Assembly: GCA_020523885.1 (NCBI GenBank)
Contig: JAJAPY010000009.1
Location: 1-64,000, forward strand
Length of the DNA: 64,000 nucleotides
Direction of reading: 5' to 3'
Origin: Candidatus Liberimonas magnetica
Lineage (GTDB): Bacteria > Elusimicrobiota > Endomicrobiia > Endomicrobiales > JAFGIL01
In this document: positions 1 to 64,000 of the stretch, piece by piece
Numbering within the stretch: the first letter of the stretch is position 1
Layout: every line of letters begins with the position of its first letter
Position numbers and translations under genes: made by a program
The notes under the pieces: generated by a model
What the model was told of the DNA's origin: nothing
The model's database searches: none
Seen by the model: only the letters and a program-made list of their open reading frames with translations

Positions 1-10
1 GTACCGCACC
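1..10 (-). tRNA. tRNA-Cys(GCA), 5' end only (continues beyond left edge)
   Basis: Read on the minus strand, the first ten bases give GGTGCGGTAC. This is identical to the acceptor strand and first D-arm bases of the tRNA-Cys 5' half at 54631-54674. A good promoter sits 13 nt upstream (23-51). The rest of the gene lies outside the window, so whether it is intact is unknown. Confidence 0.5.
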
Positions 11-22
11 ATAATTCACGAA

Positions 23-51
23 AGTATATATAAAAAGCAAAAAAAAGTCAA
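23..51 (-). promoter_or_regulatory. Promoter of tRNA-Cys
   Basis: On the minus strand, TTGACT (51-46) and TATACT (28-23) are separated by exactly 17 bp. The tRNA begins 12 nt after the -10. The same promoter is preserved in the right copy at 54687-54715. Confidence 0.65.
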
Positions 52-180
52 TTTTACGACGGTAATTAATATTTTAAGGTTTGGACAATTGGGGACAAGA
101 GGTGACAGGAAAAGACAGGAAAGTAACATGGTATAGGCACGTTTTAGGCACCGTTTTTTTAAGAAAATTGTTGCCAGATA

Positions 181-312
181 TTAACCTATGGCCTTGCGTG
201 TCTTTTTATTTATCATTTTCGCTAAATATTTGTCATGATTACGTGCAACATCCTTTTTAACTTCTTTAATTAAACCAACTATTTTTTTTAGATTTATTGA
301 TTTTTTAATCAT
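181..312 (-). CDS. Small lysine-rich hypothetical protein (43 aa)
   Basis: An ATG at 312 follows GAGG with 6 nt spacing and opens a 43-codon frame ending in TAA. The product is very basic (about a quarter Lys, with Arg) and has no Cys or signal peptide. It begins MIKKSINLKKIVG and ends KKTRKAIG. It lies between repeat A and a Bro-N remnant in the accessory strip. No family is recognised; a nucleic-acid-binding role would be a guess from charge alone. The ribosome binding site is the main support for it being real. Confidence 0.45.
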   Translation of the reverse strand: MIKKSINLKKIVGLIKEVKKDVARNHDKYLAKMINKKTRKAIG

Positions 313-333
313 GTGGAACCTCTATCTTTTGAG

Positions 334-495
334 TTAATGGGGGGTGGCAATTTGCCCCCACCCTTTTGAAAGTTCCATATCGCGGCGGCGCATATCCTTA
401 ATATATCCATCCGGTTGGACAGAATCCGTGAGAGCCGCCACAATATCCCCAATAACACTAACTGTTATATGGTCTTTCCTGCGATCGAGCGAAAT
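334..495 (-). pseudogene. Bro-N / phage antirepressor remnant
   Basis: The minus-strand frame ending at 334 reads DIVAALTDSVQPDGYI, then KDMRRRDMELSKGWGQI, then a stop. This matches the middle of the intact Bro-N protein encoded at 57211-58029 (DVVLALTNTHNPKDYI ... RLRDEELSKGYGQI). Only about 50 residues remain, the start and C-terminal half are missing, and no start codon or ribosome site is convincing. It is a decayed second copy of the right-hand gene and lies in the same relative order (repeat A, Bro-N, 125-aa gene, recombinase). I see no gene in 496-691. Confidence 0.65.
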
Positions 496-691
496 GTATC
501 TTTAGACTTATTTTAAATAGAATTCCGCAACCTCAATACCACCTTGGGGGTAGTATAGGTCAAGCTATTTTGTCAGCTTGGCAGATAGTGCTATGTATCT
601 TATAAGTTTTTTTTGGTTTATTTACGGGCAGTGCCTGCTACACGGCGGCCTGTGCTACTTTCAGTCATCTACAAATTGTAAACAAATCAAT

Positions 692-1375
692 TCATTTTGT
701 TAAAAAAGCTAATATCTCTGTTTCTTTTTCTTCTTCTAAAGCTTTTTGTATCATCTTTTGCCATTTTTTTGGAAGAGAAATATATAAATCTTTTAATTTA
801 TCTTTTTGGCCTATTTGAATTAAGGCTTTTAATATTTGAATTGCCATAAACTTGTCTTTTTCAGCTTTTTCTTTCTTTTGTCTTCTTTCGGAGATAATTA
901 GCTTATGAAGGGCAAATATTATTGGGTTTGGCAGAGTGACTGGAATTCCTTCTATTTCTACAGTAATTGTGTTTTCTGTCAAAATATTTAGGAATCTCAA
1001 GGGCTGTGCATTTATACTAAATTTGGGTAGTGAAAACGGTTTATCTGAGCCTTTGCCTTTTTCAGGTATGAGAAACTCAATTATCAAATCCGGGTGCTCA
1101 AACTTCATATATCCTGATGGATAAGACCTATTGATAATGAATCCCATGTCTTCCAAGAGTTTTGCAATGTCTACATTTTTTCTTATCCGTGATGGTGAAG
1201 GTATCAGAAAATCAATATCGCGAGTTCTAAAAGCAAGATCGTAATCGGTATTCTTAAAATATTCTTTATAGAATGGCAAACACCAGCTTCCAATAAGAAT
1301 GACATTAGCCAGTATGCCATTTTCATTAAAACGCTTTAGTACTTCTATACAAAGTTCATATTGCTTCTTTTCCAC
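692..1375 (-). CDS. Nucleotidyltransferase-fold protein (MNT/AbiEii-like)
   Basis: This 227-aa soluble protein has the signature of minimal nucleotidyltransferases: GSW at about residues 29-31, then a DxD metal-binding pair in TRDIDFLIP at about 52-60. It resembles the NTP_transf_8 type. Such proteins transfer NMP to protein or RNA targets and are often toxin or antitoxin partners. The start is GTG at 1375, with AAGGA 7 nt upstream, and overlaps the end of the preceding gene by 20 bp, so the two are co-translated. The DNA is clearly more AT-rich than the core region, consistent with transfer. Function as a toxin-antitoxin component is inferred from gene pairing, not shown. Confidence 0.7.
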   Translation of the reverse strand: MEKKQYELCIEVLKRFNENGILANVILIGSWCLPFYKEYFKNTDYDLAFRTRDIDFLIPSPSRIRKNVDIAKLLEDMGFIINRSYPSGYMKFEHPDLIIEFLIPEKGKGSDKPFSLPKFSINAQPLRFLNILTENTITVEIEGIPVTLPNPIIFALHKLIISERRQKKEKAEKDKFMAIQILKALIQIGQKDKLKDLYISLPKKWQKMIQKALEEEKETEILAFLTK

Positions 1376-1673
1376 GTATAGTTCCTTTGATAAACTTAAT
1401 CTGTTTCTTCACCTGTGATAAAAGTTTTCTATATTTAGCTCTTTTTTCCTTACCTTCTTTGTACATTTTTATTTCCTTTTCTGATAGGCTTCCCAAATAA
1501 ACGTCTTTAAATTTACCATTTTCCCGCTTTGCCAAGTAATAGTAAACTTTTCCTGTAATCTTTTTTGCCCGCAAACTGCCATTGGGCAGTTTACTCAAGG
1601 CTTTTTCATATCCCTTTTTCATTGAGATTGAATTTTTTAACTCTTCTTTTAAAACTGATTTAATAAATGGCAT
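1356..1673 (-). CDS. Hypothetical partner of the nucleotidyltransferase
   Basis: This is a basic protein of about 105 aa with no signal peptide or membrane segment. I chose the ATG at 1673 (MPFIKSV) because AGAGG lies 5 nt upstream; a frame from 1685 has no such site. The centre reads PNGSLRAKKITGKVYYY, then a beta-rich DVYLGSLSEKEI stretch, and the C-terminus is a lysine-rich helix. It looks like DUF6788-type proteins, but I am not certain. The 20-bp overlap with the following nucleotidyltransferase argues for a two-gene module, possibly toxin-antitoxin. Confidence 0.6.
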   Translation of the reverse strand: MPFIKSVLKEELKNSISMKKGYEKALSKLPNGSLRAKKITGKVYYYLAKRENGKFKDVYLGSLSEKEIKMYKEGKEKRAKYRKLLSQVKKQIKFIKGTIRGKEAI

Positions 1674-1744
1674 ATATCCTCTCACAAATTAAGTTACCCA
1701 ACAAACATGCGAATATTATACTTTGTTGGGTAAAAATAGTCAAA

Positions 1745-2280
1745 ATATATTCCTTACTAGATTTTCTTTAGAACATATTTCTCCTGCAATAAAGAGAGAT
1801 ATTCCTTCTCCATTAGGATCATAATAAAGTATTTTTTTGAATCAACATCAATTCCTCTAACTAATACTTCTACCATATCTCTAATTACTTTTTTGTTATA
1901 GAGTAAAAGAAATAAATTCATCTTATTTCGTAGAATTATCCGGAAAAACAATCTTGTTTTTGAATTAATGAGTTTTAAAACTTCATTAAACTTCTTATCT
2001 GATTTAATTCTTCTAAAACCGGCACTAGCTTTTAACATGGTAATTGATGTAAGCTTCCCATACTCATCAGCCCATGATAAAATATCTTTTATGTCTTTTG
2101 CTTTTTCATTTTGTAATATATAAAAATCGTCCATTTTTTCATCCTTTATTAATGTATTTTACTATATTTGGGTGTAATTTAGCTAACTAAATATCTCTTA
2201 GTTGCGCCTTTTGACATTGCTACCATTTTGTTGACATCAACAAAACGATGATTTACTGGTTTTCCAGCATTCTCGTATCC
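1745..2280. repeat. Segmental duplication B, left copy
   Basis: About 540 bp, including the whole 125-aa gene and 145 bp upstream, are nearly identical to 58180-58720 in the same orientation. Differences are mostly isolated substitutions. Just upstream of the gene lies a palindrome TTTTGTTGA-CA-TCAACAAAA (2226-2245), kept in the right copy as an 18-bp version at 58664-58681. Each copy is followed by a tyrosine recombinase remnant, so the palindrome could be a recombination or regulatory site. Confidence 0.9.
1757..2134 (-). CDS. Hypothetical protein, 125 aa, copy 1 of 2
   Basis: This small mostly helical protein begins MDDFYILQNEKAKDIKDILSW and has no signal peptide. AAGGATG precedes the ATG. 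The paralogue at 58193-58570 differs at about a dozen residues, mostly conservative changes. Two copies that both kept an open frame suggest selection on the protein rather than chance. I do not recognise a family. It is always next to the recombinase remnant and a palindrome, so it may belong to the integrative element. Confidence 0.6.
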   Translation of the reverse strand: MDDFYILQNEKAKDIKDILSWADEYGKLTSITMLKASAGFRRIKSDKKFNEVLKLINSKTRLFFRIILRNKMNLFLLLYNKKVIRDMVEVLVRGIDVDSKKYFIMILMEKEYLSLLQEKYVLKKI

Positions 2281-2371
2281 TATTTTGGTTTTATCCATCA
2301 CCTGAACTGTAAGGCTTGAGATCAGACCAGCGACCCAGTTAGCGACCCAGTCGACGCATCTAAACCTGGTT

Positions 2372-2854
2372 CTAACTAAAATGAATATATGAGGTTGAGT
2401 CTTGCATATATTTTGGATCCATGTGTAAGTATATTTCAGTTGTTTTTGTGGAAGAATGCCCTAGAATCTTTGAAAGTTTTAAAATATTCATACCTTTCAT
2501 CACGCATTTACTGGCAAACGTATGCCTTAGAGTATGAAAACCTAATCCCTTTCTGTAAATTCCAAGCGATTTTAATACCTTAACAAATTTTTTATTGTAA
2601 TATTTGTATATTTTATCAGAATCAGTATTTCTATTGATTATATTAAGTTCTTTGTCTCCCCAGGTTTTGTCAATAACAAAACCTGTTTTACTCGTTAATT
2701 TATGAGCTCTTAGAACAGGCAACAAATCGTCTTCAATATGAAAATCACGCACTTCATAGTCCTTAGGGCTCCAAATATCGGTACAAAATATTGTTTCAAA
2801 AATTATGAAAATATGGCATTTGTCACAAATTGGGCACAAATTGTATAATTTCAA
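2372..2854 (-). pseudogene. Tyrosine recombinase/phage integrase, C-terminal part only
   Basis: The 160-aa frame contains the box II region of the tyrosine recombinase catalytic domain: HTLRHTFASKC (H-x-x-R), then LGHSSTKTTEIYLH with the conserved His and the nucleophilic Tyr. The N-terminal SAM-like DNA-binding domain and the box I Arg (usually TGLR) are missing. The first 25 residues (MKLYNLCPICDK...) do not look like an integrase, so the gene is 5'-truncated and probably inactive. The region just upstream carries GGCACAAATT-type direct repeats and a tRNA-Cys-like core at 2921-2936, as expected beside an integrase. Confidence 0.75.
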
Positions 2855-2936
2855 ATAAATATATTAATAAAATATGATTGAAATTATAGGGAATTTACGA
2901 TATTTAAAAAATAGGCAGGGAAAGGTTTTGCAAACC
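2820..2936. other. Putative attachment region (arm-type repeats plus tRNA-Cys-like core)
   Basis: TCACAAATTGGGCACAAATT at 2823-2842 resembles the paired GGCACAAAT repeats at 54534-54552, and both regions share TGATTGAAATTA. At 2921-2936 the sequence AAAGGTTTTGCAAACC differs by one base from AAAGGTTTTGCAGACC at 54631-54646, which is the anticodon stem-loop of a tRNA-Cys half. I infer an att core lying upstream of the recombinase remnant. Confidence 0.5.
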
Positions 2937-2972
2937 TTTTGAAAACGGTGTCACTTTACTATAAGAATTTCT

Positions 2973-3191
2973 TTACTTGATATCAATTTGATTAGACTTA
3001 GGAAGCGTGCTTATTTTTCCGTTGTTATACGACACCATTTCACCGGTCTCGTACTTCAAGCAAGCGCCTTCTGTGTAACTGTTTCGTTTTACAAGCCCTA
3101 AAACAACAATACCTTTTGGAAGCTCGTTTTGACCTATAAGCTGGTGTGCTAATTCCATAGACTTTGCATCTGTATATATTTCAACGTACAT
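2973..3191 (-). CDS. Hypothetical protein, 72 aa
   Basis: This short soluble protein begins MYVEIYTDAKSMELAHQLIG and is preceded by a GGGGG stretch about 9 nt from the ATG. It has no signal peptide, Cys-pair or membrane segment. It stands alone between the att-like region and the GGDEF-enzyme I gene. No family is recognised. The predicted beta-alpha opening and KGIVVLGLV strand suggest a small alpha/beta fold. Reality of the gene is likely but not certain. Confidence 0.45.
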   Translation of the reverse strand: MYVEIYTDAKSMELAHQLIGQNELPKGIVVLGLVKRNSYTEGACLKYETGEMVSYNNGKISTLPKSNQIDIK

Positions 3192-3265
3192 GTCACATAT
3201 CCCCCGTCTTAAAATATTAATATATAATTAACGATCATTCATTCGCTTTTTATATTATACATTAT

Positions 3266-5863
3266 TTATTTTATCTTTGTTTTTAATTTTAAGATTTCAG
3301 CGATTTTATGTTTAACTTGCGGGATTTTTACAGATGATACACTAAAATTTGTTAATCCCAGATCAAGCAATTTCTTTGTGTAATTTACATCAGCTGCAAG
3401 TTCGCCGCAAAGGATACATTCTTTATTCTGTTTTTTGGCTTCAGATATGACTTTACCTATATTTTCCAAAACAATTTCCGCACCAGCATCGAAATATTCT
3501 GCGACTGAAACATTTTCCCTTCCTGCAGCCATGACATATTGAATAAGGTCGTTCGAGCCTATGCTGACAAAATCCACAAGAGCCAGTATCTCTTTAATCT
3601 TTATAACAGAAGCTGGCGTCTCTATCATAGCCCCGACTTGTATTTTCCTGTCTTCATGTTTTTTCAGGCAGTTTTTTAACATTTCCTTAACCTGAACAAT
3701 TTCCTTAGGAATACTTACCATAGGGATAAGCAGTTTTAAATTGTACTTTTTACTTAAAGTTACAAAAGCTTTCAGCTGAGTTTCCAGCAATTTAGGGTTT
3801 TTCAGCAATACTCTTATTCCTCTTAAGCCAAGTAAAGATTCATTTCCTTCCATATCGATATATGGTAATGTCTTGTCGCCGCCCACATCCAACAGCCTTA
3901 CGGTTATCTCTCTTTTACCGATACCGGCGAATGAATCATTCAGTATCTGAACCAATTCATCAGAATTTGGCGGGATCCTTCTGCCCATATATATCATCTC
4001 GATCCTATATAAACCTATACCGTCACAGTTGTAGTCTATGGCTTGTTTTATGTTTCTTTTTAAACTTGCATTAGCAAGAACTTTAATGCCCGTATCTTTT
4101 TTTATTAAAGCTACATCCTTGATATTTTTACTTATATCTATTTCTTCCTGCTTTTTCTTTTTAATAGACTCTTCGTATTCACGAATCTCTTTTTTATCAG
4201 GATTTACTATTATTCTGCCCTTATCGGCATCAGCGATTATATAGGCATTGTTATTAATATCTTCCATACTTTTGTTTGTTTTTGCTATGTAAGGCACATT
4301 CATGCTTCTTGCCAACAATGCAGCGTGTGAATTCTTGCTTCCCTGTTCTGTAATTATCGCATTTACGTTGTCCCTGTTAAGACGTACTGTATCAGAAGGA
4401 AGAAGGCGTTCTGATACTAATATACTGCCTTTGGGAAGCCGTGCCAGGATATCAGCATCTTTCCCTGTCAGTGTAAGGAGCAACCTTCTGGCCAGGTCAG
4501 CGATATCATCTGACTTATCCCTTATGATCTCATTTTCCGAAACTTTAAACCTGTTTTCTAACCTCTTAAAAACTATTTTCACAATTTGTTCGGCATTAAG
4601 TTTTTCGCGCCTGATCTCATCCTCCAGGTTTTTTATTATCTGCGAATCGCTCAACATTACGCTTTGAGCATCAAAGATATCGGCATATTTTTTTTCAAGA
4701 ACATGTTCAACACGGTCTCTTGTTTTAATAATATCTTTTTTAACCTCTTTTAAAGCGCTGCATATCCTTTTGAATTCAAGTTCAACTTCTTCTTCTTTTA
4801 ATTCGCGAAACTCTATCTCTCTTGTCAATATATCCTTGTATAAAAAAGCTTTGCCCATGGCTATGCCGCCGGAGATCGGAGTGCCGGTTATTTCGTACCT
4901 GATACTTTTTGTCCTATGCCTGAAATCAATTATGCCTTCTTTTATTTTCTGGGCTTCGGTTTCTAAAATTGTCTTTTTATTCCTGTCAAAAATACTGATT
5001 TTTTCCTTACCTGACCTCTTGGCCTTATATAAAGCATCATCTGCAACTTCTAACAGTGTTTTTGCGTCATCAACATTTGACCTGTTAAAAAAGGAAACAC
5101 CTATGCTTACAGAGATATCTATCATGCCATTATTTGCTTTAAATGAGGTTTTACGAACAGCCTTAAACAATTTCGAGGCAATTAGCTGAGCATGTTTTTT
5201 CGAACATTCAGGCAAAAGCACCACAAATTCATCCCCGCCAAACCTGTAAACAATATCTGATTTCTTTCTATGCTTAAGCAAAACAGCGACAACTTTATTA
5301 ACTACTTTATCACCAGCAATATGCCCAAATTTATCATTTATCTTTTTCAATTTATCCAGATCAATAAATAATATTGATAATTTGCCCCCATCTTTTCTTA
5401 TCTGCTTGATCTTAATATCCAGATCATGAAAAAGAATCCTCTTGTCAAACAATTTGCTGCCCAGATCTAAAACCGCAGATTTTGCTATGCTTGTTATTTG
5501 AGCTTCTTTTATTATTGTAGAGTCGTGCATAATTTCTTTTTGATTCCTGAAAAAATCCAGGACCGCGACCTGAATACTTATCCTTCTTTTCAGTTTACTT
5601 TCAATATGTTTTTTATGCTTTACTATTTTGTTAAAAGTATTTTTTGCTTCCCCGGGGCTTTTAATGAATATATGTGTAAGAAAGTATATAACTTCAACAT
5701 AGAACGCATTCCCTAATTCTTTCTTATACTGTTTTATTAATTTTGCATCCGAAGCAGTACCCCTGGTGTCACCGGCCAATATTTCTATCATTTTTATGTT
5801 AATTTCATGCTTATTGGCTATCTTCAGCTCTTCTTCTTCTTTGTTTAAATGTATCTGTTTCAT
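3266..5863 (-). CDS. GGDEF - PTS enzyme I (PEP-protein phosphotransferase) fusion
   Basis: The 865-aa cytoplasmic protein has an N-terminal helical part (1-135), a GGDEF diguanylate cyclase domain (about 140-310, intact RFGGDEF near 207-213) and a complete enzyme I-like half (about 325-865). The enzyme I half has the ISGGIAMGKA opening, a swivelling His domain (GSKNSHAALLAR, phospho-His near 512), the PEP-binding barrel with LDVGGDKT and SIGSNDLIQY, and the catalytic Cys in CILCGELAAD. The c-di-GMP inhibitory site RxxD is KKSD, so product inhibition by that site is doubtful. The known GAF-enzyme I (PtsP) architecture is mimicked with GGDEF in place of GAF. No HPr or EIIA gene is nearby. GAGG lies 9 nt before the ATG. 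Confidence 0.85.
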   Translation of the reverse strand: MKQIHLNKEEEELKIANKHEINIKMIEILAGDTRGTASDAKLIKQYKKELGNAFYVEVIYFLTHIFIKSPGEAKNTFNKIVKHKKHIESKLKRRISIQVAVLDFFRNQKEIMHDSTIIKEAQITSIAKSAVLDLGSKLFDKRILFHDLDIKIKQIRKDGGKLSILFIDLDKLKKINDKFGHIAGDKVVNKVVAVLLKHRKKSDIVYRFGGDEFVVLLPECSKKHAQLIASKLFKAVRKTSFKANNGMIDISVSIGVSFFNRSNVDDAKTLLEVADDALYKAKRSGKEKISIFDRNKKTILETEAQKIKEGIIDFRHRTKSIRYEITGTPISGGIAMGKAFLYKDILTREIEFRELKEEEVELEFKRICSALKEVKKDIIKTRDRVEHVLEKKYADIFDAQSVMLSDSQIIKNLEDEIRREKLNAEQIVKIVFKRLENRFKVSENEIIRDKSDDIADLARRLLLTLTGKDADILARLPKGSILVSERLLPSDTVRLNRDNVNAIITEQGSKNSHAALLARSMNVPYIAKTNKSMEDINNNAYIIADADKGRIIVNPDKKEIREYEESIKKKKQEEIDISKNIKDVALIKKDTGIKVLANASLKRNIKQAIDYNCDGIGLYRIEMIYMGRRIPPNSDELVQILNDSFAGIGKREITVRLLDVGGDKTLPYIDMEGNESLLGLRGIRVLLKNPKLLETQLKAFVTLSKKYNLKLLIPMVSIPKEIVQVKEMLKNCLKKHEDRKIQVGAMIETPASVIKIKEILALVDFVSIGSNDLIQYVMAAGRENVSVAEYFDAGAEIVLENIGKVISEAKKQNKECILCGELAADVNYTKKLLDLGLTNFSVSSVKIPQVKHKIAEILKLKTKIK

Positions 5864-5891
5864 TTTTCAATCCTCATTTTTACAATATTGA

Positions 5892-6797
5892 TTAGAATAA
5901 ATATGATAAATTACAGACAACAATGTTTATTTTGTAGCTTAGCAAATTGTTGTCAATAAATGAATCTGTATAAATATATTTTATCGTGAAAGACAAGCCT
6001 TCTTGTACAATTTTTTCAAGGCCGCTTTCAAAATAGAAAGTGTCAGTTCTATTGTCATTGTTTACTTGCTGAGACCCCGGACCTGCTTTGATTGACATTC
6101 TTACACCGTTCACCAAACCTCTTCTATATGCGGCTATATAACGTTGAAAATTGATAGTCTCAGGGTTAAAATATCCTATAGCGTTTATATTTGTATTTCT
6201 GAACTGGCGGTGCCATACCTGTAGAGACAATCCTTCTGGCGGAAGAAACAAGATACCTTTTAAAAGCAAACCTGTTCTTTCATTCCCATCACTGAAACTT
6301 CTGGAGTCGACGCCCGCTATTGCTACAAACTTTTTATGAATTGGAACATCAAGGCTTGCAAACAAAGTCGTGACAGATATATCATTATCAAAACAAATGA
6401 AAGTATCTACTATGGTTTTGTCTACAGTTGTTTCAAACCGGAATCCGCCAGGAGTTGTATAGACTGCATTACCTCCAAATAACGGCATTGATCTTTTCAG
6501 GTATTGAAGCGACCCTCCTTGTAAAGAAAATAGCCACCTGTCATATGCTTTATTCGTATATTTTAATTGATAAGATTGAGTACTTTGTGATCTTATTGAA
6601 TCGTTATACCCGGAATAACCAAACAACAAACCAAGCGTTGAATGTTTTCTCAGTGCATCATTAATAGAGAAAATATGCTGCTCAACGAACAGGTTATCGC
6701 TGTCCTTGGCATAATATCCTTCGTAAGCCGGAAAAAATGCATCGCACATGACAGATAAGAACAACAAAATGGAAGTTGCGACAATTACTTTCCTCAT
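5892..6797 (-). CDS. Secreted outer-membrane beta-barrel protein beside the glycan synthase
   Basis: The true start is the ATG at 6797 (MRKVIVATSILLFLSVMCDAF), which overlaps the TGA of the preceding synthase as ATGA; the frame open further upstream is not needed. After the signal peptide the roughly 300-aa chain has alternating polar/hydrophobic beta strands throughout, and it ends in KINIVVCNLSYLF with a terminal Phe, the usual barrel end. It resembles YaiO-type barrels. Coupled translation with the family 2 glycosyltransferase suggests a role in export or surface attachment of the polysaccharide; this is inferred from context. Confidence 0.65.
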   Translation of the reverse strand: MRKVIVATSILLFLSVMCDAFFPAYEGYYAKDSDNLFVEQHIFSINDALRKHSTLGLLFGYSGYNDSIRSQSTQSYQLKYTNKAYDRWLFSLQGGSLQYLKRSMPLFGGNAVYTTPGGFRFETTVDKTIVDTFICFDNDISVTTLFASLDVPIHKKFVAIAGVDSRSFSDGNERTGLLLKGILFLPPEGLSLQVWHRQFRNTNINAIGYFNPETINFQRYIAAYRRGLVNGVRMSIKAGPGSQQVNNDNRTDTFYFESGLEKIVQEGLSFTIKYIYTDSFIDNNLLSYKINIVVCNLSYLF

Positions 6798-8080
6798 CTT
6801 GAACCCCACGTTTTTTTCAGGGACAATAGCTCCGTAAAATAGCCTGAAACAGATGCCGGTGAAAGGAAGAATTGATACACAGTAATATACATTAAGAATC
6901 CCCATAAATTTCTTCTTACTTTCAGTCCCTGCGTATAAAACATTTTATTTTGTATCGTAAACATTAAATAATTCATAATAAAAGTCAACGGCAAAACGAG
7001 CAAAGTGTAAGGCCCTGCAATGAAAAAGTATCCGAATAAAGCCAGGATAATACCCGGAACGAATATGAAGAGATAAACAGAATCAAGCATTGGAAACGCC
7101 AAGTTCCAGAATATGAACAAAGTTGAGAACCTGTCTTGAAATAGTATCCTGGGGTTATACTTGAAACCTTCTATCATGCCTCTGGCCCAGCGTTTTTTCT
7201 GCTGGTAAAATGCTTTATATGTCTCAGGAACATTAGTAAATGATACTGCGTTTTCCGCAAACCCGGTGCGGTAGCCTCGGCTCAATAAATCCCATGTTAG
7301 AACTATATCTTCACCTACAACCGTCCTCCATCCGCCTATCTTCTTAAGGATATCTTTCCGGTATATTGAGAATGCCCCCTGCACTACAAGCGTACCCTGA
7401 AAAAGGCTCTGCATCCTCTTTATTGAGCCTATACCCAGGAAATAATCCCATTCCTGCAGTTTTGTCAGCATATTCTTCCTGGAGTTCCTTGCAAGCACAG
7501 CTCCGGCTACAGCTGCGGTATTTTGCGGATCAGAATACATACGTTCAACTATGTTCTTTAAAGCATTACGCCACAGATATGTATCTGAATCAACTGATAC
7601 TATGAGGTCGTACTTAGCCTCTCTTAACCCTGCATTTAACGCCTCCGCTTTACCCTTGTGGTTATTATTTAGAACCTTTATTCCTGGCAAGGCTGTAAGT
7701 ATTAGTGAAGTCCTGTCTGTAGAACCGTCGTCAACGACTATTATCTCTAAAGGCCCTTCATATCCATTTTTCTGTATAGATTCAACCGTATCCACAATTT
7801 TATTCGACTCATTATAATCAGGAATGAGAATAGTTAAACCCGGATATTCAGAACAATATTTCGTCTGCGGGCGATGGTCAGCCAGGAGGCTCAGGGCTAA
7901 AAACATATATATGTAACCAGGAATGATCGCTATGGAATATACAAGAAAACAAGCAATAATGAAAGGCATATATTTCGCAAGGCTTTCCATCCATGGAGTA
8001 GCCAGATATATGCACAAAACCACCCACAACATTGAAGCTGTCAGGCAGAAATAGAATTTATTTTTTACGGGAATGTACAT
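6794..8080 (-). CDS. Family 2 glycosyltransferase, PgaC/IcaA-like polysaccharide synthase
   Basis: The 428-aa inner-membrane processive glycosyltransferase has two N-terminal membrane segments (about 10-70), the GT2 catalytic core with DDGSTDRT, DSDTYLW and GEDI (a D,D,D series), the QKKRWARG (QxxRW) acceptor motif near 290, and C-terminal membrane helices from about 310. Such enzymes polymerise poly-GlcNAc or related glycans from a UDP-sugar. The neighbouring barrel and the cyclic-nucleotide genes upstream fit biofilm matrix control. No deacetylase (PgaB) gene is adjacent, so the exact polymer is open. GAGGGG lies 13 nt before the ATG. Confidence 0.8.
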   Translation of the reverse strand: MYIPVKNKFYFCLTASMLWVVLCIYLATPWMESLAKYMPFIIACFLVYSIAIIPGYIYMFLALSLLADHRPQTKYCSEYPGLTILIPDYNESNKIVDTVESIQKNGYEGPLEIIVVDDGSTDRTSLILTALPGIKVLNNNHKGKAEALNAGLREAKYDLIVSVDSDTYLWRNALKNIVERMYSDPQNTAAVAGAVLARNSRKNMLTKLQEWDYFLGIGSIKRMQSLFQGTLVVQGAFSIYRKDILKKIGGWRTVVGEDIVLTWDLLSRGYRTGFAENAVSFTNVPETYKAFYQQKKRWARGMIEGFKYNPRILFQDRFSTLFIFWNLAFPMLDSVYLFIFVPGIILALFGYFFIAGPYTLLVLPLTFIMNYLMFTIQNKMFYTQGLKVRRNLWGFLMYITVYQFFLSPASVSGYFTELLSLKKTWGSR

Positions 8081-8103
8081 AGAATGTGGAACCCCTCAGG
8101 TAG

Positions 8104-8152
8104 TCCCGCATTGCGGGAGTTTAAATAACGTGACATCCCGCTATGGCGGGAT
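8104..8152. repeat. REP-like double palindrome (left of cyclase gene)
   Basis: Two hairpins, TCCCGCATTGCGGGA and ATCCCGCTATGGCGGGAT, are joined by AACGTGACA. The reverse complement matches 9305-9350 closely. The pair therefore brackets the adenylate cyclase gene in inverted orientation. Confidence 0.85.
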
Positions 8153-8165
8153 CGATGAGGTTATT

Positions 8166-9290
8166 TCATAAAACAGCGCTGCTTTTTAGCACAACTTTTT
8201 TAGAAATTGAAAATACTTCTACCGGTATAGGAATATTTTTGAAAGAGAGTTTTCCTTTTGTCACCGCGGCAAAAGGGAATCCCTCTTGGTTATTATTTTT
8301 TAAACCGGCTTTTTCAATGGTTTCAGCAAGGGTCAGGATTTCTCCGGCCTTTGCTACGGAGCACAGGCGGCTTGCCAGATTTACAGCATGGCCAAGGGCC
8401 GTATAATCCATCCGGTTGCTCGTTCCATAAGCGCCTATTACTGTCTCACCCGTAGCTACGCCTAAACCCAACGGCCGGAATGGACGTCCCAAAGACGAAC
8501 GTTCCTCCATCCATCTCAGGTGTGCCAGTTGAATGGCAACAGAAGCTTCCAGCGCTCGCAGAGCGTGGTCATCCTGGCGGAACGGAGCTCCGAATAAAGC
8601 CATAAATCCGTCACCCAGGAACTTGTCTATCATCCCGTCTGCTTTCTCAACACCGGCAACCATAACCTCAAGGAAAGAGTTAAGAGTCTCCTGGATATCT
8701 TCCGGTGTTACCTCATTGGCAAGGGTGGTGAAGCCTCGCAGATCGCCGAATAATACCGTTATTTCACGCCTTTCCATTTTAAGGAATTCGCTTATATTTC
8801 TTTTCTTCATAGTTTCCACAACTTTAGGAGAAACAAAGCGGGAGAACGTGTATTCAAGGAACTGGTTCTTATCTTTTAGGAACTCTCTTGTGGCCTTAAG
8901 CGTCAGATGCGTTTCTACGCGGGCACGGACTTCCTCTGAATGAAAGGGTTTAGTTATGTAATCTACACCTCCAGCAGCGAAAGCTTTTACCTTATCCTCC
9001 TGTTCGCTGAGAGCGCTTAAGAAAATAACAGGTATATCTTTAAGTTTCTCATCCTCTTTCAAGCATCGGCACACTTCGTAGCCGTTCATTTCAGGCATGT
9101 TTATATCTAAAAGGATAAGGTCGGGTGCATCGTTATGAGCTGCCTCAAGTGCAATTTTCCCGCTGACGGCGGCTCTGATCTTGTAACGGCGTTCATCCAG
9201 CATAGCAAAAAGCAGTTCCAGGTTTGCGGGTGTGTCGTCTACAATAAGAATTTTAGGAATGTTTTGGTGAAAAATAGCATTATCTGTCAT
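8166..9290 (-). CDS. Response regulator with class III adenylate/guanylate cyclase domain
   Basis: The 374-aa protein has a receiver domain at about 12-130 (ILIVDDTPAN, phospho-Asp in LILLDINMPEMNG, Lys in ITKPF) and a class III nucleotidyl cyclase catalytic domain at about 175-350. Both metal-binding aspartates are visible (VLFGDLRGFT and KFLGDGFMALFG), so it should make cAMP or cGMP when phosphorylated; the substrate cannot be decided by eye. AAGGATG lies 5 nt before the ATG. It is separated from the downstream synthase and upstream GGDEF gene by inverted REP palindromes, so it may be its own transcript or an inserted cassette. Confidence 0.85.
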   Translation of the reverse strand: MTDNAIFHQNIPKILIVDDTPANLELLFAMLDERRYKIRAAVSGKIALEAAHNDAPDLILLDINMPEMNGYEVCRCLKEDEKLKDIPVIFLSALSEQEDKVKAFAAGGVDYITKPFHSEEVRARVETHLTLKATREFLKDKNQFLEYTFSRFVSPKVVETMKKRNISEFLKMERREITVLFGDLRGFTTLANEVTPEDIQETLNSFLEVMVAGVEKADGMIDKFLGDGFMALFGAPFRQDDHALRALEASVAIQLAHLRWMEERSSLGRPFRPLGLGVATGETVIGAYGTSNRMDYTALGHAVNLASRLCSVAKAGEILTLAETIEKAGLKNNNQEGFPFAAVTKGKLSFKNIPIPVEVFSISKKVVLKSSAVL

Positions 9291-9304
9291 TTAGCATCCT
9301 TTTT

Positions 9305-9350
9305 ATCCCGCCATGGCGTGATGTCACGTTATTCATCCCGCTTTGCGGGA
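9305..9350. repeat. REP-like double palindrome (right of cyclase gene)
   Basis: It contains ATCCCGCCATGGCGTGAT and TCCCGCTTTGCGGGA with ATGTCACGTTATT between them. It is the inverted counterpart of 8104-8152. One hairpin arm carries a mismatch. Confidence 0.85.
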
Positions 9351-9354
9351 CAGC

Positions 9355-10644
9355 TCATGCCGGATGGGTTCCACAGAGATGGTATCGGGCACGGCCTGCT
9401 TGCTTGGCTTGATACATAGCGATATCGGCGTTTTTCATGAGGGTACTTTCATCTATTCCATCATTGGGATAGACAGCGATTCCAACACTCGTTGTCACAA
9501 CAAGTTGATGGCCGTCAATGAGAAATGGCTTGCAAAAACTCTCAACTATCTGATGTACAACCTGGATTGAATCTTCTATTTCCTTAAGGCCTGGAAGTAT
9601 CAACACAAACTCGTCGCCGCCGAAACGCGCAACGGTATCACATTTTCTCAGAGCTGCACTTAGCCGCTCTGCCGCAGCTTTTAGAAGGTTATCCCCCACA
9701 GCATGTCCCAGGGTATCATTTACACCCTTAAAATTGTCAAGGTCGAGCATAGCGATCCCTACTTCTTTTTTATCCCTCTGGGCCTGGGCTAAAGCAATAT
9801 CCAGGCGATCTGAGAAAAGCTTCCGGTTCGGAAGGCCAGTCAGGGAATCATGGTAAACCATTTGCTGTATTTTTTCCTCTGACTGCTTTCGTTGAGTGAT
9901 GTCTTCGATAGCCAGAAGGATTATCCGTTCCTTGCCCATACCTCTTTTAATTTGCCTGGCATTCAAGAGCATGATGTGCCTGCCTATTGCGGTAAAATCG
10001 TGTTCAACCTCATAGTTATCAAAGGTTGTCTTTTGTGGAAGGATAGTTTCCAATAGCTCCCTCAGCTTCGGGATATTCCATTGTTTATTGCCTAAATCAT
10101 ATATAAGCTGTCCCACGGTCTCTTCAGGTTTAACCTTAAAAAATTCATAGAAGGAACGGCTTACTGAAACAACTCTGAGGTCTTGATCCAAAGAAATTAA
10201 GGGTTCACGTACGGTATTGATAATGCTCTCGGCGTATTCGCGAGCTTCATCTACTTCGTCATGCAAAGACTTTACTTTTAGAAGCGACTTTACCCTGATT
10301 AAAAGCTCATGTTTATCAAAAGGTTTAGAGATAAAATCATCGCACCCTGCTTCAAGAGCTTTTATCCTGTCTTCTGTCTCATTAAGCGCCGTGACCATAA
10401 CTACAGGGATTAGATGCGTCTTTTCATCGGAGCGTAATTCCTTAAGCACTTCAAAACCGGACATCCTGGGCATCATTATGTCTAAGAGGACCAGATCGAT
10501 TTGAATGCCTGAAAGTTTTTCCAGCGCTTCTTGGCCGCTTGCCGCTTTAACAACTTCATAACCCTGCGGAACAAGCTGTGCTTCCAGAAGTTCTATGTTT
10601 TTAGGCTCGTCATCAACAATTAAAATTACCGGTTTAGTTTTCAC
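9355..10644 (-). CDS. Response regulator - PAS - GGDEF diguanylate cyclase
   Basis: In order the 429 residues hold a receiver (5-120; VLLDIMMPRMSG, FISKPF), a PAS domain (about 135-258) and a GGDEF domain (about 265-425). The active-site RFGGDEF is intact and preceded by RKCD, a proper RxxD inhibitory site, so this is a likely active, feedback-inhibited c-di-GMP synthase. The PAS domain is almost identical to the four PAS repeats of the histidine kinase upstream (11033-14104), so it shares their origin. The start is GTG at 10644. It probably receives phosphate from that kinase. It is transcribed after the lone receiver with a 26-bp gap. Confidence 0.85.
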   Translation of the reverse strand: MKTKPVILIVDDEPKNIELLEAQLVPQGYEVVKAASGQEALEKLSGIQIDLVLLDIMMPRMSGFEVLKELRSDEKTHLIPVVMVTALNETEDRIKALEAGCDDFISKPFDKHELLIRVKSLLKVKSLHDEVDEAREYAESIINTVREPLISLDQDLRVVSVSRSFYEFFKVKPEETVGQLIYDLGNKQWNIPKLRELLETILPQKTTFDNYEVEHDFTAIGRHIMLLNARQIKRGMGKERIILLAIEDITQRKQSEEKIQQMVYHDSLTGLPNRKLFSDRLDIALAQAQRDKKEVGIAMLDLDNFKGVNDTLGHAVGDNLLKAAAERLSAALRKCDTVARFGGDEFVLILPGLKEIEDSIQVVHQIVESFCKPFLIDGHQLVVTTSVGIAVYPNDGIDESTLMKNADIAMYQAKQAGRARYHLCGTHPA

Positions 10645-10670
10645 CCTACATCCCTATGTTTATTTTTTTA

Positions 10671-11036
10671 TTATTTAATATGTTGAGCGATTTCTTTTGC
10701 AAAGGTGCGCGTATTTATCGGTTTGCCTATAAATCCTGAGTTCGTTATGTCTTTTATCTCGTCTCTGCCTTCTCCCATTACAGAAGCAGTCACAAAAACA
10801 ATTGGAATATCGCTTGTGTCTTTACCTTGACGCAACAGCCTGGCTGCATCGGAACCACGCATATCAGGAAGCCTAATATCCATAATGATAACATCCGGCT
10901 TTTCTCTTTTTGCAATAGCAATTCCATCTGCGACATTTTCAGCTTCGAACACTTCAAAATCGGCAACTTCTAAAAGGTCTTTTTCCAGCATAAGATTATT
11001 TCTATTGTCATCGACAATTAATACTTTCTTTTTCAT
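10671..11036 (-). CDS. Single-domain response regulator (DivK/CheY-like)
   Basis: This 121-aa receiver has no output domain. VLIVDDNRNN carries the acidic pair, IIMDIRLPDMRG the phospho-Asp (about residue 53), VTAS the conserved Thr, and GKPI the Lys. Its ATG overlaps the TGA of the histidine kinase gene (ATGA), so the two are translationally coupled and it is the obvious cognate phospho-acceptor. It may shuttle phosphate to, or modulate, the downstream GGDEF and cyclase regulators. AGGTGA lies within the end of the kinase gene. Confidence 0.85.
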   Translation of the reverse strand: MKKKVLIVDDNRNNLMLEKDLLEVADFEVFEAENVADGIAIAKREKPDVIIMDIRLPDMRGSDAARLLRQGKDTSDIPIVFVTASVMGEGRDEIKDITNSGFIGKPINTRTFAKEIAQHIK

Positions 11037-14000
11037 AACACAATCACCTCTCTGGATATAATAGGTAAAGTAAACCTGACCAGCGTGCCTTTATTTAAGC
11101 CTTTTGATTCTACGGAAAGCTTCCCGCCGTGCAGTTCAACGAGCTTTTTAGAGAGCGGCAAACCAAGCCCGGTGCCTTCAGTTACCCGTGAATAAGGGGT
11201 ATCAACGCGAAAAAATCCTTCAAATATTTTCTCCATGTTTTCAGGCGCAATACCGTCACCAGTATCCCATACCTCTACTTCAATATCTGAACCCGTGTTC
11301 TTCGCACGCATGCCGATATTACCTCCCTCCGGGGTAAACTTAACTGCGTTTGATAGCAGATTGTAAATTATCTCCTTTACCTTGAGCTCGTCTGCCTCAA
11401 TATTCGGCAGGTCATCTGCTATTTCAAGCTGCATTTGAAGCTTCTTTTTACTGACCAGATCCGCTATCAGAAGAGAGATTTCGTTTAGCAGGCTTTTTAA
11501 CGGCAAGGTGGATAACGATGTCTTCATCTTTCCAGATTCGACTTTTGCCATATCAAGTATCTGATTTATAAGTAAGAGAAGGTGCTTTCCGCTGGTCAAA
11601 ACGTTGTTAACATATTTCTTCTGCTTGTCATTAAGCGGACCGAAAGTCTGGTCGTATAATACTTCCGAAAAACCGTTAATCGAGTTTAGCGGTGTCCTAA
11701 GTTCATGCGACATGTTTGCCAGAAATATGGATTTTGCTTTAGTGGTACGTTTTAACTCGATAGCCAACTCTTGTAATTCTTCATGTGCTTTTTCCAAACC
11801 ATTCTCTATCTCCCTGCGTTCCGTAATGTCTTCAATGGCAAGAAGGATGATCCTCTCTTTTCCCAGCACTCTGTGTATCTGCCGGGCATTCAAAAGCATG
11901 ATGCGCCTGCCAATGGCGGCAAAATCATGTTCAACTTCATAGTTATCAAAAGTTGCCTTTTGGGGAAGGATAGTTTCCAGCAATTCCCTCAATTTTGGGA
12001 TATTCCACTGTTTATTGCCCAAGTCATAAATAAGCTGTCCCACTGTCTCCTCAGGTTTCACCTTAAAGACTTCATAGAAGGAACGGCTGACCGAGACTAC
12101 CCTTAGATCTTGATCCAGGGATATAAGAGGTTCACGCACAGTGTTAATAACGCTCTCGGCGTATTCGCGGGCCGCATCTTCGGATATTTTAGTTACTTCC
12201 AGTTCTTTACGGACTTTTTCCAGGCCGTTTTCTATTTCCCTGCGGGCTGTAATGTCCTCGATTGACAGGAGGATAATCCGCTCTTTCCCCAACACTCTTT
12301 TAATCTGCCGGGCATTCAAAAGCATGATACGCCGGCCAATGGTTGTAAAATCGTGTTCAACTTCATAGTTATCAAATGTTGCCTTTTGGGGAAGGATGGT
12401 TTCAAGGAGTTCCCTAAGTTTCGGGATATTCCATTGTTTATTACCGAGGTCATAAATAAGCTGCCCCACGGTTTCTTCAGGTTTCACCTTAAAGACTTCA
12501 TAGAAGGAACGGCTGACCGAGACCACCCTTAGATCTTGATCCATAGCGATCAAGGGTTCACGCACGGTGTTGATAATGCTCTCTGAGTATTCGCGGGCCG
12601 CATCTTCGGATATTTTAGTTATTTCCAGTTCTTTACGGACTTTTTCCAGCCCGTTTTCTATCTCCCTTCGCTCGGTTATGTCTTCGATAGCCAGAAGGAT
12701 TATCCTCTCTTTTCCCAACACTCGTTTAATCTGCCGGGCATTCAAAAGCATGATACGCCTGCCAATAGTGGCAAAATCGTGTTCAACCTCATAGTTATCA
12801 AAGGTTGCCTTTTGGGGAAGGATGGTTTCCAGCAGTTCACGCAACTTAGGGATGTCCCACTGTTTATTGCCCAGATCATAAATAAGCTGTCCCACGGTCT
12901 CTTCGGGTTTTACCTTAAAGACTTCATAGAAAGAACGGCTGACCGAAACCACTCTTAGATCTTGGTCCAAAGAAATTAATGGTTCTCGAACAGTGTTAAT
13001 AACGCTCTCAGCAAATTCACTGACATCATCTGCTGATTTCTTTATAGTTTCCAGTTCTTTACGCGCTTTTTCCAGCCCGTTTTCTATCTCCCTGCGCGCT
13101 GTGATGTCTTCGATGGCAAGGAGGATGATGCGTCTTTTCCCCGATTCTCTTTTAATCTGGCGGGCATTTAAAAGCATGGTGCGCCTGCCGATAGTGGCAA
13201 AATCGTGTTCAACCTCATAGTTATCAAAAGTTGCCTTTTGAGGAAGGATGGTTTCCAGCAGTTCCCTAAGTTTGTGAATATCCCACTGTTTATTTCCCAA
13301 GTCATAAATAAGCTGTCCAACGGTTTCTTCAGGTTTTACCTTAAAAACTTCATAGAAGGAACGGCTGGCGGTAACCACCCTCAGATCTTTATCTAGTGCG
13401 ATCAAGGGTTCACGTACTGTGTTAATAATGCTTTCTGCGTATTCGCGGGCTTCATCTTCGTACATTTTAGTTGTTTTTAATAGCAGATGTTGTGTTTCTT
13501 GATACGTCAGAAAGGTTAACACAAATGCAAATAAAAGCATAATCAGTCCGATTATAACGATGGTTATAAACAGGTAGCGCATGTTAGATTGGAACTCTGC
13601 TTCGTGATGATCTAACGCTTCTTCTTCTATCTGGATGAAGCCGCGCATCTCGGCCCGGATCGAATCCATCAACCGATTGCCCTGGCTGCTGCGTACATTT
13701 TCCAAGGAGGCGCTCATGTCATGGTTGCGGCGTAATTTAATGCTGTATGCCAGATATGACAATTTAGACCCTATCAATGGTTTCAGCACATCCAGCCGCT
13801 TATGGGCATCGCCGATCAATGTAAGGTGACGCAATTCATTCAATCGTCCCTTGATACTATCGCACACCGCTAAATAGGGTTTCAGAAAAACCTCGTCGCC
13901 TGTCAGAGAATAGCCTCGCTGGCCTGTCTCGGCATCTATCAATGAAGACATCAAATCGTTAGCGCGGTTTATCAGAATTAACGAATGCTGCCGTGACGCG

Positions 14001-14104
14001 GCTGCTTTTTTTATCTGATTGAAAGCCCAGAACGAAACTACCACCATCGCAATAAGTATCGCCGCTCCAACAAGCGAAGCAATAACTTTATAAGTATTTT
14101 TCAC
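11033..14104 (-). CDS. CHASE3 sensor histidine kinase with four tandem PAS domains
   Basis: The kinase has two N-terminal membrane helices flanking a periplasmic CHASE3 domain (about 35-185; ETGQRGYSLTG). Four PAS units of 142 residues follow (about 225, 367, 509 and 651 onward), then HisKA (SHELRTP, His near 804) and HATPase (NAVKFT, DTGDGI, GTGLGL) to the C-terminus. The four PAS units are so alike that the DNA repeats every 426 bp. I prefer GTG at 14104 because GGAGG lies 5 nt before it; an ATG at 14116 would place that site inside the gene. It heads the operon with the lone receiver, the PAS-GGDEF protein and probably the cyclase. Confidence 0.9.
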   Translation of the reverse strand: MKNTYKVIASLVGAAILIAMVVVSFWAFNQIKKAAASRQHSLILINRANDLMSSLIDAETGQRGYSLTGDEVFLKPYLAVCDSIKGRLNELRHLTLIGDAHKRLDVLKPLIGSKLSYLAYSIKLRRNHDMSASLENVRSSQGNRLMDSIRAEMRGFIQIEEEALDHHEAEFQSNMRYLFITIVIIGLIMLLFAFVLTFLTYQETQHLLLKTTKMYEDEAREYAESIINTVREPLIALDKDLRVVTASRSFYEVFKVKPEETVGQLIYDLGNKQWDIHKLRELLETILPQKATFDNYEVEHDFATIGRRTMLLNARQIKRESGKRRIILLAIEDITARREIENGLEKARKELETIKKSADDVSEFAESVINTVREPLISLDQDLRVVSVSRSFYEVFKVKPEETVGQLIYDLGNKQWDIPKLRELLETILPQKATFDNYEVEHDFATIGRRIMLLNARQIKRVLGKERIILLAIEDITERREIENGLEKVRKELEITKISEDAAREYSESIINTVREPLIAMDQDLRVVSVSRSFYEVFKVKPEETVGQLIYDLGNKQWNIPKLRELLETILPQKATFDNYEVEHDFTTIGRRIMLLNARQIKRVLGKERIILLSIEDITARREIENGLEKVRKELEVTKISEDAAREYAESVINTVREPLISLDQDLRVVSVSRSFYEVFKVKPEETVGQLIYDLGNKQWNIPKLRELLETILPQKATFDNYEVEHDFAAIGRRIMLLNARQIHRVLGKERIILLAIEDITERREIENGLEKAHEELQELAIELKRTTKAKSIFLANMSHELRTPLNSINGFSEVLYDQTFGPLNDKQKKYVNNVLTSGKHLLLLINQILDMAKVESGKMKTSLSTLPLKSLLNEISLLIADLVSKKKLQMQLEIADDLPNIEADELKVKEIIYNLLSNAVKFTPEGGNIGMRAKNTGSDIEVEVWDTGDGIAPENMEKIFEGFFRVDTPYSRVTEGTGLGLPLSKKLVELHGGKLSVESKGLNKGTLVRFTLPIISREVIVL

Positions 14105-14123
14105 AGAGACCTCCATAAAATCT

Positions 14124-14198
14124 AGCGTGGAGCGTATAGCGCATAGCGGATAGTAATTTTTTGACTTGCCTATACCCTAAACTCTCTACGCTATACGC
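14124..14198. repeat. Imperfect inverted repeat between operons
   Basis: AGCGTATAGCG-type sequence near 14133 is inverted as CGCTATACGCT near 14190, with a second TAGCG/CTACGCTA pair. It lies between the secreted FlgD-like gene and the kinase gene and could end transcription of the former or be a dispersed element. There is no clear U-tract. Confidence 0.45.
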
Positions 14199-14200
14199 TG

Positions 14201-14770
14201 TCACTTAATTATCGCAAACTTGCCTTTCTTTGTTTCTCCGTTTGCTGGATTTGTGGTAAAAAATATGTAGATGCCGCTTGCGAGTTTTTCGCCGTTGTCA
14301 TTTCGCATATCCCACGCATAAAAATCAACGGAAACATCAGTTTTATTCAATGCTGCAACAAGCTCTCCTGCCATGTTAAAAACTTTAATTATCGCTGCCG
14401 GTGTAAGCGCTTTAAAAGTTAGGCCCTGCGCATAATATGGGCTGCCGGGCGAGTTAGGCTTAATGGGATTAGGATAAACAAATGCAGTTTCAAGGTTGGG
14501 AGACGCAGCATTTGTATTTATTGTATTTTGAACTATAATATCTCCTGATTGAACTGAATAATTACTACTTTTCGGTATTACTTCGCTAAAAATAGCCTGC
14601 CCTAAAACTCCCACTGACACAGAATAGTTTTTAGAAGATGGAGATCCGTTGCCGCCAGTGACTTGTCCTAATAGTACTTTATAGCGCTCGCTTACTGATA
14701 CAACTGCAAGGCAAAGAGATACTGCAGCTATTAAACAAAAAACAGCAGCTATATATTTATTATTTTTCAT
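14201..14770 (-). CDS. Secreted protein with FlgD-like/sorting-type C-terminal domain
   Basis: This 189-aa protein has a Sec signal peptide (1-23, IAAVFCLIAAVSLCLAVVS). A short middle (SSKNYSVSVGVLGQ ... YSVQSGDI) is followed by an 80-residue C-terminal domain with FVYPNPIKPN, IIKVFNMAGELV, WDMRNDNGEKLASGIYIF and a basic KKGKFAIIK end. That tail is the FlgD Ig-like / type A sorting-like domain common on surface proteins of candidate phyla. The start has AGAGGTG upstream. It follows the collagen-like gene and is probably exported with it. The substrate is unknown. Confidence 0.7.
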   Translation of the reverse strand: MKNNKYIAAVFCLIAAVSLCLAVVSVSERYKVLLGQVTGGNGSPSSKNYSVSVGVLGQAIFSEVIPKSSNYSVQSGDIIVQNTINTNAASPNLETAFVYPNPIKPNSPGSPYYAQGLTFKALTPAAIIKVFNMAGELVAALNKTDVSVDFYAWDMRNDNGEKLASGIYIFFTTNPANGETKKGKFAIIK

Positions 14771-14852
14771 CCGAACACACCTCTACTTTTGATCGATTAT
14801 TCATTAAGTGCTACTCGGGTTTTAAACTTAAACTATACCAAGTACTCGGATG

Positions 14853-14923
14853 ACCCTCCGAAGCTATGTCGTAAATGCGGCGAATAGCCGCGACTATTTA
14901 CGACATGTCAAGCGAAGGAGGGT
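14853..14923. repeat. 71-bp palindromic element
   Basis: Outer arms ACCCTCC/GGAGGGT and inner arms ATGTCGTAAAT/ATTTACGACAT, with a GCGGC/GCCGC centre, fold as one long hairpin. It sits between two secreted-protein genes. It looks like a dispersed element or a terminator-like structure; there is no U-tract. Confidence 0.75.
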
Positions 14924-14950
14924 AACTTCTATACTGATTTTTGTCTATAT

Positions 14951-16672
14951 TTACCAAACTTCAAGAGTACTACCGGCCTTTGCCGTAATCGCTGTGCTGG
15001 TAACTTCTCCTGCAAATCTGACCGTAACGGTTCCACTCTCTGAAGGGATGATCATTCCTTCAATTATCGCTACATTCCCTGTATAAAGTGAGTCTGTATT
15101 GCAAGCTGCCGGCATATCAAAGGCTGATACATAATTTACTGTCAGAGATGTCTCGCTAAGAGTGTACATTGACATATAGCTTAACAATGTTGGCGCCGTT
15201 GCTGTAACATCAGACCCATTCTTCTCATTTATCGACCATCTTGTCCCGCTTGTTAGCACTTCAGCAGTATACATTATCGTTGCATGGAATCTATACTTCG
15301 TTCCGGCTATAACCGCAAAACTCAATCCTGTAACATCTTTAATAGTATTTGTGGTAGCATCATTATTGATCACATCAGATCCTAAAACTATCAGTTGTCT
15401 TCCATTAAGGCCCGATATACCTGACAAACCGGATAGTCCTGATAAACCCGTTACACCGGATATCCCTGACAACCCTGAAAGGCCGGATATTCCTATTGTG
15501 CCTGAAATTCCGGATAAACCAGAGAGTCCAGATAGGCCAGACAACCCCGATAAGCCGGATATTCCTGTTGTACCCGATATTCCGGATAATCCGGAGAGCC
15601 CTGACAAACCGGACACACCTACACCGGAAATTCCTGATAATCCCAAGAGGCCGGATATTCCTGATATGCCGGATACTCCTATTACACCTGATATCCCTGA
15701 CAAACCCGAAAGGCCGGATATCCCGGATATCCCAGATATACCTACTGTACCAACTATTCCAGATACCCCTGATAAGCCTGAGAGTCCTGATAAACCCGAC
15801 AACCCGGATAAACCTGAAATCCCTGATATAGCACACGGCAATCCAGATATTCCGGACAACCCGGAAAAACCTGATACTCCCGATAATCCAGATAAGCCGG
15901 ACGGACCAAAACTAATACTTATCCATGTAGGAGCTGCCGCACCATTGCTGGACAATACAAAGCCAGGTTCTCCAGGCGTTAAAAGGCCTGTTGTATTTGA
16001 ACCTGATTGATACGGAATCGCTCCGGCTGTTCCACCGGTTAAATTATTACTATATGTTGATGTCCCGCTTCTAACCGAATATGTTGCTGTGCCTGAAATA
16101 ACGGAATAATGGGAATTGGCAGCAGTAAAGTTTATAGAACGCGCATCTATATTGGAAGCAAAGTTTGAAACAGTTATTGTACTGTCTGCTATTTGATAAC
16201 CGCCTATACTTTTTGCACCGATGTTTTTGCTAATTTCGGGTTTACCAGTAATATTTTGCCATGCAACGCTTTTTGCATAAGTTGCCGTATCAGCTCCGAC
16301 AGCATAAAAAGAGTATACAGCTGATGTTAACCTGAACCTCGGACTCATTTCCAGATCATTGCCAATGGCCATCCCCAGCCAATATTGATTTTCAAAAGTT
16401 AGATCAATGGGAGTAGAACTGCCAAGCATTACACTATATACCCCGCTTTCATCAAGTTTAACATTTTGGTTTTCACTCCAAACAGACACACCTCCTATTT
16501 CATCGGTATAAAACTTAAACTTTATATTTATAGTACCTGCTACTGATTTCCCACCGGCGCCTGCAATTTTACCCTGAAAGTTAATATACCTGGGAACTGC
16601 TGCAAAAGAAGTAATTGAAGCAAAAAAAGATATAAATAAAACTGCGGTTAGCTTGAAAATCATATATTTCAT
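14951..16672 (-). CDS. Secreted Gly-X-Ser collagen-like repeat protein
   Basis: A signal peptide (1-24) is followed by an N-terminal domain (about 27-125; RYINFQGKI, LGMAIG, PRFRLTSAVYSFYA) of a type found on tail-fibre-like and surface proteins. A Ser/Thr linker follows, then about 165 residues (roughly 255-420) of unbroken triplets GLS, GIS or GVS. The C-terminal globular domain is about 150 residues. Glycine occupies every third position as in collagen, but the triplets are Gly-aliphatic-Ser and almost lack Pro. A bacterial collagen-like stalk with terminal trimerisation domains is the likely form. AAGGA lies 5 nt before the ATG. The DNA repeats leave long spurious frames on the other strand. 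Confidence 0.75.
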   Translation of the reverse strand: MKYMIFKLTAVLFISFFASITSFAAVPRYINFQGKIAGAGGKSVAGTINIKFKFYTDEIGGVSVWSENQNVKLDESGVYSVMLGSSTPIDLTFENQYWLGMAIGNDLEMSPRFRLTSAVYSFYAVGADTATYAKSVAWQNITGKPEISKNIGAKSIGGYQIADSTITVSNFASNIDARSINFTAANSHYSVISGTATYSVRSGTSTYSNNLTGGTAGAIPYQSGSNTTGLLTPGEPGFVLSSNGAAAPTWISISFGPSGLSGLSGVSGFSGLSGISGLPCAISGISGLSGLSGLSGLSGLSGVSGIVGTVGISGISGISGLSGLSGISGVIGVSGISGISGLLGLSGISGVGVSGLSGLSGLSGISGTTGISGLSGLSGLSGLSGLSGISGTIGISGLSGLSGISGVTGLSGLSGLSGISGLNGRQLIVLGSDVINNDATTNTIKDVTGLSFAVIAGTKYRFHATIMYTAEVLTSGTRWSINEKNGSDVTATAPTLLSYMSMYTLSETSLTVNYVSAFDMPAACNTDSLYTGNVAIIEGMIIPSESGTVTVRFAGEVTSTAITAKAGSTLEVW

Positions 16673-16674
16673 CT

Positions 16675-17160
16675 TTATTCCTTTTGTCGATTTGACAATA
16701 TAACTTTTGTCTTTTCAACAATATCAAAAGCTATTTTCTCAGATTTAACTGTTTTTGAGCCTGTGCGGCCTTTACCTGGAGATAAATAATCGCCCACTGC
16801 ATTTAAGAGAACTATCTTTTTCTGCACATTTTCATCTGCAAACACCTTAATACTTCTTTCTTTCGTTGTAATTTCAATAAAGTTAATTATTACTATAGCT
16901 CCATATTTGTTTGCCTGCATATCTCTGAGTGTCGCTCCTGAACCAAGTTTGACATAATTACCATCCTTTTTCAGCATTTCTGCTACTTTTAGGATAACTG
17001 GGTCGTTAGGCCTATATAAATTAGAAAATATCAACACTTTGCCTGAAGGTTTTTTGTCCCCTTTCTCAATAGCCATTTCATGCCCTGCAAACACAAAAAA
17101 TAAGGCACAAATCAGTAGTAAACCAATAATTAACCTGCCACTTATATATTTTATATTCAA
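16675..17160 (-). CDS. Exported/membrane-anchored flavodoxin-like hypothetical protein
   Basis: I place the start at TTG 17160 with GAGG 8 nt upstream; longer frames run into a palindromic repeat at 17173. The product of about 161 aa has an N-terminal hydrophobic helix (about 10-28, IIGLLLICALFFVFAG), a signal peptide or anchor. The rest alternates strands and helices: GKVLIFSNLYRPND, YGAIVIINFIE, KIVLLNAVGDYLSPGKG. The layout resembles a flavodoxin-like fold but has no clear FMN loop. It ends 2 bp before the collagen-like gene, so the two are co-transcribed. Confidence 0.6.
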   Translation of the reverse strand: MNIKYISGRLIIGLLLICALFFVFAGHEMAIEKGDKKPSGKVLIFSNLYRPNDPVILKVAEMLKKDGNYVKLGSGATLRDMQANKYGAIVIINFIEITTKERSIKVFADENVQKKIVLLNAVGDYLSPGKGRTGSKTVKSEKIAFDIVEKTKVILSNRQKE

Positions 17161-17172
17161 AGTAAAACCTCT

Positions 17173-17273
17173 GGATGCCCGGATTTGAGGTGATTTCAAG
17201 GTGCGAAGAGGGAGCAATGCAGTAAGCATTGTAACCGATGAGCAACGCAGAAATCGCCCAAAGGCGGGCATCC
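17173..17273. repeat. 101-bp element with terminal inverted repeats
   Basis: It is bounded by GGATGCCCG (17173) and CGGGCATCC (17265-17273), with subterminal GATTTC/GAAATC. The centre has GCAATGC/GCATTG palindromes. It resembles a MITE or REP-type element and lies in the 5' region of the 17160 gene. Only one copy is visible here. Confidence 0.7.
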
Positions 17274-17314
17274 CCTAAAATACCCTCAGCAAATGTCAAG
17301 GTATTTCAGGGACA

Positions 17315-17377
17315 CTACACTAGCTCTTTGAGCCGGTAAAGCAGGTATTCGCCAACCATGATATCTGAACTTATCAT
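17315..17377 (-). pseudogene. Possible N-terminal stub of a TPP-dependent decarboxylase
   Basis: A 20-codon frame reads MISSDIMVGEYLLYRLKELV then TAG. VGEYLLYRLKEL is the characteristic opening of pyruvate/indolepyruvate decarboxylases (normally continuing Gly-Val-x-x-x-FG-x-PGD), and translation stops just where the family continues. The rest of the gene is absent; the palindromic element begins 42 bp further on. Upstream (17390-17520) I see a TATAAT-like box and a GGTC/GACC hairpin but no identifiable riboswitch. The stub is short, so chance resemblance is possible. Confidence 0.35.
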
Positions 17378-17520
17378 ACTGCTCCCGCCGAGCGATCCGA
17401 TAAATACTCGCCTCGTTTGGGATATTATATTTCAAATGGTTTGACTATGCTCACCATTCTAAAGGTCTTCGCCTGACCTCAGCCGAATGTTTTTACCGAA
17501 GGATCTGGCTGCCCAAATCA

Positions 17521-17718
17521 TTATTTATTACGAGTCAGCTCTGAAACGACAGCGCCGGAAACATTGACAGCTTTCTTTACGCTTTTTGAAAGATCATTCG
17601 CGATATCGACTACATTCTCTTTTGTCGTAGCAATTTTGTCATTCACTATTTCTACTTTTTCTTTCACTGCCTCCACAACTTTGTCAACACGTTCTCCGAT
17701 GGTCTTTTTTTCATCCAT
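17521..17718 (-). CDS. Small amphipathic helical protein (65 aa)
   Basis: A strong AAGGAG lies 8 nt before the ATG. The product (MDEKKTIGERVDKVVEAVKEK...) is one long Lys/Glu-rich amphipathic helix with Val/Ala heptads, like YtxH/CsbD-type or apolipoprotein-like stress proteins, with no signal peptide or Cys. It stands immediately downstream of the large OmpA-domain protein and is probably co-transcribed with it. A membrane-surface or stress role is inferred from composition and company (OmpA, DUF2934 and BON proteins). Confidence 0.7.
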   Translation of the reverse strand: MDEKKTIGERVDKVVEAVKEKVEIVNDKIATTKENVVDIANDLSKSVKKAVNVSGAVVSELTRNK

Positions 17719-17787
17719 GATGTTATCTCCTTTTAGCCTATTTTTCCGTACCGTTAATGTTTATTTCTTTAAAATATAATTAAAATG

Positions 17788-19323
17788 CTATTTAGCCATT
17801 GCTGTTGTTCCTATTAAGTCGCCACTCACAATAATCTCTACACGGCGGTTTTTCTGCCTGCCTTCAGCGGTGTCATTTGATTCTATGGGATTGTTTTTTC
17901 CAAATCCGCGTGACATTATGTCATTAGCCTTCACACCCTGGCTCACAAGGTAATCCCTCGATGACTGGGCCCTCTTTTCCGATAACCCCTGATTGTATTC
18001 ATCACTGCCAACACTGTCTGTGTGTCCTTCAACATCCAGTTTTAACCCGGAATGAGAGGATACGATCCCAGCAATTTTTGCCAATTTTTCGCGTACCAGC
18101 GGCTGTAGTTCTGAACTTCCGGTTTTGAAAAGAGCACCTGACATATTTACAATAAGTCCTCGGGCGGAATCCTGCGTTTGAAGAATTGAATTTAACTGAG
18201 TTAATAGCTGAGCGCGTAAAACGGCTTTTTCGCCTTCTGCTGTTTGTGCTCTATTAATGGCTGCGTCAGCCTGGCTTTTGGATTTTACTGCAGCGGCTCG
18301 TGCGACTTTCGCATCTGCCTGGGCTGCAACAGAAGATGCGGCGGCGTTGGTTGCCAGAGAAAGCGCTATAGTGCGTTCTGCATCCGACTGCCCTTTTGCC
18401 TTTTCGGCTTTTGCTTGAGCATTTTCTGCTTTTACCTGGCCTACGTTTGCGACAAAAGCTTCATTGTTGGCACTATTGATTTTATCTTTCGCATCCTGTC
18501 GTTCCAAGGCAAGAGCTTCATCCGCCTGGCGTTTCACTGAGATAGAGCGGCTGTCCTCGGCGCTTTGAACTGCTTCACGCGCTGTCATTGCCCGGCCTTT
18601 TTTGCCGTTTTCTTTTTTTTCAGCTGCTGCAAGCAGCCTCTCTGCATTTCTGAAAGCATCGATCGCATAAACTTCTGCGTTCGCAGCTTTGGCTATTTTT
18701 ACAGCGTTGCGGGCCTGATAAACCATGAACGGCGTCTTTTTATCCATAGCCTGCGGCAGAAGGTCCGTAGCGGATATATTCTTTACGTATTCTCCTCTCG
18801 GAAGCAATTCGTATTTGGCGTCAATTAATTCTACATTCTTTTTATTGCCTGGTTTGATAGCATTTTCCAGGATAACCGCATTGCTCGGTTGTGAAACAGC
18901 GAAGTAAGGCTCCGCAGACACCAGAAGGCTCATGGCCTGTAGAGGTGTTTTTGCATTTATGTAACTTTTGCCATTTTTAACGATCAGTTCCCCGAGATTT
19001 GTCGCGCGTCCATCCGGTGACACTGCCCAAAGAACATAGGTCAGATATATGGGGCCGAATTGAGTAGCTGATGTCAAGTTCTCAAATTCCGCCTTAATTT
19101 CCATGACGCCTGATCTGTTCTTAATGTAAGCGGTGCCTTTTGCATCGGTAAGAAGCACAGTGCCTTTAAAATCAATTTCTACTGATCCTTTCAGATTCCT
19201 ATAATTGATCGCTTTTGCTGCTGTTTGCACTACAGAGACCTGCGAAAGAGCTGCCGCTTGAACCTGGCTTTGCCCCATCAAAAATGCTGTGAAAATGAAC
19301 AATACTGCTAATTTTTTCTTCAT
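17788..19323 (-). CDS. OmpA-family protein with Ala-rich coiled coil
   Basis: This 511-aa protein has a signal peptide (1-23, ending VQAAAL), a beta-rich N-terminal region (about 25-190), an Ala/Lys/Glu-rich coiled coil (about 205-375) and a C-terminal OmpA peptidoglycan-binding domain (about 395-505). The OmpA domain is canonical: GHTDSVGSDEYNQ keeps the Asp and LSEKRAQ and NRRVEI keep the Arg residues that hold diaminopimelate. The coil is long enough to act as a periplasmic spacer. AAAGGAGA lies 8 nt before the ATG. It is the only one of four OmpA-domain proteins nearby with the intact TD motif. Confidence 0.85.
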   Translation of the reverse strand: MKKKLAVLFIFTAFLMGQSQVQAAALSQVSVVQTAAKAINYRNLKGSVEIDFKGTVLLTDAKGTAYIKNRSGVMEIKAEFENLTSATQFGPIYLTYVLWAVSPDGRATNLGELIVKNGKSYINAKTPLQAMSLLVSAEPYFAVSQPSNAVILENAIKPGNKKNVELIDAKYELLPRGEYVKNISATDLLPQAMDKKTPFMVYQARNAVKIAKAANAEVYAIDAFRNAERLLAAAEKKENGKKGRAMTAREAVQSAEDSRSISVKRQADEALALERQDAKDKINSANNEAFVANVGQVKAENAQAKAEKAKGQSDAERTIALSLATNAAASSVAAQADAKVARAAAVKSKSQADAAINRAQTAEGEKAVLRAQLLTQLNSILQTQDSARGLIVNMSGALFKTGSSELQPLVREKLAKIAGIVSSHSGLKLDVEGHTDSVGSDEYNQGLSEKRAQSSRDYLVSQGVKANDIMSRGFGKNNPIESNDTAEGRQKNRRVEIIVSGDLIGTTAMAK

Positions 19324-19379
19324 AAAATATCTCTCCTTTTTTAATTTAATATCAAACTCGTTTAAACACCTTATAGTAA

Positions 19380-19510
19380 TCTCGAAACTGCAATTTCGAA
19401 ATCCGAAAAAAACTACAATATCAAAAATTCAAAACTTCAATGCTCTGTTTTTTGCAGTGTTGCTTTTTGTTTTTTGAATATTTTTTCGAAATTCGAGATT
19501 CGAAGTTGCC
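19380..19510. repeat. Imperfect inverted repeat, TTCGAAAT-type
   Basis: TTTCGAAATCCGAAAAAA near 19395 is inverted as TTTTTTCGAAATTCGAGATTCG near 19484, enclosing about 70 bp. It could end transcription of the lmo0937-like gene on the minus strand. A related TTTCGAAATTACG motif occurs at 37999-38012. Confidence 0.4.
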
Positions 19511-19516
19511 TTTATT

Positions 19517-19665
19517 TTATAACACTCTGCGGCCTTGAATTATGCGGATAAGCACTGCAATGATCGCCAGCACCAATAAAATATGAATGAACCCTCCCAA
19601 TGTATAAGCGCTAACTAATCCTAATAACCATAAAACCGTTAATCAAGAGCAACTGTCCAAAGCAT
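19517..19665 (-). pseudogene. lmo0937-family small membrane protein, frameshifted
   Basis: The ATG at 19665 has a perfect AGGAGG 7 nt upstream and reads MLWTVAL before a stop. Shifting frame by one base gives LTVLWLLGLVSAYTLGG and then FIHILLVLAIIAVLIRIIQG-RRVL, the unmistakable rest of a 49-aa two-helix lmo0937-type membrane protein. The 149 bp are exactly one base short of a 50-codon gene, so a single-base deletion (or an assembly error) near 19643 broke it. Members of this family accompany stress and envelope genes, as here. Confidence 0.75.
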
Positions 19666-19695
19666 ATTTTAACCTCCTCTGCTTTCTTGCGTACT

Positions 19696-20271
19696 TTAAA
19701 ATAAAAAATTCAGGGCGATAGTGATCATCGAACCACTGTCCTGATATGTTTTATCAATTAAATTTGCGTCCTTGGATGTCACACTTTCAAGCCAGATATA
19801 GCGGTAACTTCCATCCAGAGATAATCCCTCGTTCACCATGAGCTCAAAACCAAAACCGAGATGCGTGCCAAATCTTGATGTGTCATGGCTAAAACCTGCC
19901 GCGCCGTCTACCTGGGTATAATACCATCCTCCGCCTCCGAGCAGGTAGGGGCTCCAGTTCATCCCGCTTAAAAGATACGCCAGCAAGCTCGCCTGGACAG
20001 GGTAAGTTCTGATCGTGGTGAACCTGCCGTAATCATTGCGGCGATAATCGATAGAACCCTCCAAGCCCATGGTCGGTGATACATGCAGGCGTACTTGAGC
20101 GCCAGCATACCATTGCCCCTGGTCTGCATCTTTTGGAATTGAATAGGTTGCGCGGGGACCGATAGACAATTGTTTCATTCCTACTTGAGCGGTCTCAGCA
20201 GATACCATTGCCGGTAAAATCAAAAATAATGCCGCTGTTATGACAGACATCTTAAGCTTTAAACCATTCAT
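19696..20271 (-). CDS. Outer-membrane beta-barrel protein (OMP_b-brl), paralogue 1
   Basis: This 191-aa protein has a signal peptide (1-25, ...LPAMVSAETA) and an eight-strand-type barrel, ending LNFLF with the terminal Phe. It shares about 60 percent of its residues with the protein at 28881-29459, including SIGPRATYSIPKDADQGQWY and YRYIWLESVTSKD, so they are recent paralogues. GGAG lies 7 nt before the ATG. The frameshifted lmo0937 gene follows. Function as a small porin or OmpW/OmpX-like surface protein is inferred from fold only. Confidence 0.75.
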   Translation of the reverse strand: MNGLKLKMSVITAALFLILPAMVSAETAQVGMKQLSIGPRATYSIPKDADQGQWYAGAQVRLHVSPTMGLEGSIDYRRNDYGRFTTIRTYPVQASLLAYLLSGMNWSPYLLGGGGWYYTQVDGAAGFSHDTSRFGTHLGFGFELMVNEGLSLDGSYRYIWLESVTSKDANLIDKTYQDSGSMITIALNFLF

Positions 20272-20311
20272 CTTACATCTCCTTTTTTAACTTAAGCTTC
20301 GCTTAACAAAT

Positions 20312-21148
20312 TCAATTAATGGCGAATTTGACTCCGATACCAACACGGGTTTCTTCGCGTTTAAATAATTGGCCGTAATATTCCGGGCCTGTAGTGTACT
20401 CTAAAAAATAGGAAATACTCCTCCCGTTCTTTGACTTTCGTCCTACTTTTATCCCGATCTGCGAGTTAAATTGCGCTTTCATATCTGTTCGTTCCCACCA
20501 TTGCATATCATTAGCCCAGTATGCCTTTGCATAGCCGTTGCCGAAGAAATTTGAGGTAAGCTCAAAACCCGATTGGAAAGTATGTTTTTTTTGTTCCGGA
20601 GGATAAACTAAGAGGTGGTAGGTATATCCGCCATATAAACGCAGAGCAGAGTTAATATCGTAGGATAGAATAGACCTCAGGCTGTTCCATGAATTACTGC
20701 TGGCGATCTGGCCACTCGTGCGAATGTAGTCGTCGCCTAGATGAGAACTGACGTGATAAACCATAAATCGGCCTGACCATTTATTCAAACGCACATCGAA
20801 TGGTATATTTCCATAAAAATCTATAACCTGAAGGTCCCTGTTATTTGCGAAGTTGAAACGCGGGAATATTCCTCCACCTATATTCACTTGCACCGCTCCT
20901 CTGTCGTTGGAAAATGCCCAGCGATAGATGCCATAATAGTGCCCGATCGCTACTTCCGCAGCAGCTCCGTCTTTCTGAGGAAATGCCATGCGCAGCGCGA
21001 AATGCAACTCTCTCGGGTCTGCCAAAAGCGGGACAAAAAGCTCATCCGGAGGCGGGGCCAGCCCGGTTATGAATTGTGCCTGGCCCTCAGCCAAAATAGG
21101 AATAGAAAGAACACTTAGAAAAACAAACAATAACAATATTTTTTTCAT
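20312..21148 (-). CDS. DUF1207 outer-membrane protein
   Basis: This 278-aa protein has a signal peptide (1-20). After it, FVPLLADPRELHFALRMAF matches the DUF1207 signature (PLxADPRE), followed by AVEIGHYYGIYRW-like strands and a barrel pattern to the C-terminus (ETRVGIGVKFAIN). DUF1207 proteins are predicted outer-membrane barrels of unknown function. There is no good ribosome site before the ATG at 21148, so expression may depend on coupling to the upstream OmpA lipoprotein gene (28-bp gap). Confidence 0.75.
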   Translation of the reverse strand: MKKILLLFVFLSVLSIPILAEGQAQFITGLAPPPDELFVPLLADPRELHFALRMAFPQKDGAAAEVAIGHYYGIYRWAFSNDRGAVQVNIGGGIFPRFNFANNRDLQVIDFYGNIPFDVRLNKWSGRFMVYHVSSHLGDDYIRTSGQIASSNSWNSLRSILSYDINSALRLYGGYTYHLLVYPPEQKKHTFQSGFELTSNFFGNGYAKAYWANDMQWWERTDMKAQFNSQIGIKVGRKSKNGRSISYFLEYTTGPEYYGQLFKREETRVGIGVKFAIN

Positions 21149-21176
21149 TCAATAGATTCATCATGAACCGTTTCAT

Positions 21177-21668
21177 TTAAGGTTGTTTTCCTGAGGCCGG
21201 TATCGTTTTTGTGTTTCTTACGAAGACTTCAAAGAGAACTCTCATGTTGGCTCGCGCTTGCTTTGTGTTGACCATCTCACATACCGGTTCATAGCTGGAC
21301 GGTGTCGTCTCTCCATAACCAATCGTTGTTATCTTTTCCGGCGCTATACCGGCTTCTTTAAGTATCGCCTTTACAGTATTTGCCCTTTTTTCGCTCAACT
21401 TCTGGTTGTACTCTGCAGTGCCTGAGCAAGAGGTATACCCCGCAATACGTATTTTAGCTTCAGGGTTTTCATTCAAAATTTGAAGATTCCTTAGCATTTC
21501 CTGAGCCCCTTTTTTTGTAAGAGTATCCGTACCTAATTTAAAATGTGTATCCTCAAGGACTATCATCTTCTCGAGAATAATAACGGTCGGCCCTTTCGTT
21601 GTAGCACAACCCCAAAACAAGGTTAGTCCGACAACTCCTAACATAGACAATAAAATAATTTTCTTCAT
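21177..21668 (-). CDS. OmpA-domain lipoprotein (Pal-like), variant motif
   Basis: The ATG at 21668 (MKKIILLSMLGVVGLTLFWGC) gives a lipoprotein signal with lipobox LFWGC; a longer frame would start inside a palindromic repeat. The OmpA domain occupies residues about 55-155. The ligand motif is GYTSCSG instead of GYTD/GHTD, so the conserved Asp that binds diaminopimelate is Ser, while LSEKRAN keeps the Arg. The domain has an extra CEM loop and ends NMRVLFEVF. Two neighbouring proteins share this variant. It may bind peptidoglycan differently or not at all. Confidence 0.8.
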   Translation of the reverse strand: MKKIILLSMLGVVGLTLFWGCATTKGPTVIILEKMIVLEDTHFKLGTDTLTKKGAQEMLRNLQILNENPEAKIRIAGYTSCSGTAEYNQKLSEKRANTVKAILKEAGIAPEKITTIGYGETTPSSYEPVCEMVNTKQARANMRVLFEVFVRNTKTIPASGKQP

Positions 21669-21686
21669 TTTTCCTCTTTTTGTTCG

Positions 21687-21765
21687 GTAGGGGCGGGCCT
21701 TGCGTCCGCCCATTTTGATGATTCTATATTATTTTTATATCGGGCGGACGCAAGGCCCGCCCCTA
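21687..21765. repeat. Dispersed inverted-repeat element, copy 1 of 3
   Basis: Arms GTAGGGGCGGGCCTTGCGTC... and its inverse, 24-25 nt each and almost perfect, enclose about 30 AT-rich bases. Further copies lie at 41001-41088 and 44614-44706, all in intergenic gaps upstream of envelope genes. Confidence 0.95.
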
Positions 21766-21784
21766 CAGATTTTACAAATTGTTT

Positions 21785-22465
21785 TTATTTCACCATTATT
21801 TCAAAAAGAACTCTCATATTGGCTTTAGCTTCCTTGGAGTTAATATCTCCCGGGGAGACTTCACACATTGCCGGTTTTGTTCTGCCATAACCTATTGTGG
21901 TTATTCTTTCTTTCGCGATACCTTTTTCGATAAGATAGTTCCCTACAGAATTTGCTCTTCTCTCGCTTAATTTTTGATTGCTTTCGTCACTGCCTTGAGC
22001 TGAGGTATAGCCTGCCATGCGCACCTTCATTTTTGGATTTTCTTTTAAGACCAGAACTTCCTTATCCAGCAAAGCTTTCGCTGTATTGGTAAGAGTCGAC
22101 TCATTATAATCGAAATGCGTATCGCCAAAGGCGATCACGTCTTCGTCAGGCTGCTTATCAAGTACAAGCATCATGACCTTGAGGTCTGAAAGGTTCTTTT
22201 GAGACAACTCCACCTTGGGTGCCTGCCTGAACAGCATAACCGAAAGGATTACTACGATAATGCATAACATTCCAATAATACCAAGAAGAACGTTGCGCAT
22301 AAATTCGCTGCGTTTGGCCCTGGGCCGTGCTCCGGTTTTCATCAGCCGTTCTGCTTCAAGCCAGTCAACAAATTCATTACCGTCCTGAAAACCGTGTTTT
22401 TCGTATAGCTCGTACGCTTTGGCTCGTATTTCCTTGTTTTCTTCATTCAATTCTTTCTGTATCAT
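21785..22465 (-). CDS. DUF2934 - membrane helix - OmpA domain protein
   Basis: The 226-aa protein has a cytoplasmic N-terminal DUF2934-like segment (about 10-45; RAKAYELYEKHGF ... DWLEAER), a single membrane helix (about 55-80) and a periplasmic OmpA domain (about 115-225). The ligand motif is GYTSAQG, again with Ser for Asp. The topology would tether the inner membrane to peptidoglycan. The 74-aa gene upstream repeats the DUF2934 plus helix part alone, so one derives from the other. GAGGG lies 5 nt before the ATG. Confidence 0.75.
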   Translation of the reverse strand: MIQKELNEENKEIRAKAYELYEKHGFQDGNEFVDWLEAERLMKTGARPRAKRSEFMRNVLLGIIGMLCIIVVILSVMLFRQAPKVELSQKNLSDLKVMMLVLDKQPDEDVIAFGDTHFDYNESTLTNTAKALLDKEVLVLKENPKMKVRMAGYTSAQGSDESNQKLSERRANSVGNYLIEKGIAKERITTIGYGRTKPAMCEVSPGDINSKEAKANMRVLFEIMVK

Positions 22466-22507
22466 TTTTCCCTCTTTTTTTAATTATTTCGATAGTTTTT
22501 TATGGAC

Positions 22508-22732
22508 TTAGGATTTAAACTGTAGAATGCATAGAATAGACACAACGACGTATAATATTCCCAGCATTGTAAAAATTATATTTTGTGTTTGTTTCCTGCT
22601 TTTCAACCTGATCTTTGTTCCCATATCCCGTTCCGCTTCAAGCCAATCAATAAATTCATCGCCATCTCTAAAACCGTGTTTTTCATAGAATTCAAACGCC
22701 TTGTTCTTTGTTCCTTTATTTTCTTGTGTCAT
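22508..22732 (-). CDS. DUF2934-like small membrane protein (74 aa)
   Basis: KNKAFEFYEKHGF and DWLEAERDM match the DUF2934 part of the adjacent OmpA protein, followed by a membrane helix (about 50-72) and the end. GGAGG lies 5 nt before the ATG. It heads a two-gene unit with the DUF2934-OmpA gene. Heteromeric pairing through the helix is possible but only inferred. Confidence 0.7.
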   Translation of the reverse strand: MTQENKGTKNKAFEFYEKHGFRDGDEFIDWLEAERDMGTKIRLKSRKQTQNIIFTMLGILYVVVSILCILQFKS

Positions 22733-22868
22733 TTTATCCTCCAGTCTACAATTACAATGTCAAAGTCACTTGAACCTTTGTTTTCCAAAATTAGAAACCA
22801 AATATATAAAACAAATTGATTCAAGTCTTGCAGTTTTCCTTTTGCCTCCTTGATATTTTATCTCCCAT

Positions 22869-22904
22869 CCCAATGACTTGATCTTATTAAATCAAGTCAT
22901 TGGG
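22869..22904. terminator. Perfect 14-bp hairpin after the PorV-OmpA gene
   Basis: CCCAATGACTTGAT and ATCAAGTCATTGGG flank an 8-nt loop. It lies 42 bp downstream of the 22946 stop. No U-tract follows on the minus strand, so it may stabilise the 3' end rather than act as an intrinsic terminator. Confidence 0.55.
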
Positions 22905-22945
22905 GATAAGCGTTCTTTAATATTCTATATTGTTTCTAATCATTC

Positions 22946-24337
22946 CTATTTTTCTGTTATCCTAATCTCAAGAAGCACTCTCATGTTAGCTTTTGCTGAC
23001 TTTGAGTCAATGATCTTGCATACCTTTTCAAATTCGGCAGGGCTGTTTTCCCCATAGCCGATTGTTGATACCCTTTCCGGCGCAATGCCATCTGCAACGA
23101 GTACTTCCTTTACTGCTATTGCCCGTCTTTCGCTCAGCTTTTGGTTGTACTCTTTGGCACCCGAACAGGAGGTATAGCCTGCAATATGGGCTGTAGCTCC
23201 AGGGTGATCTTTCAGGATCTGGATATTTTGTGACACTACCTTTTTTCCGTCAGACGTAAGAACCGCTGAATCAAATGTAAAATGCGTGCTATCCTCAAGG
23301 ACTACCACCTTATCAAACAGGATAATGTGTTCAGGCACAGGAGGCGGAGGCGGAGGCGCTGGCACATACTTAATGACCTCAACAACATTTTCTTTTACAG
23401 GTTCCGGGCATTTTTTAGGCGAGAATCTGTACGTTAAGCTGATACGCTGTGAGGTGCCGAGATCTCCATACGGAAGGTAGGCATAATCAAGTATTATATC
23501 CCTGACAACCTTAACACCTAAACCTACGGTAACTCCGCTGATGCCGTCAAGCTTGTTATCTTCAGCTTCATACGTGTAGCCTGCGCGAAGAGCTACCATA
23601 TCATCAAGCCAGTCTTCAATTCCCACATTAACGCGGTCTAACCCGCCGTCGGGGTGAAGGTCGCTGGCAAGCGCTAAAATCAGTTTCTTGTTCACATCGT
23701 AGGAGGCGCCTGCACGCCAGCCTGAATCAAGCCGCCTGCCTACCACTTCCGTGCCAATATTGGCATAGACCAAGCCAAGGTTTAAGCGGTTAAGCGGGTT
23801 CCATAAAACTCCGAGAGTAGCAGCATAAGCTTCATACGCCTTGTTGGCAAGAGTCTGCTGATTGTACTTTAAGGCTACACCGGCGGAAAAACCGGGAACC
23901 CATTGTTTGCCCCAGCCTATACTGCCGCCTATATCTCCGGCGGTGTAGTTGCTGGTCAGGTTACCTGCGCTGTCTCTGCCTTCAAAGGTTCCATTATCCA
24001 CGTAATTCAAAGATGCTGCAAAGCCTCCCAGGGAACACTTGGGCATACCAAAAGCTATTTTGTCGTTTTGGGTATCACCCACTCCGGCGTTGTGGTACAC
24101 GCCAAGTTCCATATACTCACCCATTGTGCCGAGCCCTGCCGGGTTCCAAAACAATGATGCTACTCCCAGCGACGGCATACCTACGACCGCAGACCCCATT
24201 GACATGGCCCGGGCTGTGCCGCCCTCCTGAGACAAGGGCATGGCTATGTTCGTGTTATCAGCCGCAAAACTCAAGCCGCTGATCAAAACTGCGGATAAAA
24301 ATCCGGTTACCAATCTCTTAATGTTCTTAATTTTCAT
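22946..24337 (-). CDS. PorV/PorQ-like barrel fused to a C-terminal OmpA domain
   Basis: A signal peptide (MKIKNIKRLVTGFLSAVLIS...) precedes a UPF0164/PorV-type barrel of about 310 residues (SMGSAVVGMPSLGVASLFWNPAGL is typical, AGYTYEAEDN near its end). A proline stretch (PAPPPPPPVPEH) leads to an OmpA domain with the GYTSCSG variant. Two in-frame ATGs each have an AGGAGG-like site: 24364 and 24337. I chose 24337 because the signal peptide begins there, but the nine-codon extension may be real. It follows the SBBP/IPT gene and is probably transcribed from the 28823-28869 promoter. A barrel tied to peptidoglycan is the likely form. Confidence 0.75.
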   Translation of the reverse strand: MKIKNIKRLVTGFLSAVLISGLSFAADNTNIAMPLSQEGGTARAMSMGSAVVGMPSLGVASLFWNPAGLGTMGEYMELGVYHNAGVGDTQNDKIAFGMPKCSLGGFAASLNYVDNGTFEGRDSAGNLTSNYTAGDIGGSIGWGKQWVPGFSAGVALKYNQQTLANKAYEAYAATLGVLWNPLNRLNLGLVYANIGTEVVGRRLDSGWRAGASYDVNKKLILALASDLHPDGGLDRVNVGIEDWLDDMVALRAGYTYEAEDNKLDGISGVTVGLGVKVVRDIILDYAYLPYGDLGTSQRISLTYRFSPKKCPEPVKENVVEVIKYVPAPPPPPPVPEHIILFDKVVVLEDSTHFTFDSAVLTSDGKKVVSQNIQILKDHPGATAHIAGYTSCSGAKEYNQKLSERRAIAVKEVLVADGIAPERVSTIGYGENSPAEFEKVCKIIDSKSAKANMRVLLEIRITEK

Positions 24338-24374
24338 GTGTTTGACCTCCTTATTTATTTTCATGATCTCCTCC

Positions 24375-27300
24375 TTAGTGTTGAACAACGAACTTGCGCT
24401 TGGAGTACTTCTCAGTACTTCCATTATCATACGTCATTTTCAAAAGGTATAAATAAACCCCAGGCGCCAGCCTGCCAACATCGATGCTTGAACCCTGTGT
24501 GCCCGCTGACTTTCTTTCGTCCTGAGCGTACATCAGGTTCCCGATCTCGTTGTAAACACGGAGATTCACTTGCCCTGCTCCAGCCATGAAATAGGCTATG
24601 CTGGCAGTGCTCCCTGTGGTGGGTGATGGAAATATATAAGGGTCAAAGTAACCGTTGACAACGGGCGTGAGAAAGTACGTAAATTTATCCGCAGGAACAA
24701 TGGCGGATGAACCGTTCAAGCTCGTAGCTACAACGTCTACTACCCCTACTGCATGTGCATTTGTTACAGCCGTTATCTGATTATCAGAATCAACGCTATA
24801 ACTCGCTGCGTTCAGGTCTCCAAATTTGACGCCGTTTGCGCCGATAACTCGGGTAAACCCTGAACCGGTAATGACTACTGTTGTGCCGCCTGCTGAGGTA
24901 CCGATAGCCGGATTGAGCCCTGTGATCGAAGGCGCTGGCATGGCCACACTATAATAAGTGTAGTTATCTGCCGGCACGATCGCAGATGAGCCGTTCAAGC
25001 TCGTAACTACGATGTCCACAACCCCGGCTAGATGCGCCGGTGATACAGCCGTGATCTGCGTATTTGAATCAACAGTATAACTCGTAGCATTTAACTCACC
25101 GAACTTGACCCCGTTCACGCCTGTGACCGGGTTTGCACCGTTGAACCCTGTGCCGGTAATTACTACCGTTGTGCCTCCGTCAACAAGGCCGAGAGTCGGG
25201 CTTATGCTTGTGATACTTGGCGCTGGCGCTGGCGGTGTGACAGTAGAACCTACTAATGTATATGTGTAGTTATCCGCAGCCACTACAGGTGAGACACCGA
25301 TCAGTGTTGTCACTATAATGTCTACAATCCCTGCCGCATGCGGCGGCGTCACAGCCGTTATCTGTGTGCTGGAATTCACGCTATATTTTGCGGCGTTCAG
25401 CAGGTCGAATGTGACTTTGGTTGTACCGACAAACCCGGTACCGCTGATTTGAACCGTTGTGCCACCCAGGAGCGTGCCTCCGGCCGGTTTAACACCGGTT
25501 ATTGCAGGAGCGACCTGTGTGGAACCTGTTACAAAATATGTGTATATATCATTTGGATTAATCGCAGATGAACCATTCAGTGTCGTAGCTACTATGTCCA
25601 CCGGGCCCGATGCATGAGCCGGCGCTACAGCCGTGATCTGTGTACTAGTATTCACGGTATAACTCGTGGCTGCCAGAACGCCGAAATTGACGCTGGTTGC
25701 ATCGGTAAAGCCGGTACCGTTAATTATGACCGTAGTACCGCCTGCTGGGACGCCTCCTGTCGGATTAACCTTGGTAATCGTTGGAGCTGGCGTGGGCGTC
25801 GTAGAAGTTGAAATTGGTAAAATATATGTATATCTGTCATTCAGCCCGCTCGCAGATGAGCCTGCAGGATTCGTAGCTACGATGTGCACTACCCCCGCCG
25901 CATGTGGCGGTGAATTCGCAGTGATCTTCGTGCTCGAATTAACTACATAATTCGTGGTCAGAATTGAGAGCACATCGAACTTAAGGTTGTTGATGAAGTT
26001 AAACCCTGTGCCGGTAATGACTACTGATGTGCCACCTACTGTTGTGCCTGAGGGCGGCAAAACACCGGTTACTACGGGCACTCCATAATACGTGTAGTTA
26101 TCTGCCAGCACGATCGGAGTTGTGCCCGCCGGGCTCGTCGCCCTGACGTCCACCACACCAGCCGATATCTGCGCAGGCGGTATAGCTGTCATCTTTGTAC
26201 TCGTGATCACGTTATAACTCACAGCATTCACTGTGCCGAACGAGACATTGGTCACACCGGTAAACCCGGAGCCGAAAATTACGACAGGCGTTGTACTGCC
26301 TGTGACGGGCCCGAAATTCAGGTTAACGCTGGTTATCGCAGGTAAAAGCGCCGGTGATGTAGCTGATATCTTTGTTATGAAACCGTCTTTATCTCCTGCC
26401 TTTGATGCGAAAAGCGGAACAGCAGTCGGGTAATCAGCTGAATTGGTCCATCCGGACAAGTAAATATTATTTCCGGCATCCATGGCGATTCCCGTACCTT
26501 CCTGATCCGTCACGCCGCCTATAAATGTATTCCATACACGGGTATCTCCTGCAGGCCCTATTTCAGTAATAAAGGCTTTAGCAGTCCCGTTCTGTGCTGT
26601 ATACATGGGTGTATTAATGGAAAGAGGGTTCACAGTAAGAAAATCTGTGGACTCTGTTCTGCCTGTCACATATGCGTCTCCGAAAGTATCTATTATCATT
26701 GCATTCAAAGTATCCAGGCCTGAACCGCCCAGGAAGGTACAATATATACCGTCTGAATGGCCTGTATTAAGCATTTTCATTTTAAATACAAAATTGTCAA
26801 AATTGCCTACGATCGTTGTTTGTCCGACCTTTGCAAATCCGACCGTAATACCGTCTGTTATAGCGTCCGGGAAACTGCCGGAATTATTTTGGCCGGCTAC
26901 ATAAACATTGCCCGTGCCGTCCAATACTATGGCTGTCCCCTTTGATATCCCTGCGCCTCCCAGATAGGAGGAATAAACTAAATCTAAAGAGCCATTGCCA
27001 TTGGGGGCTATCTTTGTTATAAATGCGTCTTGCGCACCGCCAATCGTCAGCTTAAATGCGCGCGCCAGAGGAAGTACGCCTGAAGGAAATGTAGGCCAGT
27101 TTGCCACGGTTCCGCCGGTCACATATATATTGCCTGTGCCGTCAACCGCGATGGCATTGCCCTGAGTCTGGTAAACACCCGGGTCAGTGGCTCCGCCGAG
27201 ATACGTAAAATACTGCCTTAGGCCTGCTGAGTTGAATTTGGCAACAAAAGCATTTGCCACTCCTCCAGCTCCGCCGCCATTTTGTGTCTGATAAGCGCCG

Positions 27301-28637
27301 ACCGTTGCCGGCAGTCCGGTTCCTAAGGTATTATTAGAGGTTGTTCCTCCGGTCACATAGGCATTGCCTATGGTGTCTAAACAAACAGCGTTCGCAAAAT
27401 CAAGGCCCGCGCCGCCTATGAATGTCGAATATACCAAACTATTTCCGTCTGCATTCACTGCAGTGAGAAACCCGTCAATGCCGCCTTTATTCACTACCTG
27501 AAATGCGCCGGTGCTGAACGGAAACGAAGCGCCCGCAGTAAAGGTAGTGGAACCGCAGATATACACGATACCTGAAGGGCCCACAGCAATGGATTTACCG
27601 ATGTCGTCTCCTGCGCCGCCCAAATAGGTGGCCCACATGATCGAGCCTTGAGGGCTGAGCTTTATGACAAAAGCGTCAAAAGCTCCGCCTTTGTTTGCGG
27701 ATTGATAATGCGCCGCAACACCAGGGAAGAGATCTGCTACTACAGCCGTCTGGCCTGTCATATATACAGTGCCGTCAGCTGTCACAGCCATGCCGTTGAT
27801 CCTGTCTTCTACGGTCGTTCCTAAATAGGTTGAATATACTAATGTAGGATCTATAATAAGTTCTTTACTTTTATCGTAAGCTCCAACCTTAAAACGAACC
27901 TGAGTATTGCTTGCCATAACAAAACAGCCTTCTACAGGTTGTCTTATATCCCCTGTTTTCTGGTAGAGCGCCGGGGCATTGAATGCCAACTGGCTGTCCT
28001 TTAAACTAAGTACCAGGTTGCCCTGCTTATCAAGTTCAAGGTTTTTGGCTCCCTGAAAATCCATGCTGATAAGGCCGGGGTTTGCACCAGGAGCGACTAC
28101 GAAGTCATATTCCAATTGCCCTTCATTGCCATAATATATCATGTCGATCCCGGGATAGACCTGCTTATACGCAACTTTGGAATACTTCTCCACGTTGGTC
28201 TGCCATTTCTTAGGGTCATTACCGGTCATGTAGTTACTATGACTTGCCAAAACATCCAGCCCTTGTATTATCGGGTCGGCATTGGCGCCTTTAAGGCTCA
28301 TGCGCACCACATCAAGCCCTTGGGCAGTTTGTGTTTTTAAACTCAGCACGGCTTCTGCAGGAGTTAAAAACAATGTATATCCCTTGCCGCGCGCGAGGAA
28401 TTTGACCGATGCATCGGTTTGTCCGCGGTTAGCTTCAAAAGATATTGGCAGTTTGGAATATTTCTCTTCTGCCTTGGCCTGAGCGCTTAGATCCATTGTC
28501 TTGGCCTGCCCGAATCCGTTCAGGGCTTCCATTTTCGGCGACATACTCATTGCCGCTGCCGCAGGAGTTATTGCCGCGGAACTTATTATCAAATTCGTTA
28601 CTAAGATCATACAAATTAACCTTGAAATTGATTTCAT
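24375..28637 (-). CDS. Giant secreted SBBP-repeat / IPT-TIG protein with sorting-like tail
   Basis: The ATG at 28637 (MKSISRLICM) with AGGAG upstream gives about 1420 aa. After the signal peptide comes a DUF7948-like domain (about 60-270; SFEANRGQTDASVKFLARG), then SBBP beta-propeller repeats (about 275-770; unit YVTGxT...DAFVxKxxxxG). Six IPT/TIG Ig-like domains follow (about 780-1330; GGTTVVITGTGF and AHAxGxVDIVxTxxxGSS in each). The FlgD/sorting-like C-terminus (RVYNEIGNLMYAQ, RLAPGVYLYLLK) ends it. Such proteins are cell-surface or exported adhesin-like molecules. It is driven by a dyad-type promoter at 28823-28869 with a leader of about 180 nt. Confidence 0.85.
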   Translation of the reverse strand: MKSISRLICMILVTNLIISSAAITPAAAAMSMSPKMEALNGFGQAKTMDLSAQAKAEEKYSKLPISFEANRGQTDASVKFLARGKGYTLFLTPAEAVLSLKTQTAQGLDVVRMSLKGANADPIIQGLDVLASHSNYMTGNDPKKWQTNVEKYSKVAYKQVYPGIDMIYYGNEGQLEYDFVVAPGANPGLISMDFQGAKNLELDKQGNLVLSLKDSQLAFNAPALYQKTGDIRQPVEGCFVMASNTQVRFKVGAYDKSKELIIDPTLVYSTYLGTTVEDRINGMAVTADGTVYMTGQTAVVADLFPGVAAHYQSANKGGAFDAFVIKLSPQGSIMWATYLGGAGDDIGKSIAVGPSGIVYICGSTTFTAGASFPFSTGAFQVVNKGGIDGFLTAVNADGNSLVYSTFIGGAGLDFANAVCLDTIGNAYVTGGTTSNNTLGTGLPATVGAYQTQNGGGAGGVANAFVAKFNSAGLRQYFTYLGGATDPGVYQTQGNAIAVDGTGNIYVTGGTVANWPTFPSGVLPLARAFKLTIGGAQDAFITKIAPNGNGSLDLVYSSYLGGAGISKGTAIVLDGTGNVYVAGQNNSGSFPDAITDGITVGFAKVGQTTIVGNFDNFVFKMKMLNTGHSDGIYCTFLGGSGLDTLNAMIIDTFGDAYVTGRTESTDFLTVNPLSINTPMYTAQNGTAKAFITEIGPAGDTRVWNTFIGGVTDQEGTGIAMDAGNNIYLSGWTNSADYPTAVPLFASKAGDKDGFITKISATSPALLPAITSVNLNFGPVTGSTTPVVIFGSGFTGVTNVSFGTVNAVSYNVITSTKMTAIPPAQISAGVVDVRATSPAGTTPIVLADNYTYYGVPVVTGVLPPSGTTVGGTSVVITGTGFNFINNLKFDVLSILTTNYVVNSSTKITANSPPHAAGVVHIVATNPAGSSASGLNDRYTYILPISTSTTPTPAPTITKVNPTGGVPAGGTTVIINGTGFTDATSVNFGVLAATSYTVNTSTQITAVAPAHASGPVDIVATTLNGSSAINPNDIYTYFVTGSTQVAPAITGVKPAGGTLLGGTTVQISGTGFVGTTKVTFDLLNAAKYSVNSSTQITAVTPPHAAGIVDIIVTTLIGVSPVVAADNYTYTLVGSTVTPPAPAPSITSISPTLGLVDGGTTVVITGTGFNGANPVTGVNGVKFGELNATSYTVDSNTQITAVSPAHLAGVVDIVVTSLNGSSAIVPADNYTYYSVAMPAPSITGLNPAIGTSAGGTTVVITGSGFTRVIGANGVKFGDLNAASYSVDSDNQITAVTNAHAVGVVDVVATSLNGSSAIVPADKFTYFLTPVVNGYFDPYIFPSPTTGSTASIAYFMAGAGQVNLRVYNEIGNLMYAQDERKSAGTQGSSIDVGRLAPGVYLYLLKMTYDNGSTEKYSKRKFVVQH

Positions 28638-28822
28638 GTCTATTTCTCCTTTTTTAAATTTTCCCAGCACTTTCTACATTATCTTCTTAAAACAGTCTTT
28701 GCTAATTTTACAAACTGCGCTTTAAAACTTTTCCTCCTTTGAATTTTAAATTAATCATGTTCATCTTGTCCTATCAGTCTTGTCCCTGCTGATTTACAGA
28801 GATCCTGCCAGATGTATATTCG

Positions 28823-28869
28823 ATTATATGCTAAGTTCAGTTAGCGGTCAATTGTACCTTGGTATAACA
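28823..28869 (-). promoter_or_regulatory. Dyad-type promoter 1 (SBBP/IPT and PorV-OmpA genes)
   Basis: On the minus strand: dyad TTATACC-AA-GGTACAA (28867-28852), -35 TTGACC (28851-28846), 17-bp spacer, -10 TATAAT (28828-28823). The start site should be near 28816, which puts the dyad centre near -43. The same architecture recurs at four other promoters in the window. Confidence 0.8.
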
Positions 28870-28880
28870 TTGTTTATTTT

Positions 28881-29459
28881 TCAAAAAAGAATATTTAACG
28901 CTAACGTGACCATTGTACCGCTGTCCTGAAAGTTTTTGTCAAGCGCATTCAAATCCTTGGATGTTACACTCTGCAGCCAGACATAGCGATAGCTTGCATC
29001 CAGAGAAAGCCCCTCGTTAATCATGATCTCAAAACCTGCCCCTGCATGCAGGCCGAACCGGAAATCAGTATTGCTGAAATTGGCCGGCCCGTTCACCTCG
29101 GTATAATACCATCCTCCGCCGGCGAGCAAGAATGGGTTCAAGCTGTTTCCCGGCATTAGATATACCAGTAAGCTGCCTTGAAAAGGATAAGTTGTGATAA
29201 TTGTGAAACTGTTGAAATTATTGCGGCGATAATCAATAGAACCTTCCAATCTCAAACTGGGAGTTAGATGAAACCTGGCTTGAGCTCCGGCATACCACTG
29301 CCCTTGGTCTGCGTCTACCGGAGTGGAATAGGTCGCGTGGGGCCCGATTGAAAATACTTTTTCGCTAATGCCAATTTCTCCGAATACAGCCAGCGGCAAA
29401 ACCAGCAATAAAGCTGACGTTATGATACATTCCTTAAGAGTGAAACTATTTTTATTCAT
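28881..29459 (-). CDS. Outer-membrane beta-barrel protein (OMP_b-brl), paralogue 2
   Basis: I start it at ATG 29459 (MNKNSFTLKECI) with AAGGATC upstream, giving 192 aa. The signal peptide ends near VFGEIG. The barrel ends TLALNILF. It is a close paralogue of the 19696-20271 product, with the same DADQGQWYAGAQ and LDASYRYVWLQSVTSKD segments. It lies 10 bp after the lipoprotein gene 29470-29898 and ends the transcript that begins at the lone receiver. The 9-kb separation of the paralogues suggests duplication within the envelope/stress block. Confidence 0.75.
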   Translation of the reverse strand: MNKNSFTLKECIITSALLLVLPLAVFGEIGISEKVFSIGPHATYSTPVDADQGQWYAGAQARFHLTPSLRLEGSIDYRRNNFNSFTIITTYPFQGSLLVYLMPGNSLNPFLLAGGGWYYTEVNGPANFSNTDFRFGLHAGAGFEIMINEGLSLDASYRYVWLQSVTSKDLNALDKNFQDSGTMVTLALNILF

Positions 29460-29469
29460 TGGGATCCTT

Positions 29470-29898
29470 TTAGTCCTTAAAAGCTTTTGCAAGATGTATC
29501 TTCACATCATCATCAGATTTCAACCTGACGATTCTCATATTTGGCTGATTGAATTTGACTTCAAATCCGGTTTCCTTCCTAATTATATTTTCGAGGCCTT
29601 TATAAGACCAATTTTTAGGATCAAATTTTACAATGTTTAATTTACCTACGTCCAAAGAACTCCTGGACGTTCCAGGAAGATATATTGCCCCGGTACCAAA
29701 GTCAACAGCAAAGGCAATGATCCCTGGAATTACAAACAACAATAATCCTACCCCGTCCATAACAGCGACTCCTGCATCGATCTTGCCGGCATGCTGCCCT
29801 CTGCGTTGAGGGTACAGAATAGTTCCGCAACCTAAAAATTGCGCAATTAAGACAGTGCAAATCAATACTTCTAATACACGGGCTAATTTTGAAAACAT
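29470..29898 (-). CDS. Lipoprotein of the GCGTI-YPxRRGQ type
   Basis: The signal has lipobox FLGC at about residues 21-24 in a 142-aa protein. The mature start GTILYPQRRGQ and VIPGIIAFAVDFGTGAIYLP (about 58-77, one membrane-like segment) are the hallmark of a lipoprotein family often mislabelled polyribonucleotide nucleotidyltransferase. The C-terminal half is charged and soluble. GGAGG lies 6 nt before the ATG. It sits in a run of small envelope genes behind the lone receiver. The function of the family is unknown. Confidence 0.7.
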   Translation of the reverse strand: MFSKLARVLEVLICTVLIAQFLGCGTILYPQRRGQHAGKIDAGVAVMDGVGLLLFVIPGIIAFAVDFGTGAIYLPGTSRSSLDVGKLNIVKFDPKNWSYKGLENIIRKETGFEVKFNQPNMRIVRLKSDDDVKIHLAKAFKD

Positions 29899-29968
29899 TT
29901 TTCCTCCGATAAAATATGAATCTGATTCAAATACTTATTTATCTGGTGCGGGATTAATATTAAAATCT

Positions 29969-30562
29969 TTACACTTTTACTTCATCGCTATAAGGTTCTT
30001 TTAGCTCTATCTTGACTCCGTCAATATTGCAGGTTGCCGCCTTTTTAACTTTGTTACCGGCATCTTTGCTGAACTTATAGGCCGCGTTTACCGCTTCCGT
30101 TGCGGCTATAGAAGCTGTTTTCTTGACATCTATGCCCATTTCCTTTGCTGAATGAATAACCCCCCTAAGCAGGCCTTTGGTCGCGGCGTTAAGGTCTGCT
30201 TCTGCTGCTATCGCCGCCTTAATTATCGCCCTTGCTAAAGAAGAGATAGATGCTATGGAACATAAAGAAATGAATTTATCATCTCCTTTAGCCGTCAGCC
30301 CTTTCAATATTCCTATTACTAGGGCTTTTACGCCGTTCTCCAAATTCTTTCCTGTTTCAACCACGCTAGTTATAGTAGAACTGATAACGTGCTGCAGAGA
30401 TTCTATCAACTCTTCGCCGTTTTTCTCTGTATCTTCAACAAGTTTTGTCACTTTTGGGTAGATATTATCAACAATATTGTTTACGATATTTTCTGTGCCT
30501 TTTATCACGCACTTGATGTCCTTATTTACTCCCTTAATAATGCTTTGGGCTGTCTTCTTCAT
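29969..30562 (-). CDS. Helical phasin-like hypothetical protein
   Basis: The ATG at 30562 (MKKTAQSIIKG) has GAGGAGA upstream; an ATG five codons earlier has no site. The protein of about 197 aa has no signal peptide. It is almost all amphipathic helix with repeated Val/Ile heptads (IVNNIVDNIYPKVTKLVEDT) and an Ala-rich centre (SSLARAIIKAAIAAEADLNAA). It resembles phasin or apolipoprotein-like surface-binding proteins in composition, but no family is certain. It lies between the BON-domain gene and the lipoprotein gene. Confidence 0.6.
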   Translation of the reverse strand: MKKTAQSIIKGVNKDIKCVIKGTENIVNNIVDNIYPKVTKLVEDTEKNGEELIESLQHVISSTITSVVETGKNLENGVKALVIGILKGLTAKGDDKFISLCSIASISSLARAIIKAAIAAEADLNAATKGLLRGVIHSAKEMGIDVKKTASIAATEAVNAAYKFSKDAGNKVKKAATCNIDGVKIELKEPYSDEVKV

Positions 30563-30579
30563 ATTATCTCTCCTCAAAC

Positions 30580-31179
30580 CTATTTTATCTTGCAGGCATT
30601 AGCGCCCTCTTTTTCGTTCCCGCAAGCATCATCATCTATAGTTGATTTACCGGCATCCTGACCGCCGATACAGGGTTTGATGATCATGTTATTTACCACA
30701 CCCGTGACGCCCTTTATGTTCTTGGCAAGTTTTCCTGCCAGCGCTTTTTCTTCATTATTGGAGACTGAACCGCTTAGGGTCACCAACCCGTTGTTCGTGC
30801 TAACCCTGCTGTTAACAGCGCTGGTAGTGCGATGAAACAAGAGCGCCACTTTAACCCTGGCAGTGATGGATGCATCATATATATTTTCAATCGTACTTTG
30901 CTTCGCAATATTTAATCCCTTATCAGCTGGAATTTCATTCTTGGCAACTTTGACACCTACTGCATCGTGATATTTAGGCAGATTTGCATTTTTTTTGATT
31001 GTTTTTTTAGCTGCTTTCTTCGGAGATTCCTTTACTGTTTTTTTTGGATCGGTCTGCTCCGTGCTGCATTTAAGCGGGCACGAGCCGCTCTTCATAATCC
31101 CGCAGGTATCACAGATATCGGCAAAACCTAAGCCTGCCATAAAAAATGTAGTTAAAATACAAATAGAAATAAGTTTCAT
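30580..31179 (-). CDS. Secreted BON-domain protein with N-terminal Cys motif
   Basis: I use the ATG at 31179 (MKLISICILTT; AAAGGA 8 nt upstream). The signal peptide ends near GFADI. The mature N-terminus has CDTCGIMKSGSCPLKC, then a Lys-rich linker (about 50-75), then one BON domain (about 110-175; ITARVKVALLF, NNGLVTLSGSVSN, VTGVVNNMIIK) and a Cys-containing tail. BON domains bind membranes or help periplasmic stress tolerance (OsmY type). The Cys motif recurs in the next gene upstream and may hold a metal or disulphides. Confidence 0.75.
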   Translation of the reverse strand: MKLISICILTTFFMAGLGFADICDTCGIMKSGSCPLKCSTEQTDPKKTVKESPKKAAKKTIKKNANLPKYHDAVGVKVAKNEIPADKGLNIAKQSTIENIYDASITARVKVALLFHRTTSAVNSRVSTNNGLVTLSGSVSNNEEKALAGKLAKNIKGVTGVVNNMIIKPCIGGQDAGKSTIDDDACGNEKEGANACKIK

Positions 31180-31225
31180 AATAAACATCCTTTTGGTCAT
31201 AATATCCTAAAATTCATCCGGAGCC

Positions 31226-31537
31226 TCAAAACGGGACAGATAAGACCTTCGTTTCTTTTTCCGTTTTCAGGTTCTTCATGTTTTGGGCCTCAGCAGCAGT
31301 TACTTTTCCTTTTTTGTTTTTTGTTGTTGTTTTTACTGGTTTATTTGATGCTTTATTTAATGCCTTCTTTTTGTCGCTCTGGGTTGCGCTGCATTTGAGC
31401 GGGCAAGTGCCTTCCTTCATTCCTGCACAAGAATTACATTCTGCGTAAATCATGCAGTTCATCAAGATCAGGGTTAAAACAATATTAATACAAAGCTTCA
31501 GAATTGAATCAACTGCCTTACTTGGGGCTATTTTCAT
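31226..31537 (-). CDS. Small secreted protein with CxxC...CPLKC motif
   Basis: This 103-aa protein has a hydrophobic export signal (about 12-32) followed by CNSCAGMKEGTCPLKC and a Lys/Thr/Asn-rich disordered tail. The motif matches the start of the BON protein downstream almost exactly, so the pair share a Cys4 module (C-x2-C-x7-C-x3-C). The start at 31537 overlaps the end of the small lipoprotein gene by 20 bp. A metal-binding or redox role is possible; no family is known to me. Confidence 0.65.
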   Translation of the reverse strand: MKIAPSKAVDSILKLCINIVLTLILMNCMIYAECNSCAGMKEGTCPLKCSATQSDKKKALNKASNKPVKTTTKNKKGKVTAAEAQNMKNLKTEKETKVLSVPF

Positions 31538-31700
31538 TTTTTATATCCTTAATTGGCTGCTCTGTCTTTTGTTCCGTCTGCACTCCGTATCCTGCTCCTT
31601 CGTGCCCAATAAAATTCTGCAAAGTCCGGCTGCAGCCGGTCATGGCCATTACCAGGATCAACAGCATTAAACCCTGGTATTTTTTTATTACATGCGACAT
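31518..31700 (-). CDS. Small lipoprotein (60 aa)
   Basis: The ATG at 31700 has GGAGG 5 nt upstream and yields MSHVIKKYQGLMLLILVMAM followed by TGC, a clear lipobox (MTGC). The mature chain is about 38 residues, polar (SRTLQNFIGHEGAGYGVQTE ...). A frame open to 31832 would run through the hairpin at 31769-31788 and lacks a ribosome site. It lies downstream of the lone receiver and overlaps the Cys-motif gene. Function unknown. Confidence 0.6.
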   Translation of the reverse strand: MSHVIKKYQGLMLLILVMAMTGCSRTLQNFIGHEGAGYGVQTEQKTEQPIKDIKNENSPK

Positions 31701-31768
31701 GAAAACCTCCGACTTTATTCGGAGAATGAATGCAAATGTTGTCGCAGTAGGCCGCGTTATCAAAGAAG

Positions 31769-31788
31769 CCTCCGGCTTCAGCCGGAGG
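31769..31788. terminator. GC-rich hairpin after the lone receiver gene
   Basis: CCTCCGGCT-TC-AGCCGGAGG is a perfect 9-bp stem 53 bp beyond the receiver stop. The minus-strand continuation (CTTCTTTGATAA) is only weakly U-rich, so partial termination or attenuation before the small lipoprotein gene is likelier than a full stop. Confidence 0.45.
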
Positions 31789-31840
31789 AGCGTCACTGCC
31801 GGCAGGCATGTTTTTATTTTATTTATTTGCATCTTGTTTC

Positions 31841-32206
31841 TTAATATACCTTATTGATCAAATCTACTAATTCCTGGGCATTAACCGGTTTTTGCAAAAA
31901 CCCGGCGCCCCCGGTCTTTAAAACCTTATTCTTCAAACCGCCGTTTTTGTCCGCTGAGATTATAATAACCGGACGTTTTGATCCGGACTCAATGATACGC
32001 TTTAACGCTTCCATCCCGTCCAAACCTGGCATGTGAATATCCATGACTAAACAGCCCTTAGCGCTATTAGGCATCGCACTGAAATATTTCTCTGCGGAAA
32101 GATAAATGCTTACTTCAAACCCAAAAGTCATTAACAGGCATTTAAGCGCCCGGCATACCGATTCATCGTCATCTACAATAAAGATATGTTTCTTGTCTGC
32201 CAACAT
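31841..32206 (-). CDS. Single-domain response regulator (FixJ-type receiver)
   Basis: This 121-aa receiver has IFIVDDDESVCRAL with the acidic triplet, phospho-Asp in LVMDIHMPGLDG (about residue 56), and LQKPV with the Lys. It most resembles the receiver of FixJ-family regulators, such as the one in the kai operon here, but has no LuxR helix-turn-helix. It is driven by a dyad-type promoter at 32248-32292 with a leader of about 35 nt. It may therefore be a target of that regulator and compete for its phosphate. AAGGAG lies 10 nt before the ATG. Confidence 0.85.
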   Translation of the reverse strand: MLADKKHIFIVDDDESVCRALKCLLMTFGFEVSIYLSAEKYFSAMPNSAKGCLVMDIHMPGLDGMEALKRIIESGSKRPVIIISADKNGGLKNKVLKTGGAGFLQKPVNAQELVDLINKVY

Positions 32207-32247
32207 TTGCCCGCGCTCCTTGAGATATGCTTTGTGCTTTATATTTG

Positions 32248-32292
32248 ATTGTATGCTTAATTCAGGAAGCTATCAATTGTACCTTGGTATAA
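32248..32292 (-). promoter_or_regulatory. Dyad-type promoter 2 (lone receiver)
   Basis: Dyad TTATACC-AA-GGTACAA (32292-32277), -35 TTGATA (32276-32271), 17 bp, -10 TACAAT (32253-32248). The predicted start is near 32241, 35 nt before the receiver gene. Confidence 0.8.
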
Positions 32293-32348
32293 CAACCCCT
32301 TTCTGGAACAGATGCTTTACTGAACCTCCTTCAACTATTCATTGTGAA

Positions 32349-33128
32349 TTAATTGGTTACGGGTTGAGAGATAGCGTTTTGATAGACTCTTCTAATGAAT
32401 TTTTTTTCTACCAGATAAAAAAAGGTGAAGACTATAAGTTGATTTATTAAAACCGCGATCAAACCGTATTTTGAACCGCACAGAGCCGCAAGCGCGTAAG
32501 CCTGGAATTGCCCGACCCCGTACATGGGATTCTTGAAATATTTGTACGGCCCGGTTTTTACGAAGCCTGCTATTTTTTTTCCGAGGAACATGTCTTTCCA
32601 ATAATAGATATCTATCGAAACCACTCTTGCAGCCCACAGTTTCATGGTAAAGCCAAATATACAGACTATTACTAATAATATGTATAGAAACCCCTTATGA
32701 ATAAAATCCGGCAGGCTTCCCGCTGTTGAAGAGATGATATACCCGATACTTACTGCATTGTGAAAAAAAATAAAACCCAGTGTCGCTTCATATGCTAAAT
32801 ACCCTTCATTTTCACTGCCCCATTTCTTAATGAACCAATGGCGATACCCATCTTCTGAAAGGACAAGGGTTATAAAACATATATAAAACACCTCTATCAT
32901 GACAAAATAGAAAATAGCAAGCGTGTAGTTGTACGGCTGGTAATTGACAAGATATATGAAAAAAATAAAAGATAGTAATAGGGCAATTATTCTGGGCTGA
33001 GTGGTGTGTTTTATTACAAATCCCGAAATGGAGGCCACAAGCTCTATAAAAATGTTGGTCTCCTTAAAGAGATTAGTAAAGTAATATTGAATTCGATTTT
33101 CTCGCTTTATTGCATTCTTGGAGTTCAT
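32349..33128 (-). CDS. Membrane methyltransferase, PEMT/ICMT-like
   Basis: The product has about six membrane helices and the C-terminal signature of phospholipid/isoprenylcysteine methyltransferases: TGPYKYFKNPMYGVGQFQAY (SAM-binding HPxY-like, with Asn for the usual His) near residue 195 and EKKFIRRVY at the end. The likely substrate is a lipid head group or quinone-like molecule; it cannot be told here. I start it at ATG 33128 (MNSKNAIKRENRI). The -10 box of the dyad promoter is at 33135-33140, so the mRNA would begin at or next to this ATG, implying a leaderless transcript. Confidence 0.7.
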   Translation of the reverse strand: MNSKNAIKRENRIQYYFTNLFKETNIFIELVASISGFVIKHTTQPRIIALLLSFIFFIYLVNYQPYNYTLAIFYFVMIEVFYICFITLVLSEDGYRHWFIKKWGSENEGYLAYEATLGFIFFHNAVSIGYIISSTAGSLPDFIHKGFLYILLVIVCIFGFTMKLWAARVVSIDIYYWKDMFLGKKIAGFVKTGPYKYFKNPMYGVGQFQAYALAALCGSKYGLIAVLINQLIVFTFFYLVEKKFIRRVYQNAISQPVTN

Positions 33129-33134
33129 AGTTGG

Positions 33135-33179
33135 ATTATATGGCAAATACAGTAAGCGGTCAATTGTACCTTGGTATAA
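33135..33179 (-). promoter_or_regulatory. Dyad-type promoter 3 (PEMT-like gene)
   Basis: Dyad TTATACC-AA-GGTACAA (33179-33164), -35 TTGACC (33163-33158), 17 bp, -10 TATAAT (33140-33135). The start site falls near 33128, which is the ATG itself. Confidence 0.8.
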
Positions 33180-33302
33180 CAGGTTTTTGGCGATTGGTTA
33201 TTTATTTTAGATTTTTTAAGGATTCGTAATTGTAGTTTCGAAATTGTCTGTATTTGTTGACGGGCTTAGGCAGGATCTTTCTGATTTTACAATATAGTTT
33301 TT

Positions 33303-33794
33303 TTACACTTTAATCTTCTCGTGCAATGTTTTTCCATTTTTTTTATCTTTACCGTACAGCTCTATGGATTCTACTTTTGGGATCAATGCTCCTGATGCAG
33401 TTATGAAAACTTTATTTAGGTAAGCCGGTTTGCCATTAATGACCATTTCGGCTCTGACCATTTTCTTGTCATGATAAACCTTTATTTCTCTTTTATCGAA
33501 AGACTTTATCAATAGTTTATATACACCGGTGTTTTTATCGAAATCACATTGGAAACCGTATGCTTTACGGTCCATCGCGCTAAGTTCTTCACGTTTTCCA
33601 TCCTTGGCCAGCAATAACCAATACGCGGCAACCGGCTGCTTCTGGTCTATCTTGCCGTCAGCGCCCACATTTGCGTCATACCGCACGATATTCGCATTTT
33701 TACTGCGTCCAATTACGAATAGTTGGTTTGTTTGAGCTCCGAAAACATTAACGGACAACATAACAAAAACAATAATATATACGAAGCGTTTCAT
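33303..33794 (-). CDS. DUF4833 secreted protein
   Basis: This 163-aa protein has a signal peptide (1-19, ...VNVFGAQ). The mature part opens NQLFVIGRSKNANIVRYDANV and has YWLLLAKDGKREELS, then QCDFDKNTGVYKL, the pattern of DUF4833. The family is predicted periplasmic with unknown function, often near phosphatases or lipid genes, as here with the PAP2 protein. AAAGGATC lies 6 nt before the ATG. The gap to the next upstream gene is only 32 bp, so it is co-transcribed with PAP2. Confidence 0.7.
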   Translation of the reverse strand: MKRFVYIIVFVMLSVNVFGAQTNQLFVIGRSKNANIVRYDANVGADGKIDQKQPVAAYWLLLAKDGKREELSAMDRKAYGFQCDFDKNTGVYKLLIKSFDKREIKVYHDKKMVRAEMVINGKPAYLNKVFITASGALIPKVESIELYGKDKKNGKTLHEKIKV

Positions 33795-33826
33795 AGTTAG
33801 ATCCTTTACTGCAAAATTAGTATGTA

Positions 33827-34384
33827 TTAAAAGGCCCGGCTCATTCTTATGCCAAGATTCTTCTCTTTTACAACAGGCTGAATAGTCCAGCCTTTGTAGG
33901 GTTTTGTCAACATATATGTGCTGACAAAGGCTATAGTCGCGCCAGCAAAGACATCTATGGGATAATGGACATTGGTCCTGAGCCTGTCATAGCCGACATA
34001 TGATGCTATGAAATAGGCAGGCAGGCCGTACTTCCACCCATACCGTTTGTACAGGAATTCTGCGGATGCAACCGTAATAGTCGTGTGCCCTGATGGAAAG
34101 GACTGGGGTTCTCCATTGGGACGTGTAGAAGTGACCGTATATTTCAGGGCCAGGGTAATACCCATCGCAGTCCCTGCGGACTGGGCAAACTGCAGTGTCC
34201 CGGCTTTATCTTTTTCTACGAGGGTCATTCCAAAAGCAAATGCCGGTAGAACATACACTACCGCATTGTCAATATTGTTAAGCATATCTCCCTGTTCCGT
34301 AACACTGCCAGCTTCAGGAACAGAGAAAAGACAGAAAATCGTTGTAATCATGGTAAAGGTAATGAAATTTTTAGCGAAATTCAT
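33827..34384 (-). CDS. PAP2-family phosphatase
   Basis: All three PAP2 phosphatase motifs are present: KYTVTSTRPNG, PSGHT and RLRTNVHYPIDVFAG, with the catalytic His residues. It has an N-terminal export or membrane segment. Such enzymes dephosphorylate lipid phosphates (phosphatidate, undecaprenyl-PP) on the periplasmic face. The start at ATG 34384 (MNFAKNFITF) is preceded by GGAAGAG; a GTG at 34420 would extend the protein by 12 residues into the upstream gene. It lies 8 bp after the DUF3943 gene, so coupling is likely. Confidence 0.8.
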   Translation of the reverse strand: MNFAKNFITFTMITTIFCLFSVPEAGSVTEQGDMLNNIDNAVVYVLPAFAFGMTLVEKDKAGTLQFAQSAGTAMGITLALKYTVTSTRPNGEPQSFPSGHTTITVASAEFLYKRYGWKYGLPAYFIASYVGYDRLRTNVHYPIDVFAGATIAFVSTYMLTKPYKGWTIQPVVKEKNLGIRMSRAF

Positions 34385-34392
34385 ATATTTGT

Positions 34393-35889
34393 TTACTCTT
34401 CCGGCATATTGTCGCGCCACTCTACGGCGCCAAAATCTGTATGGCTTAGGAAATTGTAAGTTAGGGTAATAGTTCTGACTAATTGATCCCTGCCAGGTAA
34501 ACTACTGCTATAGCGCGCGTTGCGGCTGGCCAAAAGATAACCTATAGATAAAGCATGACGGCCAAAGACCCGCACAGCCAGCGACGTGCTGAGGTATTGA
34601 ATACGCTCCTCGCCTGGAGCCCTGCTTGCGATTATATCTGTAATGAAATAATTATGCCCTGAAGCATCGATCATGACACTTTTGCCCATAATAAGGCGCA
34701 GTGCCACGAGCTGTTGAGGAGTGACTCCGTAATGAAAATCCGTTTCAGAGCTGTCCGGAAGGATCGTTCCTGCGCCGCCAAACCCCAAGCCTATCAGGCC
34801 GGTCGCCTGCAGCGCTACTTTTTTAGATACCCACCACTGTCCAGTGGTCCCGAACGAGCCCGCAGTTGAAGAAAGCCGGTAAACCTGGGGAGCCAGGTAG
34901 TCGAAAGTTCCATACAAGCCCCAAATGCCGCGGTAATTATCGCCTGACTCATAGAGCGCTCCAAAAAGCAAACCTCGGATCATAGCGCTGTTATACTGGC
35001 TGGTTTTTTCAATGCGCGAATCTATTTCAAAATCGAAATAATCAAAAGGGCGATTGTAACTATAACCGGGTTTTCCCGGTAAACCGTAAACAATCTTAAA
35101 ATCGGCGTAACTGACCGTGTTCACCAAGGTCGTATGATTACCGATAACATTGAGGTCAACATTGGAGCCTGTGCCAGCCTGCAGGCGGTAAAAAATCGCA
35201 GGATCACGGCTTGTCAGAACAGGGCCGTAACGTTTCCCGAAAACAAGCCGGTTAAGTTCCGTAGGAGGATAGACAAGGCCTGCCATAAATTTACGCCATG
35301 CCGCAGGATGCCCCCCTCCATTTTCAATTATTAAATTAGAAAGGCGGTAAAGCACTTCTCCGACAAAGCTCCCGGCTGTACCACTGGCTACTTGATCGTT
35401 CAAAGAAGGGTCTGTAGTTTCACCGCCGACTTCCCAGGCGAAAGCGCCCGCATTACTGTATATAAGAGACTCCCAATAATTCAAACCCGCTGAACGTGCG
35501 AACCCATAATAGAGCGCGCCCGAATATGGGTGTCCGATCTGATTCATCGTGAAAGCGTCTTGATCTACAACCCAGGGGCCTTTATTAACATGGTCCCGGA
35601 TCGAATAATTGCTGACATCATACTCTCCAGGGCCGTAGAAAAGAAGGTCTAAACGATTCAATAGGATAATGAATGCCGGGATCTCAAGAGCAGGAATAAG
35701 ATAGCTTTTTCGTGTTGGAGGTTCTCCTGGTTTAACACGGTCAGGAGAAGTAGGCCCCTGGTTATCGGCTGTATCTTTTGTAGGCATTATCACAGTACTC
35801 GGCGTAACTTTGATCGGAGCCGCAAAACCTCCGGCAGTTAAAAAAAAGATCAAAAAAATGCTTTCCACGGCTATAAAGTATTTATTCAC
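34393..35889 (-). CDS. DUF3943 outer-membrane protein
   Basis: This 498-aa protein starts at GTG 35889 with GGAG upstream. After a signal peptide (1-23) and a short linker it shows the DUF3943 pattern (IGHPYSGALYYGFARSAGLNYW, AFAWEVGGE, PSLNDQVASGTAGSFVGE), then a long beta-barrel half (about 260-498, alternating strands, SIGYLLASRNARYSS). Function unknown. The operon with PAP2 and DUF4833 hints at lipid modification or trafficking at the envelope. Confidence 0.75.
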   Translation of the reverse strand: MNKYFIAVESIFLIFFLTAGGFAAPIKVTPSTVIMPTKDTADNQGPTSPDRVKPGEPPTRKSYLIPALEIPAFIILLNRLDLLFYGPGEYDVSNYSIRDHVNKGPWVVDQDAFTMNQIGHPYSGALYYGFARSAGLNYWESLIYSNAGAFAWEVGGETTDPSLNDQVASGTAGSFVGEVLYRLSNLIIENGGGHPAAWRKFMAGLVYPPTELNRLVFGKRYGPVLTSRDPAIFYRLQAGTGSNVDLNVIGNHTTLVNTVSYADFKIVYGLPGKPGYSYNRPFDYFDFEIDSRIEKTSQYNSAMIRGLLFGALYESGDNYRGIWGLYGTFDYLAPQVYRLSSTAGSFGTTGQWWVSKKVALQATGLIGLGFGGAGTILPDSSETDFHYGVTPQQLVALRLIMGKSVMIDASGHNYFITDIIASRAPGEERIQYLSTSLAVRVFGRHALSIGYLLASRNARYSSSLPGRDQLVRTITLTYNFLSHTDFGAVEWRDNMPEE

Positions 35890-35974
35890 AATACTCCAGG
35901 AACGGCCCGGCGCCTTATCCGCATAAACAGCTGTTCTTCTTTGTTTTCTTTCATGTATTTCTCTTCATATGCAC

Positions 35975-37102
35975 TCACTTAAAGCTCATCTCGTCTTCTA
36001 TTTCAGGTTTAGCTTGATACTTTAAACCAGGTTTTACTGTATGGTTCCGTGTTGTCCAGCTTTCCAGCAGCACTGAAGTTACAGTAAGGGCTAAAGGCCC
36101 CAGAATGAGCCCTGAAGAACCAAAGAATATCAGGCCCCCGACTATAGACAAGAATGCTAAAATGGTGTGGAATTTAAGCCGTTTCCCCACCAGGACGGGG
36201 CGAAGCAGGTTGTCTACAGTACCGACAACAAAGCTGCCCCATAATGTGAGGATCAAGGCTTTTCCCCAACTGCCTTTCAAAAGCAATAAAATAGCCGCCG
36301 GAACCCAAATAATGAAAGCACCCAGCACGGGTATCACTGATAGCAAAGCCATAACCACTCCCCATAGCAGCGGAGCGGGTAAACCCAGCCACCAGAACAT
36401 CAATCCGCCTAACAGGCCTTGAATGGATGCCACGGCCAGCGTTCCGTATACCGTGGCATAAATAGTATCACTGACCCGGCAAAACAGGCTGTCCATTTCT
36501 TTTTCAGAGAGCGGCGATAAAGACCTGAGCGATCTAAGCGCTGCACGCCGGTCGCGCAGAAAAAAGAAAAGCATATAGAAGGTCATAGCAATATCAATCA
36601 GCTGGAACAAGGAACCTTTTACAATAGACCCTGCCGTAGAACTCAACCATTTAGCAAGTGTAGTAACTGTTCCGGGCAAATCTATCTGCTGCTCGATCTT
36701 ATCGGCAATAGGCGCCAGGCGCGGATGGCCTTCAAGCACGTGCCGCCATTCGCCGGACTTGACCTCCGTTTCGATAAGTTCCGCTCCTTTCTCCGCCTGT
36801 ATGAAAAGACGCTCCCCTACGAATGTTGCCGGGGCCACTACGATAAAGCCTATTGCCAAAACTGAGACTAGCGCAGCCAGGCTGGGGCGTTTAAGTTTTA
36901 ACTCAAGCCACTCTTGCAACGGAGTGAACAAGACCGCCAGCGCCAGGGCCCATGTAAGCGAAGGTAAGAATGGCTCGGACAACCTGTAACAGAGATAGAT
37001 CCCAAAAGCAGTCGCAACTATCAACACGAGGGTCCGGATGCGGCTTTGTGATTCCCATTCATGAAAGGCCGAAGTAGCCTGGTGCTTATCTGGTTTACTC
37101 AT
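35975..37102 (-). CDS. AI-2E family (PF01594) membrane transporter
   Basis: This 375-aa protein has seven to eight membrane helices, the family GLLGGLMFWWLGLP turn and the LLSVIPVLGAFIIWVPAAI helix near residue 240-260. C-terminal helices contain GLILGPLAL. Members export small molecules or act as Na+/H+ antiporters; the AI-2 exporter role applies only to a few. GAGGGG lies 8 nt before the ATG. It stands alone between the DUF3943 and DUF3108 genes. Confidence 0.85.
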   Translation of the reverse strand: MSKPDKHQATSAFHEWESQSRIRTLVLIVATAFGIYLCYRLSEPFLPSLTWALALAVLFTPLQEWLELKLKRPSLAALVSVLAIGFIVVAPATFVGERLFIQAEKGAELIETEVKSGEWRHVLEGHPRLAPIADKIEQQIDLPGTVTTLAKWLSSTAGSIVKGSLFQLIDIAMTFYMLFFFLRDRRAALRSLRSLSPLSEKEMDSLFCRVSDTIYATVYGTLAVASIQGLLGGLMFWWLGLPAPLLWGVVMALLSVIPVLGAFIIWVPAAILLLLKGSWGKALILTLWGSFVVGTVDNLLRPVLVGKRLKFHTILAFLSIVGGLIFFGSSGLILGPLALTVTSVLLESWTTRNHTVKPGLKYQAKPEIEDEMSFK

Positions 37103-37157
37103 AATTTTAACCCCTCTTTGTTTTCAGCAATTTCTAACAAAACAAATTATGTGCGTA

Positions 37158-37955
37158 TTATTCTCTTATTGTTTTCAAGTCCGCTTTAATAGAGCCGATA
37201 GCTATTTCAGAACTCATCTCGACCGGTGTTTTTTTGTTATCATCCGTCAACCAGACGCTAAGGCTGCCCTTAGCCTGGAATATCCCGGTGCCTTCTCTTA
37301 TGTTCGGTTCAACTACATAGCATTTAAAACTGCCTGCAGGCACTTTTATTTCTTCTTTTCTCAAGATCCTGACTGACAGCGGCCAGGATTTCCCTCCGGA
37401 ATTAGCGTCAATACTAATAGTTTTCCCGTCTGATATATTTTTCGTCCTTAGATAATAAAGGCTGGACAATACATCCTGCGCCCAGTTAGGGATCGCTCCA
37501 ATTTTTTTTGTTTCAGGAATATAGTAGGTATGCCGTACCTGGTCAAAGATCAGAGTTTCCGTGTTCCTGTAATTTCCTTCAGACAACTGCTGGCGGAATT
37601 TAAGCGAGCATAAGCTCTTTGTGTCGATCCAGGATTCATTGACATCTCTGACCTTGAAAAAATGATCAAAGAACGCGGCTGTCCTTGCTTCGGTCACTAT
37701 GTGATAGCAGTCCCTGTTTTGAAATTTTTCTATATTCTTGACAGCCATAGTGGCGTAACCTATGACCACGAATTTATATCTTATATCGAACTCAAGATAT
37801 TCGCCGACCTTGAAGGCGTCGTTCTTCTCCTGCCGCCATACAAATTTCTTTATTTTGTTCTGTTTGTGCGTCTTTTGAGGCTTCTGAGTGGCAGAAAAAA
37901 CAGGAAGTATCAGATAAACCGATATCAATAGCGCTGTAACACATTTTTTAAGCAT
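37158..37955 (-). CDS. DUF3108 periplasmic protein
   Basis: This 265-aa protein has a signal peptide (1-21, ...LPVFSATQ). FKVGEYLEFDIRYKFVVIGYATM at about 50-72 and the pattern VTEARTAAFFDHFFKVRDVNESWID match DUF3108, a beta-barrel-like periplasmic domain. The family is often beside envelope lipid or barrel genes, as here. CGGAGA lies 6 nt before the ATG. The 75-bp gap to the upstream gene contains an AAATACG/CGTATTT inverted repeat. Confidence 0.8.
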   Translation of the reverse strand: MLKKCVTALLISVYLILPVFSATQKPQKTHKQNKIKKFVWRQEKNDAFKVGEYLEFDIRYKFVVIGYATMAVKNIEKFQNRDCYHIVTEARTAAFFDHFFKVRDVNESWIDTKSLCSLKFRQQLSEGNYRNTETLIFDQVRHTYYIPETKKIGAIPNWAQDVLSSLYYLRTKNISDGKTISIDANSGGKSWPLSVRILRKEEIKVPAGSFKCYVVEPNIREGTGIFQAKGSLSVWLTDDNKKTPVEMSSEIAIGSIKADLKTIRE

Positions 37956-37979
37956 AAGTTATCTCCGGGTATTAAATAT

Positions 37980-38025
37980 AAAATACGAAAAAAAATATTT
38001 TCGAAATTACGTATTTTGCGATTTA
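37980..38025. terminator. AT-rich hairpin between 38031 and 37955 genes
   Basis: AAATACG near 37980 pairs with CGTATTT near 38009, with an internal T-rich loop; the minus-strand side continues TTTTATATTT. It is a weak candidate terminator for the upstream barrel gene. Confidence 0.35.
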
Positions 38026-38030
38026 ACGAA

Positions 38031-39122
38031 TTAAATCGAGAAGTAGGTAGACGCTGTAAGGACTGAATAGAGCACCGGCAACCTTGGCTCAAGCGCCTTG
38101 CCGACAAAAACATTGAACTTTAAATTAATATGCTCAAATAATATCATGTCACACCCCAAACCGGCGCTGAGAGATGACTTCATGTTGTAGGAGTAGCCAA
38201 AATCGGCGACATTACCGATCTGCGCGGTCTCGGATGTTATATCTATAGTTAGTATCTGTAATTTGGCTCTTAAGGCGTGTTTCTTAACGTTTCTTACTAT
38301 CGGGATGTGGTAGTTCAATTTGCCGTATGCAAGGGTGTTGCCATAGAATTCATTATAACCATAGCCTCTTAGCAGGTCATACCCGCCGGCAAAATACACA
38401 TCGCTCAAGGGCCTGAAGTCTGTGGTGATCGGAAAATAGAACTTGAGGTATGCCTCCAGGTAATCCCATTTCTGCGGCATATAAGTGCTCTTTATATCGA
38501 TCTCTCCCTTTGTGAATTCGTAATCGCTTCCCGTCCCGCGGTAAGACCCTGAAAAAGTGCCCGAAAGCTTACTGCCGTTGGGAACAGGGTTCAACGGGTC
38601 TGCCGTATCGTATTTGATATTAACAGACTCAAGTAAGACATTGCCCTTGTCGTATTGGACGTTCTTGTCTACCGAAGCTGTGACCGTATTGGCTACGGAG
38701 ACAGCGGTTTTTACCTGGGTAAATTTGTCGAGGTTATACCCGAAATACGGGACGATCTCGTGTGTTCGCTGAAAGTATGTTTTGGGGCCAAGGTTCAGCT
38801 CAAAATAGATCGTGTCGGCAAGGGACGCACCCGTGAAGAACTTTGAAAAATTGTACCGCAGGTCAAACCCGATATTAAAAAATGTATTTAGCATATCGTA
38901 TCTGGAGGTTATGTCGAACGTAGTGCTGGATATCTGCTGATGAACTGAGAACTCTATCTCGCTGTTCGGCAACACAAATCTGAAGTGCGGCATCTGCACC
39001 ATTCTTGCATCCGTGATCTTTATATCTGCCACCTCGGCCAGTGCCGGCACAGCTGGCACACACAGCAGAAAAGCCGCAAACAGGACACCTCTCATCATAA
39101 AAACTGTCTTTGACCTGCTCAT
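38031..39122 (-). CDS. Outer-membrane beta-barrel protein (Omp85-like C-terminal motif)
   Basis: The ATG at 39122 (MSRSKTVFMMRGVLFAAF) overlaps the preceding TGA as ATGA, which fixes the start. The product is about 363 aa. The signal peptide ends near PALAEVA, then come about 16 beta strands. GGYDLLRGYGYNEFYGN near residue 275 resembles the Omp85/ShlB L6-loop motif (VRGY/F), although no POTRA domain precedes it. The C-terminus ASTYFSI is atypical for a barrel. A small outer-membrane export or lipid-related barrel is the best guess. Confidence 0.65.
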   Translation of the reverse strand: MSRSKTVFMMRGVLFAAFLLCVPAVPALAEVADIKITDARMVQMPHFRFVLPNSEIEFSVHQQISSTTFDITSRYDMLNTFFNIGFDLRYNFSKFFTGASLADTIYFELNLGPKTYFQRTHEIVPYFGYNLDKFTQVKTAVSVANTVTASVDKNVQYDKGNVLLESVNIKYDTADPLNPVPNGSKLSGTFSGSYRGTGSDYEFTKGEIDIKSTYMPQKWDYLEAYLKFYFPITTDFRPLSDVYFAGGYDLLRGYGYNEFYGNTLAYGKLNYHIPIVRNVKKHALRAKLQILTIDITSETAQIGNVADFGYSYNMKSSLSAGLGCDMILFEHINLKFNVFVGKALEPRLPVLYSVLTASTYFSI

Positions 39123-39691
39123 TGAATTATTCTTTCCACATTTTCTTTTAAGGTTCCGCTGTTTATCGTAAGATCCGTACATTGTTTACTGTTAACATCA
39201 TAATCTATCTGCCAGAACGCACTCCCGCCTTTTGAAACATCCACATACTCTTTTTTCCATTTAGCGTGTTTTTTGCGGTCGTACATAAAGAAATTGCAGT
39301 ATACAACCTTCCGGCTGTCAAAATTTATGCCCATATATTGGACTCTGTATTTCCACAAAAGATCGCGGATTCTGGTGATCTGTCTTTTATTGGGTGCAAT
39401 CCTATTTTGGGTAGTTACGGCCATTTCTTCATTCTTTAACTTTGAGAGTTTTGTAATATACCTGCTTACCGCGGCCAAAGCTTCATCGGTTTGCTGATTT
39501 GTAGGGATCCAAAATCCTGCGGATACAATAGTATCCGGCTTCTTCTCAAGCACAATCTGGTGTTCTCGTTCAATAATGTCTTCACAAAAAACGGGTTCAA
39601 GTGCAGTAAATGTAATTCCAGCAGTGACTATCGCGCAAATAATAATGTTGAAATGTTTATAAAGCACATCCATTTTTCTTTCAATATCCAT
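39119..39691 (-). CDS. Secreted hypothetical protein (190 aa)
   Basis: GGAGC 7 nt before the ATG at 39691 supports this start. The signal peptide (about 10-36) ends near VFCEDI. The mature protein is alpha/beta, with IRDLLWKYRVQYMGINFDSRKVVYCNFFMYD and KGGSAFWQIDYDV. No family is recognised. It is translationally coupled to the barrel gene downstream, so the pair may act together at the outer membrane. Confidence 0.55.
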   Translation of the reverse strand: MDIERKMDVLYKHFNIIICAIVTAGITFTALEPVFCEDIIEREHQIVLEKKPDTIVSAGFWIPTNQQTDEALAAVSRYITKLSKLKNEEMAVTTQNRIAPNKRQITRIRDLLWKYRVQYMGINFDSRKVVYCNFFMYDRKKHAKWKKEYVDVSKGGSAFWQIDYDVNSKQCTDLTINSGTLKENVERIIQ

Positions 39692-39716
39692 ACCAAGCTC
39701 CTTTTACATATATTCT

Positions 39717-40973
39717 TTACGTCTTAGGGTTCCGGGTCAGGTATCCTGACAAAAATAATGCCAGCAGTGTGTATGTCAGGAACAGGTAATACCCGGGCTC
39801 TAGAGAAGTGCCGTTGGTAGTCAGCATAGCCGTTTCACCGGCTGCTATTTTCATGTCGCTAAGCTGGCTGGTAATTATCCCGTTAAAGCCGACATAGGCC
39901 ATGAATATAGCGACCACCATGACATCTGCCATGGACCATTTCCCTGATTTTAAGACAAAAAACTTAATAACAGGGTTCTCCTTTGCGCTGTGAAAATTGT
40001 AATAATACAACACTGACGAAGCTATTTTTAACAGCGGGAAAAAAATACTGAAGGTAATGACCAGGAGCCCGACTAATTTCATTTCTATATCTTTGTGGAC
40101 TATCATGATGCGAAATATATCTACGATACTTTTGCTTTGAAAATACAATACCTGGTTCTCGAATTGTATAGGATGCCCGAGCAATACAAAACTCATGTGC
40201 GAGATCTTTGCTTCTATATCTATCATTGGTGTGGTTACGCCGGTTACCAAAAGCAGGATAAGAGACGCAACCAGAATTAGATATCTTGAAGGGACTAAAG
40301 GCTGTTCGCTAAAACCGGATAAAGCAAAAAGACTAATAGATAATATGATAAGCAGAACAGTTTCCTTAGAAACCAGCTTGTATTTAACTGAAATTACTTC
40401 ATTAAGTTTGATCCTCGCGCTTTCAACATCCTTAGAATCGGTCTTAAGAAGAATACTATCTATTTTAGATGTATCCTGTGTATTATGTGTTTGGCTAATA
40501 TATTGTTTAAGCTGTTTGTTCAGCACATCCTTTAGCTGCCCTTCTGTCTTCACAGTCGTCATCTCACGAAGAATGGCATTCGTATATTCAGGAATTCCTT
40601 TTTTTATATCCTTGATACTGACAAAAATATTCATAAAGGCTTGTTTAAACCACCCTCCGGCTGAGCCTTTGTTCTCTTTTTTGATATTCTTGGCAACTTT
40701 ATCAATAAGGGTGTTTAACAGGACTTCAATATGTTTTCTGAGCGCCCGCTCGTTCGTCCTTGACAAAGACAGCTTGTTAATCTCCTCTGTAAGAATTACG
40801 CTGAGCTGGCGCTTCCATTCATCAACGCTTAAAAGCCCGTATTTGATATGGTTGAGCTCGGCATAATCGTTCTTGTTCTTCTGGTTGGAGATCGAATTTG
40901 AAATGATCTGCTGGCACAGAACAGCCGATACCATGATAATTACTAAGGATAAGATAAGATTGATTTGTTTCAT
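39717..40973 (-). CDS. PqiA-like inner-membrane protein
   Basis: This product of about 418 aa has an N-terminal helix (MKQINLILSLVIIMVSAVL), a soluble helical region (about 30-190), then six helices with the paraquat-inducible protein A signature: FSIFFPLLKIASS and SGKWSMADVMVVAIFMAYV. PqiA partners of MCE proteins work in phospholipid movement between membranes. No MCE (PqiB) gene is adjacent, but TamB and an Omp85 barrel, which also move lipids or barrels, lie immediately upstream. The N-terminal extension is unusual. The start at 40973 has GAAGGTAAC upstream. Confidence 0.75.
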   Translation of the reverse strand: MKQINLILSLVIIMVSAVLCQQIISNSISNQKNKNDYAELNHIKYGLLSVDEWKRQLSVILTEEINKLSLSRTNERALRKHIEVLLNTLIDKVAKNIKKENKGSAGGWFKQAFMNIFVSIKDIKKGIPEYTNAILREMTTVKTEGQLKDVLNKQLKQYISQTHNTQDTSKIDSILLKTDSKDVESARIKLNEVISVKYKLVSKETVLLIILSISLFALSGFSEQPLVPSRYLILVASLILLLVTGVTTPMIDIEAKISHMSFVLLGHPIQFENQVLYFQSKSIVDIFRIMIVHKDIEMKLVGLLVITFSIFFPLLKIASSVLYYYNFHSAKENPVIKFFVLKSGKWSMADVMVVAIFMAYVGFNGIITSQLSDMKIAAGETAMLTTNGTSLEPGYYLFLTYTLLALFLSGYLTRNPKT

Positions 40974-41000
40974 AATGGTTACCTTCATTGTCTCCAAATT

Positions 41001-41088
41001 GTAGGGGCGGGCCTTGCGTCCGCCTATAAAAAGAATTCGTATTTATGTGGTCATTATTCATTCGGGCGGACGCAAGGCCCGCCCCTAC
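41001..41088. repeat. Dispersed inverted-repeat element, copy 2 of 3
   Basis: It has the same 24-25-nt arms as 21687-21765 (GTAGGGGCGGGCCTTGCGTC...), with 39 bp between. It separates the TamB gene from the PqiA-like gene. Confidence 0.95.
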
Positions 41089-41108
41089 AGGACAAATATT
41101 ATTAACCG

Positions 41109-44100
41109 TCAATAATCGAACTTCCAGAACAGATCTACTCCTGATGTCTTCGGGTCACCGAGCTGTGAATTTAAGCTGTAATGTTTGTCTAATTTGTAAT
41201 CCAGCAAGGTCTGGGGGCTCTCATCCTGGCCGGAACGCCATTCGTATTTTGCCGTAAGCCTGTCCGTTATATTCTTGCCCACGCCCCAGGAGCCTTCGGA
41301 AGGCTTAAGGGTCAACTCATCTATAGGAACGACCTTGCTGACCATTCCTTTGATGTCTTTTTCTGCGAACCCGGCCATTACATCGAAAGACGTATTCTGC
41401 AGAGAAGCGCTCTGCGACTGCGACAGTTTGGTGGACTGGGCTCCGAAAGCAAGGTATGCTATGATGTCTTTGCGCTCCATGGACGGGTCGCTTTGAAAAG
41501 TTATTATAGGGTTATCCAGCGTGCCTCCAAGTAACACGTCTATAGAAACATCCCCAATGACACAGGATGCTTTTGCATTGATCAGTGAAGTCAGGAAATC
41601 CGATCCTCTGGGAATGATCTTCGCTCTGGTTATAGAAAGGGGCCTCTCGTTTATCTTATAGATACCGCGCAATGCGTTGATCTCTCCGGCATAGGACATG
41701 GGACCATTCTTTTTTTTTGTTATATCCAGGTCACCTTTTACCTCGGCTGATACGTTCTGGGCATATACCCAGGTTTTTCCCGGTGCCAGCACGTGGAGAT
41801 CCAGGCTGAGCAGTTTGTAGAACTCAGGGGAAGCTGTAGCTGACGGCACCGTCATTACGGCTCCGCCCCGGTCGGTTTTTATGAACTCTATCTCACTCAA
41901 TACAACCCTGGTATGGGACGGGATATTAACTACCCCTTGAGTGAGGGTCACATTTCCTGCGGCATAAAGCCCTTTTATTTTTATATCTGAATCGATGCTT
42001 CCCGTAAAAATATTTGTGTTCATTACCTTGAAATCACGGCAGGCCAGCTTCAATTCTGCATCCGCAGGAACAAAGCCTTTAAGCATTATTTTTCCTGTAA
42101 GTTCGGCGTTCCCATCTCCGCTTTTAAGGGTGAAATGACGCAATAATATCTCGTTGTTGTCCAACTCGATACTGGCGTTTATGTCGTGGTACTCGGCCTC
42201 AGTCGCGGCAAGGGTCAAAGTCCCGCCGGTTATGCCGATATTTCCCTTGATCTTTGGGGACATGGGGTCGCCCTCGATAAGGATATCAGCCTGTATCTTT
42301 CCGGACGATGATCTGACCTGTTCTGTTATCCCGGGAAGGATATCAAAGCCAAGCCCGGTGTTCTTAATAGAAACCCTGAGGCCTGTACGCTGGATGCGTT
42401 TCTTTACCGGGCCGAGAGACAGGTCCACAGGGACCGCGCCTTCCACTGAAAAAAGCGTCTTACCCTTATTTTCAACCCGCGCTTCGAACTTGAGATTTTT
42501 TTCCGCGTATTTGAGCTTTGCTGGTATTTTATCGAACGATAAACCTCTTGCCTCAGCATTTACTATATCAACAGTGCCTGATATATGAGGTGAAAGGTAA
42601 CTGCCTTCTATTCCTATATCTGCGTTTACAATCCCTTCCAGCGGAATATCTATTCCGGTCAATAAGCCGAGCCCTCTTGTGTCCGCATTCTTTACTCTAA
42701 GATCCATGTTCATATTCTTTAAGCTGCCTATCACTCCGCTTGCTGTTATGAGCTGAGGGCCGTTTGATATCCGCAGAGACTCAACTTTTATTTGTTTTGA
42801 TGAGGCCTCTATTTTTATATCGCCGTCATTGGACCAAGTAGATGTACCGGCAGAAACGCTTATTTTGTTAATGTCAAAGAGAAAAATACTTTTGCCTGTC
42901 TCTTTAAAACCTGCATTAGCAAGAAATTCTACGTTAGTATTCGTTCCTGCTCTAAGTTTAACTAAACCTGTATTTTCCCTGTTTTGCGCCAGGATAGATA
43001 TATTGTCAAAGGCCGTTCCTCCGGCTTTAAAACCGGTTATCTGAACATCTGCGGTTCCGTCAGGAGGCAGTTTAAATCCTTTAAGTGATACTTTAGCTTT
43101 TACACTGTCCGCGGCGAGCCCTGAAAACAACAGGTCCCTGCCTTCCAGCTCAGCTGATATATCGGATGAAGATAGCGTGCCCTTTAAGCTACCGGTAGAA
43201 GATAAAATGCCTTCCATTTTTACTGAATCAAGGAAAACAGATACAAATCCGAGGTCAACCTGTTTAAGGTTGTAGGTCATATCGAGAGCTTCGTTCCTGC
43301 CATAACCCATAACCCCTTTAGAAGAAAGCCCAAAATGGGCCGACTCTACCTTAAGTTTATCGAGCCTGAAAGCTTTTTCGCCTGCCAAACCCAGGGCAGC
43401 GATGGCAAAATGCTCTCTAAAAACTTCGATATCTGCGTTCAATGAAACAAGCCTCTTTGCGATAACCGCGGTTATGGTGCTTTCACCTACGCTGAAGCCC
43501 GCGAACTTTGAAGGATGGATCTTTACCGAAACGCTTGAGCGGAGTCCGTCTAAATTTCTGCCTTGAGCCTGTATACTGATATCCAAAGAGAGCTCGCCTG
43601 TCGGGCAGGCTTCTTTTTTGTATACCGCAAAAACTGGCATTATGTCGCACGGCTTAAGGCCTGTGATCCTGCTATTTACCACTAGACTGGGTACCTCGGG
43701 CCGAAAGAGCGCTTCGTTATCTATCTTAAGTGAGTTATATTTAAAAGATTGGACTATTTTAAGTTCGTCAAGGCCGCCCGTGAGCTTTATATTACTGGAG
43801 AACGCTCCTATAGGCCTTATTCGCGGGTCCAGCGCCGAGATATCCTTGAGAGAACCCTCAGGGCAGTCAATATTGATGTCAAATACAGGCCTGGCCATAT
43901 GCTTTATAGTTCCGTCAATACTGAGTTTCGAATACTCTGTACTTAAACGGAGCCCTTTTATATTCAGGTCTCGGCCCTTGACCTGCACACTGCCGCTAAC
44001 GGCCTTTATATCTAGAGCAGGCCTTGTGCTTTTTGCGCTAAGCGTGGTAATGCCTACATTAGTAGTATCTCCATTGATAGCAGCTGACGCAGAAAGGTTA

Positions 44101-44594
44101 ATGTTTGTTATCTCTATAACCGCCGGCTTGTTCCTGAATTTCACCGATACAGTGCCGTTGTTTATGCGGACTTCTCTTAACAAGACAGAGTTGCCTGCGC
44201 CGCTTTTCGAAGATGGAAAAAGCCCGCTGTAACTCCAGCGGAGGGCTGAGTCCTGCGATATGGTAAAAGATGGACTTGTCAGGGTAATATTATTGAAATA
44301 ATACCTGCCTGCCATGAGTGCGGGTAAGGAGTAAAAGGCTTCGATCTTTTCGGAGTAGAACACCTGTCCGCCGGCCCCTGCGAGCCTGACCTCCTCAAGA
44401 GTTATGCCGGTAAAGACGTTGCCGCTTATTTTGTTAACGGTAAATCTCCCCCCGGTAATAGGTCCTATTTGAGAGGCCAGAGTATTTTTTAAATAACTTT
44501 TAAAATACCCTGTTTCGACAAAAACAACCGCGGCAATAGCGATCACAGCCACAGACAAAAGTAAGTATTTGGATATCTTAAGTATTATATGCAT
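41109..44594 (-). CDS. tamB: TamB-like translocation/assembly (DUF490) protein
   Basis: This 1161-aa protein has one N-terminal membrane helix (about 8-25) and then a very long repetitive beta-strand chain (beta-taco type). The TamB C-terminal domain (about 820-1161) has LxGTLDNPIITFQSDPSMERKDIIAYLAFG, NITDRLTAKYEWRSG and the C-terminal LFWKFDY. With an Omp85 protein it forms the TAM bridge for barrel or phospholipid transport. The BamA/TamA-type gene lies directly upstream, as usual. There is no clear ribosome site before ATG 44594, and a dispersed repeat occupies the gap. Confidence 0.85.
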   Translation of the reverse strand: MHIILKISKYLLLSVAVIAIAAVVFVETGYFKSYLKNTLASQIGPITGGRFTVNKISGNVFTGITLEEVRLAGAGGQVFYSEKIEAFYSLPALMAGRYYFNNITLTSPSFTISQDSALRWSYSGLFPSSKSGAGNSVLLREVRINNGTVSVKFRNKPAVIEITNINLSASAAINGDTTNVGITTLSAKSTRPALDIKAVSGSVQVKGRDLNIKGLRLSTEYSKLSIDGTIKHMARPVFDINIDCPEGSLKDISALDPRIRPIGAFSSNIKLTGGLDELKIVQSFKYNSLKIDNEALFRPEVPSLVVNSRITGLKPCDIMPVFAVYKKEACPTGELSLDISIQAQGRNLDGLRSSVSVKIHPSKFAGFSVGESTITAVIAKRLVSLNADIEVFREHFAIAALGLAGEKAFRLDKLKVESAHFGLSSKGVMGYGRNEALDMTYNLKQVDLGFVSVFLDSVKMEGILSSTGSLKGTLSSSDISAELEGRDLLFSGLAADSVKAKVSLKGFKLPPDGTADVQITGFKAGGTAFDNISILAQNRENTGLVKLRAGTNTNVEFLANAGFKETGKSIFLFDINKISVSAGTSTWSNDGDIKIEASSKQIKVESLRISNGPQLITASGVIGSLKNMNMDLRVKNADTRGLGLLTGIDIPLEGIVNADIGIEGSYLSPHISGTVDIVNAEARGLSFDKIPAKLKYAEKNLKFEARVENKGKTLFSVEGAVPVDLSLGPVKKRIQRTGLRVSIKNTGLGFDILPGITEQVRSSSGKIQADILIEGDPMSPKIKGNIGITGGTLTLAATEAEYHDINASIELDNNEILLRHFTLKSGDGNAELTGKIMLKGFVPADAELKLACRDFKVMNTNIFTGSIDSDIKIKGLYAAGNVTLTQGVVNIPSHTRVVLSEIEFIKTDRGGAVMTVPSATASPEFYKLLSLDLHVLAPGKTWVYAQNVSAEVKGDLDITKKKNGPMSYAGEINALRGIYKINERPLSITRAKIIPRGSDFLTSLINAKASCVIGDVSIDVLLGGTLDNPIITFQSDPSMERKDIIAYLAFGAQSTKLSQSQSASLQNTSFDVMAGFAEKDIKGMVSKVVPIDELTLKPSEGSWGVGKNITDRLTAKYEWRSGQDESPQTLLDYKLDKHYSLNSQLGDPKTSGVDLFWKFDY

Positions 44595-44613
44595 ATATTA
44601 GACCCAATAGAAT

Positions 44614-44706
44614 GTAGGGGCGGGCCTTGCGTCCGCCCGTAACAATATACAATTGCATAATATTCAACGGTTTTAATAATCGGGCGGACGCAAGGCCCGC
44701 CCCTAC
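44614..44706. repeat. Dispersed inverted-repeat element, copy 3 of 3
   Basis: Arms of 26 nt match copies 1 and 2, with 41 AT-rich bases between them. It lies in the 137-bp gap between the BamA/TamA-like and tamB genes, where it would place a hairpin in the shared transcript. Confidence 0.95.
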
Positions 44707-44731
44707 AATGGTTTTAAAATGGTATCATCAT

Positions 44732-46555
44732 TCAAAATCCTTGCCCTATGGTCAGGTAAAAGTGATATGACCCGAGATCTACGTTACGGTAATTTTCAGC
44801 TGGGAACGCCAGGTCAATCCCCAGGGGGCCTATGGGTGTAATGTATCTTACGCCTGTACCTACGCCGTAGTTGAGGCTGTAAGTATTAAAAGAAAAACTT
44901 GACTGGTAAATATCGCCTGAGTCCACAAAAACCACGCCCTTAAAATTGCCCTTGATCGGGAAACGGAGCTCTATGTTACCTTCAATCAGGTACTGCCCGC
45001 CCAGAGGGTTTCCTTCCGGATCCTTAGGCCCGATCTGTTGGAACCCGTAGCCCCTGACACTGTAGCTCCCGCCTGTGAAAAATCTCTTGAATATCGGTAT
45101 ATCGGTAGTGAAACGGTTTGGCCTGATGAATCCTATCTTGATCCTGGATGCGGCTATCAGTTCTCTAAAAAGAGTGCCGTAGAGATGGGTTTCCATGACA
45201 CCTTTAAAGTAATCAACTTCCGACCCGAGCAGGAACGTGGCTGGTTCAAAGTAAAGCGAATAGGTGGAACCGTGAGACGGGTAAGCGGGGTTGTCTACAA
45301 AAGAATAGTTCAAGCCCGCGGATAGGCTCGAAATGTAATACGATGAACCCGGGGTCGCGGTAAGTATGTCAGAAAGAAGAGTGTCGTGCAGGTCCACCGG
45401 CCTGTTCACTTCCAGGTTGTAGGCCGTAAAAATCGAAAAGTTATTTTGTAAATTCCTTTTTACCTGTAGTTGCGAAGATATCTTTTCGTTCGTGTAACTC
45501 GGAACGACTTCTTTGTCCAGGGCGCTTGTAACGCTCAAGCTGTTCTTTCGGTCTATAAAATATGGTTGGATGACAGTACCTGTAATGTTCTGTTCTATAG
45601 AAGAGTACAATGCCCCCAGGGTCAGAGTCCTGGGCCTGCCCCAGAGGTAATAGCGGCTCCATTGGACGCTTGTCCTGACTTTGGCTTCTGTAGCATAACC
45701 CAGCCCAAGCCTGATCTGCCTCTTGTCACCTTCTTCCATCGCGATATTTATTGGAACGATCGCGGAAGCCGAACTAATTACCGGAGTTACGGACACCAAG
45801 CGGAAAACACTCAGATTGAATATGTTTTCACGGCTCTGGTCGATCTTTGTGTTCGAGAATACATCACCCGGTTTAAAAGCCAGCTCCGCCGTTATATCTT
45901 TTTCTCTTACGCTCTTATTGCCGTTTAGTGTCACAGCGCCGAATCTCTGGAGCAGGCCCTCATCAACGGAATACTCTATATCTACTGAGTGAGCCTGCTT
46001 ATTTACAAGAGCCTTGCCTGCCACGGAGGAAGTTCCGTAACCGTTGTTTTTAAGGCGATCCTGTATATTTTTTTTTGACGTTTCGTAAAGCTCATACCTG
46101 AAACGTTTCCCTCTTTCAAGCGTTACTAGACCGTACAAGGTTGATATAAGTTCTTTATCCTTGCCTGTCATGCTCAAAGTTATTTTTTCTGTCAGGCTCG
46201 GCCGGCCTTCGATAATACCGATAATTATCTTTGCGACCGCCTTTTTTTTATCCTTCATTATTGTATAGCCGGCCGAAGCGTCAAAGTATCCGTTTGACTG
46301 ATAATACGTTTCTATGTTCTTCATATCGCTTTTCAAGATGCCTTCATCCAGCGCGGGTTTTTTAGCGAATGGCAGCCAACCCGGGAATTTTGTATCCATT
46401 ATCATTTTGATGTCACCGGCCTTAAGTTCTTTTATGCCTGAAAATCTTATACTAGCTATACGTGTTTTTACGGTATTTTCAGCGAGCGAAGGCGATGAAA
46501 ATAAAAAAACCAATCCTACTGCAAAAATGATAGATATTCTTTTGCGTTGAGGCAT
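44732..46555 (-). CDS. Omp85/BamA-TamA family outer-membrane protein
   Basis: This 607-aa protein has a signal peptide (1-25), POTRA domains (about 28-270; TRIASIRFSGIKELKAGDI, KKNIQDRLKNNGYGTSSV, GAVTLNGNKSVREKDI) and an Omp85 barrel (about 290-607) with the loop-6 motif TGGSYSVRGYGFQQIGP. The C-terminus HFYLTIGQGF ends in Phe. With about three POTRAs and tamB next door, it is closer to TamA than to a five-POTRA BamA. GAGGATC lies 9 nt before the ATG. It is likely the first gene of the tam pair. Confidence 0.85.
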   Translation of the reverse strand: MPQRKRISIIFAVGLVFLFSSPSLAENTVKTRIASIRFSGIKELKAGDIKMIMDTKFPGWLPFAKKPALDEGILKSDMKNIETYYQSNGYFDASAGYTIMKDKKKAVAKIIIGIIEGRPSLTEKITLSMTGKDKELISTLYGLVTLERGKRFRYELYETSKKNIQDRLKNNGYGTSSVAGKALVNKQAHSVDIEYSVDEGLLQRFGAVTLNGNKSVREKDITAELAFKPGDVFSNTKIDQSRENIFNLSVFRLVSVTPVISSASAIVPINIAMEEGDKRQIRLGLGYATEAKVRTSVQWSRYYLWGRPRTLTLGALYSSIEQNITGTVIQPYFIDRKNSLSVTSALDKEVVPSYTNEKISSQLQVKRNLQNNFSIFTAYNLEVNRPVDLHDTLLSDILTATPGSSYYISSLSAGLNYSFVDNPAYPSHGSTYSLYFEPATFLLGSEVDYFKGVMETHLYGTLFRELIAASRIKIGFIRPNRFTTDIPIFKRFFTGGSYSVRGYGFQQIGPKDPEGNPLGGQYLIEGNIELRFPIKGNFKGVVFVDSGDIYQSSFSFNTYSLNYGVGTGVRYITPIGPLGIDLAFPAENYRNVDLGSYHFYLTIGQGF

Positions 46556-46648
46556 TGTTTATTGATCCTCGCACATGTGAGCGCACGTTAAAGACATTAC
46601 CTGATATATTTTTAAGTGACAATTGAAGACGAAGCATATCCGCACATC

Positions 46649-47539
46649 CTAACGGGGTGTTGACTTTGCAATTTCAGAAGGAAGCACCCTGCCTGAATAT
46701 TGCTTGGCATAGGCTCGTGTAAACTGCGCACCGTAAAAAACTATCATAGAAGAATAAGAGGCCCAGATCATGATCAAGATGACAGAACCTGCTGCGCCGT
46801 ACCCCAGGCCAGGGTTTACTTGCCCAAAATATAACCCCAGGCCAAATTTCATGATCTCAAACAGAAAGGCGGTAACAAGCGAGCCGATCCATACATGCCG
46901 CCATTTTATTTTTGCATCCGGAATGTATTTGAACATAAACGCGAATAACACGGAGAGAATACTCAAGGATAAAATGAAATTGAATATCTCAAGCGTCATG
47001 AAAAATGAATTAGAAAAATGGCCTGACAGCCAATTACCGAAAGCCGCAAGTGTTGCGGAGATCACAAGAGATACGATTAGCATGAACGCAACAGAAACTA
47101 ACAGGCCGAATGAAAACAACCGCACTCTGATTAAATTCCAAATACCCGACTTAGAAGGGTCTGCCTTTACTTCCCAGATAATGTTTAATGATTTTTGGAA
47201 CTGCGCAAATACTCCTGTTGCGCCTATAATGATCGTTACCACCCCTATCACTGTTGCCAGGGTGTTGTTCTTTAATTCGCCTGCTGTTGTGATCATACTC
47301 TTAATTTGTTCCGCTGTGTCTGCCCCAAGAGTAGCCGTGATCTGGGCTGTCACATGGTCGCTCACTGTATCGCGCCCGAACAGGTACCCGGCAAGCGTTG
47401 TTATCACCACAAGCAGCCCCGGCAGCGAAAAGATCGAATAGTACGCGATCACGGCGCTTTCACGTAACGGGTCTTTTTCCATCCATTCTTTATAGGCGGT
47501 TTTAAAAATATTAGAAATATTATGAAAATGCAGCTTCAT
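46649..47539 (-). CDS. YihY/BrkB family inner-membrane protein
   Basis: The 296-aa protein has six membrane helices and the family pattern RESAVIAYYSIFSLPGLLVVI (residues about 25-45), FGRDTVSDHV, then GATGVFAQFQKSLNIIWEV and the GYGAAGSVILIMIWASYSSMI helix. It was once called ribonuclease BN but has no nuclease role; transport at the envelope is suspected. It has its own dyad-type promoter at 47576-47620 with a leader of about 30 nt and GAGG 10 nt before the ATG. Confidence 0.85.
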   Translation of the reverse strand: MKLHFHNISNIFKTAYKEWMEKDPLRESAVIAYYSIFSLPGLLVVITTLAGYLFGRDTVSDHVTAQITATLGADTAEQIKSMITTAGELKNNTLATVIGVVTIIIGATGVFAQFQKSLNIIWEVKADPSKSGIWNLIRVRLFSFGLLVSVAFMLIVSLVISATLAAFGNWLSGHFSNSFFMTLEIFNFILSLSILSVLFAFMFKYIPDAKIKWRHVWIGSLVTAFLFEIMKFGLGLYFGQVNPGLGYGAAGSVILIMIWASYSSMIVFYGAQFTRAYAKQYSGRVLPSEIAKSTPR

Positions 47540-47575
47540 TTGTTTTGGGCCTCATTCTGTTATCACTATAAATAT

Positions 47576-47620
47576 ATCTTATGTAAATATCAGTAAGCAC
47601 TCAATTGTACCTGGGTATAA
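47576..47620 (-). promoter_or_regulatory. Dyad-type promoter 4 (yihY)
   Basis: Dyad TTATACC-CA-GGTACAA (47620-47605), -35 TTGAGT (47604-47599), 17 bp, -10 TAAGAT (47581-47576). It differs from the others by one spacer base in the dyad and a weaker -10. Confidence 0.75.
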
Positions 47621-47702
47621 CAGAGTTATGGCAAGGTTGGTTTGTAAACAATATAGGAGTGAATAGATACTTAAAGTGAATTAATGAAATGTGATCAGAG
47701 TG

Positions 47703-48323
47703 CTAACTTTTGGAAGAAATAATGCCTGCTTTTTGGGCGAAGTGGATAAGTTCTGTTACGGTTGTAGCCTGCATCTTCTGCATGACTCTGCCGCGGTGGA
47801 CTTTTATTGTCTGAAGGGAAGTCCCCCTCTTGTAGGCGATCTGTTTGCTCAGCATCCCCTTGGTTACCAAATGAAAAACTTCCAGTTCCCGCGGGGACAA
47901 GGTTTTGATGCGTTGCTTAATTTTTGATATTTCGGCGAATTCTTTGTTTAGAATTTTGCTTTTTGAAATTGCAAGCGTCACGGCGCCAAGCAGTTTCTTC
48001 TCGGTAAAGGGTTTGGGAAGAAAATCAACAGCTCCTGCCTTCATGCCTTTCACGCTCATCGGGATATTCCCGTGTCCGGTTATAAAAACAATGGGTATAG
48101 CAAGCTCTCGAAGTGTCATTGCCTCTTGAAGGTCAAGCCCGCTCATATCCGGCATTTGTATGTCGCTTACCAGGCACGACGGCAATTTAAAATGTTTAAA
48201 AGCTAAAAAATCGGCTGCACAGGTAAATGTCTCAACCGCAAACCCATGTGATTTTAACAATAAGGATAGGGCTCTGCACACAGAAGTATTATCGTCAACA
48301 ACATAGATGATAGGTTTAATCAT
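47703..48323 (-). CDS. FixJ/NarL-type response regulator of the kai operon
   Basis: The 206-aa protein has a receiver at 5-120 (IIYVVDDNTSV, phospho-Asp 54 in VSDIQMPDMSG, LPKPF) and a LuxR-type helix-turn-helix at about 140-200 (LSPRELEVFHLVTKGMLSKQI ... HRGRVMQKM). It overlaps the histidine kinase gene by 4 bp (ATGA), so the two form a cognate pair. FixJ-type regulators bind dyads as dimers and activate from near -40. This protein is the best in-window candidate for the TACC-TT-GGTA dyads at five promoters, which is inference. Confidence 0.9.
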   Translation of the reverse strand: MIKPIIYVVDDNTSVCRALSLLLKSHGFAVETFTCAADFLAFKHFKLPSCLVSDIQMPDMSGLDLQEAMTLRELAIPIVFITGHGNIPMSVKGMKAGAVDFLPKPFTEKKLLGAVTLAISKSKILNKEFAEISKIKQRIKTLSPRELEVFHLVTKGMLSKQIAYKRGTSLQTIKVHRGRVMQKMQATTVTELIHFAQKAGIISSKS

Positions 48324-49915
48324 CGAGAATCCTTTGTCTTAACTGGAATGGTGAAATAGAACGTTACACCGCGTTCAGGATTATTTTCTGCATATAATCG
48401 TCCGCCATGCGCCTCGATAATGGAACGGCTGATAGACAACCCCATGCCCAACCCATCCGGTTTGCTGGTGAAAAAGTGAGTAAAGAGCTTAGGCATATTT
48501 TGCGCAGTGATCCCGCTTCCGGAATCCTTTACCGCCACCATGATCGCATCAGTGCCTTTCAGTACCTTTTGCGATGTGCGGATCGCTATTTCTCGAGGGC
48601 CTTTATTGTCCTCCATGGCATCAAAGCTATTGCTTATAAGGTTCAGTAGGACCTGTTGCAGTTGTATCCTGTCGCCCTGGACAAGAGGAAGGCCGCTCTC
48701 CAGCTGAAGTTTTATTAAAGTGTTCCTTACAATAGCATCAGTTGAGCTAAGGATCATAGTCTCATTAATAAGAGTATTTACATCAAGAGGTTTTATTTCA
48801 GGCCTGCCCTTCTTCAATAGTGACCGTAATCGCTGGATAACCTCACTTGCCCGCTGGTCATCATCAATAATATATGACAGTATTTTCTCTAATTCGGTGG
48901 CCTTGCCGGCAAGCATACGTTTGGCAGCCTGGGCGTAGGAAAGGATGGACGTAAGAGGCTGGCTTATCTCATGAGCCAGAGACGAGACAAATTCAGCAAG
49001 TTTCCCCACCCTGGTAACGTGTAAAAGCTCCTCGCGCTGTGTGTTGATCATTAACTCTTTCTGCTTTATCAAAGTAATGTCTGTAAAAACTATACAGACC
49101 CCGGCATTATCTATTTTCAGAGGGCTGCAAGAGATATGCATAGATAAGATTGTTTCATCTTTTCTCCTGACCGTAACTTCTCCGCTGCTTGAACCCAACA
49201 ACCCTTGTGCTATTATTGAGTTATATTTGGCAAGATCTTGCGGTTGAATAAATTCTTTTATCGAGTTGCCGGTAATTCTTTTAATCGGAACCCCAAGCAT
49301 TTGTGACAAGCGCTTATTACAATACATCACTGTACCATCGGAAGTAAGTGTAGCTGCGCCTTCATTCATGGTTTCTACAAGGATGCGATAGGCATAATCA
49401 GCGCCTTTAAAAGTAAAGACTTTTTCGCCTTTATGCCCGGTTACCACAAGCGCATCAACATTACCTTTTCGTATGGCATTTAGAGTTTCTTCCACTTCAC
49501 TGAGCCTAAGGCTCAGCTTCTCGTTTTCCTTTAATGTTCCGGCAGTGATTTCTTTTCTGCTCTCATTTCCGAGTGTCTTATTCTTTTCTTTTGGCGCTAA
49601 ACCCAGGCCCACAAGAAGCTTTTCGATATTTGACATATCTCCGATAAATCTTCGCGAAGGCTCAGGAAACTCCTTAATTAAGGTAGGTGCTGCAATAATA
49701 TGCCAGTCTTTGGCTAATTTTGGATTCTGATAAATATCGATTATCTCAAGATCATGCCGTCCTTCCAGGCATTCACGGCACAGTTTCTTTATATTCGCTA
49801 TTGCCTTTTGAGATTTTGGAGTTAATCCGGACACAAAAAGCTTTAGCACATATTTTTCTTTTTGTTTTTTTTCAGTCTTCTGTTCGAGAGAGTTTTTTAT
49901 ACTATTTTTTTGCAT
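48320..49915 (-). CDS. Histidine kinase with N-terminal KaiB-like domain and PAS (SasA-like)
   Basis: The ATG at 49915 (MQKNSIKN) has AGGAA upstream. The 531-aa protein starts with a KaiB/SasA thioredoxin-like domain (about 20-110; KLFVSGLTPKSQKAIANIKKL, IIAAPTLIKEFPEPSRRFIGD). A coiled linker (NAIRKGNVDALVV) and a PAS domain (about 170-285) follow, then HisKA (AHEISQPLTS, His near 315) and HATPase (NSFDAM, DSGSGI, GLGMGL). In cyanobacteria SasA reads KaiC through such a domain; here the kinase additionally has PAS. It has no membrane segment, so it is cytoplasmic. It is cotranscribed with kaiC and kaiB. Confidence 0.9.
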   Translation of the reverse strand: MQKNSIKNSLEQKTEKKQKEKYVLKLFVSGLTPKSQKAIANIKKLCRECLEGRHDLEIIDIYQNPKLAKDWHIIAAPTLIKEFPEPSRRFIGDMSNIEKLLVGLGLAPKEKNKTLGNESRKEITAGTLKENEKLSLRLSEVEETLNAIRKGNVDALVVTGHKGEKVFTFKGADYAYRILVETMNEGAATLTSDGTVMYCNKRLSQMLGVPIKRITGNSIKEFIQPQDLAKYNSIIAQGLLGSSSGEVTVRRKDETILSMHISCSPLKIDNAGVCIVFTDITLIKQKELMINTQREELLHVTRVGKLAEFVSSLAHEISQPLTSILSYAQAAKRMLAGKATELEKILSYIIDDDQRASEVIQRLRSLLKKGRPEIKPLDVNTLINETMILSSTDAIVRNTLIKLQLESGLPLVQGDRIQLQQVLLNLISNSFDAMEDNKGPREIAIRTSQKVLKGTDAIMVAVKDSGSGITAQNMPKLFTHFFTSKPDGLGMGLSISRSIIEAHGGRLYAENNPERGVTFYFTIPVKTKDSR

Positions 49916-49943
49916 ATTAATAATTCCTTGCAACTAGTACATT

Positions 49944-50234
49944 CTAAGTTTTCGGCACTATATCTAAGCCTATAAGAACTTTTTGTGTGTTAGAGAAATC
50001 GCCTATGATCTTTCTTAAGGGAGGAGGTAACCGCTTTACAAGCGTTGGGATAGCCAGTATCTGATCCCCTTTAGCAAGCCTGGGATTGGCCAATATATCA
50101 ATTATCTTAATTGAATACTTTCCTTTGAGATGGTCCTCGCATATTTTCTTTATATTAGCAAATGCCGCCATTGATTTAACTGTCTGGCCGGCAATATACA
50201 ACCTTAACATCCATCTTTCTTTTTGTTTGGCCAT
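49944..50234 (-). CDS. kaiB: KaiB
   Basis: This 96-aa thioredoxin-like KaiB (cyanobacterial KaiB is about 102 aa) has the signatures [41 protein letters not shown] and [20 protein letters not shown]. KaiB binds the CI ring of KaiC in its fold-switched state. It lies 1 bp after kaiC and is followed 28 bp later by the SasA-like kinase. The domain is about 45 percent identical to the N-terminus of that kinase, so they arose from one ancestor and probably compete for KaiC. Confidence 0.93.
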
Positions 50235-50235
50235 T

Positions 50236-51690
50236 TTAGCCCGCCTTTTTGGTTTTTAGGCCATTATTTATCTGCACACCGTTATTAGTTATAAAGAATT
50301 CCCTTATCTGATTAGAGTGATGCATGCCGCGTGATTTCAGGATGCTTATGATCCGGGTGCGCTCATTGCCTCTTTCAATATTCAGCAGTTTGATCCAGGA
50401 ATCACATAGAGAAGAGATATTTATTTCTGTCTGTTCGGCTCTATCCCCAATGGTGAACAGGTCTGTCATGAGAAGGGTTATTTGAGAAGCCTTCAAAAAA
50501 TCGATGAGCCGGGTCAACATTGCTTGCGCTTCGATGAGCGTACCTGAAGTAATTAAATTAGATATTGGATCGAACACTACAACATTGGGCTTGAATTCAT
50601 TTATCATATTGTGTGCATTCACAAGGTGCCTTTCCAGCCCGTAAAGAGCGGGGCGAGAGGCCGAAATCCTTAAAAGGCCTTTATCTGCCCATTTTTTAAG
50701 GTTGATACCTATATTGCCCATATCTCGGATGATCTGATTTTCTGACTCTTCAAAAGCAAAGAAGATGCATTTCTTTCCACGGCTGCATACCGAATCAGCG
50801 AAATGAGAGACAAAACTTGTTTTTCCTGTTCCTGAACCGCCGGAAACGAGAATGGCGCTGCCGCGATAATATCCTTTATTATCAAGCATACCATCAAGGT
50901 CTTTTATCCCGGAAGAAATTCTTTCAGAAGATACAGGGTAGTCTAATCCTAATGAAGTGACAGGAAGTACTGATAGGCCTTTTTTGTCGATCAAAAACGG
51001 GTATTCGTTGCTCCCGTGTATTGAGCCGCGATATTTGATTATTTTAAACCGCCTGGTCGAGATCTGCTCATTTACTCTATGGTCCAGGAGAATAACGCAA
51101 TCGGCGACATATTCCTCAAGGCCGTATCTTGTCAGGCTCTTATCGCCGCGTTCGCCCGTTATTATTGATGTAACACCTTTCGTCTTAAGCCACCGGAAAA
51201 GCCTTCTTAGTTCTGCTCTCAGGACATTTTCATTGTTTAATCCCGTAAAGAGCGCTTCAATGGTATCCAGCACTACCCGTTTTGCGCCTATAGAATCGAT
51301 CGCATGCCCCAGCCTTACAAATAATCCTTCAAGATCATACTCGCCTGCTTCCTCGATTTCACTGCGTTCAATGAAAACATGATCAATGATCAATTTTTTG
51401 TGTTTTATAAGATTATTTAATTCAAATCCGAGTGAAGAAAAATTCTTTGTCAATTCTTCGGCATTTTCTTCAAATGACATATAGACACCCGGCTCGTTAA
51501 ACTCATTTGTTCCGCGGGTAAGAAATTCCATCGCAAATAGCGTCTTCCCGCACCCCGCGTTACCGCACACAAGCGTAGTCCGTTCTCGAGGCAATCCGCC
51601 AAATGTAATCTCATCCACACCCTGAATACCGGTCGGACACTTTAGCAACTCAAACTTCTCTACTTTTAGTTTTTTTGTTGATTTAGACAT
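50236..51690 (-). CDS. kaiC: KaiC, double-domain clock ATPase/autokinase
   Basis: The 484-aa protein has two RecA-like halves. CI carries Walker A GNAGCGKT at 43-50 and the catalytic pair E74-E75. CII carries Walker A GGSGTGKT at 284-291 and E314-E315. The phosphorylation loop reads EINISSLCD, so the S431/T432 pair of Synechococcus KaiC is Ser426/Ser427 here and both positions are phosphorylatable. The protein ends soon after the CII core (about 35 residues shorter), lacking the A-loop extension and C-terminal tail that KaiA grips, and no kaiA is nearby. It heads the kaiC-kaiB-kinase-regulator operon. GGGAG lies 7 nt before the ATG. Confidence 0.93.
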
Positions 51691-51843
51691 GCTTTCTCCC
51701 TTTAAGAATTATGTCAAGTATGGGTTGGTTATAAATACGCGGCTTTCTTTTCGATCGTTTTGGAGTAATTAAAGTGTTGGTGTAAGGTAGATATTTTTTA
51801 GATTAGTATATAGGATTCTTTACCCTTCCATAGCTCCGGTTTT

Positions 51844-51872
51844 ATTGTACTACTATTAGAATAATTGGTCAA
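51844..51872 (-). promoter_or_regulatory. Promoter of the kai operon
   Basis: TTGACC (51872-51867) and TACAAT (51849-51844) are separated by exactly 17 bp on the minus strand. The start would be near 51837, with a leader of about 150 nt. Unlike the five dyad promoters, no TACC-TT-GGTA dyad precedes the -35. Confidence 0.6.
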
Positions 51873-51955
51873 GCTGCATTTGTTTTTTGGGATATGATTT
51901 CCGACGTAATCTTATGATCTTTCTGCCGAATGCATATTTGATCGCGGTTCTCAGC

Positions 51956-53506
51956 CTAAGCAAAAACGAACATTAAAACCGATAAAACCAGGAACAAAAC
52001 TCCTGTTAAAAGCTTAACTGCCCTTACTTGTTTTCTGCCCAAAGCCTGCATTCTGCCTGATCTTGAACTGATCAGCACCCCTACGAATATGAATACAAGA
52101 GGCAGAATGAAAACAAATGAATAGATGGTAAGATAAAATACAGCTTTTCCTATCATCTCCGGTACGCTTACCATATACATTATCGTAGGCAGATAGATCT
52201 GCCCAGTGCAGAAAAACTCCATGAAGGAGACCACTATGCCAAGAATAAAACCGAATGGTATCAAGTATCGCACATCAGCGTATTTATGTATAAAATCGTG
52301 CATCTTTACCTTCATCCACATAGGAAGCTGAAGCGTGACATTAGCCTCTTTCCCAAGCTCAGCCCCTTTAAGCGAAAAGTAATCCTTAAAGCTTAAGAAT
52401 GACAATACCAAAGTGCCGCAGCCCATGATAATATACAATATTTTAGCAACGTATTTTATGGCGTTAAGGGCGACAAAGACCTTTGCAAGGCCTACCCCTA
52501 TCAAAAAGTAAACAATAAAAATCCCTAAGATATACATCATCCCGGTCCAGAAGACTTCATAGAAAGCTTTCTTTTGTATCAGGCTTAAGTATGCCACAAG
52601 AAATATTATTCCTGCAAAGGCACACGGGTTTATCCCGTCTATAAGGGCGGCGGCTACTATCGGGAAGACCTTCAAGGATTTCATCCTTTCAGTTGTTTCC
52701 TGTTTTACTATTTTATCATCCGGCGTGAACAAATCCTGCTTTGCTTGTGCCGGATTATTTTTTAATGCCGACACATACTTTTCAAACCCGCCTTCTATCT
52801 TTTCCTGCCCGCCGAATATCTCGCCCCCGACGACTATCGCAGGAAGCTTATTTCCTTTACTGTTTAGTCTGTTTTCCACAAGAACGAACCTTTCATAATT
52901 TTCTTTAACATTAAGCAGGTAGTTTTTTATATCAAACTTTAGATTATATTTTTGCGCGAGTTCCGGCAGTATCTTTCCTTTTAGTTTTTTGCAGTATGAA
53001 CAACCAGGAGTGGCGTACAGCTCTATTTCGATTACTGAGTTCTGGACCATGAGTATCGAGTCTTGGGTCGTGAGTCCTGAGTCTTGAGTCTTGGGTCCTG
53101 TTCCCTGGTCACCGGTAACTGGTAACTGTTCACTGTTAGCTACCACTTCGCCTTCAATAAGCCATGTTATGGAAGCATTGTCAGGGTCGTTACTATCAAT
53201 GAAAATATATTCACTTTTTTTGCCCGGAGAAAGCTCTTTTGGGTCTAAGGATATCTTGAAATCACATTTTTGGTTTTGTTTTATTACGGCTTTTGCCGGG
53301 GTTATTGAGATGCACGGGCATGAACTTCTGGCTGATACTTCTAAATTTCCAGTTCCTATGTTGCGTACCGAGAGAGTTTCATTGATCACAGTCCCCTTAA
53401 TTATCTTTCCAGTATCCCAATAAGCTTTTGACAATGAAACTTTAGGCTGGGCGAATAAGCAAGACGGTAATAAAACAAGCAAATAGAATATTTTTAAACA
53501 TTTCAT
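51956..53506 (-). CDS. DUF1573 - glutaredoxin-like - CcdA/DsbD-type fusion
   Basis: A signal peptide (1-19) precedes a DUF1573 domain (about 22-130; TGKIIKGTVINETLSVRNIG, ARSSCPCISI). A Ser/Thr/Gln linker made of repetitive DNA (about 132-152) follows, then a thioredoxin/glutaredoxin domain with CSYC (about 165) and a CcdA-like membrane part with six helices (about 280-516; DGINPCAFAGIIFLVAYL and FFCTGQIYLPT supply the Cys pair). It should move reducing power across the membrane to periplasmic disulphides. The domain order is unusual. It is driven by dyad promoter 5 (53568-53612). Confidence 0.85.
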   Translation of the reverse strand: MKCLKIFYLLVLLPSCLFAQPKVSLSKAYWDTGKIIKGTVINETLSVRNIGTGNLEVSARSSCPCISITPAKAVIKQNQKCDFKISLDPKELSPGKKSEYIFIDSNDPDNASITWLIEGEVVANSEQLPVTGDQGTGPKTQDSGLTTQDSILMVQNSVIEIELYATPGCSYCKKLKGKILPELAQKYNLKFDIKNYLLNVKENYERFVLVENRLNSKGNKLPAIVVGGEIFGGQEKIEGGFEKYVSALKNNPAQAKQDLFTPDDKIVKQETTERMKSLKVFPIVAAALIDGINPCAFAGIIFLVAYLSLIQKKAFYEVFWTGMMYILGIFIVYFLIGVGLAKVFVALNAIKYVAKILYIIMGCGTLVLSFLSFKDYFSLKGAELGKEANVTLQLPMWMKVKMHDFIHKYADVRYLIPFGFILGIVVSFMEFFCTGQIYLPTIMYMVSVPEMIGKAVFYLTIYSFVFILPLVFIFVGVLISSRSGRMQALGRKQVRAVKLLTGVLFLVLSVLMFVFA

Positions 53507-53567
53507 TTGTATACTCTCCTATTTTAAAAAAACAAGCGGCAGAAATCTTTTGCCCGCTATATTTCAT

Positions 53568-53612
53568 ATTATAGGGAATTTCAAGAAAAGGCTCAATTGT
53601 ACCTTGGTATAA
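53568..53612 (-). promoter_or_regulatory. Dyad-type promoter 5 (DUF1573-CcdA fusion)
   Basis: Dyad TTATACC-AA-GGTACAA (53612-53597), -35 TTGAGC (53596-53591), 17 bp, -10 TATAAT (53573-53568). The predicted start is near 53561, 55 nt before the gene. Confidence 0.8.
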
Positions 53613-53749
53613 CATATATTATGCCCAAATATGGCATTTCGTAAAATGTGATACAATTAAAATAGTTTTTTGTATATTAAACTTTTATAAATATTAGGCA
53701 CAAATCAGGATTGGGAGTATTAGAAATGTGTTAAAAAAAATATTAAAGA

Positions 53750-54031
53750 TTAACGGAATTCTACTACTAACTGTTTATGAAACATAGAAGCTATTTTTTC
53801 TAACGTTCCTATGGTTACGTTATTATCATGCCGCTCTATTTTTGAAACAGTCTGCTGTGTAATTTTAAGTTTTTTTGCCATCTGTCTCTGGGTTAAGCGA
53901 TACCTTTTCCTTAATCCTTCAATCTGAACGGCAATTAAAGCCCTTGTATGTGCTTTATCAAAGGCTTTCTTGAATTCTGGATTCTTTAATGCTTCTTTTT
54001 TAATTTCGTCAAATGACACTGATGTTTTCAT
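53750..54031 (-). CDS. XRE-family antitoxin (HigA-like)
   Basis: This 93-aa helix-turn-helix protein (about 35-90; RYRLTQRQMAKKLKITQQTV then SKIERHDNNVTIGTLEKIA) lies second after the toxin gene, with an ATGA overlap at 54028-54031. That order (toxin first) and the Gp49-type partner identify a HigBA-type toxin-antitoxin pair. It should neutralise the toxin and repress its own promoter. It has no acidic extension. It lies just inside the att-like boundary at 54631. Confidence 0.85.
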   Translation of the reverse strand: MKTSVSFDEIKKEALKNPEFKKAFDKAHTRALIAVQIEGLRKRYRLTQRQMAKKLKITQQTVSKIERHDNNVTIGTLEKIASMFHKQLVVEFR

Positions 54032-54381
54032 GGTAAAATCCTCCCTTCTAGTTTATAAAAATTCTGCATATGATTTTTAGCTGTCTGTATCTCTTCCTCA
54101 GGCACATGGTTTGTTTTCTTAAAGAATCCATGCGTAATGATTATCTCTCTGCCGGAATAAAAGTAAAGTAATCTTATTTCCAGTCTCCCGAATGAAGCAC
54201 GAAGCTCATAAATCTTGTCTTTCAGCTTATCAGCATAAGGCCGCCTTAACATCGTTCCTTGCTGTTGTAATAGCTCCATTCGCTTGTATAGTTTAGCTCT
54301 TACTTCTTGCGTTAATCCTTCCAAAAAATCCATAACAGGTATATTGCCGCGCTCGTTTCGGTAGAATCTAATCTTATACAT
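54028..54381 (-). CDS. RelE/HigB (Gp49-type) toxin
   Basis: This 117-aa RelE-superfamily protein has IRFYRNERGNIPVMDFLEGL, MELLQQQGTMLRRPYADKLK, IYELRASFGRLEIRLLYFYSG and ITHGFFKKTNHVP, typical of the phage-derived Gp49-like HigB group, which cleave mRNA on ribosomes. AGGAGC lies 5 nt before the ATG. The pair probably stabilises the element next to whose att core it lies. Confidence 0.85.
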   Translation of the reverse strand: MYKIRFYRNERGNIPVMDFLEGLTQEVRAKLYKRMELLQQQGTMLRRPYADKLKDKIYELRASFGRLEIRLLYFYSGREIIITHGFFKKTNHVPEEEIQTAKNHMQNFYKLEGRILP

Positions 54382-54533
54382 ATAGCTCCTTTTGTAATAA
54401 TATTATACAGCTTATAGGTTGTATTGTCAATAGCCCCCAAAAAAATATTTTTTAGGATATCTCTTGATTGTACTAACTTAAAATTATCCATTTGAAAAAA
54501 TAGAGAAGTGTTATTAATGATGCAAAGAGAAGG

Positions 54534-54646
54534 CACAAATTAGGCACAAATGAGGTTTTTGACTTGATTTGCGTGGTTAAAAAGTGATTGAAATTACAGT
54601 GAAATATAGATATGGGTTAAAGTTTTAGCTAAAGGTTTTGCAGACC
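54534..54646. other. Putative attachment region, right (arm repeats plus tRNA core)
   Basis: GGCACAAATTAGGCACAAAT and TGATTGAAATTACAG resemble the region upstream of the recombinase remnant at 2820-2936, but no recombinase gene is attached here. The core AAAGGTTTTGCAGACC (54631-54646) is the anticodon stem-loop of the adjoining tRNA-Cys half. Confidence 0.5.
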
Positions 54647-54674
54647 TCTCCCTTAGCCACTTGGGTACCGCACC
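54631..54674 (-). pseudogene. tRNA-Cys(GCA), 5' half only
   Basis: On the minus strand from 54674 it gives acceptor GGTGCGG, TA, D-arm CCC...GGG, A26, and anticodon stem GAGGT/ACCTT around loop CTGCAAA with anticodon GCA. After position 43 the variable loop, T arm and 3' acceptor are missing, and the sequence becomes the att-like region. Its promoter (54687-54715) is intact. The gene was split in the anticodon stem-loop, as integrases do. Confidence 0.8.
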
Positions 54675-54830
54675 ATAATTCACGAAAGTATATATAAAAA
54701 GCAAAAAAAAGTCAATTTTTAGACGGAAATAAATATTTTAATGTTTGGACAATTGGGGACAAGAGAGGACAAGAAAAGACAGGAAAGGAACATGGTATAG
54801 TAACCGTTTGGTAACCGTTTTTATGATAAA
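54665..54830. repeat. Direct repeat A, right copy
   Basis: It matches 1-165 in the same orientation: tRNA-Cys start, TTGACT-17-TATACT promoter and upstream region. It diverges gradually beyond about 54715. Confidence 0.9.
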
Positions 54831-54880
54831 ATTCGATGCAAAAAAATGCGCTTTTATTTTCTGAAAAAAAGTATTCAAAA

Positions 54881-54919
54881 AACAAAAAAACCACGCGCAC
54901 ATGCGGTGGTTTTTTTTGT
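54881..54919. terminator. Bidirectional-type terminator
   Basis: CCACGCG-CACA-TGCGGTGG forms a stem with one mismatch, flanked by A7 on the left and T8 on the right, so it can end transcripts on either strand. On the minus strand it would stop the SGNH gene transcript. Confidence 0.65.
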
Positions 54920-54929
54920 CAAAATATAG

Positions 54930-55073
54930 CACTACTTCGTTAAGTCGAACGTTCCACGACAGTCTTTTTTCTTCGGTGTCTTTGCGAGGAGCGAAGCGAC
55001 GTGGCAATCTCCAAAACGCCGAGATTGCTTCGCCTCCGGCTCGCAATGACAAACCTCACTTAACGAAGTAGTG
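54930..55073. mobile_element. MITE-like element, copy 1 (16-bp terminal inverted repeats)
   Basis: CACTACTTCGTTAAGT at the left and ACTTAACGAAGTAGTG at the right are perfect inverse ends of a 144-bp element. Its centre contains GAGGAGCGAAGCGACGTGG and GAGATTGCTTCGCCTCCGG, a dispersed repeat type seen in many bacteria. ATAG flanks both sides (54926-54929, 55074-55077) as a possible target duplication. An inverted copy lies at 63270-63410. Confidence 0.8.
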
Positions 55074-55102
55074 ATAGAAATTGACGCAATCTCCTCAAAT
55101 AA

Positions 55103-56221
55103 TCATCCTTTTGAACACAATAAGTCACATAAGTCATGCTTGGCACCGATTTGGCACCGATCTATCATGTATCTTACAATTGTTTCCGCAATAAAGGCAT
55201 GACCATCCTTATTAGGATGTGCGTCATCTTGGCTTAGCCAGAAGGCACTTATATCTTCCCATCCATTCTTTTCCATTATTTCCTGGTAAACAGGATAACT
55301 GTCAATAACATAGTAACCATAATCACTAAGCTTTTTTACTATGGGTTGGTGAAAAAGAGTATAAAGAGGGTCATCCATGAAATTTGAGTAGCGCTTTATC
55401 CATGGATTGAACACAAAAGCTATTACAGGTATATTGTGTAATTTTGCATTTTCAGCTAAGGCCTTTAGTTCATTTAATTGTGTATCATAAGTTTTTCCTG
55501 AGTAATAATAATACGAGTATGCTTTGTCAGGGTTTGTGGGATCAGACTCCATAAAAGTCGTCATTTTTTTCACTTGGTGAAGACGCCATTTTTGAATAAG
55601 TAATTTCAGTATCATGGAGCCTAAAATATTGTTCCCATATTCAGGTGAGATATAATTTGGAGGTTTTGTGTCTATTGGTTCGGGATCGTTGTGGTCGTAA
55701 TGCAGTATAACAAGGTCCGGCCCCCAAGGTAGAACAAACTTTTCAAAAGCGGCTCTATTGTGTTGGCAGTTATATCCAGGCACACTGAAATTGCCGAGTT
55801 CAATTTTTTTATTATAATGTTTTTCAAGCATTATTCTTAAAAGTTCCGCATATGTCTGGTTATATTCAACACCCCATCCAAAAGGTGATGAATCACCTAA
55901 GACAGCGATACGAAAATCTGGGTTCTTTATTTTAATATTATTGGAAGAAATGCGCCGTCTCCCATGTTTGGATGTAGCAATACGCACTCCCTTCCATTCT
56001 ATATTGATGCCAGGTTTAAGCTTATACACCATTTTAGGATAAGGGCTCGGCTTAGTGAATTCTGCTATCAATGTTTTGTCATCTGTTTTTTGTTGAGAAA
56101 TTGAAGGGAATTTATTTAAAAAAAATAATCTAAATATAATTTCAGCTGCCAAACATGAAAATATCAATGATAAAATACATAGGGAAATGGATTTTAACAA
56201 TCTGTATTTGTATATATTCAT
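55103..56221 (-). CDS. Membrane-anchored SGNH/GDSL hydrolase
   Basis: This 372-aa protein has an N-terminal signal anchor (about 10-33). The catalytic Ser block IAVLGDSSPFGWGVEYNQTY (near 113), a GNFSVPGYN block, ILHYDHNDPEP and the Asp-x-x-His block DDAHPNKDGH (near 340) are all present. Such enzymes add or remove acyl groups on glycans or lipids. The last 20 residues (CQIGAKHDLCDLLCSKG) are encoded by a dispersed repeat also found at 63238-63268, so the natural C-terminus was replaced. Upstream lies the group II intron. The ribosome site is weak (GAGGTGA, 12 nt). Confidence 0.75.
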   Translation of the reverse strand: MNIYKYRLLKSISLCILSLIFSCLAAEIIFRLFFLNKFPSISQQKTDDKTLIAEFTKPSPYPKMVYKLKPGINIEWKGVRIATSKHGRRRISSNNIKIKNPDFRIAVLGDSSPFGWGVEYNQTYAELLRIMLEKHYNKKIELGNFSVPGYNCQHNRAAFEKFVLPWGPDLVILHYDHNDPEPIDTKPPNYISPEYGNNILGSMILKLLIQKWRLHQVKKMTTFMESDPTNPDKAYSYYYYSGKTYDTQLNELKALAENAKLHNIPVIAFVFNPWIKRYSNFMDDPLYTLFHQPIVKKLSDYGYYVIDSYPVYQEIMEKNGWEDISAFWLSQDDAHPNKDGHAFIAETIVRYMIDRCQIGAKHDLCDLLCSKG

Positions 56222-56399
56222 AATCCGGTATCACCTCTAACTTCACTAACTATTTTGCATCTTAATGTATCTATTGACTTGTTCTTCAGCCACGTCCAAA
56301 CCCGCATCGGACGCGGCAATCATTGTTTCTTTCCCTTTTAAGTGTAGGGTCAAGAGTTGGCGCAGTAGTTTAGGTTATGCCTATCTATTTCTGTCCCTT

Positions 56400-57110
56400 T
56401 CGTCTGACAGTGCCTCATTAGCGTAACCATGCCCCGTTTCCAACTCCTGCCACATCAAACCGTACGTGAGGTTCTCCCTCATACGGCTTTCCGACAACAT
56501 TCTTCTGTTGCATTCAAAGTGCCTGTTTCTCGGCTCTTCTTGGCTGACAGATATAACGTGAGCTGGAGTTCTCGTGATTTTTTTTCTGGTGTTGTTGGCC
56601 TGTTAGGGCATGCACCGTCACTTACCTCCGTTACATGTCTTGTTGAAGCAGAGACCCTTCCCTATGAAAAGTTATGTTGTCTTTTCAATCATCGGTACTA
56701 TGACCTCATCCGACTTCTTGACAGGCTTCGTTCAGAGTTTCGCTTTCGCTTATATCCTTACTTCCGCCTACTTCTTGCGACCTGTCAAGCTCTCCCTTGT
56801 TTCATAAAATACTTTCCCAGCATTCCGCTCCCCATATGCCGAAGAGTTCTTCAGGGCTGCTTCTCCAGATTCTTCACCCCTTATTTCGCCTTCGCTACAT
56901 TAGAACAGCTCGGCTCTCTTTCTTAAAGCTAACGACACTGCAGGATTCCCTTTAATGGTACGGACTGCTGTTTTGCATCTCATCCTCTGAGATTTCATCC
57001 GCTTTGACGCATCCAGTCACCCAGTGCATCAGGATTTAGCTATCTGGCTCTCTGGCGATTACCAGTATCGGACTTCCACCGATGAGTATTCTATGCCTTG
57101 CAAGGCACAC
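56400..57110 (-). mobile_element. Group II intron lacking its reverse transcriptase ORF
   Basis: On the minus strand the 5' end is GTGTG at 57110, the GUGYG consensus. Internally, GTCGGATGAGGTCATAGTACC (56692-56712), normally just before the intron ORF, is followed within 200 nt by a domain V hairpin at 56457-56490 with the AGC triad (AGCCGTATGAGG/CCTCACGTACGG). No reverse transcriptase can be encoded in that space, so the intron is ORF-less or deleted. The 3' boundary is uncertain (about 56400). Apparent plus-strand reading frames here are antisense to intron RNA. Flanks 56222-56399 and 57111-57210 show no gene. Confidence 0.7.
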
Positions 57111-57210
57111 CAATATGTATCTTATGTCCGGAAACCGGCATGAAATTCTTTGTGTCTGGCGGCTAAAGAATATTCATCCAAGGATTACGGTGCTTGGCTT
57201 ATCTAACCGG

Positions 57211-58029
57211 CTACTTCAACAGCTTAACATGTTTTGACAGGCCTAAATAATTTTTTTTTGTGGAAACTCGCTTGCCTGTTTCTTTTTCGTGATATTCTCT
57301 TGCCTTGCCGGCCACAGTGCCGCCTCTTTTTGCAACATCTTTGTTTTGCTCGAAACCTATCGCATCTTCGGTCTGGGCAATATCTGTTGTGGAAGCTTCG
57401 CCTAGCATTGTAAATATCAACTCAAGGTCTGTCATGTGGTCGCGCAGGTTTTCTCGTTTCAGGTGTTTGAATTTCACATACTGGCTTGGAGTCATGCCGA
57501 AAGTTGCTTTCGATATTTCCGCGGTAAGTATTGAGTATTCTCTTTCTTCCTTTACGTTCCGGTTTTTCCATTCATCCGTGAGTTTGTCACGGACGGCAAT
57601 ACCGCGCATTCGTTTTTCTATCCAATCATCAGGATAACCCTTGAGTTTATAAAGCATTCTGGTTCTTTTAGTGGCAAGCTCCGGGTTCTCTATTTCCTGT
57701 ACCCGTTCATAGCCCACTTTCGCCAGCCAGCGTTTGAAAGGTTCAGCTTTGGGTGATGGGATTGACTGGATTATCCTGAAAATGCCTTCTGTATTGGCAC
57801 AGTTCATTTTCTGCCTGCCTCCCCCTGTCTGGATTTCAAGGGTATGGACAATTTGTCCATACCCTTTGGAAAGCTCTTCATCTCTAAGACGCATTTTGTT
57901 TATATAGTCTTTAGGGTTGTGAGTATTGGTCAACGCTAAAACTACATCTTCAACAACAAACCACCACTCATTATTGTGAATTGTTTTTCTGATGTTTTTG
58001 TTTTTGAACACGGCTATTTTTGTTTCCAT
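57211..58029 (-). CDS. Bro-N domain (phage antirepressor-like) protein
   Basis: This 272-aa protein has an N-terminal Bro-N DNA-binding domain (about 5-110; NEWWFVVEDVVLALTNTHNP, RLRDEELSKGYGQIV, NTEGIFRIIQSIPSPKAEPF), a central helical part and a basic C-terminus (KETGKRVSTKKNYLGLSKH). Bro/antirepressor proteins regulate prophage and mobile-element genes. GGAGG lies 4 nt before the ATG. A fragment of the same gene lies at 334-495, in the same order relative to the 125-aa gene and recombinase remnant. Confidence 0.85.
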   Translation of the reverse strand: METKIAVFKNKNIRKTIHNNEWWFVVEDVVLALTNTHNPKDYINKMRLRDEELSKGYGQIVHTLEIQTGGGRQKMNCANTEGIFRIIQSIPSPKAEPFKRWLAKVGYERVQEIENPELATKRTRMLYKLKGYPDDWIEKRMRGIAVRDKLTDEWKNRNVKEEREYSILTAEISKATFGMTPSQYVKFKHLKRENLRDHMTDLELIFTMLGEASTTDIAQTEDAIGFEQNKDVAKRGGTVAGKAREYHEKETGKRVSTKKNYLGLSKHVKLLK

Positions 58030-58179
58030 TTCATCCTCCCAAAGAATTTTGAGATTTTGGCGGCTTCTCTAACCTTACTTACTCTTTTGTGATTAAATAT
58101 ATCGTAAGACTTATTCTTCGAATCGCGACAATATATAGAGTTTAGTCAAGCCTGACCTGGCACAGTTCTAGTTCTCTTA

Positions 58180-58720
58180 TTTATATTTCTTACTAGATTT
58201 TCTTTAGAACATATTTCTCCTGCAATAAAGAGAGATATTCGTTTTCCATTAAGATCATAATAAAATATTCTTTTGAATCAACATCAATTCCTCTCACAAA
58301 TATTTCTACCATATCTCTAATTACTTTTTTGTTATAGAGCAAAAGAAATAAATTCATCTTATTTCTTAGAATTATCCGGAAAAACAATCCCGTTTTTGAA
58401 TTAATGAGTTTTAAAACTTCATTAAACTTTTTATCTGATTTAATTCTTCTTAAACCGTCATTAGCTTTTAACATGGTAACCGATGTAAGCTTCCCATGCT
58501 CATCAGCCCACAATAGAATATCTTTTATGTCTTTTACTTTTTCATTTTTTAATATATAGAAATCGTCCATTTTCTCATCCTTTATTAATGTATTTTACTA
58601 TATTTGGGTGTAATTTAGCTAACTAATTCATCTCGTTATTTGCGCCTTTTGGCATTGGTATCGTTTGTTGACATCAACAAAACGATGATTTACCGGTTCT
58701 CCAGCATTCTCGTATGCATC
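58180..58720. repeat. Segmental duplication B, right copy
   Basis: It matches 1745-2280 over about 540 bp in the same orientation. The palindrome TTTGTTGA-CA-TCAACAAA is at 58664-58681. The right end runs into the recombinase stub. Confidence 0.9.
58193..58570 (-). CDS. Hypothetical protein, 125 aa, copy 2 of 2
   Basis: It is nearly identical to the product of 1757-2134; changes such as Q8K, S20L and S41G-type substitutions are scattered. AAAGGATG lies 5 nt before the ATG. It has no signal peptide and is mostly helical. It is the better-placed copy, next to intact Bro-N. Function is unknown; conservation of both frames suggests it is expressed. Confidence 0.6.
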   Translation of the reverse strand: MDDFYILKNEKVKDIKDILLWADEHGKLTSVTMLKANDGLRRIKSDKKFNEVLKLINSKTGLFFRIILRNKMNLFLLLYNKKVIRDMVEIFVRGIDVDSKEYFIMILMENEYLSLLQEKYVLKKI

Positions 58721-58830
58721 TATATATCATAATCAATATCTGGTGTGGAATCATGTAAAAATTCTTTACTTAGATGTATATATATCATTGTGGTTTTTGT
58801 TGATGAATGCCCCATTATTTCTGTATCCAG
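58720..58830 (-). pseudogene. Tyrosine recombinase C-terminal stub
   Basis: The minus-strand frame ending at 58720 reads LDTEIMGHSSTKTTMIYIH, then LSKEFLHDSTPDIDYDI. The G-H-S-S-T-K-T-T ... Y block, with the nucleophilic Tyr, is shared with the larger remnant at 2372-2854. Upstream codons (YYLICLSC) no longer match an integrase, so only about 36 residues of the family survive. The intervening 58831-58995 shows no gene; it contains GAAGCCAGGCACAGATTTC (58959-58977), repeated at 62790-62808. Confidence 0.7.
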
Positions 58831-58995
58831 GCAGGACAAACAGATGAGATAGTATATACTATAGTCGATTTGTTATGTGGCGCGCCACAGAAGATTTAGA
58901 GACAATGAAATGTGAACGGGTGAGGGTTTAAAGCCATAAAGAAGTTAGTATACTTAGCGAAGCCAGGCACAGATTTCTTTGCGCTATATGCTTGC

Positions 58996-60186
58996 CTACC
59001 GATCTTTTCGGGTTGCTTTCAGCATCTCCTGCATTTTTTGTATTCCTTCTTTAAGCCTTGTGGCATCAGCCTCGCTTATACCCGGCATGGACAAAGCCTG
59101 CTGCATGTTATTAATGATATCGTTTGCCTGAGCTCCCCCAAGCATGCCAACCGGATTACCCGATGCTTCATCAGCCGGATGTTCCGGCATGGCTTCCGTA
59201 TTAGTGTTTTGCAGGTTCATCCTTTTAAGCTCATCAAAACTATGTTGCAGCTCCCTTGCTTTTTGGGCAGCCCGTTCGTTGGCTTCTCTTGCTTTCCCTT
59301 TATCTTTTTCTTCTTTTTTCGCCAGCTCAACCTGTTCCTTTATCTGTTTTACAAGTTCATTGGCAAAGGCTATAGCCTGCTCGGCATCATCCTTCTTCCT
59401 GTTAAACTTCAATGTAGCACAAAACCCGCTTTTTGTTGGTTTTATATACATTTTCTTGTTTTCCGGCTTTATCTCGCCCAGGTTGTCCCTGCCACCCGCC
59501 ACTTGCCCCCTGTCCCCTGATGTTGATAGCGCCTTATTTACCAGAGTTTCAAGGTTTTTTACTGAAAGTCCTTCTTTGTCAATCCTTTCAATCATAGCGA
59601 TTTGCATTGCAGTATCAGTCAGTTTTGATATCTGGTTGATATGGGCTATACCAATTGTAAATCGATTTACAATTTCGCGGACAGGCTCAGAAAGCTCTGT
59701 AGCAGCAATATATTGGCTTACATGTGCATGCGTTTTTTTCAAGTCCGCAGCCAGTTCTTCCTGTGTCTTCCCCCCTGCTTCCATAGCCCATTTATATGAT
59801 AAACCCCTATCAACAGGCAGCAAGTCCTCACGCTCATCGTTCTCCGAAATAGTGATCCGGGCCTTGTCATACTCTGAAAGCCCTTCCCTTACAAGGCACC
59901 TGATCTGCGGCCAGTTGAGCTGTTTTGCTGCCAACAGCCTCCCCTGTCCTGCTATAAGTTCATACCGAACTTGCCCTTCCGTAGCCTTGTGCGAAGGAGG
60001 GTCCTTTTTACAAACAACAATATCCTGAAGCTGCCCTATCGTTTTCATATCCTGCGCCAGCTCAGCCACCTTCCCAGCATCATGGTACCTGCCCCACTGT
60101 ATTGATTCCCCGGGAATCATGTGGGGCCTTACATGCCCAGGCAAGTCTATAAGCCCCACATCCACCAACCGAATTTCCTCAGGCAT
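58996..60186 (-). CDS. ParB/Spo0J-family partition-like protein
   Basis: This 396-aa protein has a ParB CTPase domain (about 30-115; KTIGQLQDIVV, ELIAGQGRLLAAKQLNWPQI) and a KorB-like helix-turn-helix (about 130-190; KTQEELAADLKKTHAHVSQYI). A variable region and a coiled C-terminus follow. No parA is adjacent, and the protein is longer than chromosomal ParB, so a plasmid- or element-type regulator is likely. The segment STSGDRGQVAGGRDN (about 225) is encoded by GGGACAGG/GGCAGG simple repeat and looks like a tolerated insertion. GGAGG lies 6 nt before the ATG. Two palindromes upstream (60226-60305) may be its sites. Confidence 0.8.
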   Translation of the reverse strand: MPEEIRLVDVGLIDLPGHVRPHMIPGESIQWGRYHDAGKVAELAQDMKTIGQLQDIVVCKKDPPSHKATEGQVRYELIAGQGRLLAAKQLNWPQIRCLVREGLSEYDKARITISENDEREDLLPVDRGLSYKWAMEAGGKTQEELAADLKKTHAHVSQYIAATELSEPVREIVNRFTIGIAHINQISKLTDTAMQIAMIERIDKEGLSVKNLETLVNKALSTSGDRGQVAGGRDNLGEIKPENKKMYIKPTKSGFCATLKFNRKKDDAEQAIAFANELVKQIKEQVELAKKEEKDKGKAREANERAAQKARELQHSFDELKRMNLQNTNTEAMPEHPADEASGNPVGMLGGAQANDIINNMQQALSMPGISEADATRLKEGIQKMQEMLKATRKDR

Positions 60187-60225
60187 CCAACCCCTCCATC
60201 TAATTTGGCTATTTATAGAAACCTT

Positions 60226-60305
60226 AGCGTTCTATCAATTTTCGTATCCCCTTGCGGGATACGAAAATTAACGTTCCATAAATATCGGTATCCCCTTGCG
60301 GGATA
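60226..60305. promoter_or_regulatory. Two 44-bp direct repeats with TATCCC-CTTGC-GGGATA palindromes
   Basis: The palindromes lie at 60245-60261 and 60289-60305, exactly 44 bp apart. The first extends to a 14-bp perfect arm (AATTTTCGTATCCC/GGGATACGAAAATT, 60237-60269). They lie 40-120 bp upstream of the ParB start, as an autoregulatory operator or parS-like site would. A dispersed hairpin repeat is the alternative. Confidence 0.6.
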
Positions 60306-60367
60306 GGAACAGTCAAAATCTACTCTTATATAAGTATTGTGTCCCCCGATTTCCCAATTATGTAGAA

Positions 60368-60469
60368 TTATCTGCTTTCTCTTTTTGCTTTTTTTATAAG
60401 CCTTTTCTCTTTCAATGTTTTCTCTGCTGTCTTTTTTACTTCTTTTCTTGCCTTTTGGTCTTTACCCAT
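60368..60469 (-). CDS. Small lysine-rich protein (33 aa)
   Basis: The ATG at 60469 has AAAGGAG 7 nt upstream, an ideal site, and a 33-codon frame MGKDQKARKEVKKTAEKTLKE ending KRESR. It overlaps the end of the methyltransferase remnant in another frame. The product is almost half Lys/Arg/Glu and should be one charged helix. No family is known to me; the strong ribosome site is the main reason to list it. Confidence 0.5.
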   Translation of the reverse strand: MGKDQKARKEVKKTAEKTLKEKRLIKKAKRESR

Positions 60470-60702
60470 GGTTTTTCTCCTTTACTTAATTTTACATCTA
60501 CTGCTAAATATTGTTTTAAATTTTTAAGTCTTAATAACGCCTTAAGAGCAAGCAAATTATCGCCATGAATGATCATGTTCTTGGTATCTTTATCACCATA
60601 TGACAGTTTAGGATTTTCTTCAAGTATACGTGGTTCAATATTTGAGATATCGTACTCAGGGTTATCTTTACCAATCCATGTCAGTTCAAGTTTCTGTTTC
60701 AT
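60436..60702 (-). pseudogene. Type III-like DNA methyltransferase (Mod), N-terminal remnant
   Basis: The first 58 residues, KLELTWIGKDNPEYDISNIE, RILEENPKLSYGD and NMIIHGDNLLALKAL, match the opening of site-specific adenine methyltransferases of the type III Mod group, which normally run on to the DPPY catalytic motif. Here the frame diverges after LLALKALL into a lysine-rich end, and no catalytic region follows. It begins immediately after the AlbA_2 ATPase stop (TAAATG), so it was once co-translated with it. It is likely inactive. Confidence 0.7.
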
Positions 60703-62637
60703 TTATTTTCCCTTTGTTTTGTACGCCTGATCCGGATGATTCTTAATAGTCGGGTATTTAAGCTCAAGTACGCCTTCATTAACCATGGAGGTTAAATACT
60801 TCTCTTGCAAAGCTTTCGGGTTTCTGTTAAGAAGCCGGCTCAGCTCTTTTAAAGAAACTGCTCTGTTTCTGCACAACCCCTTGATAATGGCCTGCATATC
60901 AGCCTGTTTTACCTTTCCTGGCATTGTTTTATACCCTAACGATGCAAGGATTTCTGCTAATAAAGCATTCAAATATGGGGAGTTCCCGCTCAAATGTGGT
61001 GAGTTCCCATCCAAATATGGGGAGTTACCGCTCAAATGTGGGGAGTTCCTTCCCAAATCTTGGGAGTTCCCTGCTAAATCTTGGGAGTTGTCCATTGATG
61101 AAGATATACTTATATCATCTGATTTTTCAGGTTGTTTTTGAATTTCAGCTGGTAGTTTGTAAAAACTTGCCCTGGTTTCTCCTTCTTTAACCAAAATATG
61201 TTCCTGCACAAGAGCGGCAAGCATTGCGGTTATATCACTGCGATGGGCTGTGGAAAGCTGTTTGACTCTGTCATGATTGACCATGCCTTCCGTTGCCGCG
61301 GTAACCAGGATAATCCTGCCAAGTTCGGGCAGCTGCCGGAAGCGTTCCCCAAAAAGGCCGTCAAGCATGCGCACACTTTCATCGGGAAGCAGGCTTATCA
61401 TTCTGAGTTCAAGCAGGGTGTACTCATGCCGCTTATCTTCAGAAAGCAGCGGTGCCCGCCAGTGCTGCTGTTTCCAGTTCCGGAAAATCTTTGAGAGGCC
61501 GGAGCCTGCCTGATCGCCAAGCCCCACATAGCGGAACATAGCCTGAATGCGGCGGTTTCTGCAGTCGCTGATGCCTCCGCGAAGCGCTTCTTCAAGAGAA
61601 ACACGCATAAGGCCCGGGTTTCTGAACCCGAACATATCCGGGCGCTTGACTACAAGTACCGAAACACGACCCGTAAAATCCGCATGGATAAGCGTATTAG
61701 TCAAGGCTTCACGTACAGCTTCATGAACAGGAGTGTCATCAGTGCGGACGCCTTCTTTTAACTGGAACGGGATTTTCAAATCAGAGGTAAGCTTTCGGTA
61801 TGCCTTTTGAAAAAAATCGTACAGATTACCCGACCAGGTACCATCAGGCACTAGCCGGTCTTTCCAGCGTGGCCCTGCCGTGGTCTCCGGCTCCTCTTGA
61901 TAATCCACCATATAATTCGGGAATATATCCCGGATAGCTTCGTATTTCCCAAACATGAGAAGCCCGCCCGCACGAAGCCCTGATTTTCCGCTGTTTCTGT
62001 CTTTGCCTGTTGCACCAATTTTCTCAAGGAACTCCACAACCGGCAAATCTATCCAAGGATTGCCTCGCCTGACAGCTGAGAATAGGTTACGGTACCCATC
62101 GATTGTTTCCTTATCAAGGTCATCAATAGTAAAGCCATCCAATATTTTATCATCACGGGAATCTTCGATACTTTCCGCTAGCATACGCTTTACGGTTTCA
62201 TCATCAGCTTTGTAATCTCCTTCATGTCTGCGTACATATGTGTTGCCTAACGGGTTTGTACCCAGGTACACCGGCTTGTCTTGCCGGCGGGCTCTGGGAA
62301 TGGTAGCCCTAATAATCTCTTTATCATCTACAACAATAACCTCTACATCGGAATCCTGAAGAATATTTTTATTAACTTTGTTTTTACCGTTAATTGTATC
62401 CCACAGGGATTTTTTTACTTTATTTGTATCTTTTATACCTAAAACATTTAATGACCCGGGCTCCTTTTCTTCTATGCCAAGAAAAATTTCGCCGCCGTCA
62501 GTATTGGCCATGGCGCTGTATGTTTCCCAGAAGTTATTAGGAAGTTCTCCACTGCCGTCGCGCCCTTGAGCAGACTTAAATTCAAGATCAACTGCTTCGC
62601 CCTGAGCAACAATATCTTCAAGCTTGTATTCTTTCAT
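60703..62637 (-). CDS. AlbA_2 (Schlafen-like) / HATPase_c_4 protein
   Basis: This 644-aa protein begins with an AlbA_2 domain (about 10-130; VDLEFKSAQG, AMANTDGGEIFLGIEEKE), a putative nucleic-acid-binding or divergent nuclease module. A GHKL-type ATPase domain follows (about 290-410; HEAVREALTNTLIHADFTG, RNPGLMRVSLEEALRGG, GDQAGSGLSKIF), then winged-helix parts. A seven-residue tandem repeat (NSPHLSG/NSPYLDG type) lies at about 515-556. Such genes occur beside restriction-modification and defence genes; here the Mod remnant follows directly. A defence or regulatory role is inferred. GAGG lies 8 nt before the ATG. Confidence 0.8.
   Translation of the reverse strand: MKEYKLEDIVAQGEAVDLEFKSAQGRDGSGELPNNFWETYSAMANTDGGEIFLGIEEKEPGSLNVLGIKDTNKVKKSLWDTINGKNKVNKNILQDSDVEVIVVDDKEIIRATIPRARRQDKPVYLGTNPLGNTYVRRHEGDYKADDETVKRMLAESIEDSRDDKILDGFTIDDLDKETIDGYRNLFSAVRRGNPWIDLPVVEFLEKIGATGKDRNSGKSGLRAGGLLMFGKYEAIRDIFPNYMVDYQEEPETTAGPRWKDRLVPDGTWSGNLYDFFQKAYRKLTSDLKIPFQLKEGVRTDDTPVHEAVREALTNTLIHADFTGRVSVLVVKRPDMFGFRNPGLMRVSLEEALRGGISDCRNRRIQAMFRYVGLGDQAGSGLSKIFRNWKQQHWRAPLLSEDKRHEYTLLELRMISLLPDESVRMLDGLFGERFRQLPELGRIILVTAATEGMVNHDRVKQLSTAHRSDITAMLAALVQEHILVKEGETRASFYKLPAEIQKQPEKSDDISISSSMDNSQDLAGNSQDLGRNSPHLSGNSPYLDGNSPHLSGNSPYLNALLAEILASLGYKTMPGKVKQADMQAIIKGLCRNRAVSLKELSRLLNRNPKALQEKYLTSMVNEGVLELKYPTIKNHPDQAYKTKGK
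60970..61095. repeat. In-frame 21-bp tandem repeats in the AlbA_2 gene
   Basis: Six units of the type GGGGAGTTCC-x-CTCAAATGTG repeat every 21 bp and encode seven-residue units N-S-(P/Q)-x-L-x-G. Units differ by a few substitutions, alternating between two subtypes, so expansion probably occurred in pairs. Confidence 0.85.
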
Positions 62638-62960
62638 ACCTATACCTCAACTTTGATTTATAGTACCTTCAATTGTATCAAAAACAGTTCATTTCTGCTT
62701 GCCCTTTGTTTCCAATCCCATCTTTAGCAAAAGTTTTGGCTTTACTTTTTCAACACAATGCATCCTTGCCCTTGTCTGATTGTATTAGTGAAGCCAGGCA
62801 CAGATTTCATGATATTGGAGTTCTGTTTTTTGTGCTTTAAAGAATCAAAAATACCTAAGATGCTCATTCCTTACATTCTCCCTGTGCCTTCACATACAGG
62901 ATATTCCGCAATTTCAAGTCCGACACTGTTCTACAACGACGAAGGAGTCCTGACGCAAAT
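62638..62960. other. Gene-free stretch
   Basis: No frame with a ribosome site is seen. The only recognisable element is GAAGCCAGGCACAGATTTC at 62790-62808, shared with 58959-58977. The plus-strand frame open from 62758 runs antisense through the small gene at 62961 and is not accepted. Confidence 0.6.
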
Positions 62961-63113
62961 TCATTTTCTTCTCGATTCCGAGAGGCCGATTGCTATCGCT
63001 TGTTTCCTGCTTTTGACCCTAGGGCCATTTTTTCCGATAGTCAGCTTTCCTTGCTTGAATTTATGCATCGCTTTTTCAACCGTCTGCTGTGATTTTTTGT
63101 TGTATCGTGTCAT
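62961..63113 (-). CDS. DUF6496-like small basic protein (50 aa)
   Basis: The ATG at 63113 is preceded by GGAAGGGG. The 50-codon frame reads MTRYNKKSQQTVEKAMHKF, then KQGKL, GKNGPRVKSRKQAIAIGLSE and SRRK. The block V-K-S-R-K-Q-A-I-A-I-x-L-S-E-x-R is the signature of DUF6496, small basic proteins of unknown role, often annotated as DNA-binding or plasmid-associated. It lies in the accessory strip, well separated from neighbours, so it has its own transcript. Confidence 0.7.
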   Translation of the reverse strand: MTRYNKKSQQTVEKAMHKFKQGKLTIGKNGPRVKSRKQAIAIGLSESRRK

Positions 63114-63269
63114 TTTATTTTCTGCCCCTTCCTGATATTCTCCCCGGTTTCTCTTTTTTTATAAAGTCTAAGATGCGGTCACATTATTTCTTTATAACTT
63201 ATAAGTATCATTAGGCACGCCTGCCACGAATCCTTTACAATAAGTCACATAAGTCATGCCTGGCACCGT

Positions 63270-63410
63270 TTCTTCGTTAAGTGAGGTTTGTCATTGCGAG
63301 CCGGAGGCGAAGCAATCTCGACGTTTTGGAGATTGCCACGTCGCTTCGCTCCTCGCAAAGACACCGAAGAAAAAAGACTGTCGTGGAACGTTCGACTTAA
63401 CGAAGTAGTG
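63270..63410. mobile_element. MITE-like element, copy 2 (inverted relative to copy 1)
   Basis: It is the reverse complement of 54930-55073 over about 140 bp with few mismatches. The right end ACTTAACGAAGTAGTG is perfect; the left is eroded (TTTCTTCGTTAAGT). Just left, AATAAGTCACATAAGTCATG (63238-63257) is shared with 55118-55137. Confidence 0.85.
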
Positions 63411-63463
63411 ATAGATTATGTCGCATTCTTGTTTTGTCAATATTATTTAATCCCATTATTTCC

Positions 63464-64000
63464 TTATGTCTTTTTTAATGCTCCATCAAGACGAAGCATA
63501 ACGAACTGTATCATTACCAAACAAAGCTGCCTTAAAAGACGTGCTTGGTCTTTTTCAGCCATATAAGGATGAGAGCCGGTATGACTAAGTAGACCATATA
63601 TTTTATCAATTGTTTCTTTCTCTTTCTTTTCAACTAAACCTTTTTTTTCAAGATATTCACGAACTTCAACCGGCCTTTTAAAAGATATACTTTCACCAAA
63701 TGATGCTGCATATTTACTGGCTACTTGTTCTAATATAGCTTCAAAAAACTTTCGTGCATTGCTAATACAATCAGACCAGAGCCCTGCCACATAATGGTCT
63801 TCAGCTATTTTTAGAAATTCAAATGTCTGTTTTATATCTGGCAAGCTTAAAGAACTATGAAGTTTTTCTAACAATCCTTTTTCTGCTTCAGAATCAAGAA
63901 TGTCAGTTTCTTCTTGATAAAGCTCGTCATCTTTAAAAACATAACCATCCATTTCTAAACAGCGAATCATTTCATCATGCAATTCCGTTAATTTATCGTG
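63464..64000 (-). CDS. Hypothetical protein, HEPN/AbiJ-like C-terminal region (partial at right edge)
   Basis: The frame is open to the window edge (HDKLTEL precedes the first possible start), so the N-terminus lies outside. The visible 178 residues are helical: FLKIAEDHYVAGLWSDCISN then ARKFFEAILEQVASKYA, and the end SHTGSHPYMAEKDQARLLRQ then LCLVMIQFVMLRLDGAL. That pattern resembles C-terminal regions of abortive-infection (AbiJ/HEPN-like) proteins. A defence role is inferred from resemblance and neighbourhood. Confidence in the family is low; that it is a gene is fairly sure. Confidence 0.6.
   Translation of the reverse strand, partial: HDKLTELHDEMIRCLEMDGYVFKDDELYQEETDILDSEAEKGLLEKLHSSLSLPDIKQTFEFLKIAEDHYVAGLWSDCISNARKFFEAILEQVASKYAASFGESISFKRPVEVREYLEKKGLVEKKEKETIDKIYGLLSHTGSHPYMAEKDQARLLRQLCLVMIQFVMLRLDGALKKT

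Follow-up and report, generated by a model that had tools for sequence, protein, structure and literature searches.

The window analyzed here, that is, the entire 64-kb stretch of the Candidatus Liberimonas magnetica contig, harbors on its minus strand a gene whose product combines a GGDEF domain with a PTS enzyme I (EI) (Table 1). Directly upstream is a gene for a probable outer-membrane beta-barrel, whose stop codon is separated from the start of the fusion gene by 28 bases and whose likely true start is the ATG at 6797-6795, which is in frame and forms an ATGA overlap with the stop codon of the preceding gene. The latter gene encodes a family 2 glycosyltransferase (GT2), the best NCBIfam relative of which is PgaC/IcaA, with a score (185.9 bits) below the equivalog cut-off of 422.3. 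On the basis of the ATGA junction and the short intergenic gap, the GT2, barrel, and fusion genes look like a single transcription unit. Promoter and terminator scans returned numbers close to expectation (25 versus 20.2 in shuffles, and 8 versus 5.6, respectively).

Farther upstream are located adenylate-cyclase and PAS-GGDEF response regulators, a receiver, identified as such by eye, and a histidine kinase of the CHASE3-PAS type. The kinase (11033-14116) carries, in addition to CHASE3, four PAS repeats which appear by eye to be near-identical both to one another and to the PAS encoded within the response regulator gene at 9355-10644, indicating recent tandem copying. Elsewhere in the window, positions 56953-57085 match the Group II intron D1-D4-4 RNA (70.7 bits, gathering 49); a Bro-N gene (57211-58029) adjoins this match, and no reverse transcriptase was present among the ten ORFs scanned.

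Table 1. Features of the fusion gene and of the two genes upstream of it
Feature	Positions	Strand	Basis
Family 2 glycosyltransferase (GT2)	6794..8080	-	Pfam, NCBIfam
Probable outer-membrane beta-barrel, directly upstream of the fusion	5892..6905	-	By eye; no Pfam/NCBIfam match
Shine-Dalgarno-like GAGGA of the fusion gene	5871..5875	-	Read by eye
Fusion CDS, 865 aa, N-domain + GGDEF + EI	3266..5863	-	ORF, Pfam, NCBIfam
N-terminal domain, residues 1-125	5489..5863	-	Alignment with relatives
GGDEF domain, residues 132-287, YRFGGDEF motif, without RxxD	5003..5470	-	Pfam, E 1.5e-36
Linker, residues 288-325	4889..5002	-	Gap between Pfam matches
EI N-terminal domain PEP-utilisers_N, residues 326-449	4517..4888	-	Pfam, E 1.2e-21
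EI mobile phospho-His domain PEP-utilizers, residues 476-549	4217..4438	-	Pfam, E 8.6e-18
H513 codon (E. coli EI His189), within GSKNSH	4325..4327	-	Alignment
EI PEP-binding/dimerization domain PEP-utilizers_C, residues 584-857	3293..4114	-	Pfam, E 4.7e-74

The fusion is specified by one unbroken frame, which starts with ATG and spans 865 codons, and the first-pass annotation, which had described a GGDEF domain and a complete EI in one chain, is borne out with exact coordinates. All four Pfam domains, among them the three EI domains in their proper order, score above the curated cut-offs, and the NCBIfam model TIGR01417 (PTS_I_fam) aligns to residues 325-857 with 396.9 bits, exceeding its cut-off (341.7). 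The PEP-utilisers_N segment covers most of the HPr-binding helical part of the EI family. The solved structures closest to the EI part are themselves EI proteins (2hro; E 1.7e-76 over residues 324-855), and that closest to the GGDEF part is DosC (4zve; E 1.3e-29 over residues 133-293); structure prediction for the fusion from its single sequence yielded a mean pLDDT of 35.1, too low for the model to be usable. GAF, previously stated to be replaced here by GGDEF, is indeed absent from the six Pfam families that match at E values up to 0.01. What the initial description of the chain overlooked is the further domain at its N terminus.

The source genome (3.39 Mb, 97.8% complete) encodes a second copy of the fusion on another contig, C20. 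This paralogue (874 aa) exhibits the same order of N-terminal domain, GGDEF, and EI, shares 44% identity with the window copy, and possesses catalytic domains above the curated cut-offs. It sits between the gene for the trehalose phosphatase OtsB and a DUF5752 gene, in a run that comprises a GT20 synthase, an MscS-like channel (by eye), OtsB, the paralogue, DUF5752, and TreT. This trehalose set (L088:6369-14939) brings two trehalose routes together with a GGDEF-EI protein, and its GT20 protein has a membrane part, HAMP-like by eye. Both copies of the fusion adjoin genes for carbohydrate synthesis, namely, GT2 and the barrel in one case and the trehalose set in the other. A frameshift joining two genes, raised by the first-pass annotation as a possible objection, is contradicted by the unbroken frame and by the diverged second copy with the same domain order; on the same evidence, a sequencing or assembly artefact is ruled out, the chance of two genes having been joined in this manner being negligible. 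The fusion is a real and unusual two-enzyme protein which occurs twice in one genome.

Within the GGDEF domain, the YRFGGDEF motif (residues 206-213) is intact, and the motif residues to which we ascribe GTP- and metal-site roles are present, in accordance with the active site claimed previously; the loss of GTP-binding residues, which had been put forward as an argument against the fusion, is not observed. The RxxD motif represents the product-inhibition site of GGDEF diguanylate cyclases, in which it is optional. The corresponding position reads KKSD in the window fusion, agreeing with the reported absence of this site, and RVID in the paralogue. At the position equivalent to R446 (PleD numbering), the GGDEF domain of the fusion contains Lys. 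GGDEF enzymes act as dimers, in which two domains come face to face. Across the genome, ten GGDEF matches above the cut-off and six PilZ matches were identified.

To assess the condition of the EI part, 39 EI domains were aligned (those of the two fusions and 37 others), with the E. coli positions taken from an alignment to chain 2kx9. The window fusion retains H513, R620, R656, R681, E748, N771, D772, R782, and C819, which are the counterparts of E. coli H189, R296, R332, R358, E431, N454, D455, R465, and C502, residues which we take to be those of the phospho-His and PEP site. These nine catalytic residues are found in both fusions (9/9) and are identical in 37/37 of the other EIs. The signature around the active His, GGxTSH, is not preserved in the fusions, reading GSKNSH in the window copy and GSKSSH in the paralogue; among the other EIs, the second G is present in 34/37 (S in 3) and the T in 35/37 (S in 2). 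The equivalent of T297 is I and L in the two fusions and T or S in the other EIs, and that of D464 is G in the fusions and D in 36/37 of the others.

Compared with the genome's own PtsI, the EI parts of the two fusions show only 31% identity; with each other, they share 46%. When 86 positions that are invariant across 32 canonical EIs are considered, 62 are kept in the window fusion (with 24/86 changed), 65 in the paralogue, and 60 in a free EI-like protein encoded on contig C7. Compared to the genome's own PtsI, the helical EIN part is 28% identical and keeps 6/7 (window) and 7/7 (paralogue) of its invariants; the His-bearing part is 30% and 28% identical, respectively, and keeps 11/18 and 10/18 (14/18 in the C7 protein); and the PEP-binding part is 34% and 35% identical and keeps 41/56 and 44/56. 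Erosion is thus greatest in the His-bearing part, so that phosphotransfer may be weakened. It is conceivable that the EI part has become a degenerate scaffold for PEP binding and dimerization, through which PEP would be sensed as a ligand with no phosphotransfer to HPr, and the drifted His loop, the 24 canonical invariants lost from the window copy, the lower retention in the His-bearing than in the PEP-binding part, the long stem branch of the fused EIs, and the low identity of the helical part to PtsI would all be in keeping with such a fate. However, strong divergence has left H513, C819, and the PEP-site residues in place in both copies, and the helical HPr-binding part has lost a single invariant in one copy and none in the other, so that we regard this explanation as unlikely. 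The retention of the nine residues despite such divergence argues, at the level of sequence, for selection on catalysis; as the C7 protein is equally diverged and also keeps all nine, their retention says nothing for the fusion as such.

The N-terminal domain yielded no Pfam match in the window fusion, and neither this protein nor the paralogue matches DUF4032; a search of solved structures with the N-domain profile provided no lead (best E values 0.46 and 0.82). It is present in 17/340 genomes of the phylum. Each of the other 16 genomes encodes one such protein (complete in 14 cases, with frames of 367-441 aa between stop codons, and truncated by a contig end in the other two), and all 16 proteins display GGDEF or GGDEM in the alignment. 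Residues G31, A73, H83, R93, V99, D103, and N107 of the domain are identical in 19/19 aligned sequences. His83 was considered as an acceptor of the EI phosphate and is not favored, since proteins that lack EI have it as well. Weak matches to the C-terminal part of DUF4032 were obtained for 7/7 of the relatives scanned, with 1/7 above the cut-off. An AMPK-type glycogen-binding module was found above the cut-off at the C terminus of 6/6 proteins scanned with Pfam (of the 16). These proteins have the N-domain and GGDEF in common with the fusion but end in a glycogen-binding tail rather than EI, and, given this tail, carbohydrate-state input may be a theme of the N-GGDEF module. The family composed of N-domain, GGDEF, and AMPK-type glycogen-binding (CBM48-like) module represents a possible glycogen-state sensor for c-di-GMP in its own right, and several of the N-domain and GGDEF loci of other genomes (L125-L139, 15 loci, six of them scanned with Pfam and all six bearing the module) adjoin nrdR-like or dcd-like genes, as judged by eye.

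Five PEP-utilizers_C loci occur in the genome. In addition to the two fusions, these correspond to the canonical PtsI, encoded near HPr on contig C18 (660 bits on TIGR01417), the free EI-like protein on C7 (L089:5495-7216; 573 aa), which exceeds the TIGR01417 cut-off with 387.2 bits, and a fifth locus in a 947-aa frame on C19. The C7 protein has SNDK in place of GGDK, forms a long branch in the EI tree, and is encoded on a contig without an HPr match. Two HPr matches were obtained, on contigs C18 and C1. The second HPr-like gene (L091:6634-6900, minus strand, 88 aa) is flanked by genes for an Rrf2-like regulator and for cysteine/methionine synthesis (by eye), on a contig without any PEP-utilizers_C match. 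A mannose-family EIIA/B/C/D gene set is present on C18, and an HprK-like gene was recognized by eye. The assertion of the first-pass annotation that HPr and EII genes are not nearby stands, in that both HPr matches lie outside the 64-kb window and no EII gene was found among the 20 window proteins scanned with Pfam. Its companion claim, that the phosphate acceptor is unknown, is partly answered: since the genome encodes HPr twice together with a mannose-family PTS, the acceptor need not be unknown, and an EI acting without any PTS is ruled out. These PTS genes and the HprK-like gene, alongside the GGDEF and PilZ matches, show that both the PTS and the c-di-GMP pathway exist in the cell.

Phylogenetic analysis of the 39 EI domains places the fused EIs together in a single long-stemmed clade (100/100), which lies outside a 34-row clade (96/87) holding the canonical PtsI; a single fusion followed by duplication is, therefore, the simplest account. 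A tree of the N-domain and GGDEF region recovers a 100/100 group composed of the two fusions, a stand-alone copy on contig C6 of the same genome, and a truncated copy of genome G263, within which the two fusions pair at 92/52 only. The G263 copy ends at a contig end. As the EI matches of that genome comprise one frame of 558 aa and another of 905 aa that is matched in part, with no loose EI piece, a fusion in G263 is unlikely.

Searches for the complete architecture recovered it from a single species. Among 59 relatives (own genome included, up to 15 candidates scored), 49 gave a match at E values up to 1e-80; the two fusions aside, none of these matches begins before profile column 276, and they correspond to EI with or without upstream read-through. 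In 95 genomes of the class (up to 9 candidates scored), the only matching genome was the source genome itself. The same was true of the fusion in the 340 genomes of the phylum, where two candidates were scored in each and a miss is possible; five of these genomes match at E values up to 1e-112, four of them with EI only, from column 324 on. The 24 genomes behind the named loci (own genome absent, no positive control) yielded one match, to EI only, and no match was obtained from 35 genomes of another phylum (own genome absent, no positive control) or from 395 genomes drawn from a third phylum (own genome absent, two candidates scored, E values up to 1e-116, no positive control). Of the plasmid records, 212 match by tblastn, with none reaching 80% of the query. 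A contig scan by exact short peptides, which detects close relatives only, kept 80/98 relatives, whose best segments all fall within residues 67-313 (GGDEF). With the fusion found in one species only, no cross-species conservation supports its function. The linkers of the two fusions (34-38 aa) offer no hint of rigid coupling, as might be anticipated if two independent enzymes had been joined for co-expression alone, without mutual control; given that the fusion has outlasted duplication and 56% divergence, and that both activities would have to be needed at the same place twice, such an origin is considered highly improbable.

GT2 enzymes of the PgaC/IcaA-like type are linked to c-di-GMP, and PgaC of E. 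coli is activated by it. We propose that the fusion is a diguanylate cyclase which employs a whole PTS EI as its sensor, such that PEP/pyruvate and HPr status would be relayed through c-di-GMP to local exopolysaccharide synthesis, a reading to which we assign a probability of approximately 0.5. From the observed architecture and residues, we infer the coupling, its sign, and its output as follows. PEP and Mg2+ would bind the EI C-terminal domain, favor the dimer, and lead to phosphorylation of H513; EI dimerization and large domain movements would determine whether the paired GGDEF domains meet or separate within the dimer, and c-di-GMP output would track the PEP/pyruvate ratio. By draining phosphate during PTS sugar uptake, HPr would set or reset the phospho-state, and the most likely sign would be that high PEP combined with low PTS flux produces a dimeric, active cyclase. 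In view of the activation of E. coli PgaC by c-di-GMP, the likely local target would be the synthase of PgaC/IcaA-like type encoded in this apparent operon, and a corresponding role toward the trehalose gene set would fall to the paralogue. EI works as a dimer (PMC9856155, PMC7385036), and PEP binding shifts it to a dimeric, closed form (PMC9856155).

The fusion suggests that energy state may act directly on the production of surface polysaccharide, and the connection of PEP/pyruvate to c-di-GMP which this would entail, as proposed in the first-pass annotation, is a well-motivated hypothesis. Counting against the sensor reading are the location of EI behind the GGDEF domain, as sensor domains usually precede GGDEF, together with the drifted His motif, the changed T297 and D464 equivalents, and the Lys at the R446 position. 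Control might alternatively run in the reverse direction, with the GGDEF domain (bound to GTP or c-di-GMP) and the N-domain regulating the fused EI, which would then serve as an alternative entry point: by passing phosphate to HPr or HPr-2, it would adjust phosphorylation in the PTS or in regulation. Such an arrangement does not readily explain why the fusion adjoins a GT2 of the c-di-GMP-linked type, not HPr, why the full GGDEF motif is kept, and why the N-GGDEF module exists without EI in other genomes. In its favor, EI is the larger part of the protein and has all nine catalytic residues, the second HPr gene occupies a contig without a PEP-utilizers_C match, and EI-Ntr (PtsP) displays the same order, with GAF before EI, in an EI evolution study (PMC2405797). 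On balance, we judge reversed control to be rather unlikely. The preferred reading, in which EI informs the cyclase, may be extended to the relatives in the phylum: N-domain plus GGDEF would constitute a carbon-reserve cassette whose tail has been swapped between a glycogen-binding module and a catalytically live EI, and the EI form would act as a PEP/pyruvate sensor contained in one protein, with local control of c-di-GMP in one case for exopolysaccharide and in the other for trehalose synthesis. We offer this broader proposal tentatively, as a possibility less probable than the sensor reading itself.

The protein can be compared to several known systems. Like PTS enzyme I (PtsI; TIGR01417), it contains a whole EI above the family cut-off with nine catalytic residues, but it differs in the placement of EI behind GGDEF, the GSKNSH motif, and the lack of HPr alongside. 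With EI-Ntr, it shares the presence of another, likely regulatory domain before EI in one chain; however, there is no GAF, the domain in front (GGDEF) is of an enzyme type, and the PtsP model PRK11061 scores 305.1 bits, far under its cut-off of 583. Multiphosphoryl transfer proteins (EI with HPr and usually IIA) also embed EI in a multidomain chain (PMC2405797), whereas the fusion contains no HPr or IIA domain. The same study describes GAF+EI and HPr/IIA+EI proteins, and GGDEF is absent from its main text (PMC2405797). In Vibrio cholerae, EIIA-Glc/PdeS likewise exemplifies a PTS phospho-state acting on c-di-GMP turnover, and PTS-linked c-di-GMP enzymes in that account use receiver proteins or domains farther down the PTS chain, whereas the fusion holds the first enzyme, EI, in one chain with the cyclase; the part of the account available makes no mention of EI fused to a cyclase (PMC8846402). 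Among the matches listed by a full-text search of the open-licence literature, no title or abstract opening refers to a GGDEF-EI fusion.

In the printed sources, as far as their available portions extend, links from the PTS to c-di-GMP run via downstream receivers such as EIIA-Glc. If the two activities are coupled, an EI located covalently within a cyclase would read PEP at the very first PTS step, and a single purified protein would suffice to test a direct switch from energy state to c-di-GMP. The pairing of cassettes, with a glycogen-binding tail elsewhere and EI here, would also suggest a way in which such cells couple carbon stores to the synthesis of surface polysaccharide and osmoprotectant.
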